Positions 1 through 28,255 of a stretch of DNA of 28,255 nucleotides are shown here, piece by piece; the first letter of the stretch is position 1, and each line of letters starts with the position of its first letter. A program made the translations under genes and the position numbers. Below the pieces are notes generated by a model. It was not told the origin of the DNA, ran no database searches, and was given only the letters and a program-made list of their open reading frames with translations. Location: the IMG/VR virus record IMGVR_UViG_3300043466_000983, positions 1 through 28,255 of that record; one strand, 5' to 3'. This stretch comes from a virus.

Positions 1-36
1 ATTTCACAAATCTTTCGGAAATGTTCCTATAGGGGC

Positions 37-64
37 TTGACATTGGGCCGGGATGGGGTAGGAT
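37..64 (+). promoter_or_regulatory. Sigma-70-type promoter for the rightward small-gene cluster
   Basis: A perfect TTGACA (37-42) is followed after 16 bases by TAGGAT (59-64), which matches four of six positions of the -10 consensus. Transcription would begin near base 71, about 50 bases before the first well-supported start codon (122). It faces the tightly packed + strand genes and is the only clear housekeeping-type promoter I see in the window. Inferred from sequence only. Confidence 0.65.
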
Positions 65-107
65 GTGGGCGTGGTCGGGGCGACCACACCGCGCGGCCCG
101 GACTGGC

Positions 108-134
108 CGAGGAGACACACGATGAAGAACACGA
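108..134 (+). repeat. Duplicated translation-initiation segment, copy 1
   Basis: These 27 bases, covering the ribosome binding site (GAGGAGA), the spacer and the first codons (MKNT), recur identically at 328-354. The initiation region of one gene appears to have been copied to the next, although the two proteins differ after the first four residues. A shorter related string (aggagaca, then ATGA) precedes the gene at 1425. Confidence 0.85.
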
Positions 135-319
135 ACACCGAATTGACCGTCGATCAGGCTGCGAACGAAGCAGCAGCCGAAGCACGCGCAACTGCATTGA
201 ACGCCGCTTTGAATGATGCGCTTCGTGCCGCTTTGAATGTTTTGACTGCGCGTGGAGTGCTTGCGGAATTGACCGTCACGCTGCTTGATGGTCGTCAGTT
301 CCAGCGAGACAACTTCTAA
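122..319 (+). CDS. Small alanine-rich protein of unknown function
   Basis: A 65-residue protein that I do not recognise. I chose the ATG at 122 because GAGGAGA lies eight bases upstream and the same initiation region is reused at the next gene. The longer reading from 65 would start at the promoter -10 and has no ribosome site. The first two thirds are very rich in alanine and short charged residues (AAAEARATALNAALNDALRA) and should form one amphipathic helix. The last 20 residues look like a small beta hairpin. It is the first gene behind the promoter, so it should be transcribed early and strongly. Possible roles include a host-takeover or regulatory peptide, but nothing in the sequence shows which. 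Confidence 0.6.
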   Translation: MKNTNTELTVDQAANEAAAEARATALNAALNDALRAALNVLTARGVLAELTVTLLDGRQFQRDNF

Positions 320-327
320 CTCCAAAA

Positions 328-354
328 CGAGGAGACACACGATGAAGAACACGA
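328..354 (+). repeat. Duplicated translation-initiation segment, copy 2
   Basis: Second exact copy of the 27-base segment at 108-134, 220 bases downstream. It supplies the ribosome site and first codons (MKNT) of the gene starting at 342. Confidence 0.85.
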
Positions 355-677
355 TCAAGGCCACGGTGGAAGAGATCATCAACCATCACACCCGGCTCAA
401 CGGGCCGACAGAGGATCAGCGCATGCGCCAATGCGCGGAGGCGATCCAGAGCCGCGCCGGGGTCGGCCCCGCGCAACTGGAAGCCGTGCATGTGTACCTC
501 GCAGCCTGCCGCATCCTTGAGCAGCGGCGAGCCGAGTTCAACCGCGCAGGCGACGGCATGCCGGAACTTCAGGCCGAGGCCGCGCTAGACCGCGCCCATA
601 GCGCGTGGATTGAAGCGGAGTCGCACCTGCTGCGCCTGTGCGCCAATGTGGAAGTGGAGGTCGCTCATGCGGTGTGA
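342..677 (+). CDS. Small hypothetical helical protein
   Basis: An 111-residue protein without a family I recognise. The start at 342 is set by the GAGGAGACACACG ribosome site of the duplicated initiation region. An upstream in-frame ATG at 285 lies inside the preceding gene and is unlikely. The chain is mostly helical and charged, with repeated Ala/Glu/Arg stretches (RILEQRRAEFNR, AALDRAHSAWIEAESHLL) that could form a coiled coil or helical bundle. Its last bases overlap the next gene by 11 bases, which suggests translational coupling. A DNA- or protein-binding accessory role is possible but not shown. Confidence 0.65.
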   Translation: MKNTIKATVEEIINHHTRLNGPTEDQRMRQCAEAIQSRAGVGPAQLEAVHVYLAACRILEQRRAEFNRAGDGMPELQAEAALDRAHSAWIEAESHLLRLCANVEVEVAHAV

Positions 678-870
678 CCGCAAGCCGAGCGTGCCGGGAA
701 CGGGCGACCGCAAGCCGTTGTGCGGCTTCACCCCGATCCGCTCGCATCTAGAAGCCGCGAAGGCGTTGGGCATGACATCGCATCAACTCCGGCACGCCGA
801 GCAGAAGTTGCTGCTGAAACTACGCGAGGCGTTGACCGTCTACGGCTATGACCGAAAGGAGAACCGATGA
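667..870 (+). CDS. Small sigma-70 region 4-like helix-turn-helix protein
   Basis: A 67-residue protein. Residues 28-56 (HLEAAKALGM, then TSHQLRHAEQKLLLKLREAL) follow the pattern of sigma-70 region 4: a helix, a turn at Gly-Met-Thr, a recognition helix with a conserved Glu, and a Lys-Leu-Arg ending. In sigma factors this part reads the -35 element and contacts the flap of RNA polymerase. Here it stands alone, with a short basic N-terminus (MRCDRKPSVP) containing two Cys. The start at 667 has GGAGG just upstream. The gene overlaps its upstream neighbour by 11 bases and the next by ATGA. By context it could be a transcription modulator, for example a switch to late genes. It could also be a plain HTH protein of other descent, since the similarity is judged by eye. 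Confidence 0.6.
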   Translation: MRCDRKPSVPGTGDRKPLCGFTPIRSHLEAAKALGMTSHQLRHAEQKLLLKLREALTVYGYDRKENR

Positions 871-1004
871 GCAATTACCCGGCTGGATTCAATCACGATG
901 ACTGGTTTGATGATCGGCCCGCGCCGGAGCCTGAAGAGGTGGACGGCGAGCCAGAGCCGCTAGACGAACCGGAGCCTGACGCATTCCCACGGGAGGAGCC
1001 ATGA
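867..1004 (+). CDS. Tiny acidic proline-rich protein
   Basis: A 45-residue reading frame. It starts with ATG inside the stop codon of the previous gene (ATGA, 867-870) and ends in the start of the next (ATGA, 1001-1004). AAGGAG lies six bases upstream, so translation is well supported even though the gene is short. The product begins MSNYPAGFNHDDWFDD and continues as a strongly acidic run of Pro-Glu pairs (EPEEVDGEPEPLDEPEPDAF). Such a chain is probably disordered. Small acidic phage proteins sometimes mimic DNA or bind basic host proteins. That is only a possibility here, because no family is recognised. Confidence 0.65.
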   Translation: MSNYPAGFNHDDWFDDRPAPEPEEVDGEPEPLDEPEPDAFPREEP

Positions 1005-1414
1005 CCTACCGCGACACCAGCCGAGCCGCCTACGCGACCGCGCAGATCGGCGAGAACGAGGAGCGCGTTCTGTCGTTCGTGAAATCCTCGGGCAGCCACG
1101 GGGCTACCTGCGACGAGGCCATCCGCACGCTTGGGATGCAGCACCAGTCTGCTTCCCCGGCGTTCACCACGCTAGAGCGCAAGGGCTGGCTCCTGCGAAC
1201 CGACCGCCGCCGGACGACCGGAACGGGCAGCGCGGCAGCCGTCTACATCTACACAGAACCCGGGACTCTGTTTTCAAGTCCACGGACAGGGCGAGCCGAT
1301 GGACTACGAGCCGCGATTCGTGCAGCGATTGCTGCGCGAGCATCGGGCGACTGGACAGCGTTCGATGATGCGGTGGGCGCGTTGCCTGCCGCCGAGCGCA
1401 AGAGACTGAACTAG
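1001..1414 (+). CDS. Winged-helix DNA-binding protein
   Basis: A 137-residue protein. Residues 18-85 look like a winged helix: NEERVLSFVKSSGSHGAT (helix 1 and turn), CDEAIRTLGM (helix 2), QSASPAFTTLERKGWLLRT (recognition helix), then an Arg-rich wing (DRRRTTGTG) and a closing strand (AAAVYIYTEPG). Small phage proteins of this layout are common and usually annotated as MarR-like or winged-helix regulators. The C-terminal third is an Ala-rich helix pair (GLRAAIRAAIAARASGD, then FDDAVGALPAAER). GGGAGGAG precedes the ATG at 1001. Together with the sigma-4-like gene upstream it may form a regulatory pair, which is inference. Confidence 0.7.
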   Translation: MTYRDTSRAAYATAQIGENEERVLSFVKSSGSHGATCDEAIRTLGMQHQSASPAFTTLERKGWLLRTDRRRTTGTGSAAAVYIYTEPGTLFSSPRTGRADGLRAAIRAAIAARASGDWTAFDDAVGALPAAERKRLN

Positions 1415-1424
1415 GAGACACCCC

Positions 1425-1625
1425 ATGAGACTGCACCTGACCGAAGATGAAGCGAAGTTTTTGGAGACACGCCTGCGCTTGACGGTGATGAACGAGCGCG
1501 GCCAAGACAGTTTGCACGCCGAGCGCATCCTCGACGCGCTCACCGACTCGCGCCGACTGCGAAGCGCGACTGACCACATTACGGAGATGTTCGCCGACCT
1601 GTACCCGGCGGGAGGCCGCGAATGA
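1425..1625 (+). CDS. Small hypothetical helical protein
   Basis: A 66-residue protein that I do not recognise. It starts MRLHLTEDEAKFLETRLRL, a beta strand followed by a helix, and continues as two further helices rich in Leu, Arg and Asp. The start at 1425 is supported by AGGAGA nine bases upstream, a shortened version of the initiation segment used at 122 and 342. The stop overlaps the next start (ATGA at 1622-1625). No catalytic motif or membrane segment is visible. Confidence 0.65.
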   Translation: MRLHLTEDEAKFLETRLRLTVMNERGQDSLHAERILDALTDSRRLRSATDHITEMFADLYPAGGRE

Positions 1626-1741
1626 AGCGCAGCGAGTCCTACCTTGACTTCTGGCTGGGGTTTGCGTTCGGCTCCCTGTCCGTCGCCGCGTTCCTCGCGG
1701 GAACTTGGGCTAACGGAGTACTCTTGGAGTTCATCCCATGA
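1622..1741 (+). CDS. Tiny single-span membrane protein
   Basis: A 39-residue frame between two ATGA overlaps (1622-1625 and 1738-1741), with GGGAGG upstream. The peptide starts MKRSESYLDFW and then has one hydrophobic stretch (LGFAFGSLSVAAFLAGTW), enough for a single membrane helix with the basic end probably in the cytoplasm. The coupling on both sides makes it very likely to be translated. Its role is unknown. Small phage membrane peptides can act in superinfection exclusion or lysis control, but the sequence does not decide this. Confidence 0.6.
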   Translation: MKRSESYLDFWLGFAFGSLSVAAFLAGTWANGVLLEFIP

Positions 1742-2073
1742 CTCCCATTCAGACCGCTGCCGACATCCTATCCACGATCCCGCAGGTCGCAGCCTGTTGT
1801 AGCCCAGCCGCTACGCAGCCAGTCAACTGCAACGCGCTAGGTGCGCTTCGCGAGGCCGTAGCGAATGCAGCCGACGAGGAAGAGATTCAGACCCGCATCC
1901 TCGCCCGGACGCTGCCTGTCCTGCGTGCCAATGTGATCCGCATGCAGGCGCAGGCCGATGGGGATGCCGTCGCCAACGGCGGCACGCCAAACGGCACTAG
2001 CGAGGAATGGCTACGGCAGGCGCGTGAACTGCTGCTTGCCGTCGAGGCCCGTCTAGGAGTCACCAATGATTGA
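1738..2073 (+). CDS. Small hypothetical protein
   Basis: An 111-residue protein of no recognised family. The N-terminal 35 residues contain three Cys in a Ser/Ala/Pro-rich segment (AACCSPAATQPVNC), and the rest is helical with many Ala, Glu and Arg. The start overlaps the preceding stop (ATGA), and GGAG lies nine bases upstream. The end overlaps the next gene by eight bases. No motif supports a function. Confidence 0.6.
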   Translation: MTPIQTAADILSTIPQVAACCSPAATQPVNCNALGALREAVANAADEEEIQTRILARTLPVLRANVIRMQAQADGDAVANGGTPNGTSEEWLRQARELLLAVEARLGVTND

Positions 2074-2566
2074 ACCAATGCAAATCGTGGCCGTCTGCTC
2101 GCTGATTATGGCCGGAGCCGTGGTGTACATCTTGCTGACGCGAGGCCGTATCCCAGAGATGCGGATCGTGCTGCCGGGTGATCCGATGCACAATACCTCG
2201 CAGGAAGCACCGATCCCGTGGCACTCCAATCGACTCCCACGCGATGCCACGCACATTGCTTGGATTATGCACGGGCATGGCGAGATTGGACGGGTTCACA
2301 CGCTGTATGTGCAGACGCTTGAGAGCCTGAAGCACGAGGTGGCCGCCAGCAAGTCCCCGTGGGGGCCGATTATCACGCACTCCATCGAACTTGAATGCGA
2401 TATCCGCGACCGGGGCTGCACGCCAGACGGCGAACTGCTGTACGCCGTCGCCCGAATCGACGGCGACGGCAACGAGTACTGGCTAGGCAAGCGCGGCGAC
2501 TGGGTAAACCGCTGGTCAGCCGATGCGTCGATCTACGATGTATTCGGCGCGGACTCGCACCGCTAG
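2066..2566 (+). CDS. Membrane-anchored hypothetical protein
   Basis: A 166-residue protein with one N-terminal membrane segment (residues 6-24, QIVAVCSLIMAGAVVYILL) followed by Thr-Arg-Gly-Arg. The bulk of the protein is soluble and on one side of the membrane. The soluble part contains a His-rich patch (AWIMHGHGEIGRVH) and a C-terminal block rich in Asp, Gly and Trp (IDGDGNEYWLGKRGDW) that looks like beta hairpins. AGGAG lies six bases before the ATG. I do not recognise a family. It closes the main rightward run, before the terminator at 2628. An anchored accessory or exclusion protein is possible. Confidence 0.6.
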   Translation: MIEPMQIVAVCSLIMAGAVVYILLTRGRIPEMRIVLPGDPMHNTSQEAPIPWHSNRLPRDATHIAWIMHGHGEIGRVHTLYVQTLESLKHEVAASKSPWGPIITHSIELECDIRDRGCTPDGELLYAVARIDGDGNEYWLGKRGDWVNRWSADASIYDVFGADSHR

Positions 2567-2627
2567 CCGCTACAATCATTCTGCTGCGCGGTCGCCCCCA
2601 TCACTACACCGCGCATGCGGGTGTCTC

Positions 2628-2665
2628 GCCCCTGCCGTACTTCCGTGCGGTAGGGGCTTTTCTTT
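2628..2665 (+). terminator. Rho-independent terminator
   Basis: A 13-bp stem (2628-2640 paired with 2645-2657, two G-U pairs, no mismatch) with a four-base TTCC loop is followed by TTTTCTTT (2658-2665). It should end transcription of the rightward cluster. On the opposite strand the hairpin is not followed by a T run, so it should not stop the leftward operon. Confidence 0.85.
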
Positions 2666-2678
2666 GTACGCTGCGCGC

Positions 2679-2966
2679 ATGGCAAGGAAGCCACCACCAC
2701 GCCCACCATCAATTACAGACATGCTGCGCGATGTAGCGGACACTCTGCGCGACATGAACGCGCACGGACTCGCCGGGGATGTCGAGGCCGCTAGCGAATC
2801 GCTCCGCACCATGCTCGACCTGACCAAGTTTGGCGACTGCCTGTTCGGGGATGAGATACGCAACATCCTGAACATCCGGCACGCGCTCCGGCCACGGAGA
2901 GGCACGGCAATCGACCCGATGCACGGGCAGCGCAAAGATCGCCGCGCACGCCGTCCGATGCGTTAG
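2679..2966 (+). CDS. Small basic-ended hypothetical protein
   Basis: A 95-residue reading frame that starts 13 bases after the terminator T run, so it would need read-through or its own promoter. No ribosome site precedes the ATG at 2679. An upstream in-frame ATG at 2523 would run through the hairpin and overlap the previous gene in another frame. The product starts MARKPPPRPP, has a plausible amphipathic helix region (ITDMLRDVADTLRDMNAHGL) and ends in a very basic tail (QRKDRRARRPMR). Its stop overlaps the stop of the convergent late operon by three bases. It may be real because the protein looks well composed, but expression is uncertain. Confidence 0.45.
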   Translation: MARKPPPRPPSITDMLRDVADTLRDMNAHGLAGDVEAASESLRTMLDLTKFGDCLFGDEIRNILNIRHALRPRRGTAIDPMHGQRKDRRARRPMR

Positions 2967-4327
2967 ACGGTCACTAGCGTGTCGGCGAGCGTGTTGGTTC
3001 CGGTCAGCGGCAGGTAGATGCCTTGACGCTCTGCACCCACCCACCGTGCGAAGCCCTTCATAAACAAGCCCGTCGTGCTTGGATCGCTCACAGCCGCGAT
3101 GGTTCCCGAGTCGCCCGCCGCCCAATCGGTCGTGCCACAGGTGATGAGGACGGAAGGGCCAGCCGCATAGAGCCGGGTCATGGGGGCCAGCACTAGTTCA
3201 TCAATCATCAGCGTGCCGCTAGATGCGATGGCCGTGGTGCTGTAGATGTCGAGGTACAGCGTGGTCGGCAGCGCAGACTTGGCGATGCTGAAGGTGACGC
3301 TTTGCAGGGCGTAGGTCGTGGTCAGGCTAGCGAGGTTCAAGGTGATCGCAGTTCCGACCACCGTGCCCGACGCATCACGCAGCGCAACGCCGACCGTTCC
3401 GGTAGTCGATGCAGCCACGCGAGCGTAGAAGGTGAGCGCGTAATCAGTCTCGGCCTGCACGCTCGTAGGTGCGCCGGAGCCGGACGCAATCTGCTGCCGA
3501 ATGCGCGTGAGAGTCGAGCCGTTGCCGACGAACTGGAGCGCGTAGGTTCCACGGCATGGCGTGCTGCCCTGCGTCACCTGCGTACCAGCCGATCCCGTCA
3601 CAATCGTCCACGCACGCGGCGTGTTGCTGCTCCAACTCTCAAAGTCGCCGTTGGCAAGGATGCTCACGCCGGGTGCGCCGACGCTAGCCGTAATGCTCGC
3701 GCTCGTCGCCTGCACCGTGGTGTTCAGGCCCGAGCCACCCGGCCACGCGATGTTGTTCGCTGCGTAGGACGCAAATCCTGTGAAGGCAAAGGTGGCCTCG
3801 CCGAAGTTGCCGATGTCGCCGCCCACCGTGCAGTTCATGCGGATGGTTTCGTTGTACATCTCCTGCAAGTACAGGCTAGATGAGGCCGGACGGTAGGCGC
3901 GAACCAGAACCGTGCCCGTGCCTTGATTGCCGCTCGTCGCGGTGTAGGTAACGCTGCTCGTACCGACAGCCTCAAACTTGTAGGACTCCGAAATCATCTG
4001 GTCGCGCAACTTGCGGAGAGCCGTCGCTAGCGTGCCGTCGTATGCGCCATAGAGGTCGCGCATGTCGTTGATGATCGTGGCCGTGATGCTCTGTTGAATC
4101 GCCGCGTACACGGGCACGCCGAGCGTGGAAGAAAGGCCAGTCGAATAGTTTGTCAACGGCGCGAGGTTTGCCGTGTCCTGACGGAACTGCGTGCCTTCGT
4201 ACAACGACAAGACCGTATCAATGTTGTTTCCGATGTCCCACAGCGGCTGCGTGACGGTATAGACATTGTTCGCATATCCGAACAGCGATCCGAGGCGCGC
4301 ACCGAAGTCTGGAAGTTGGCTAGGCAT
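2963..4327 (-). CDS. Structural protein with CBM-like domain (paralogue of the gene at 11403-12683)
   Basis: A 454-residue protein at the end of the late operon. Residues 1-120 are mostly helical. Residues 125-210 are beta rich (VTYTATSGNQGTGTVLVRA, ETIRMNC, WPGGSG). Residues 223-383 look like a carbohydrate-binding, jelly-roll type domain of the CBM4/9 kind, opening with LANGDFESW and containing a Trp-rich entry (PRAWTIVTG) and a closing MIDELVL. The C-terminal 70 residues (CGTTDWAAGDSG, GIYLP) also match the paralogue. The shared order of ETIR[MI].C, WPGGSG, NG.F[ED]S, W.[AI]GD and the final G[IE].LP shows common descent. A virion surface or tail-tip protein that touches host glycans is likely. 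No ribosome site is evident before the ATG. Confidence 0.7.
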   Translation of the reverse strand: MPSQLPDFGARLGSLFGYANNVYTVTQPLWDIGNNIDTVLSLYEGTQFRQDTANLAPLTNYSTGLSSTLGVPVYAAIQQSITATIINDMRDLYGAYDGTLATALRKLRDQMISESYKFEAVGTSSVTYTATSGNQGTGTVLVRAYRPASSSLYLQEMYNETIRMNCTVGGDIGNFGEATFAFTGFASYAANNIAWPGGSGLNTTVQATSASITASVGAPGVSILANGDFESWSSNTPRAWTIVTGSAGTQVTQGSTPCRGTYALQFVGNGSTLTRIRQQIASGSGAPTSVQAETDYALTFYARVAASTTGTVGVALRDASGTVVGTAITLNLASLTTTYALQSVTFSIAKSALPTTLYLDIYSTTAIASSGTLMIDELVLAPMTRLYAAGPSVLITCGTTDWAAGDSGTIAAVSDPSTTGLFMKGFARWVGAERQGIYLPLTGTNTLADTLVTV

Positions 4328-4336
4328 GCGGGCAGT

Positions 4337-4672
4337 TTAGCCTTCGGCAGCCCACTTTCCGATAGGACATGCCTCGGCTGGCAACCGCACCTTCAGCCCG
4401 GTGAAGCAGCCGCATTGCTTGCAGCGCGAGCCGTCCCATTGGTCGCAGCCCTTGCAGATCGCTAGCCGCCGCTCGGACATTGGGCTGTCGGCGGTCACGG
4501 AGGCCACAAGCACGGACGGGACGGCTTTGATGTAGTCCACGATGCCCGGGCGGCTATTGCTTGCATGTGGGCAGGACGCGCACACCCCAACCGAAGGTTT
4601 GCCGCCAAAATGCCCCACAGCGCAGCATCCGCCAGACGGCACGCCACAGTCGCTCCAATGCTTGCAGTTCAC
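4337..4672 (-). CDS. Cysteine-rich probable zinc-ribbon protein
   Basis: A 111-residue protein with 12 cysteines. I place the start at the GTG at 4672, which overlaps the preceding stop as GTGA. A longer reading from a TTG at 4750 would overlap the upstream gene by 82 bases. N-terminal pairs (CKHWSDC, GGCC, CASC) form one cluster. The C-terminal part (RLAICKGC, then CKQCGCFTGLKVRLP, then CPIGKW) follows a zinc-binding pattern that recurs in phage proteins: CxxC, CxxCGC, a basic hydrophobic strand, and CP[LI]GKW. It should hold one or two zinc ions. A structural or assembly role is suggested by its place among the last tail genes, but the function is not known. Confidence 0.7.
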   Translation of the reverse strand: MNCKHWSDCGVPSGGCCAVGHFGGKPSVGVCASCPHASNSRPGIVDYIKAVPSVLVASVTADSPMSERRLAICKGCDQWDGSRCKQCGCFTGLKVRLPAEACPIGKWAAEG

Positions 4673-5385
4673 GAAATCACCGCAGTCCAAGATACCCCGA
4701 GTTGCCCGGATGGGTTGCGATGCGAATAGGTTCCCATCGGGCTGTTGCAACCGCTTGCAATCAATCTGTCAGACCAACTGCCCTGCGTAAATGTCGGAGA
4801 ACCAAATTGCGCCCAGCATGGAAGTCCGTTTCCAAGTTGTTCTTCCGTGATACCAACAAAGCAATAGAGCGGCTTGCTTGTGTTATTGAATGACGGATCT
4901 GGAGGAATGGCTACTTGCCTGCGTGAGACTCCAACTGACACCGTGGTGTCAACGCCCCAACAAACAAATACACCCTTCTGCGATCCGTAATTGAAGATGC
5001 CCGATTCATCCGCTGCGTCTGGAATCAGAACTGCACCAAACACGACTAGGAACAGTTCAACAAGTGATCCGGACACATTCACTTGCCCAGCAGAAAACCG
5101 ATGCAATGGATGTGCTGCCTTGTATGGCGTTGAACTAGAACAACCCGTCCATACGGTTCGATGATCTTGATTTGCAAAAATGCTGCTGCTATAGACACAG
5201 CCCGCGCAATCCGACGCAGCCTCTAGTCGCACGGAAAATGATCCGGAAACAAGTCTGCTAGTTCCGTAGTAGTTCAGCAGTCCCGACATCGACACGGAAC
5301 AGTTGAACGCTGACGGCAGGCTAGTGCATTTGTTGCATGCCCCTGTTTGAGTCACACAGCAGCACTCGGCGAGCCTCTGGCTCAC
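4669..5385 (-). CDS. Cysteine-rich hypothetical virion-associated protein
   Basis: A 238-residue protein that I do not recognise. The GTG start overlaps the preceding stop (GTGA, 5382-5385). It has 13 cysteines, with a dense N-terminal group (CCC at 8-10, C17, C20, C29) and pairs at 60/63. The rest is Ser-, Val- and Gly-rich and appears to be all beta. The base composition is clearly lower in GC than most of the operon (57 of 120 bases, 48 %, at 4801-4920). That suggests a separately acquired gene. Its position between a small beta protein and the zinc-ribbon gene, near the tail tip genes, makes a surface or tail-fibre-associated role plausible, with disulfides or metal holding the fold. Confidence 0.6.
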   Translation of the reverse strand: MSQRLAECCCVTQTGACNKCTSLPSAFNCSVSMSGLLNYYGTSRLVSGSFSVRLEAASDCAGCVYSSSIFANQDHRTVWTGCSSSTPYKAAHPLHRFSAGQVNVSGSLVELFLVVFGAVLIPDAADESGIFNYGSQKGVFVCWGVDTTVSVGVSRRQVAIPPDPSFNNTSKPLYCFVGITEEQLGNGLPCWAQFGSPTFTQGSWSDRLIASGCNSPMGTYSHRNPSGQLGVSWTAVIS

Positions 5386-5696
5386 TCAAACACTCCAGAG
5401 CCGACCACCGAAAGCACGCCACCCGTTCCCGCCCATCCTCGCAGTTCGTGACCGTCCGGAATGAGGATGTCATTCAGCGTGAGGAAGTTGTACCCGGTGA
5501 TGTCGTAGTGATAAACGATGTAGTCGCCTACCTGTGCGAAGGCTCGGCCCGCCGTCACGGCAAGCCAGAAGTGCGCCGTGCTGTTGAGGCTGTTGCTGAC
5601 CGTGATGCTCTTGAAGTAATACGAGCCGCCCGATGCGATCAGCAGCGGAGACTCCGTATCGGTCATCATCTTTCGCAGGAGGAAGGGCGTACTCAT
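5382..5696 (-). CDS. Small beta-rich tail-associated protein
   Basis: A 104-residue protein whose start overlaps the stop of the large hub gene as ATGA (5693-5696) and whose stop overlaps the next GTG. After a short helical start (MSTPFLLRKMM) the chain alternates strands and turns (GGSYYFKSITVSNS, HFWLAVTAG, DYIVYHYDITGYNFLTLND), with a final Gly-rich strand (AGTGGVLSVVGSG). This looks like a single beta sandwich similar in size to small tail-tip or head-decoration modules. No specific family is recognised. Tight coupling to the hub gene suggests that it is part of the same tail-tip assembly. Confidence 0.6.
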   Translation of the reverse strand: MSTPFLLRKMMTDTESPLLIASGGSYYFKSITVSNSLNSTAHFWLAVTAGRAFAQVGDYIVYHYDITGYNFLTLNDILIPDGHELRGWAGTGGVLSVVGSGVFE

Positions 5697-8137
5697 TGCT
5701 GGATCATACTAGCGATGCTTGCGCTTCCGATGTCTGCGATGCCGCTCGCGCCAGACTTCTGCCACGCCGGGTTGGGAGCCGTGAACGGAACGGTGGTGGA
5801 GCATGTGACGCTCACGCCGTTCGGCGCGTACAGCCAGAAGAAACGCGCACCACCCTCTCCGATGATCTCATAGCACGGAGCAATCCCGCGCGGAGGAGTC
5901 ATCGTCACCTTTGCCTGTCCCGCTGGCGGGTTGTATTTCAGCACGCCGCCGTCGAAGTTGGTCTGTGGAGCCGTTGTGGTGTCATCCGACGAAATGCCGC
6001 GCATCACCTGCATCTCGCACAGGTTCAAGGCGAACCCCGACACACCAAACAGCGTCTCGTTGAACTCGTTCATCGGCTGAAAGGTTGGGAAGCGGTCGTT
6101 CGCCAATCCCACCTCGGTGATCTGATACAGCCAGATGACTCCGCTGCCATCTCGCGTCACTAGCGGATCGCCAGATGCGGCAAAGGAGGCTAGGAAGGTT
6201 CGCACGATGCCCTGACGGGGCAGCATGGCCTCGATGTTCAGGCTTCCCGCAGCCTTGCGGCAGCGGCTCAAGCCGAACGCAGACACGGATGGATGCTTGA
6301 TGAGATTCGGGAACAGCAGTTCGTCCTGCTTGTCACCCCAAATCTTGTACCGCACTTGATCCTTGAAGGGTGCGCCGAATGTCACTTCGTCCCAAGCCAG
6401 ACCCGGCGACGGGCTGCGATCCATCGGCCATCCAATGATCCCCTTGCCGCGTCCCGCGTCAGGCAGGCGAGCCATGTGCATCGTGCCGGAAATGCACTCA
6501 AGCAAGCGCGTGTAGCGATCCACAAGCGTCTGGTTGCGCTCCGACAGCGTTTCGCCATGCGGCATGAGCAGCCAGTTAGCATGTTCGATCTGCTCATAGT
6601 CGTAGTTCCACGGGTACTCAAGTTCGGTACTGTCCGTGGACGGAGTGAAGAACCCCCAATCAGTTGTAGCATTCGATACAACGCCAAAGAAGGCTGGCAT
6701 GTGATCGCCGATGTAGGCCGTTCGCGCTCTCTGGTCATTGAAACGCGATTGCGTGTTCATGTAGAACAGCGGCGAAGTTGCGCTGATAGGGTCGAGCGGC
6801 GGAGCCTCCACGCCATCCGCTGCGCGGAATCGCCTGAAGTCCACGATGGTCTTGGAGAGCCTGTCAGTCGTGGTTGTGATGCCGTAGGTGCTGCAATACA
6901 CGCTTGGATGCAGCGAGATGACCGACTGTGGGCAATGCAGGCTCAACAGATCCAGACCGCCAGCCGTGCGATAGGGCTGGTTCACATAGAGCCACGACAC
7001 CAGTTCGGCTTCAAAGTCTGTGGGCTTGGCCTCGCGCAGAATCAGCGTGGACGAGCGGCGATCCCATTGCCAGATGCAGCCCATGCGGCCCGCGATCTCG
7101 TCTAGAGCCTGTCCCACGGTCTTGCCGCGCAAGTCTAGGTTTGCCATGTCCCACTTGGAGTTTGGCGTGTAGGTCGCTGCCGTGTCGATGGTCTTGGCGT
7201 TGCCCTGCGCGTCGAATGACACGCGCTTGGTGGTGATGCCCACGCGGGTTCGATCAAGCCATACATTCTTGCTGCTCGTCACGGTTTCGATGATCGTGTC
7301 GATGATTTCCTTCGGCGTGAAGGTCTTCTGTGTGTACCACGGCTCGGGCATCGGAATGCCATTCAGGCGAGCAATCCAGTCACCCCATCTAGTCTCAAGG
7401 TCAGGCGACACCCACGGCTGCGTATTGTCCGGCGGGATCGTCGTGCTTTCCTTGACCGTGTTGGCGACGAAGTGCAGCGGATTATCCGCGAGCATGTTCC
7501 ATTGATCGAACGCAAAGCCGTCGAGAGAAGATGCTGCTTGCAGGTCGAGCATCTGCTGGTCTTGCAGATAGAACCGACCATCGACAAACTCCATGACATA
7601 CAGGGCAGGCTGATTCGGATCGCCGGGGATGTAGTTGACCAATTGGTTCAACGCGCCAGCGGACAGCATGACTTCCTGAATGCCGACGCAGAGCATGTTG
7701 TTCCATTGCATCGCTCGGCCAGATGCGATGGTGACTGTTGGGACGACAGACCCGCCCGATGGGATGATCGTTCCAGTCGTGTTGGTTTCCGGCTTTGAGT
7801 ATTCGCTAGAAGCAGATCCGTCTGGCTTGGGAGTGTCCGTGTTCGGCAAGTTGGCGAACGCCTCAAACAGATTCAGCGTCCACTTGTCATCTCGTCGCGC
7901 AGCGTCGAGCGTCTGGTACGGAGTGGTTCCGTATTCCGCTGCCGGAGCCGGGTACGCCACGAGAACCTTTGCTCTCGCGTAACGGCTCGCTCCAAAGAGC
8001 GGAGTAGTCACGCGATTGATCGATGTCACATCGTAGCCCACACCGGACAGGATCTCGTCAATCTCGGGGCCGCGCCGAACGATCTGCACGAAGTACCCGA
8101 GCGTTTCGTTCTTCAGCGTGGCTCCAAGGTTGCTCAT
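5693..8137 (-). CDS. Large tail hub / tail-tip protein candidate
   Basis: An 814-residue protein, the second largest in the window, encoded two genes after the tape-measure candidate. In tailed phages this position usually holds distal tail, hub or baseplate proteins. It has many aromatic residues and beta segments. About residues 345-380 (TVGQALDEIAGRMGCIWQW, then SSTLILREA) form a recognisable alpha-beta unit, the pattern of a small domain that packs against a hub ring. No enzymatic motif (peptidase or glycosidase) is evident. The start overlaps the stop of the upstream gene (ATGA, 8134-8137), so the two are probably made together. Assignment rests on gene order and size, and the family is not recognised. 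Confidence 0.6.
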   Translation of the reverse strand: MSNLGATLKNETLGYFVQIVRRGPEIDEILSGVGYDVTSINRVTTPLFGASRYARAKVLVAYPAPAAEYGTTPYQTLDAARRDDKWTLNLFEAFANLPNTDTPKPDGSASSEYSKPETNTTGTIIPSGGSVVPTVTIASGRAMQWNNMLCVGIQEVMLSAGALNQLVNYIPGDPNQPALYVMEFVDGRFYLQDQQMLDLQAASSLDGFAFDQWNMLADNPLHFVANTVKESTTIPPDNTQPWVSPDLETRWGDWIARLNGIPMPEPWYTQKTFTPKEIIDTIIETVTSSKNVWLDRTRVGITTKRVSFDAQGNAKTIDTAATYTPNSKWDMANLDLRGKTVGQALDEIAGRMGCIWQWDRRSSTLILREAKPTDFEAELVSWLYVNQPYRTAGGLDLLSLHCPQSVISLHPSVYCSTYGITTTTDRLSKTIVDFRRFRAADGVEAPPLDPISATSPLFYMNTQSRFNDQRARTAYIGDHMPAFFGVVSNATTDWGFFTPSTDSTELEYPWNYDYEQIEHANWLLMPHGETLSERNQTLVDRYTRLLECISGTMHMARLPDAGRGKGIIGWPMDRSPSPGLAWDEVTFGAPFKDQVRYKIWGDKQDELLFPNLIKHPSVSAFGLSRCRKAAGSLNIEAMLPRQGIVRTFLASFAASGDPLVTRDGSGVIWLYQITEVGLANDRFPTFQPMNEFNETLFGVSGFALNLCEMQVMRGISSDDTTTAPQTNFDGGVLKYNPPAGQAKVTMTPPRGIAPCYEIIGEGGARFFWLYAPNGVSVTCSTTVPFTAPNPAWQKSGASGIADIGSASIASMIQQ

Positions 8138-9981
8138 GCAGTTGTTCCGCCTGATCCGCTGCTACCAGCATTCTTCTTCACGAAGTAGTCCATCACGCTT
8201 GCCGTGCCCGTGTAGTCAGACTGGGCATCGTAGGTGTTGCCGCTAGCGTACAGGCTGCGCGGCGAATTGACCGACGCTGGCGCAAACACCTTGCGCTGGT
8301 TGGGCCTGCCCGACCCGTCCGTGTCCACATAGCGGCGCGTGCTTGTGCTAGATGCCACATTCAATCGGATCTCGCGCACAGCCACGATTGCGAAGGTGGG
8401 TTTGCCGGAAGCATCGACAGTCGTATTCTTGATGCTGATCTGTTGCGTGATGACCACGCCCTCTTCCCTGATGTCTTCCCACGGGATCGGTGGGTTTCGT
8501 TCGGTAGACACCATCTTGATGGTCTGCTTCACGATGACCACGGGTAGGCGGGTCTGGAACGGGAACTGCACGATGCCGCCGCAAGTCTCAAGCATGTCTA
8601 GGCCGGAGTCTGCGTGGTTGTAGATCGTCTCCGTCTCCAGATGCTTGATGGCGTTGTTTGTGTTCTTGATCTTGCCATCTGTTACAACGGGCTTGGTGAC
8701 TGAAGATCCATCCGCCTTCTTCACTTCTGCGTCAGGCTGCTTCGTGGCAACAACAAGAGTCTTGGTGTCCTTGTCCTCTGCGTTCCCATACACGACTGTC
8801 TGAATGATGTCCGGCAGAATGCAAGGATCGAACACAAGGCCCGATGTGTCCGAAACGAATGTGCCGCCGTTGGGATACGCGGCAACATATTTGCTTGCTC
8901 CAGCCGTGTGCGGATCTGCAAAGGCTTGCTTGACGATGGAAGGATCTAGAGTCTCGGAGGACTGGCCTTGCGCCGTCACCTTGAGTTCGATCTTGTTGCG
9001 CGTGAAGATGTTCGGTTCCGTAATCGACATCGACTGCACAAGATCATTCTTGAAGTCGATGCGAGATGCGGCCGCTTCGATTGCGACCTTCAGCAGATCG
9101 CGCGGCTCCGTCTTGACATCGCCTTCAAAGGTGGCGGTGAAGTTCTTCGTGCCTAGCGGGCTGTCTAAACTGCGCTCGTAAGAGAACGAAGCATCGCCCA
9201 TCAGCACCGGGAACTTCAGTTCGCGGAACACAAGCCGATCTTCAATGCTGAATGTCAGCGTTCGCAAATCCGCAGACAGCGTGTAGTCCTGCCGCATTCG
9301 CCGGAAGCCATCGAATGGCTTGCCGGAGATGAGAGCGCGATACATGTCCGGCGAGTTGCCTGCATCGGGCGTTACTGCACCGTTGGTCGGCACGCTCGGA
9401 AGGACTTCCGGGTTGCTGTTCTTGTATGGCGCGGTGGTTCCGCTAGTGCTGGTTGGCTTGCGGTTCGATACCGTCAGCGTGCCGCTGCGCGTCATCGTGA
9501 TGAAGCCAGCCTCATCAATCGACTGCGACACGCTCATGTCGAACCGCTGAATGCGCGTGCCACCACAACCAAAGAATGAGTAGGTGAACGACACAAGCGA
9601 AACGGTCGCGCCAGAACCGCCGTGGATGTCTGTGATGTTCACAGATGGAATTGGGCCGTTTCGTGTGTCACCAACCGTGGTGTCATCCGATCCGTTTGCC
9701 AGCGTGTACCAAGTCCCGGTCGCGTCATCGAACTGGAACTCCAACTTGCCGCGCGGCGCGTTGAACTGGTTGCGGATGAGGTCAATCGCACCGCTGCCGC
9801 TTGAGAACGGGTTGCCTTCGATGTATCCGGTTCCCTCAATCGTCTGCTTGCGCCCGGTTCGATTGAATCCGTCGCCCTCGTAGAGATTTTCCACATTGAA
9901 CCGCGTCACCTTCACGCCAGTCAGCGTGTAAGCAGTCGCAGTACCGCCAGAAGCAGCCGGAGGGGTGTAGCGAAGTTTCAA
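8134..9981 (-). CDS. Large tail structural protein (hub or distal tail candidate)
   Basis: A 615-residue protein starting with TTG at 9981, which overlaps the stop of the tape-measure gene (TTGA), with AAGGAG nine bases upstream. The N-terminal part (KLRYTPPAASGGTATAYTLT) and much of the rest read as repeated beta hairpins rich in Thr, Ser and Asp. The C-terminus is a flexible Ser-Gly tail (KKNAGSSGSGGTTA). It has no transmembrane helix and no motif that I recognise. By position between the tape measure and the 814-residue protein it should belong to the tail tip, for instance the distal tail or hub component. Alternatives such as a receptor-binding protein cannot be excluded. Confidence 0.6.
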   Translation of the reverse strand: MKLRYTPPAASGGTATAYTLTGVKVTRFNVENLYEGDGFNRTGRKQTIEGTGYIEGNPFSSGSGAIDLIRNQFNAPRGKLEFQFDDATGTWYTLANGSDDTTVGDTRNGPIPSVNITDIHGGSGATVSLVSFTYSFFGCGGTRIQRFDMSVSQSIDEAGFITMTRSGTLTVSNRKPTSTSGTTAPYKNSNPEVLPSVPTNGAVTPDAGNSPDMYRALISGKPFDGFRRMRQDYTLSADLRTLTFSIEDRLVFRELKFPVLMGDASFSYERSLDSPLGTKNFTATFEGDVKTEPRDLLKVAIEAAASRIDFKNDLVQSMSITEPNIFTRNKIELKVTAQGQSSETLDPSIVKQAFADPHTAGASKYVAAYPNGGTFVSDTSGLVFDPCILPDIIQTVVYGNAEDKDTKTLVVATKQPDAEVKKADGSSVTKPVVTDGKIKNTNNAIKHLETETIYNHADSGLDMLETCGGIVQFPFQTRLPVVIVKQTIKMVSTERNPPIPWEDIREEGVVITQQISIKNTTVDASGKPTFAIVAVREIRLNVASSTSTRRYVDTDGSGRPNQRKVFAPASVNSPRSLYASGNTYDAQSDYTGTASVMDYFVKKNAGSSGSGGTTA

Positions 9982-10952
9982 GGTACGGCACTCCTTGTCC
10001 TGTATCCATGCGATGCGCTCGCACCGATACCAGCCGCAAGCGCATCAAGCGTGTCCGTCGCCCATGCGTTGACATTCTGCTTCTGCGTTGCCTGCTTGAC
10101 CATCTGCGAGATGTTGAGCAGCGTGCCGCCAACCTGTGAGACACCAGCACCAACAGACGAGAAGCCAGTACCGATAGCGTTCGCCATACCCGCGAGGATG
10201 CCGCCCGGATCCATCCATGACGGAATGTTGGTCGAAAGCGCGGACAGCATGGAGCCGAGCGTCTGGAGTCCCTGCCCAATCACGGACAGGATGCTGCCAA
10301 GGATTCCGGCAATCCATTGGATGACCGTGGCGATGATCGACACGCCTAGTTCAACCAGTTTGAGAATCGGAATGACGATAGCCATCAGAGCCGTCTTGAT
10401 GAACAGCATGATGGGCTGAACGCCGTTCATGATGCTGCGCCAGATGGTCGAAACGGTCGTGTACAGCGGGCCAAGAATCTTGGCCTCTTTCATGTCGCGC
10501 TGGAGTTCGCCCAACTTGTTCAGGGCATTCTCATTCGCCATCGCTGCATTGACTCGCGCGAGTTCGGAAACACGCGACAGGACATTGCTGACCAGAGAAC
10601 TGATGCCAGCCACAATCGCGGTCACGCCCGCCACAGCGATTCCGATTGCCGCGACACCGCCGACGAGCGCAGCCGTACCAACGCCACCCGCACCAGCCGC
10701 TCCGATGGCTTCGGCAGCACCGCCAGCCGCGCTCAATGTTCCGCGAATGCCGCCTCCCTGCGTGATGGAAGTGAACACATCCTTGAGCGTTCCAAACTTC
10801 TTGAAGGCTTCCTCAACGCCCTTCAACGGCTCAAGCGCAAATTTCTCCGCCTTCTTGATTGGAGACTCTGCGCCCGCACCGCCGCCTGCGCCGCCCGTGA
10901 TAGCGGACGAGATCACGCGAAGGTCAATGTGTCCAAGGGATTCGTCAGCCAT
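9978..10952 (-). CDS. Short tape measure-like protein
   Basis: A 324-residue protein with the usual features of a tape measure. It has a Gly/Ala-rich N-terminal region, a charged helix (EKFALEPLKGVEEAFKKFG) and two long hydrophobic stretches (about 90-125, AALVGGVAAIGIAVAGVTAI, and about 185-225, IVIPILKLVELGVSIIATVI). Between and after them are helices with regular Ser/Gly/Met content. It lies downstream of the tail tube and the frameshifted chaperone genes and upstream of two large tail-tip candidates, which is the standard place. The length is small: at about 1.5 angstrom per residue the tail would be near 50 nm. The start at 10952 has AGGA nine bases upstream and overlaps the preceding gene by eight bases. 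Confidence 0.65.
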   Translation of the reverse strand: MADESLGHIDLRVISSAITGGAGGGAGAESPIKKAEKFALEPLKGVEEAFKKFGTLKDVFTSITQGGGIRGTLSAAGGAAEAIGAAGAGGVGTAALVGGVAAIGIAVAGVTAIVAGISSLVSNVLSRVSELARVNAAMANENALNKLGELQRDMKEAKILGPLYTTVSTIWRSIMNGVQPIMLFIKTALMAIVIPILKLVELGVSIIATVIQWIAGILGSILSVIGQGLQTLGSMLSALSTNIPSWMDPGGILAGMANAIGTGFSSVGAGVSQVGGTLLNISQMVKQATQKQNVNAWATDTLDALAAGIGASASHGYRTRSAVP

Positions 10953-11406
10953 CGGCCATGATCCTCACAAATGAACGCATGGTCGCCGATGCACTCACCA
11001 TCCCGGTCGTGTCATCGTGCGTGCCTGCGTCGATCTTCATCCATACCTGACCGCTGCTACCCGTGTTCGGCACATAGCCGATCAAGGCTTCGGCAGCAGC
11101 GTTGGCGGTCAAGAACGCGCTCTTGTTGTCTACAAGGCTTTCGGTCATGCGCTTGGCGAAGTCGTACTCAACCTTCACCACGGCATGCACTCGGTAGTCG
11201 ATGAGCGACACATTCAAGCCCGACATGTCGCCAGCAGCCGACAGGCTGATGGGTTCGATCTGAATGTTCGGAACAGCCGAATCCTGCAATCGCAACTTGT
11301 CCACGACGAACACGCGATTGGATGCGTAGGAGAGTTGCGTTGCAATCCGTCCCGCGATGGCGGAGAAGAACGCACCGAGCGTCGTGCTGGTGGTAATGCT
11401 GCTCAC
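10945..11406 (-). CDS. Probable tail completion or minor tail protein
   Basis: A 153-residue protein starting with GTG inside the stop of the upstream gene (GTGA, 11403-11406). After a helix (LGAFFSAIAGRIATQLSYAS) come strands (RVFVVDKLRL, NIQIEPISLS), a long beta region (SLIDYRVHAVVKVEYDF), a helix (SAFLTANAAAEALIGY) and closing strands ending in MRSFVRIMADG. This alpha-beta layout and length resemble tail terminator/completion proteins, but I do not recognise an exact family. Its place next to the tape-measure candidate fits a tail role. Confidence 0.5.
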   Translation of the reverse strand: MSSITTSTTLGAFFSAIAGRIATQLSYASNRVFVVDKLRLQDSAVPNIQIEPISLSAAGDMSGLNVSLIDYRVHAVVKVEYDFAKRMTESLVDNKSAFLTANAAAEALIGYVPNTGSSGQVWMKIDAGTHDDTTGMVSASATMRSFVRIMADG

Positions 11407-12683
11407 GGGATGACGCTGTTTGTGATCGTGCCAGTCGAACCCGTTGGAAGTTCAATTCCGTTGGCAAACGGAGCGAAGAACCGCTCGGTGTAGGTCAGGA
11501 CATTCGACTGGTAGTTGTTGGAGATCGCCACCGTCGCGTAGTCGCCGATGCGCCAGTCAACATCTCCTCCGATGATCTGGATGAACTGGCCGTTCGTGCC
11601 AGCCTGCGGAGGCACAAACACGAACGCGCAGTCGATGGCCTTGACGCAGCCCACATCCTGATCAAAGCGGAACTCCATCGTGACTGTTGTTGCAGGTGCA
11701 TCGAATGGCATTTGATACGAGAACACATTCAATGCCCACGATGTTGTGAGCAACGCTGCATCTGACTCAACCAAATCTCCGTTGGGAGTTGTCAATGCCA
11801 TTGCCAAATCGCGAGTCTGCGTTCCGCTCACTTTCTTGGCCCAAAACCCATAGATAATTCTTTTTCCGGGGCCAAGCACAACTTGTGCGCTCGTCTGCGA
11901 GATTGTTCCAGTAACAGATCCGCTGTGCTGAAGCGCAGAACCGTTGCGGAATGTTCCTGTAGACAGTTGAGATAGAGATGCAGCACCAGTCACAACCGTC
12001 CAACTATCCGGCACGCCACCCGTGAAGGAATCAAAGCCGCCGTTGGTCAGCGTGTTCTGCGAATCGTTGTAGTCGCTGCTCGCAAGCGTCAGGGCTGCGC
12101 CACTACCACCCGGCCAGTCGTAGGAGGTCACATCCGTCACCCGCGTGCCGCCCGTGATCTGAAACACCTCGCGGCCCAGAGTTGCGCCCGTCGTGGTGTC
12201 GCTGACGCATTGAATCCGAATCGTCTCGGTTGGAGACATCTGCGACGGCGTGCCGTGGAGAATGATCTTGCCCGTGCCGACATTTGCAGCCGCATAGGAC
12301 ACGCTGCCCTGCGTGATGACATTCTGATAGATGGTCTGACTAGCCGCTCGCATCTGGCGATTCAGTTCCACCATCGAAGGCGTGACCGCCTTGTAGATGT
12401 TGGCATTGTCCGCGTAGATCATTTCGATCAGCGTCTTTGCTCCCGAGTCGATGACGCGCTGCACGGAAGAATCTGTGGTCGCGGTCAGGTTCAGGAAGTA
12501 GTCAAGAACCTGCGAGATCATGTAGCGCGTCGATGCGTCGTACTGCGCGTCAAGACCGGAGGAGGTGAAGGAGCCTGTACCCTTCACCCGGTCGAGGAGC
12601 GTATTGCGCGCGTCAATCTGCGCCTTCGCCATCCCCATCAGTTTGCCAATTCGGTTGTAGAGCGTGGTCAGCGAGATTGCCAT
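11403..12683 (-). CDS. Structural protein with CBM-like domain (paralogue of the gene at 2963-4327)
   Basis: A 426-residue protein with GAGGA upstream of the ATG at 12683. The N-terminal 120 residues are helical (LTTLYNRIGKLMGMAKAQ). Residues 125-205 are beta rich with ETIRIQC and WPGGSG. Residues 210-358 look like a CBM4/9-type jelly roll starting with LTNGGFDSF and PDSWTVVTG. The C-terminal part (GDVDWRIGDY, GIELP) matches the last gene of the operon. The jelly-roll part has markedly lower GC (87 of 180 bases at 11701-11880) than the part encoding the preceding region (39 of 60 at 12121-12180), as if the domain was acquired separately. A virion protein exposed to host glycans is likely. Its position between the tail chaperones and the tape measure is unusual. 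Confidence 0.7.
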   Translation of the reverse strand: MAISLTTLYNRIGKLMGMAKAQIDARNTLLDRVKGTGSFTSSGLDAQYDASTRYMISQVLDYFLNLTATTDSSVQRVIDSGAKTLIEMIYADNANIYKAVTPSMVELNRQMRAASQTIYQNVITQGSVSYAAANVGTGKIILHGTPSQMSPTETIRIQCVSDTTTGATLGREVFQITGGTRVTDVTSYDWPGGSGAALTLASSDYNDSQNTLTNGGFDSFTGGVPDSWTVVTGAASLSQLSTGTFRNGSALQHSGSVTGTISQTSAQVVLGPGKRIIYGFWAKKVSGTQTRDLAMALTTPNGDLVESDAALLTTSWALNVFSYQMPFDAPATTVTMEFRFDQDVGCVKAIDCAFVFVPPQAGTNGQFIQIIGGDVDWRIGDYATVAISNNYQSNVLTYTERFFAPFANGIELPTGSTGTITNSVIP

Positions 12684-12937
12684 TGGTTAGTCCTCAATGC
12701 GTCCAATGATGCCGCAATCTGCGCCTTGACGCTAGGTTTCTTGCCCACCAGCGACGGCGCAAAGTTCGTGAGCGCATCCTTGCCGCTCATCACGATTCCA
12801 ACGCCCTGCATGATTGGCACAGCCTTCCATGCGTTTGCAACTCCAAGGTTCGCCATCATTCCCAAGGCAACATCGGCAGGCAGTTGCCAAGGAGTAACAC
12901 CGTAGACAGCGGCGAATATCGCTACGGTGCGCCAGCG
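12668..12937 (-). CDS. Tail assembly chaperone, -1 frame extension (gpGT-like)
   Basis: This 89-residue extension is read after a -1 ribosomal frameshift at the GGGAAAC heptamer (12937-12943). It joins residue 80 of the upstream frame to RWRTVAIFAAVYGVTPWQLP and continues through LGMMANLGVANAWKAVP to the stop at 12668, for a fused product of 169 residues. By analogy with lambda G and GT, the fused form would hold the tape measure while the short form coats it. A start in this frame exists (TTG at 12865, ATG at 12859), but it would omit the well-composed segment just after the shift. The open frame runs straight into the slippery site with no stop, which supports fusion. Confidence 0.8.
   Translation of the reverse strand, partial: RWRTVAIFAAVYGVTPWQLPADVALGMMANLGVANAWKAVPIMQGVGIVMSGKDALTNFAPSLVGKKPSVKAQIAASLDALRTNQWQSR
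12898..12929 (-). promoter_or_regulatory. Stimulatory stem-loop for -1 frameshifting
   Basis: Reading the - strand, CACCGTAG (12929-12922) pairs perfectly with CTACGGTG (12905-12898), an 8-bp stem enclosing 16 bases that can form a small inner GCGA/TCGC hairpin. It begins seven bases after the slippery heptamer, within the usual 5-9 base range, so a stalled ribosome would have its decoding site on the heptamer. The stop codon of the short form lies inside the stem. Confidence 0.75.
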
Positions 12938-13176
12938 TTTCCCAAGGACTTGAGGCTCATCGTCACGCGAAGCGCAAGAGCAAGCGTTTCGGTGGGAGTC
13001 AAAGCCTCGGCCTCGGACTGCGGACGAATGGCGTTGCGCGTGGCTTGAATCAAGTTCTCGCGCGTCGGATTCTCCTCGGCTCCCATCATGGTGAGTTCAG
13101 AGAGAACCAATAGCGCGTCGATCTTCACCACCTTGTCGCCGACGGGGTATTCCTGAATGAACTGGTTTTCGGTCAT
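12922..13176 (-). CDS. Tail assembly chaperone, short form (gpG-like)
   Basis: An 84-residue protein (MTENQFIQEYPVGDKVVKID...) encoded directly after the tail-tube candidate, whose stop overlaps its start as TGATG. It is acidic and helical (DALLVLSELTMMGAEE, ENLIQATRNAI, TETLALALRVTMSL), as expected for the short tail chaperone. In siphoviruses and Mu-like phages this gene sits between tail tube and tape measure and is extended by a ribosomal frameshift. The slippery site lies at the end of the reading frame. No exact family is recognised, but position, size and frameshift signal agree. Confidence 0.8.
   Translation of the reverse strand: MTENQFIQEYPVGDKVVKIDALLVLSELTMMGAEENPTRENLIQATRNAIRPQSEAEALTPTETLALALRVTMSLKSLGNAGAP
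12937..12943 (-). other. Slippery heptamer for programmed -1 frameshift
   Basis: On the - strand the zero frame reads TTG GGA AAC, that is G GGA AAC, the X XXY YYZ pattern needed for simultaneous tRNA slippage. Lambda uses the closely related GGGAAAG between G and T. It lies four codons plus a stop from the end of the short chaperone frame. Confidence 0.85.
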
Positions 13177-13694
13177 CAGGTGATTGTATACACCGTGCTG
13201 TCAGCCGCGTCTGCGTCCGGCAGGGCTTCTGCACGAACCACGATCCGGTTGGCCTTGTTGCCGAAGTCGGTATGGTTGAGAGCCAGCAGGCGGCAACGGA
13301 ACACCTCCACGGTCTTCTGTCCCGCCGCCGTGCTGTCTGGCAGCAGTTTGACGCTGAAGGTAGTGTCGCCCGTGATACCGGGCTTCAGAACCGAACCAAC
13401 CTTGGGGTATGCGTAGGTTCCGCTGGTCTGTCCGCCGTCGATGGCAGCAATCACAGTCTCAAAGTTGGTGCGATCAATCAGCACCAGCGAGAACGAAACG
13501 GTCGCCTTTGCGCCCGTGCGGATGACTTCCGCTGGCATCGTGCCAAACTCATTCGTGAAGATGTCCACATACTGATATTCGCTCTCAATACGGAACAGGT
13601 CGTCGTTATCGCCGCGACCGACCGTGGCGTATGAGCCGCCTGCGGCCTTCATCTGGATGGTGTGCGGGCCTGTGACTTCGAATGCTGTTGCCAT
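13176..13694 (-). CDS. Probable major tail tube protein
   Basis: A 172-residue protein with a strong ribosome site (AGGAGG, seven bases before the ATG). It is almost all beta (HTIQMKAAGG, YQYVDIFTNEFG, KATVSFSLVLIDRTNFETVI, TFSVKLLP, VEVFRCRLLALNHTDFG, NRIVVRAEALPD), the fold expected for a tail-tube subunit. Its place right before the frameshifted chaperones is the canonical position. The strong ribosome site fits a protein needed in many copies. I cannot name a specific family from sequence alone. A tail terminator or other beta-barrel virion protein is the main alternative. Confidence 0.65.
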   Translation of the reverse strand: MATAFEVTGPHTIQMKAAGGSYATVGRGDNDDLFRIESEYQYVDIFTNEFGTMPAEVIRTGAKATVSFSLVLIDRTNFETVIAAIDGGQTSGTYAYPKVGSVLKPGITGDTTFSVKLLPDSTAAGQKTVEVFRCRLLALNHTDFGNKANRIVVRAEALPDADAADSTVYTIT

Positions 13695-13715
13695 TGGGAT
13701 TCCTCCTGTTTGATT

Positions 13716-14246
13716 CTAACGCGCACCCAGAGCGCGAGCGATAGCGCGAGCCAACTCGGCCTTCGCAGTCGATGGCATGGCGAAGATGGGGCGAGGCGGG
13801 ACGGTTACGCCGCTCTTCGCGTACACATACTCTCTAGCCTTGAGTGCCTTGGGATCGCGCCGGACAGCACCACGGGTGAACGGGATGAAGTTGCCGCCGC
13901 TCGTCTTGAAGCCGTGATGCTGGAACACCGCATAGAGCGGGCCGCGCAGGAACAGACGCACGCCGTTCGGGATCTCCTGAATCGTCCCGTTCAGGCTCTG
14001 GAGGAGATTGCCCGTGTCGGCCAGCGGCACGCCACCAGCCCGGTAGTGGGGCAGATCGACCTGCTTACGGTTCTTGCCCCGGCCCTTCCAAACCTTGATG
14101 GTGGCCGTGTCGGCCCACAGGCGGGCGTAGCCGCCCACATCCGCGCCTCGCGTGCGGATGCGCTGCTTGGCCTGCTTGACCAGCACAAGAGCCACATTGG
14201 CCCCCTTGCTGCCCAGCCGCCGGACTAGTTCGCGCCCTAGATCCAT
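13716..14246 (-). CDS. Phage virion morphogenesis / head-tail joining protein
   Basis: A 176-residue protein resembling the virion-morphogenesis (Mu gpG) and HK97 gp10 type connector families. It has a basic helical N-terminus (VLVKQAKQRIRTRGADVGG), then the typical region PLADTGNLLQSLNGTI, the strand-turn GPLYAVFQHHGFKTS, and near the end TVPPRPIFAMP followed by a closing helix. These proteins complete the tail or join it to the head. The start overlaps the stop of the upstream gene (TGATG at 14244-14248). It sits between the gp36-like connector and the tail tube, the expected order. Confidence 0.75.
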   Translation of the reverse strand: MDLGRELVRRLGSKGANVALVLVKQAKQRIRTRGADVGGYARLWADTATIKVWKGRGKNRKQVDLPHYRAGGVPLADTGNLLQSLNGTIQEIPNGVRLFLRGPLYAVFQHHGFKTSGGNFIPFTRGAVRRDPKALKAREYVYAKSGVTVPPRPIFAMPSTAKAELARAIARALGAR

Positions 14247-14737
14247 CAGTACGCCTGCGTGCGCCGGGGCGGGTAGAACGAGTCATCCGAGGCCATGTGC
14301 AGGCTTCCCCGCGTGGAGGCCGTTATAACAGCCACAGAGGCCGTCCCAGCCCCTCGGTTGGCATCCACGGCAAACACCCTCTTGCCGTCCCGGAGCGATC
14401 CTAGAGCCTCCTGCGCCCTATTGGCTTTGGCCTTGACGGACTCCGGCACATCCCCGCCGCGCCGCTCAAACAGGAAGCACAGAGCCAGATCGGCCACCAG
14501 CCCGCGCACTAGCGCGTTGCCGTCCGTAGCCAGAGCCTCTAGTTCGCTGACGGTGTAGGCGTTCGACCGGGTAGCCGCGCTCGCCACCTCCTCGCCGCCA
14601 CGAAGCAGGGCTTCCGTGATGATGTCGGACGAAGAAATCGTGCCATCCGCGTTGGTGTCGGTCGCTAGTTCCTTCAGCAATCGCTCGTCGGCGTATCGGA
14701 CGAAGAGCGTGTTCGATAGCAGTTGCGCCATTGGCAT
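14246..14737 (-). CDS. Head-tail connector protein, Mu gp36-like
   Basis: A 163-residue protein resembling the Mu gp36 (DUF1320) group of head completion proteins. It has a helical N-terminal half with FVRYADERLLKEL, a loop with TNADGTISSSDIITEALL, then SELEALATDGNALVRGLVADLALCFLFERRGG, which is the typical long helix pair ending in an Arg-rich turn. The TNADGTISSSD loop looks like a calcium-binding EF-hand-type loop, as is common in these connectors. GGAGG lies eight bases before the ATG at 14737. It is the first gene after the capsid gene, as in other Mu-like head modules. Confidence 0.75.
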   Translation of the reverse strand: MPMAQLLSNTLFVRYADERLLKELATDTNADGTISSSDIITEALLRGGEEVASAATRSNAYTVSELEALATDGNALVRGLVADLALCFLFERRGGDVPESVKAKANRAQEALGSLRDGKRVFAVDANRGAGTASVAVITASTRGSLHMASDDSFYPPRRTQAY

Positions 14738-14757
14738 AGTTCAGTCCTCCATGAAAT

Positions 14758-14788
14758 AGGGCCGCCCCGGGGTTAGCGGAGCGGCCCT
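14758..14788 (-). promoter_or_regulatory. Hairpin between the capsid gene and the connector gene
   Basis: An 8-bp perfect stem (AGGGCCGC at 14758-14765 with GCGGCCCT at 14781-14788) lies in the 73-base gap after the capsid gene, the longest gap in the leftward operon. No T run follows on the - strand, so it is not a convincing terminator. It may protect the 3' end of capsid mRNA or partly reduce transcription downstream. Confidence 0.5.
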
Positions 14789-14810
14789 GAAGTTGCAGAG
14801 TCAGAGCCGA

Positions 14811-15872
14811 TCAGGTGAGGATGTCGGCGACATACAGGCTCGACAGCGGCGAGGTCATCACCGTTGCGCTGTTGTCGGTCACGCTGCCCTTGACGCGGCG
14901 GTTCCACGGATCGTCCAGAGTCTCCACGGTCATGTCCTCGTATGCGAAGATCGTGAGGCTGCTGAAGGACGGGCCTTCATTGCCCACCAGACCGCCGGGA
15001 CGGCTGACGAACGCAATCGCGGGAGCCGAGGCATCGCCGTAGAAGAAACTGGTCGCCTTGGTCGAACCCTTGCGATTCGTAACGCGCACGGTGTCATCGA
15101 CCACCACCTGCACGCCGAACAACTGGCTGGGCAGGCCATAGGTGGCGAACTGCGCGTCACCCTGAAGGAAATTGAACGCGGCGGGGTAGTTCTTCACATA
15201 GTCGCGCACGCCTTCAGTCGATGCGATGATTCGGGCGGTGGTGGGATTCATCACCGCGCAGATGTCGCTCGGGCTGACGGCAGCGTTGGTCGCCTGCACG
15301 ATCTTCTCGGCAGCGGTGCGGAACAACTTCTGCACCTGATCGCCAGAATCCGCAAGGTCGCTGTTCATCAACTTCGTTGCGTTGTTGTAGTAGCCAACGC
15401 CCGAAGATGCGCTGTAGGAGCCGCCGCTGTAGTCGGCAGCGTAATTGCCAATGGTCGTGATCGTGGTTGCCAGTCGCACGCCGCGATGAGTCATCATCTT
15501 CGCAGCAGCGATACGAGCATGGCTAGCCACGATGTCCCATTGAGCCTGACGAGCAGTCTCCTGCGGGATGTGGAAGGACGACTGGTAGCGGGCGCAAGCG
15601 AACGACTTGAAGTCGAAGTCGCTGTTGATGCCAGTCGGACGATCTTCGCCGAGCGGCCACAACTGATCCTGCGTCTGCACGACGCGAGCAGTCTCCTCCT
15701 CGTCGATGGCGAGGTAGTAACCCGCCATTGCCTGCACAGGCACGATCTGGCTGTAGCGGGTCAGGGGGAACTTGTTCACCGAACGGGTGAACTCGATCTG
15801 GATCTGGCCCGTAGCGGGCGAGAAGGTGGGGATGAATGTATTCAGTCCGCCGCCGGGTGCAACTTCAGTCAT
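14811..15872 (-). CDS. Major capsid protein
   Basis: A 353-residue protein with the expected length, position and composition of an HK97-fold major capsid protein. The N-terminus reads MTEVAPGGGLNTFIPTF. The body has helices (RYSQIVPVQAMAGYYLAID, IPQETARQAQWDIVASHARI) and many strands, with SPSDICAVMNPTTARII and GLPSQLFGVQVVVDDTVRV typical of capsid P and A domains. AAGGAG lies eight bases before the ATG, a strong site suiting its high copy number. It follows protease/scaffold and decoration genes, as in Mu-like heads. The motif GGGLNTFIP at residues 7-15 is shared with the protease-scaffold gene. There is no obvious long delta domain. Confidence 0.85.
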   Translation of the reverse strand: MTEVAPGGGLNTFIPTFSPATGQIQIEFTRSVNKFPLTRYSQIVPVQAMAGYYLAIDEEETARVVQTQDQLWPLGEDRPTGINSDFDFKSFACARYQSSFHIPQETARQAQWDIVASHARIAAAKMMTHRGVRLATTITTIGNYAADYSGGSYSASSGVGYYNNATKLMNSDLADSGDQVQKLFRTAAEKIVQATNAAVSPSDICAVMNPTTARIIASTEGVRDYVKNYPAAFNFLQGDAQFATYGLPSQLFGVQVVVDDTVRVTNRKGSTKATSFFYGDASAPAIAFVSRPGGLVGNEGPSFSSLTIFAYEDMTVETLDDPWNRRVKGSVTDNSATVMTSPLSSLYVADILT

Positions 15873-15897
15873 TGGTCAATGCTCCTTGTTAGTTGTT

Positions 15898-16338
15898 TTA
15901 GAGACTGGTGGGGTAGTAAACCATTCCACCATTCTTCACGATGCGAATGATTCGGCCGGACGCGCCTGCTTCCAGAGCCACATAGCCCTGATAGCGGAAT
16001 ACGGGGCCAGCAGTCACGACCGCCGTGATCGCCTTGCCGTTTGAGTCAGCCTGCACGCGACTGCCGCGAGCAACTGCACCGCCGCATTCCACAAGAACCA
16101 CATCGCCACCCTGAAGGGTGATCGGCTCGCCATCAAGCGCGTGCGTGCCGTCGCTCGTATCAAAGCGACGGGTGCTGCCATCGGTCACGCCGACCACATT
16201 GTCAGCCGCGCTGTCAACCTGCACGCCCGTGTTGTCATCGGTGTTGGCAGTCGGGCCAGTCGCATCGACCTTGATGAAGCGGTACGCATAGACCGTGCCG
16301 CCTGCGATAAGTGCCGGAGTGTCAGAGAAAGATCCCAT
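15898..16338 (-). CDS. Head decoration protein, DUF2190-like
   Basis: A 146-residue, all-beta protein resembling the DUF2190-type capsid decoration family. It starts MGSFSDTPALIAGGTVYAYR, has IKVDATGPTANTDDNTG and VVGVTDGSTRRFD, and a central strand set (GEPITLQGGDVVLVECGGAV, ARGSRVQADSNGKAITAV). These small proteins bind the outside of the shell and stabilise it. AAAGGA lies ten bases before the ATG. The gene sits between protease/scaffold and the major capsid gene, the usual place. Confidence 0.8.
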   Translation of the reverse strand: MGSFSDTPALIAGGTVYAYRFIKVDATGPTANTDDNTGVQVDSAADNVVGVTDGSTRRFDTSDGTHALDGEPITLQGGDVVLVECGGAVARGSRVQADSNGKAITAVVTAGPVFRYQGYVALEAGASGRIIRIVKNGGMVYYPTSL

Positions 16339-16356
16339 TGTCTTGTGTCCTTTCGA

Positions 16357-17019
16357 TTAGGCCTTCTGGCCCGTGTACTTTGCGAACAGTTGCTTGAACT
16401 TGGCGAGATCGCCAGCCGCTTCACGCACGGCTCGGGCAGTCGCTTCCTTGGGATCAAGGATCGAACCACCCTCATCGGTCACGGTGTGCTGCGCCACGGT
16501 CGGAACATTCAGCGGCAGGCGGGCCATCGTGGCCTTCCAGAACGCGATCTTCGCGCCGGGGTTGGCAGCGTCCGACAGTTCCTCCACCATGCTGTTGCGG
16601 AACTTGCCACAGCGGTAGCCGTCGCGGATCATGGAATCGACTTCCTTGCCGAACCGCTCCAGTTTCAGTTGCTTCTCAAGTTCCTGCACGCGTGCGAACA
16701 GAGCCTTCGTGGACTTGTCACCCTTGCTCATCTTGGCCTTTCCGCCGTAGGCGGCTTCCATCTCCTCGTCCTCTTCCTCTTCCTCGCCCTGATGCGAGCC
16801 GATATCGACATGCACGCCGTCGGCGAAGTTCTCTTCGTCCTCGTCGCCGTCCATGGGGCCAGCGAACTCCATGCCCTCGGCAGCCATCGCCTCGGCATCA
16901 GCCTCCTCGGCCATCTTGTCCTCGTCCTCGTCAACCGCGCACTCCATAGCGGCAGCAGCCTCCAGAGCCTTCTTGGCCTCCTCGTCGGCTTCCATCTTCT
17001 TCTTCATCTTGCTGGGCAT
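16357..17019 (-). CDS. Nested scaffold protein (internal start in the protease gene)
   Basis: Within the protease gene, an in-frame ATG at 17019 is preceded by AAAGGA with a six-base spacer, one of the best ribosome sites in the operon. It would give a 220-residue protein starting MPSKMKKKMEADEEAKKALE, with a very acidic middle (GEEEEEDEEMEAAYG) and a coiled coil (ALFARVQELEKQLKLERFG). This is the composition of scaffold proteins. Nested scaffolds inside protease genes are established for lambda C/Nu3 and Mu I/Z. The parent protein should be self-cleaved, and this form would fill the shell interior. Confidence 0.7.
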   Translation of the reverse strand: MPSKMKKKMEADEEAKKALEAAAAMECAVDEDEDKMAEEADAEAMAAEGMEFAGPMDGDEDEENFADGVHVDIGSHQGEEEEEDEEMEAAYGGKAKMSKGDKSTKALFARVQELEKQLKLERFGKEVDSMIRDGYRCGKFRNSMVEELSDAANPGAKIAFWKATMARLPLNVPTVAQHTVTDEGGSILDPKEATARAVREAAGDLAKFKQLFAKYTGQKA

Positions 17020-17616
17020 GTTCTTTCCTTTGGTTCCTGCGGACGGGACGAAGGTGTTGAGTCCTCCGCCGACGCCAATTTCATCAAACTTTTCCTTGGA
17101 GTCAATAGAAACGCGCACCACTCCAAGAGGACGCTCAAAGACCACCTTTGAGCCGTGCTTCGTGAACCGAGTGTCAGGCAGCGGCCTGCGCGGCGTATCG
17201 CGCCCGAGCAGAGCCACCTCCGACAGATGATTGTCCTTCCAAATCTCCGCGCTGCGGCGCGGGAATGCGTTGGTCGCCAGCAGCGAATCGAACGCCTCCT
17301 TTGGCATCTCCACATCGCCGACCACATAGGCAACGCCGTTTCGCTCCTCGTAGCGGACGCTGGTGATGTCGCCGACCGCCTCGGGCCGGGTGGGCTTGCC
17401 GTCCTTCTCGTGTTCGATGACCAGTTTGGGACGCGAGCCGCGCTGGATGAACTTCCCGGTGCGTGAAACGATGTCGCGCACCTTGCGATTGTCGTACCCC
17501 TGCATGGCTTCGTCATCGTCCGAGTCGATGGACGGATCGAAGCCCATGAACAACTCAAGGTTCTTGATGCGAACCTTTCCTTCTTCGGTCTTTTCGACGG
17601 TGTGGGATGCTGGCAT
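16357..17616 (-). CDS. Prohead protease fused to scaffold domain (Mu I-like)
   Basis: A 419-residue protein. I use the ATG at 17616, two bases after the upstream stop. A TTG at 17646 would add ten residues. Residues 60-150 look like the protease: SRPKLVIEHEKDGKPTRPEA carries a candidate catalytic His69, and FPRRSAEIW carries Ser122, followed by LSEVALLGRDTPRRPLPD. This is the pattern of phage prohead proteases of the Mu gpI type. Residues 170-191 (SIDSKEKFDEIGVGGGLNTF and the following VP) are a junction, and the rest is the acidic, coiled-coil scaffold (see nested start). The protease probably cuts the scaffold and other proteins after shell assembly. The catalytic assignment is by pattern and not proven. 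Confidence 0.75.
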   Translation of the reverse strand: MPASHTVEKTEEGKVRIKNLELFMGFDPSIDSDDDEAMQGYDNRKVRDIVSRTGKFIQRGSRPKLVIEHEKDGKPTRPEAVGDITSVRYEERNGVAYVVGDVEMPKEAFDSLLATNAFPRRSAEIWKDNHLSEVALLGRDTPRRPLPDTRFTKHGSKVVFERPLGVVRVSIDSKEKFDEIGVGGGLNTFVPSAGTKGKNMPSKMKKKMEADEEAKKALEAAAAMECAVDEDEDKMAEEADAEAMAAEGMEFAGPMDGDEDEENFADGVHVDIGSHQGEEEEEDEEMEAAYGGKAKMSKGDKSTKALFARVQELEKQLKLERFGKEVDSMIRDGYRCGKFRNSMVEELSDAANPGAKIAFWKATMARLPLNVPTVAQHTVTDEGGSILDPKEATARAVREAAGDLAKFKQLFAKYTGQKA

Positions 17617-17618
17617 GG

Positions 17619-18503
17619 TTATGCCCAAGTGAGACTCCAAAGGCAAACGCTTCCGGCTGGCGAGCGAGTCAACTTGAACACATCCGAGAAGTCGCTATCA
17701 AACTTACCACCCTTTTCTATCGCCTTTGCAATTGCCGAGTGATATCCGCTGACATCGGTTCCGGTGTTGTTTGCATAGAGACACGATCCGGGCTGTCGCG
17801 TGATCGCAAACCGCTCCTTGCGGCCCTTGCCGAAGTAGAAGCGATCCTCGACCTTGAAGGTCGCCTTCGCGCCGGGGCGGGAGAAGCGACCATACTTCTT
17901 CACAAGTTTTGGCATCTCCACCTTCAAGTCCGCTCCGCTTGCAAGAATGGCGTTGATGTCGTTCTTGATTTTTCCCGAATCCATGATGCTCACGGGTACA
18001 CCGTGGAAATACTCATAGAACACGGTTTCCCACTTCTCGCGCACCTTTGGCTTTCGCGTAGCCATCATGTCCTTCTCGCCGGGGCGGCAGGCAATCAAGC
18101 CCTTGCCACGCAGGCGATCACGAATCACGGAGATGTTCTGATGCGCCGCAATCTCGGGCATTTCTGGAATGCTCCACATGCCGCCCGTCGGCGTTTCGGT
18201 GCGGACGATCTTGATTGAGCGACCGCCCTTGAGTTGCAGACGCACTTCGTTCTCACTTGCCATCATGTCCTTCTTGCCGGGGCGGGAGGCAAGCGTCTTG
18301 ATCTTCGGGCCGGGAGCATGCTTCACGGTTGAATCAATGTCCACGGCAATCTTCTTTGCCTTTGGATACTGGCTCTTCATGTGATCCAACATTCGCTTGC
18401 CGTAGAACTCGGCCTCCTGCTGCGTATCAAACGAACGCTCGCCCATGATCATTCCGTCCATGTAGCCACGGATGACGAAGTAGTTCCCGTCAGACCTTGC
18501 CAT
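17619..18503 (-). CDS. Modular head-region protein with RPG-type linkers (second of two)
   Basis: A 294-residue protein of no recognised family. It reads as four small modules joined by short linkers. Module 1 (about 5-70) has YFVIRGYMDG and a helix. It ends in SRPGKKDMM (73-81). Module 2 (about 84-137, EVRLQLKGGRSIKIVR) ends in CRPGEKDMM (139-147). Module 3 (about 150-205, EKWETVFYEYFHGVPVSIMD) ends in FSRPGAKATF (207-216). A linker VEDRFYFGKGRKERF (218-232) then leads to module 4, which has GYHSAIAKAIEKGG. The gene overlaps its neighbour by 14 bases. It lies between the MuF-like and protease genes, where phages often encode proteins packaged with or injected alongside DNA. This could be such a multi-domain cargo protein, which is inference. 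Confidence 0.65.
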   Translation of the reverse strand: MARSDGNYFVIRGYMDGMIMGERSFDTQQEAEFYGKRMLDHMKSQYPKAKKIAVDIDSTVKHAPGPKIKTLASRPGKKDMMASENEVRLQLKGGRSIKIVRTETPTGGMWSIPEMPEIAAHQNISVIRDRLRGKGLIACRPGEKDMMATRKPKVREKWETVFYEYFHGVPVSIMDSGKIKNDINAILASGADLKVEMPKLVKKYGRFSRPGAKATFKVEDRFYFGKGRKERFAITRQPGSCLYANNTGTDVSGYHSAIAKAIEKGGKFDSDFSDVFKLTRSPAGSVCLWSLTWA

Positions 18504-19440
18504 TCTTCACCTCCACATTCCAGTAGCGTCCGATGGACTGCACCGGAGCCGTCGCGCTGTAGCCGTTGCTCGCCACGCGGCGAGCGAAGTTCCCAGCCAC
18601 ATCGCCGTCCTCAAACGAAATGACCAACGCACCGCCGCCAGTCTCTACGGCACGCCATCCGCCCTCGGGCATCTGCTTCTCGGAGAGCAACTTGCCAAGC
18701 ATGGGCGATGACGAAGCCGCCGCAAACCCCTTGCGGTCAAGGCTCGACGCATCGAACCGCTCGGGCTGGCCGGGGCGGGAATATGCAACCGCCGAGGTTC
18801 CCGTGAATCCCGAAAACGATTGCGGAGTAGTGCTTATGCCCCAGTTCTTCAGGTATGCAACAGCATCGGGCGGCATATTTGTTACGGTGTAAACCGTAGT
18901 GGTGATTCCCCTTTTCGGATCGTCTTTTCGATCTTCGCTACTTCCACTAACGGCATATCCCGCCATCTTGGCCGCTTCCCTCAATCGCAAAACAAGTCGG
19001 CCCGCAATCGCAGCACCCTTGCCCGATTTCCAAACCTGTTGCCACGCTCCTGAAACATTTACGGTGTCACGACCACTAATCCAAACTCGCACCTTCTGCC
19101 TTTGAGAAGTCATATCCGCCAAAAACGCACGAATACTTGGCATCCACGCTGCGGCCTCGAACCGCTCGGGCTGGCCGGGGCGAGAGAAATCCATGCCCTT
19201 CACAGCCACCTTGGCGCGAACACCTTTTCCGTTCTGCTTCGCCCACGCATTGACTTTTTCAATCATGGTTTCCAGAAAGTCGGATCGGCTCACGCCGGGG
19301 ATATTGGCGATTGCGTATCGCTTGAACTCGTCAGTAGACACCATTGAAGATCGGCCCGCGTCTAAAAGTTCAACTCGCATGAGGCCAAACCGCTCGGGCT
19401 GGCCGTGCTTGCCGAAGTAAAACTTGTCTTCTGTGTTCAT
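18490..19440 (-). CDS. Modular head-region protein with PERF linkers (first of two)
   Basis: A 316-residue protein that I do not recognise. It begins directly with a linker (FYFGKHGQPERF, residues 7-18). Module A (19-84) follows, with MRVELLDAGRS and a helix IEKVNAWAKQNGKG. Then come linker FSRPGQPERF (85-94), module B (95-219, with IAGRLVLRLREAAKMAGYAV), linker YSRPGQPERF (220-229) and module C (230-316, with GGGALVISFEDGDVAGNFAR). The two SRPGQPERF copies are almost identical also in DNA. Module B has lower GC (58 of 120 bases at 18841-18960) than the linker region (43 of 60 at 18721-18780). The start overlaps the MuF-like stop as ATGA. It might be a polyprotein cut by the prohead protease, or a set of swappable effector domains. 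Confidence 0.65.
   Translation of the reverse strand: MNTEDKFYFGKHGQPERFGLMRVELLDAGRSSMVSTDEFKRYAIANIPGVSRSDFLETMIEKVNAWAKQNGKGVRAKVAVKGMDFSRPGQPERFEAAAWMPSIRAFLADMTSQRQKVRVWISGRDTVNVSGAWQQVWKSGKGAAIAGRLVLRLREAAKMAGYAVSGSSEDRKDDPKRGITTTVYTVTNMPPDAVAYLKNWGISTTPQSFSGFTGTSAVAYSRPGQPERFDASSLDRKGFAAASSSPMLGKLLSEKQMPEGGWRAVETGGGALVISFEDGDVAGNFARRVASNGYSATAPVQSIGRYWNVEVKNGKV
18754..18783 (-). repeat. Linker repeat (YSRPGQPERF) in modular protein 1
   Basis: Encodes residues 220-229. The core is identical over about 26 bases to the copy at 19159-19188, and both bound modules of different base composition. Confidence 0.8.
19159..19188 (-). repeat. Linker repeat (FSRPGQPERF) in modular protein 1
   Basis: Encodes residues 85-94. 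A near-identical DNA copy lies at 18754-18783. A partial copy (encoding GKHGQPERF) is at 19387-19422, and weaker relatives lie in the next gene at 18258-18290, 18060-18092 and 17808-17885. Confidence 0.8.
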
Positions 19441-20489
19441 CGTTTGAATCCGGGGTCAGGGTAGTCGCCTCTGTCGATGATGCGTTGCCGGATTGCGTTA
19501 TACCGTGCCAACGCAGCACGATCTAGAGTTTCGTCCTTGCGGATGAATCCCATGTCCTTGGCCTCGTCAAAGGTCACAGGCTCTAGCGAGCCTCGACAGT
19601 TGAAGCCGTTCGGCGGCACAAGCCCCTGCGAGCGCATGTCAGCAGCCGTGGCTATGTAGCCATCCATCTGCCAATGCGATCCGGGGTTCTTGGTCTTGCC
19701 CTTGGGACGGTACACGCCGCCGGGTGCGCCGCGCGTCCGGCTGTCGTGAATCTCGACTAGACGCACCAGCGGAGCCCATCGCGCAACCGCTGGGCTGTCC
19801 ATCGTTTCTGCGGTCGCTTCGTTGTAGGCCGTGGCCGTGTTCGTGCGGTAGACCGTCTCCAGCCGCGCGGAGGTCATGCCGATGATGCCCTCGACTTGCG
19901 CCCGCCGGATGAATGCCGAGAGGCTCCCGGTCTTCAGCCCCTTCGGGATGGACTGGTTCACCATGCTTTGCGCGATCAAGTCACGGATGCGCTGCACTTG
20001 CTGATAGGTTGCACCCTTGATTTTGAATGCGCCGGAGAGAACGGCTTTCAACGCATCCAAGCGCGTTGCCATGTCTTTCAATGCCCGCTTGTTCTCGGTG
20101 ATTGCTACGCGGTTTGCAATAGATCGCATTTCCGCTTTGATTCGCAGAATCTCCGTCCATGCAAGTGGAGTTCGGTTCCTAAAGGCTTGGATGGCCTTCC
20201 AGTACGCGCCGGGGCCGAAGCCCGCCTCCGCAGCCGCAAAGGTGTCCGGACGCTCCTCCGGCCATTCTCCGGCCTCCCAATCGGCTCCCTGCTCCTTGGT
20301 GGCTGCGTGAGCCTGCGCCGCGCCCGCTAGGGCCGTCAGGGTCATCACCTGCCCTAGAACCTCGCCGTACCGCTCCCACGCCTCGGCGGCATCCTCCGGC
20401 TCTTCGCGCACCTGCGCGGCTAGAGCCGCGAGATACCACCGCCGGACATCGGCGAGTCCGCGCCTGTAGATGCGCTCAAACTCCGTCAC
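19437..20489 (-). CDS. Head morphogenesis protein, Mu F / SPP1 gp7-like
   Basis: A 350-residue protein with a GTG start overlapping the portal stop (GTGA at 20486-20489). The N-terminal 200 residues are helical with many charged residues. The family signature is in the C-terminal part: ARLETVYRTNTATAYNEATA, then LVEIHDSRTRGAP, GSHWQMDGYIA and VPPNGFNCRGSLEPV. This is the phage head morphogenesis (SPP1 gp7 / Mu F) pattern. Such proteins are present in few copies inside the head, bind the portal and may enter the host with DNA. Length and position directly after the portal are typical. The N-terminal half is not assigned to a known domain. Confidence 0.85.
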   Translation of the reverse strand: MTEFERIYRRGLADVRRWYLAALAAQVREEPEDAAEAWERYGEVLGQVMTLTALAGAAQAHAATKEQGADWEAGEWPEERPDTFAAAEAGFGPGAYWKAIQAFRNRTPLAWTEILRIKAEMRSIANRVAITENKRALKDMATRLDALKAVLSGAFKIKGATYQQVQRIRDLIAQSMVNQSIPKGLKTGSLSAFIRRAQVEGIIGMTSARLETVYRTNTATAYNEATAETMDSPAVARWAPLVRLVEIHDSRTRGAPGGVYRPKGKTKNPGSHWQMDGYIATAADMRSQGLVPPNGFNCRGSLEPVTFDEAKDMGFIRKDETLDRAALARYNAIRQRIIDRGDYPDPGFKR

Positions 20490-23074
20490 TTGCGGCGGCT
20501 AGCCACGGTCAAGATTGCGCCGATGGCCTCAAGGGTTGCTTCGGCCTCATCAAGATCATTCATGGCATTTGACATAGAAGAACTCTGCGCTGAATACCGA
20601 TTGAACATCGCGGAAATCTTGGCTCGCATCTTCTGCTCGGCCATGTCAAACATCATGCGTCGCTTGGAGTTCTCTTCCTTGAAGGGAGGCAGTCCAAGTT
20701 CTGCGGCTTTCTTCGGCTTCCAATCTCTGCCCCACTTCTTCCGGTAGGCAAGGATCATTTGGCGCAGGTTGTCGGAGATTTCATCGACCTTCTTCTGCGA
20801 TGCTGCAATGCGCTCTTCGGATGCCTTTGCCCTTGCTGCGGCTTCTCGCAGGAAAGATTCAGTTCTCTCCTTCGCAGATGCGTCGCGTTCCTTTTGGCCT
20901 CTAGCGATGATGTCTGCGGTGATTTCCTTCGCGCGTTCGCTCATGCGCTTCTGCACTTCCGCATCAACCATCTTTTTCCATTGATCTGCGGGAATGGGCT
21001 TTTGCGCCTGCTCCCACTTGTCATTGATCTCCGCAATCTTGGCTCGGATGCGCTTCACTTGTCGCTCGGACTTGCGAATCTCATCCTTCACTTCCTCGTC
21101 CGTGCCTTCGATCCGGTCGCGTCGGCGTTCCTTCCTCGGCGCGGCCCGTTCGCGGCCCTCGCCTGCTTTTGGCTGCTCGCCACCGCCACCACCGCCCTCG
21201 GCGCACTTGTTCCCCGGCTGGAAGCCGCCCTCGCCGATGCCACAGTTCGCACCGTCGAAGCGATCCTTGCTGCCGCGCTTCTCGCTCTCGTCCTTGCCCT
21301 CGGCGCGATCCAGTTCGGCAGACTTCTTCTTCGCCCACGACTTGCCCGCGTCGCCGCCCCAGAGCAGCCACGCGATGTAGCCCGCGCTGTCCTCGCCCCA
21401 GCCCTCGCCTTGCTTGTCCACTTCGTGCCGTGCGAAGTACGAGTTCATGCGGCGCACCGTTGACGGCGAAAGCGTCTTGCGGTTCGACAAGTCGCGTGCG
21501 CGAGCCACGCCGACTTCCGTGCCGCCCCTGCCGTGCTTGCGGCGCAGTTCCAGCCCACGGGCAGCGGCCTCGGCTGCGCCCTTGGGCGGGGTCAGGTCAA
21601 CATCGGAAAGCGCAAAGCGATCCTTGCTGAATGGCTCTGCATCGCCCTCCAAGCCTGCGTCTCCCGGCTCGTCGCCCATCGGGCGGACATCAAGCGGAGG
21701 CATGCCGCCACCACCCATGCCGCCCTCGGATGGAGCCTGAAGCACCATCTCGTCGTCCTCTGGCTCGGCAAGGCCCAACACCTTGCGTGCCTCGCGCTCG
21801 CTGACGCGACCACCCAACTTGGTGAACGCCTCAATCGCCTTCATGTACTCGTCCGGGTTCGGCTTGCTCACGCTGAATGAGAAGGACGGCGGCACGGCAT
21901 CGTCGCCGAAGTTCATGCGGAACAGCGGCGTGACGATTTCGCGCGTGATGGTTTCGGCCAGCGCGTTGGCAATGTAGGTGACTTGGCGGTTGAGCGTCTG
22001 CGCGTGCTGGTCGCCGATGCTTGAGCCAAGACCGCTCGACACAGCCTGCGAAGTGCCAGTCTGCCCAAGGATGACTTCCTTGATGTTCTCCGTCAGGTAC
22101 TCAACCATCTTGGCGAACGCTTCTGCGTTGCCGCCGTTCGGCTCCTTGATGTCGATGCCGAAGCCTGCATCGCTGCCGTCTGCGTTCTTGGGAATCAGCA
22201 CCGAGACATCGCCAAGCAGGTTCTGCATGGCCGACTCCATGTCAGCCTTCGCAGCCTCGTTGCCCACGGGGTAGTTGCCCACGCGGATGCCCATGCTGTA
22301 TCGCTCAATGTAGGTCGCCCAGTTCTGTAGCGCGGCCTGCTTCAGCGACCAGTAGTACCAGACCAGATCGCGCATGCCGCGACCGAGGTAGGCGTTCTCG
22401 GCTTCGTATGGATCATCGAAATCCACGCCCTGTGGCTGGTAGGTGTGCAGCGCGATGGTGGCTCGCTGCTGATCGTCCAGCGGCAGAACGCGAGAGTCCC
22501 AGCCGATTACCGTGCCATTGATCTTGTCCGTATCCGGGGCTGCGCCGCCGATGGTCTGCGTGTAGTAGCGCGGGCCGACCTTCAGGCCCAACTGGCCGAG
22601 TTCCGTCATGGTCAGGCTGTCGCCGTGAATCGGCATCCAGTCTCGGATGTAGATCGTCTCGCCCTGCTTGCCGAACACCATGTTGACCGCCGACCGCCCG
22701 TACCAGAGCGCGTCGAGCAGATGGCGCATCATGTCCGTGAAGCGTGGGGTGTTTTTCAGCAGTTTCTCCACGAACGCGGCCTGCTCCGTGGCCTGCTCGT
22801 CGCCCTGCATGTCGGCGGGAACCTGAACCGCCCACTCGGCGCACGCGACCGAGAGTTGCAGCATGACGAGCGGCCCCATGATGTCGGGGTCGTATCGCAT
22901 CTGCCTCTGAAGGTTTCGATCCTTGCGGAACGCAAGAGAGCCTTGCCGAAGGATCTTGTTGACGGAGAGGTAGTACGACCTCTGCATCTCGACCGGGGTG
23001 ACAAGTGCTTGGAACACGGGAGCAACTCGGATTTGGTCGCCGCCTTGGGTCTTATTTGCGTCGCTTGGCATCAT
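20486..23074 (-). CDS. Portal protein (Mu gp29/DUF935-like) with long modular C-terminal extension
   Basis: An 862-residue protein, much longer than usual portals of about 450-550. I use the ATG at 23074, which overlaps the terminase stop (ATGA). A GTG at 23098 would add eight residues. Residues 15-440 match the portal body: YYLSVNKILRQGSLAF, QRQMRYDPDIMGPLVMLQLS, MMRHLLDALWYGRSAVNMVF, then GQTGTSQAVSSGLGSSIGD. After FSKDRFALS (482-490) follows a compact conserved phage module (about 494-590) with ELRRKHGRGGTEVGVARARD and SAGYIAWLLWGGDAGKSWA. A second GSKDRF (601-606) leads to NCGIGEGGFQPGNKCA, a Gly linker, then coiled coil to the end. The two SKDRF joints are identical in DNA over 14 bases. 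The extension may be cut off during maturation or act inside the head, which is inference. Confidence 0.85.
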   Translation of the reverse strand: MMPSDANKTQGGDQIRVAPVFQALVTPVEMQRSYYLSVNKILRQGSLAFRKDRNLQRQMRYDPDIMGPLVMLQLSVACAEWAVQVPADMQGDEQATEQAAFVEKLLKNTPRFTDMMRHLLDALWYGRSAVNMVFGKQGETIYIRDWMPIHGDSLTMTELGQLGLKVGPRYYTQTIGGAAPDTDKINGTVIGWDSRVLPLDDQQRATIALHTYQPQGVDFDDPYEAENAYLGRGMRDLVWYYWSLKQAALQNWATYIERYSMGIRVGNYPVGNEAAKADMESAMQNLLGDVSVLIPKNADGSDAGFGIDIKEPNGGNAEAFAKMVEYLTENIKEVILGQTGTSQAVSSGLGSSIGDQHAQTLNRQVTYIANALAETITREIVTPLFRMNFGDDAVPPSFSFSVSKPNPDEYMKAIEAFTKLGGRVSEREARKVLGLAEPEDDEMVLQAPSEGGMGGGGMPPLDVRPMGDEPGDAGLEGDAEPFSKDRFALSDVDLTPPKGAAEAAARGLELRRKHGRGGTEVGVARARDLSNRKTLSPSTVRRMNSYFARHEVDKQGEGWGEDSAGYIAWLLWGGDAGKSWAKKKSAELDRAEGKDESEKRGSKDRFDGANCGIGEGGFQPGNKCAEGGGGGGEQPKAGEGRERAAPRKERRRDRIEGTDEEVKDEIRKSERQVKRIRAKIAEINDKWEQAQKPIPADQWKKMVDAEVQKRMSERAKEITADIIARGQKERDASAKERTESFLREAAARAKASEERIAASQKKVDEISDNLRQMILAYRKKWGRDWKPKKAAELGLPPFKEENSKRRMMFDMAEQKMRAKISAMFNRYSAQSSSMSNAMNDLDEAEATLEAIGAILTVASRRK

Positions 23075-24501
23075 GGGTTGTTTCCGTAGAGTCGCCACAG
23101 TTGCGGCTTGGTGCTTTTGATTGTGGCTGGCTTTGCCCGTGGATCATAACGGCGGGTTCGTGCATGCTCTAGCAAATCCACCACGGCATCCACGGTGTCA
23201 TCATGCTCCCCTGCGGGGAATCCAACAAGTTCATCAACGATTGGCTGCTGGGACGCTTCGACCCGGCCATCCGCTCTACACCGAAGCCGGAGCCGATGCT
23301 GCTCCACCATCGCCTGCGCCTCACTTGCCCTCGTGATCTTGTCCTTCGTGCGTGCGACGCGCCGCACGGGTATGCGGGTGGACTGTTGGAGTTGCTGGCA
23401 CAAACCAGCCTGCGGGCCGTTGCCCTCGGCGATGATCTGCGCGACCCCTAGACGGTCGCAGGCATCCACGGCGCGGCGCAGGAACTCGGGGAAGGTCGCC
23501 TGCATGCGAAGGCATTCCAGCACCCAGACATTGGCTTGCGCGTCCATTAGCGCGATGACGCACACGCTGAAGTCGCCGCTGCCTGTGGCGTTTGCGGTGA
23601 ATGCCCAGTCAATCGCCGCAACCACCGTTCCGTTGGCGGTCGCATCGTGGGCAGGGTCGCCCGTGTAGTAGCCCCGCTCCAGCCACTCCGGCCGGAAGAT
23701 CAGCGATTCGTCCGACACGGGGATGAGTTCGTAGGCGCGTGCGTAGCCGAGCGGCCCCATTTCGCGCCGCTGCGATTGCAGGATGTCCGGCGTGAACACC
23801 TCGCTCCACGGACTCTCAAAGCCCCGGCACGGTCGCCAGAACAGCGTGCCGTCCTGCTCGCCTACGCGCTTCCATTCTGCGGTCAGATCGTCGGAATGGT
23901 ACGGTGTGAACAACCGCCAAGTCCGGGGCCGTCCCGCGCTGAAGTCGCGCATGGGTAGCCAGTTGTTGCGCCAAGCCTCCTTCACCTTCTCGCGCTCTGC
24001 CGGGATGAGGACGGAGTTGCGAAGGTCGCACACATCGTCGCCGATCAGCAGATCGACGCGGCCACCTGCGCGTCCGAAGATGTTCGCAGCCTGCATCGTC
24101 GGGTCGCGGTGCATGCTCTCCGACTTCACGATGATCTCGCTTGAGCCATCGTCATCGGGCTTGGGCTTGACGATCTGAATCTCTGGGAACACCTCGCGGT
24201 AGACATCAGAGCGCATGATCTGCACCACCATGCGAATCTGCTCTTGCGCCTTCACCACGGTCTGCCCAACATGCTTGATGCGGATGTGCGGGTTCCGCCC
24301 AATCTCCCACGCCTCGCGGATGCCGATCTGCACAGACTTGCCGTGACCGCGCGGCACGCCGATGGCTGCGTCGCCGTTCTTCGACAGGTGCGCCTGCATA
24401 TCCGTATGCAGGCCGGACTGGTTGAAGCCCAGCAACTCGGCGAACACATCCGGGCACTCACGCGCTGCCGCGATGACCGCGCTAGTTTCCGGGTCGATCA
24501 A
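23071..24501 (-). CDS. terL: Terminase large subunit
   Basis: A 476-residue protein, the packaging motor that pumps DNA into the head and cuts it. The ATPase part shows the Walker A motif GVPRGHGKS (48-56) and a Walker B-like LLIGDD (151-156). The C-terminal nuclease shows AIDWA (Asp298), IIAEGNG (Glu359) and EHDDTVDA (Asp434/435), the expected acidic metal ligands. The start is TTG at 24501 with AGGA four bases upstream. An ATG is not available nearby. It overlaps the small terminase by 20 bases and couples to the portal by ATGA. The length is normal for the family. Confidence 0.93.
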   Translation of the reverse strand: MIDPETSAVIAAARECPDVFAELLGFNQSGLHTDMQAHLSKNGDAAIGVPRGHGKSVQIGIREAWEIGRNPHIRIKHVGQTVVKAQEQIRMVVQIMRSDVYREVFPEIQIVKPKPDDDGSSEIIVKSESMHRDPTMQAANIFGRAGGRVDLLIGDDVCDLRNSVLIPAEREKVKEAWRNNWLPMRDFSAGRPRTWRLFTPYHSDDLTAEWKRVGEQDGTLFWRPCRGFESPWSEVFTPDILQSQRREMGPLGYARAYELIPVSDESLIFRPEWLERGYYTGDPAHDATANGTVVAAIDWAFTANATGSGDFSVCVIALMDAQANVWVLECLRMQATFPEFLRRAVDACDRLGVAQIIAEGNGPQAGLCQQLQQSTRIPVRRVARTKDKITRASEAQAMVEQHRLRLRCRADGRVEASQQPIVDELVGFPAGEHDDTVDAVVDLLEHARTRRYDPRAKPATIKSTKPQLWRLYGNNP

Positions 24502-24895
24502 TGGTTCCTAACCGCTTGGCGATGATTTCGCGTGCGCGTGCTTGGATAGCGGGACTGATCTCCATGCGCTCGGTGGCCTGCCCATCGTCAAGCCGCTCCA
24601 TCTTGTCTAGCGCGATGGCTGCTGCCACCTTGTCGCGCATCATGGCTGCCAGCACCTCGGCGGCTCGCAAGCGGTCGCGGGACTGGCTCAAATCGTCGTT
24701 CAGGATGCGCGAGCAGATGTCCGGAGCCTGCTCCATGACGGCATCGGGAATCTTCCACCCGGCTGTCACGGCACGCTGTAGGAGCCGCAGCGATGCCTTC
24801 TGGTTGCGCTTGTCGATGTCGAGGGCCGGATGCTCGGTCGCCATCACGGGCGGCTCTACGGGCTTCTCCGGCTGCTTGCGTGGCTTGCGTGCCAT
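24482..24895 (-). CDS. terS: Probable terminase small subunit
   Basis: A 137-residue protein directly upstream of the large terminase, overlapping it by 20 bases. A basic start (MARKPRKQPEKP) precedes a helical N-terminal domain (KRNQKASLRLLQRAVTAGWK) that could bind DNA. A central helical part follows (SRDRLRAAEVLAAMMRDKVA), then a C-terminal helix (PAIQARAREIIAKRLG). The size and place are typical of small terminases, which recognise the packaging site and feed DNA to the large subunit. The similarity is by layout. No ribosome site is evident at the ATG (24895). Confidence 0.7.
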   Translation of the reverse strand: MARKPRKQPEKPVEPPVMATEHPALDIDKRNQKASLRLLQRAVTAGWKIPDAVMEQAPDICSRILNDDLSQSRDRLRAAEVLAAMMRDKVAAAIALDKMERLDDGQATERMEISPAIQARAREIIAKRLGTIDRPGN

Positions 24896-24904
24896 GCTGC
24901 GAGT

Positions 24905-25138
24905 CTAGCGCGGCTCGTCCTTCTCCACGAACGAAGGTGGGACGCAGTACCAACCCTCCGGGATGGTGACGGCGTTGGGTGACAGTTCCCACCCGTCACT
25001 AGTGAGGGTGTACACCCGCACTCGACACTCCGGGCCGACGCGCACCGGGCTTCCCTCACTTACCAATGTGACACGAGCGCATCCAGTCGCGCACGCGCTC
25101 GCCAGCGCGAGACAGTAGAGCCTTGTCAGCCTTCGCAT
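24905..25138 (-). CDS. Small lipoprotein, o-spanin-like candidate
   Basis: A 77-residue protein with a lipoprotein-type signal: MRRLTRLYCLALASACATGC, with a likely lipidated Cys at 20 (ATGC) or 16 (ASAC). The mature part is short and beta-like (ARVTLVSEGSPVRVG, CRVRVYTLTSDGWEL, IPEGWYCVPPSF). Its first 83 bases lie inside the end of the neighbouring small membrane-protein gene in another frame, the arrangement seen for Rz1 inside Rz. It sits next to a holin-like gene. An outer-membrane lysis partner is a reasonable guess, but the mature part is not proline-rich as in classical Rz1. A plain phage lipoprotein is the alternative. Confidence 0.6.
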   Translation of the reverse strand: MRRLTRLYCLALASACATGCARVTLVSEGSPVRVGPECRVRVYTLTSDGWELSPNAVTIPEGWYCVPPSFVEKDEPR

Positions 25139-25226
25139 CGGTTGCCTCCGTCTTGCCGATCTTGCCGCCGAAGCGGCCCAGCACCTCGGCCACGATGGCC
25201 GCGATCAATGCGGACAGCCACGCCAT
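25056..25226 (-). CDS. Small membrane protein, possible i-spanin or holin partner
   Basis: A 56-residue protein. I start at the ATG at 25226, which shares its first base with the holin-like stop (TGATG). The longer reading from 25292 would run inside the holin gene. The N-terminus MAWLSALIAAIVAEVLG is a short hydrophobic stretch, followed by a basic and charged helix (KADKALLSRAGERVRDWM). Its 3' half overlaps the lipoprotein gene by 83 bases in another frame. Overlap plus N-terminal anchor suggests an i-spanin, although 56 residues is short for that. A second holin component is equally possible. Confidence 0.55.
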   Translation of the reverse strand: MAWLSALIAAIVAEVLGRFGGKIGKTEATDAKADKALLSRAGERVRDWMRSCHIGK

Positions 25227-25408
25227 CAGTCGGCCTTCGCCGCGTCCTTGGCGAGAATGAGGCCCACGCCAGCCATGATGGCCGCAATGCACGCGCCGAT
25301 GTCCGGCACGGTCGCCGGGTCATTGTCGGTGAACGCCTTCAAGGCCGAGCCAACGGCGACGAGGATGGCAGCAATGCCTGCCGAAGTGGTTTTCCAGTTG
25401 TTCTTCAT
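25226..25408 (-). CDS. Holin-like two-span membrane protein
   Basis: A 60-residue protein of a layout common in phages: MKNNWKTTSAGIAAILVAVG (first membrane helix, about 9-26), a polar loop with TDNDPATVPDIG, a second helix ACIAAIMAGVGLILA, and a charged end (KDAAKAD). Proteins of this pattern are usually annotated as holin-like. They permeabilise the inner membrane at the end of infection. AAAAGGA lies six bases before the ATG. It leads the overlapping group of small membrane genes 25408-24905, which reads as a lysis cassette, although no endolysin is visible in the window. Confidence 0.65.
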   Translation of the reverse strand: MKNNWKTTSAGIAAILVAVGSALKAFTDNDPATVPDIGACIAAIMAGVGLILAKDAAKAD

Positions 25409-25418
25409 GTGGTTCCTT

Positions 25419-26252
25419 TTAGGCTACGAAGCGAACACCAAGACCGACGCTGATGCTTGATGCCGTTCCAGATGCCATCGTGATTGATGCCGTGACGGTT
25501 GGAGCCGTTGCGCCAAGTGCTGCAAAGCAAGTCAACTTGTCACACCCGCACAGAGGGATGTACGGCAAATTGTCGCCAAACGCTTGATTCTGATTGGTTG
25601 AGGAAAGCGAGCCAGCATAAACACTCTGCCCCGTCAAGGTTTCAAACACAGGCGCAGCATTACTGCCGCGAAGCAGCGATGTGATTGCGGTTCGCTTGAG
25701 TCCATTGCTCGCAGCCGTTGCGATTCCAAAGTTCGCGGGAGCCGCTGCGCTGTTGTCAGAGTAGTAGTTGAAGATGTTTGTTCCACCACCACCCGTCGCA
25801 GCAGCCAATCGCCATGCTCCAAGAGCGTGCCAATATCCCGTCGTTCCGGGATCAACTGCACTCGTCATCGCAATGGTTGAAGGATCGTATGCGTAAATAT
25901 CCGTTGCCAATGGTGCGCGACCTACAAACATGTATCGCAGCGGGTTTGTGCTTGTTCCCACAACCGTGATCGTCGCGCTTGCAAACTGATCCGTAGTTGC
26001 TGCAACGGTGTAGTTCAGGATTGAGAACGGAATGAATCCTCGCGCTCCGGTAGGCACATCAAGAATCACGCTGTACTGCGCGTCGGCCTCGCTGCCCGTG
26101 ATGATCTCATTGATCGTGTTCGGTTCCTCGACAGTCTTGGTCACATCCTTGTGAATGACATACAGCGGAGAACCCCATCCGGCCTGCATGGCGAGTCGAG
26201 GCTGTCGGCCAGTGTCATACTGTCCAAAAGTTGCGGCGGGGAAAAGTCCCAT
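25419..26252 (-). CDS. Beta-rich hypothetical virion protein
   Basis: A 277-residue protein without a recognised family. It starts MGLFPAATFGQYDTGRQP three bases after the preceding stop, with AAGGAAG upstream. The chain is mostly beta with many Thr, Ala, Ser and Gly (ATITVVGTSTNPLRYMFVG, FNYYSDNSAAAPANFG) and ends VTASITMASGTASSISVGLG. A CGCDKLTC segment gives three clustered cysteines. Absence of signals and membrane helices and the beta-rich pattern suggest a virion or adhesin-like protein. Its position between membrane genes of the lysis group and far from the tail genes is odd. A role in host binding or as a head fibre can be considered. Confidence 0.55.
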   Translation of the reverse strand: MGLFPAATFGQYDTGRQPRLAMQAGWGSPLYVIHKDVTKTVEEPNTINEIITGSEADAQYSVILDVPTGARGFIPFSILNYTVAATTDQFASATITVVGTSTNPLRYMFVGRAPLATDIYAYDPSTIAMTSAVDPGTTGYWHALGAWRLAAATGGGGTNIFNYYSDNSAAAPANFGIATAASNGLKRTAITSLLRGSNAAPVFETLTGQSVYAGSLSSTNQNQAFGDNLPYIPLCGCDKLTCFAALGATAPTVTASITMASGTASSISVGLGVRFVA

Positions 26253-26255
26253 AGT

Positions 26256-26540
26256 TCAAGGCTTCCTTTCAAGTCGGTCAATGCGGATTTGGATGCTGTC
26301 GATGCGGGCCGCGTACTCGCGGTCGGTGGCGGAGAGGGTCGATACGGTGCGTGCGAGGTCAGCGGTGATGGCTGCGAGTTCCTTCATGCGTTCGGCCTGA
26401 TTGTCGATGGCCGCATCGCGGCGACCGACCATCAAGAACGCGCCTGCAATGCTGCCGAGCAGCACGATGGTCTGCACGCCCTGCATCAAGGTCTGGAGGC
26501 TCACCTGCTTGCCGATCCTAACTTCCGATTGCTCGCTCAT
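26256..26540 (-). CDS. Single-span membrane protein with coiled coil
   Basis: A 94-residue protein starting at the ATG at 26540, which overlaps the stop of the metallopeptidase-like gene (ATGA). The much longer reading from 26801 is mostly arginine/proline noise. After MSEQSEVRIGKQVSLQTLMQ comes one membrane helix (VQTIVLLGSIAGAFLMV), and then a long charged helix with heptad-like spacing (IDNQAERMKELAAITADLAR to IDSIQIRIDRLERKP) that should form a coiled coil. This topology fits holin-like or inner-membrane spanin-like proteins. The gene lies just upstream of the lysis-type cassette. The exact role is open. Confidence 0.6.
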   Translation of the reverse strand: MSEQSEVRIGKQVSLQTLMQGVQTIVLLGSIAGAFLMVGRRDAAIDNQAERMKELAAITADLARTVSTLSATDREYAARIDSIQIRIDRLERKP

Positions 26541-26839
26541 GGCTTTTGGGATGGTAGCGGCTTCCGTCGCCAGCCTAAAGAGAAAAGCGCACGACCGAGA
26601 ACGGCTGCCGCGTCGGTTGTGGCCTCCTCGGAAAGCGAAGGTAGCGCAGCGTGCAGGAGTTCGTGGCAGACGATCTCGGCCAGACGCTGCTGCGGCAGGT
26701 CGCGGCGCACGCGAATGGTCGGATGCGGCCCCGGCGGATGGTCGCAATCGCCGAAGCGGTCGCGGGGTAGTTCGCTGGCCTTGACCAGTCGCACGCGCCA
26801 CTTGCGCCCGTTGATCTTCAGTCGCGCCTCATTGTGCAT
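26537..26839 (-). CDS. Small zinc metallopeptidase-like protein (HELLH)
   Basis: A 100-residue protein with the zinc-binding and catalytic motif HELLH (His59, Glu60, His63) inside the helix LAEIVCHELLHAAL. It is followed by SEEATTDAAAVLGRALFSLGW, where an acidic residue (Glu71/72 or Asp76) could be the third ligand, as in minimal gluzincin-type folds. The first 50 residues form a small beta part (RLKINGRKWRVRLVKASELP). Small phage proteins of this kind are frequent, and their substrates are not established. It overlaps the metallophosphoesterase gene by 11 bases. A structural, non-enzymatic role is possible. Confidence 0.7.
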   Translation of the reverse strand: MHNEARLKINGRKWRVRLVKASELPRDRFGDCDHPPGPHPTIRVRRDLPQQRLAEIVCHELLHAALPSLSEEATTDAAAVLGRALFSLGWRRKPLPSQKP

Positions 26840-27830
26840 CGATCACATCCCAGCAGAGCCGGGGACGGCCCCGGTGATGCCCGTTGTTCGGCTTGTGTGT
26901 CTCCCATTGAACCCAGAGCCGCACCCACTTCTGACGGATGGGCTTGGGGCCAACGCCCTTCTCTACGATCCAAGATCCTTCGCCTGCCTTCCACTCGTTT
27001 TTCGTGGAACCGATGCGGCAGAAGTCAACATGGCGTTGCTTGACTTGATACAGGCCGTTGTGGGAGTCGAGTTTCAGGCGAGCCGTCCCGGCCACATTGG
27101 AGTCATGGGTGTGGCTCATGCAGATCATGTCGCAGCCCTCGACATACGCGAGCGTGCGCTTCGCGTCGAGGATGCCCATGGACTGCTGACCGCCAGAGGA
27201 TGCGCCGTGCGCGTAGTACAGGGTGAATGGCAGGATGGTCTTGTTGATGTTCAGTCGAACGACGATCCAGCCCGTGTAGCCGCCTGCCTGCAACTGGCTC
27301 TGCACACGCGACTTCATGGCACGCGCAAGGTTCTGCACCGGGCAAACCTCGGACTTGTTCCGGTACGCGCTTTCATGGTTGCCCTCGCCGAGAACCGCCC
27401 AATGCTCGACCGCGCCGGGGATCGACGAGTAGAAGTTCGCCGCATCTTCGATGACCGCATCGAAGTAGTTGGAAGCCAGCAGGCTAGAGCGCATGGCCGC
27501 CTTGTTTTGCCGCTTGTCCGCCTTCCCGCCCATCAAGTCGAGCGTGTCGCCGATGCTGCAAATGATGGCTTTCTTCTCGACTGCCTCGCGTAGCAGACGC
27601 TCCTCCATCTTCCGGTCAGCCGATGGATTGTCTGTGTGATTGTCGGCTAGGAGCAGAATCCATTGGCTCTTGCCGCTGGTCTGTCCGAACGGCACATCGA
27701 CCACATGCACATTCCGTCCGTGGTGCGTCACCGTCCACGGTGGCTGGATGCCCACGGGAATCTGGGGTGGCGGCACAACGATCTCGCCGATCTTGCTCGT
27801 CTTGGTCTTGGGCTTGGGCTTGCGCTTCAC
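26829..27830 (-). CDS. Calcineurin-like metallophosphoesterase
   Basis: A 333-residue protein with the whole set of metal-binding motifs of the metallophosphoesterase fold: LLLADNHTD (Asp63, His65), SIGDTLDLMGG (Asp95), VLGEGNHES (Asn151, His152), YYAHGA (His208) and MSHTHDS (His240, His242). This fold includes nucleases of the Mre11/SbcD type and phosphatases. In phages it is thought to act on nucleic acid ends or nucleotides. The N-terminal 40 residues are basic and proline-rich (MKRKPKPKTKTSK) and outside the fold. The GTG start overlaps the RusA-like stop (GTGA), with AGGAGG five bases upstream. Confidence 0.85.
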   Translation of the reverse strand: MKRKPKPKTKTSKIGEIVVPPPQIPVGIQPPWTVTHHGRNVHVVDVPFGQTSGKSQWILLLADNHTDNPSADRKMEERLLREAVEKKAIICSIGDTLDLMGGKADKRQNKAAMRSSLLASNYFDAVIEDAANFYSSIPGAVEHWAVLGEGNHESAYRNKSEVCPVQNLARAMKSRVQSQLQAGGYTGWIVVRLNINKTILPFTLYYAHGASSGGQQSMGILDAKRTLAYVEGCDMICMSHTHDSNVAGTARLKLDSHNGLYQVKQRHVDFCRIGSTKNEWKAGEGSWIVEKGVGPKPIRQKWVRLWVQWETHKPNNGHHRGRPRLCWDVIDAQ

Positions 27831-28252
27831 GCGGCCTCCTGTGTGAGATGAAGTTCCACGCGGGGGTTCTTGGGATCGACCGCCAGCACAAGCGGAAGGT
27901 GCGTGATGCCGCTGTCATCGACGAGCAGCCCGGAGTCCGTCAGACCGTCGAAGGTGGCCTTCAGGCTCGACAGGCAATTGTCACGGTCGCGCCTGCGCGA
28001 GTCGCGTGCGTACCAATGCACGACGCATGACGCGGCCTTCCAGCCGCCCTTGCAGTTCGTTTCGTGCATGGCGATCTGGGCTTGCGCCCACGCCTCGACA
28101 CGCGCACGCTTGACAGCCTTGGCCTTGACGGCCCAATGGCAACGCGCGTTCGGACTCAACACCCGAGGTGGTATCCCAACCGTGACGGTGAGGCTCTCGG
28201 GCATGCTGCTAGCGTGCCACGCCGGATCGTCTGATGGAAGGGGAAGTGCCAT
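27827..28252 (-). CDS. RusA-like Holliday junction resolvase
   Basis: A 141-residue protein resembling the RusA family of structure-specific endonucleases, which cut branched DNA. The N-terminal strand set has SLTVTVGIPPRVLSPNARCH. The active-site region shows RDRDN (Asp89, Asp91) followed by LKATFDGLTDSGLLVDDSGI (with Asp102 and Asp112/113), the acidic residues expected in this family. In phages these enzymes resolve branches before packaging. The start at 28252 lies three bases from the window edge, so a still longer N-terminus cannot be excluded. The ATG at 28204 (residue 17) is a sound alternative because the first residues are poorly conserved-looking. Confidence 0.8.
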   Translation of the reverse strand: MALPLPSDDPAWHASSMPESLTVTVGIPPRVLSPNARCHWAVKAKAVKRARVEAWAQAQIAMHETNCKGGWKAASCVVHWYARDSRRRDRDNCLSSLKATFDGLTDSGLLVDDSGITHLPLVLAVDPKNPRVELHLTQEAA

Positions 28253-28255
28253 CCG

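Follow-up and report, generated by a model that had tools for sequence, protein, structure and literature searches.

The region described here lies in the tail genes of an uncultivated phage from IMG/VR (record IMGVR_UViG_3300043466_000983, positions 1 to 28,255), this whole stretch of 28,255 nucleotides being referred to below as the window. Portal, terminase and connector genes are recognisable in the window, and two overlapping frames, G and T, are found between the genes for a tail tube protein and a tape measure protein (Table 1), as is typical of lambda-type G/T pairs, but with two genes intervening before the tape measure. G is read in the zero frame and ends in ...TMSLKSLGNAGAP-TAG, while T lies in the -1 frame near the 3' end of G, with an in-frame slippery sequence in the overlap. 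The original prediction, which gave no strand, held that a programmed -1 frameshift joins these two frames. On the minus strand, we indeed found each of its sequence elements: the zero frame reads TTG GGA AAC, so that GGGAAAC has the X XXY YYZ phase, an 8-bp perfect stem begins seven bases after the heptamer, and the -1 frame stays open for 89 codons, giving predicted products of 84 and 169 residues; all coordinates of the prediction proved right. The stem encloses a 16-nt loop, and the last G of the spacer may add a ninth pair (G.U or G-C). The predicted GT fusion draws 89 of its 169 residues from the -1 frame, starting RWRTVAIFAAVYGVTPW, and stops at 12668. The tryptic peptide across its junction would be SLGNR, too short for use, and the corresponding Lys-C peptide would be SLGNRWRTVAIFAAVYGVTPWQLPADVALGMMANLGVANAWK.

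Table 1. Location of the tail genes and of the elements of the predicted frameshift signal in the window.
Feature	Coordinates	Strand	Remarks
Tail tube (major tail) protein, 172 aa	13176..13694	minus	stop overlaps the G start (TGATG)
G, zero-frame tail-assembly chaperone (predicted), 84 aa	12922..13176 (13176-12922)	minus	ends ...LGNAGAP-TAG
Slippery heptamer G_GGA_AAC	12937..12943 (12943-12937)	minus	zero frame TTG GGA AAC; X_XXY_YYZ phase
Spacer GCTGGCG, 7 nt	12930..12936	minus	length invariant in relatives
Hairpin 5' arm CACCGTAG	12922..12929 (12929-12922)	minus	contains the zero-frame stop TAG (12924-12922)
Hairpin 3' arm CTACGGTG	12898..12905 (12905-12898)	minus	in V-Y-G codons of the -1 frame
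T, -1-frame extension, 89 aa + TGA stop	12668..12937	minus	runs over the start of the following gene (ATG, 12683)
First gene past T, 426 aa	11403..12683	minus	weak carbohydrate-binding-like domain
Second gene between T and tape measure, 153 aa	10945..11406	minus	same place in the relatives compared
Tape measure protein, 324 aa	9978..10952	minus	PHROG 58 'tail length tape measure protein', E 2e-10

Taken within this single genome, chance tests on the heptamer and the stem were suggestive and not decisive. The 24 called genes, 7,869 codons in all, hold only two in-frame X_XXY_YYZ heptamers with Y = A/T and Z other than G, one of them the GGGAAAC of G. The zero and -1 frames are open together over 57 codons, and the landing of a heptamer in this overlap by chance is an event of about 1%. 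An 8-bp Watson-Crick stem appeared 4-10 nt downstream in 3% of synonymous resamplings in which the -1 protein was held fixed, and the folding energy of the hairpin in the window alone was unremarkable when compared with shuffles (z = -1.1). The second in-frame slippery heptamer is GGGAAAA at 17970-17976 on the minus strand, in the gene at 17619-18503, where the -1 frame is open for 88 codons.

The decisive evidence for the predicted frameshift signal is provided by conservation and covariation in related sequences. First close relatives were retrieved from IMG/VR by protein and pattern scans. Since the selection of sequences by the frameshift signal itself was to be avoided, the major capsid protein served as the anchor: its alignment was run against IMG/VR, blind to the heptamer, and G and T were then sought at each locus with separate profiles. 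With the earlier loci included, 29 contigs reach the site. The original prediction had made itself dependent on related phages keeping the -1 frame open, and both frames were indeed kept, with G and T intact and T in the -1 relation, in 28 of these 29 contigs. In the exception, IMGVR_UViG_3300045125_000087 (L025, L042, L078), G and T are broken by single-base indels, probably assembly or read errors, and GGGAAAC is kept. Loci that end before the site (L052, L053, L057, L066, L068, L074, L075 and L079-L085) were left out as evidence of absence, as was L072, which ends inside G. A second scan of viral contigs with a GT profile brought no additions, and no relative was found in GTDB genome contigs. 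Only two versions of the heptamer occur among the 26 distinct sequences that code for GT, GGGAAAC in 17 and GGGAAAA in 9; both are slippery, and the step from the first to the second swaps Asn for Lys in G. Judged from these alignments, the putative frameshift signal is under selection.

The hairpin was clearly maintained among the relatives. In the 22 distinct 79-nt site sequences used for the stem analysis (nine pairs, including the outer G.U/G-C), the distance from heptamer to stem was exactly 7 nt in 22/22, although the spacer sequence varies. The stem was paired in 197 of 198 cells (99.5%), with changes on both sides at three pairs and 19 compensatory cells, and pairing fell to 25-51% when the partner was slid by 1-3 columns. 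In 500 shuffles, none of the values observed for the stem (fraction paired, number of compensatory cells, covariation score) was ever reached; this test is inflated by the relatedness of the sequences, and changes were therefore counted on the GT tree, which gave 2-3 changes per co-varying pair and roughly five independent double changes. A change of the G stop from TAG to TAA was matched by a C to T change in the 3' arm in seven of eight site sequences, L049 showing a mismatch. Stem-stimulated -1 frameshift sites carry a hairpin about 5-9 nt after the heptamer and kept by compensatory changes, and this arrangement was found here. Extra inner pairs and a helix containing the heptamer, seen on a smaller alignment, were absent on the larger one; as these additional pairings vanish, no pseudoknot is claimed. 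A search against Rfam gave no match. It may be argued that such a hairpin is kept for another reason, as a control of translation of the downstream gene or as an mRNA processing site, and that slippage proceeds without it, as in lambda; the heptamer alone could indeed yield a low-level shift, and shifts in certain tailed phages seem to proceed without stimulatory signals, according to PMC5009743. We nevertheless consider this reading unlikely: it is at odds with the exact 7-nt spacing in all distinct sites despite changes in the spacer, with the position of the zero-frame stop codon inside the stem, and with the distance of more than 200 nt between the stem and the next start.

T itself varies, in its codons, as a real protein does. 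Among pairs of codons for the same residue, synonymous differences amounted to 47% in G and 51% in T beyond the stem, and to 2% in the dual-coded stretch; both G and T varied most at codon position 3 of their respective frames (26 distinct sequences). T might instead be a separate gene with its own start, translated by internal initiation or by stop-start coupling at the stop of G. The -1 frame is indeed long and overlaps G, and an ATG, GTG or TTG occurs 8-26 codons into T in many relatives. The first usable -1 start of the window, however, is a TTG located 26 codons after the heptamer, which would delete the most conserved part of T, and four relatives (L059, L064, L076 and L077) have no ATG, GTG or TTG in N-terminal T, examined to about 26 codons past the heptamer, which strongly disfavours a separate gene. 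Separate initiation therefore cannot make the full T, and it also leaves the conserved slippery heptamer, the fixed spacer and the covarying stem unexplained, so that we regard this explanation as very improbable. In L041, the -1 frame opens just two codons before the heptamer; the shift must therefore fall between that point and the stop.

An origin of the -1 frame and heptamer by chance in GC-rich sequence, or of the frame break by sequencing error, has a probability close to nil. Open frames are cheap here, since the +1 frame is also open over ~68 codons in GC-rich members; this +1 frame was rejected as a candidate, being shut within ~21 codons in L037 and L041, whereas 26 distinct sequences, drawn from many metagenomes, conserve the T protein and show codon-position-3 bias, and an error would not recur beside an intact slippery site in 28 contigs. 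Chance and error were thus refuted by the conservation, covariation and coding analyses of the relatives. Transcriptional slippage, or a +2/-4 shift, would lead into the -1 frame just as a ribosomal shift does, but slippage by the polymerase requires long A or T runs, and the site offers only GGG and AAA(A). The ribosomal model also agrees with the phase of the heptamer, the spacer and the hairpin, and we regard this last alternative as negligible. By a wide margin, the locus is best explained by a programmed -1 shift in a gene for a tail-assembly chaperone.

The chaperone role of G and GT is deduced mainly from position, architecture and frameshift logic and should be considered as putative. 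Neither G, GT nor T had a sequence match in PHROGs or Pfam, GT had none among INPHARED phages, and the G sequence profile retrieved nothing meaningful from PDB chains. The AlphaFold2 model of G (pLDDT 83) gave no significant match in a PDB fold search. Its best match in BFVD was A0A516L3X5, an unnamed viral protein of 89 aa (TM 0.77, E 6e-4), followed by A0A6J5S1I4, annotated 'Tail assembly chaperone' (prob 0.92, TM 0.46), and by more chaperones at weak scores. Upstream, the 172-aa tail tube protein had no PHROG match, and its AlphaFold2 model (pLDDT 71) matched 13 structures in the PDB at E<=1e-3, almost all of tail-tube, neck or Hcp type, the lambda tail tube 8k36 (E 1e-3) among them. A lambda-type G/GT role is thus supported by the tail-tube fold of the upstream gene, by the tape-measure homologue downstream and by the predicted fold of G, which may be chaperone-like. 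Gene order was compared between the window and five relatives; in all of them it is tube-G-T-(about 426 aa)-(about 153 aa)-tape measure, with a tape measure that is short throughout (310-381 aa). The 426-aa gene has a full-length paralogue of 454 aa towards the opposite end of the tail module (2963-4327, minus), and the two proteins share 24% identity across 451 aligned positions (E 1e-15).

The lambda G/GT logic put forward by the original prediction holds as the best explanation, but the site is not simply a textbook lambda case, its hairpin being conserved by compensatory change. Like lambda, it has a slippery GGGAAA core, a short G and a longer GT, here predicted, and a tape measure downstream. 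In systems of the lambda type, G is made in large excess over GT, and both are missing from the virion. The lambda heptamer is GGGAAAG, whereas the heptamer here ends in C or A, and T is 89 aa long. Usually the tape measure gene comes straight after T; here two genes stand in between, and the tape measure is short (324 aa). No sequence homology to lambda was detected. Outside phages, a comparable device occurs in dnaX, which is, unlike G and T, a cellular gene, with an A_AAA_AAG site, an upstream Shine-Dalgarno-like stimulator and a shifted product that is the shorter one. The likeness to dnaX of E. coli lies in a slippery heptamer followed by a hairpin, stimulatory in that bacterial gene (PMC3711429). 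The frameshift of lambda gpG/gpGT (Levin 1993; Xu, Hendrix, Duda 2004, 2013, 2014, as summarised in PMC5009743) gives G and GT at about 30:1, G binding the tape measure and T recruiting the tail tube; shifts of this type are described there as low-level and seemingly devoid of stimulatory signals, unlike the site reported here. The g-t frameshift of the haloarchaeal siphovirus HCTV-1 uses G_GGA_AAC, the heptamer found here, in the corresponding position among its tail genes; HCTV-1 belongs to an archaeal-virus setting, and the passages on it mention no hairpin (PMC5009743). Frameshift fusion of phage tail-assembly chaperones is shared with an HK97-related cluster, in which two such shifts were measured at 6-7% (PMC3711429), but neither G nor T here has a PHROG or INPHARED match to known chaperones.

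From a mechanistic point of view, we infer from the sequences both the slippage and a G:GT ratio, and a hairpin-assisted -1 slip on G_GGA_AAC almost certainly yields GT beside G. The majority of ribosomes would read G through to the TAG inside the stem and release the 84-aa chaperone. A minority would pause at the hairpin, 7 nt past the heptamer, and slip one base back, tRNA-Gly and tRNA-Asn re-pairing on GGG AAA; being now in the -1 frame, these ribosomes would miss the TAG and synthesise the 169-aa GT. If the roles correspond to those in lambda, G would coat the tape measure, and a few GT molecules would also bring in tail-tube subunits via T. GGGAAAC may be a weaker slip site in bacteria than GGGAAAG, by analogy with E. 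coli, where shifting is much stronger on A_AAA_AAG than on A_AAA_AAC and where G_GGA_AAG is highly shift-prone (PMC5009743), and the hairpin may offset this weaker last codon. A more speculative reading, which we hold to be rather doubtful, is that the hairpin lifts frameshifting above the low lambda level, the tape measure being unusually short (310-381 aa), since fewer G copies per GT would be needed on a short tape measure. If so, an RNA hairpin would help to set the stoichiometry of tail building.

The device itself is well known in phages; it is predicted here in a new, unannotated family and with unusually strong evolutionary support. The family is distinguished by a covarying hairpin that holds the stop codon, by its location two genes before a short tape measure, and by the absence of sequence matches to G and T in annotated collections. 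In a standard listing of open reading frames, the 84-aa G appears alone and T has no start, so that the 169-aa product would be missed throughout these unannotated phages. Together, the relatives make a clean comparative example of a tail-chaperone frameshift in which covariation backs the hairpin and the stop of the short product lies inside the stem, and they make it testable whether the G:GT ratio tracks tape-measure length. Elsewhere in the window, two adjacent genes (17619-19440, minus) carry the repeated short motifs (S)RPGQPERF / RPGKKDMM / FYFGK, which suggests repeated domains in a head-region protein.
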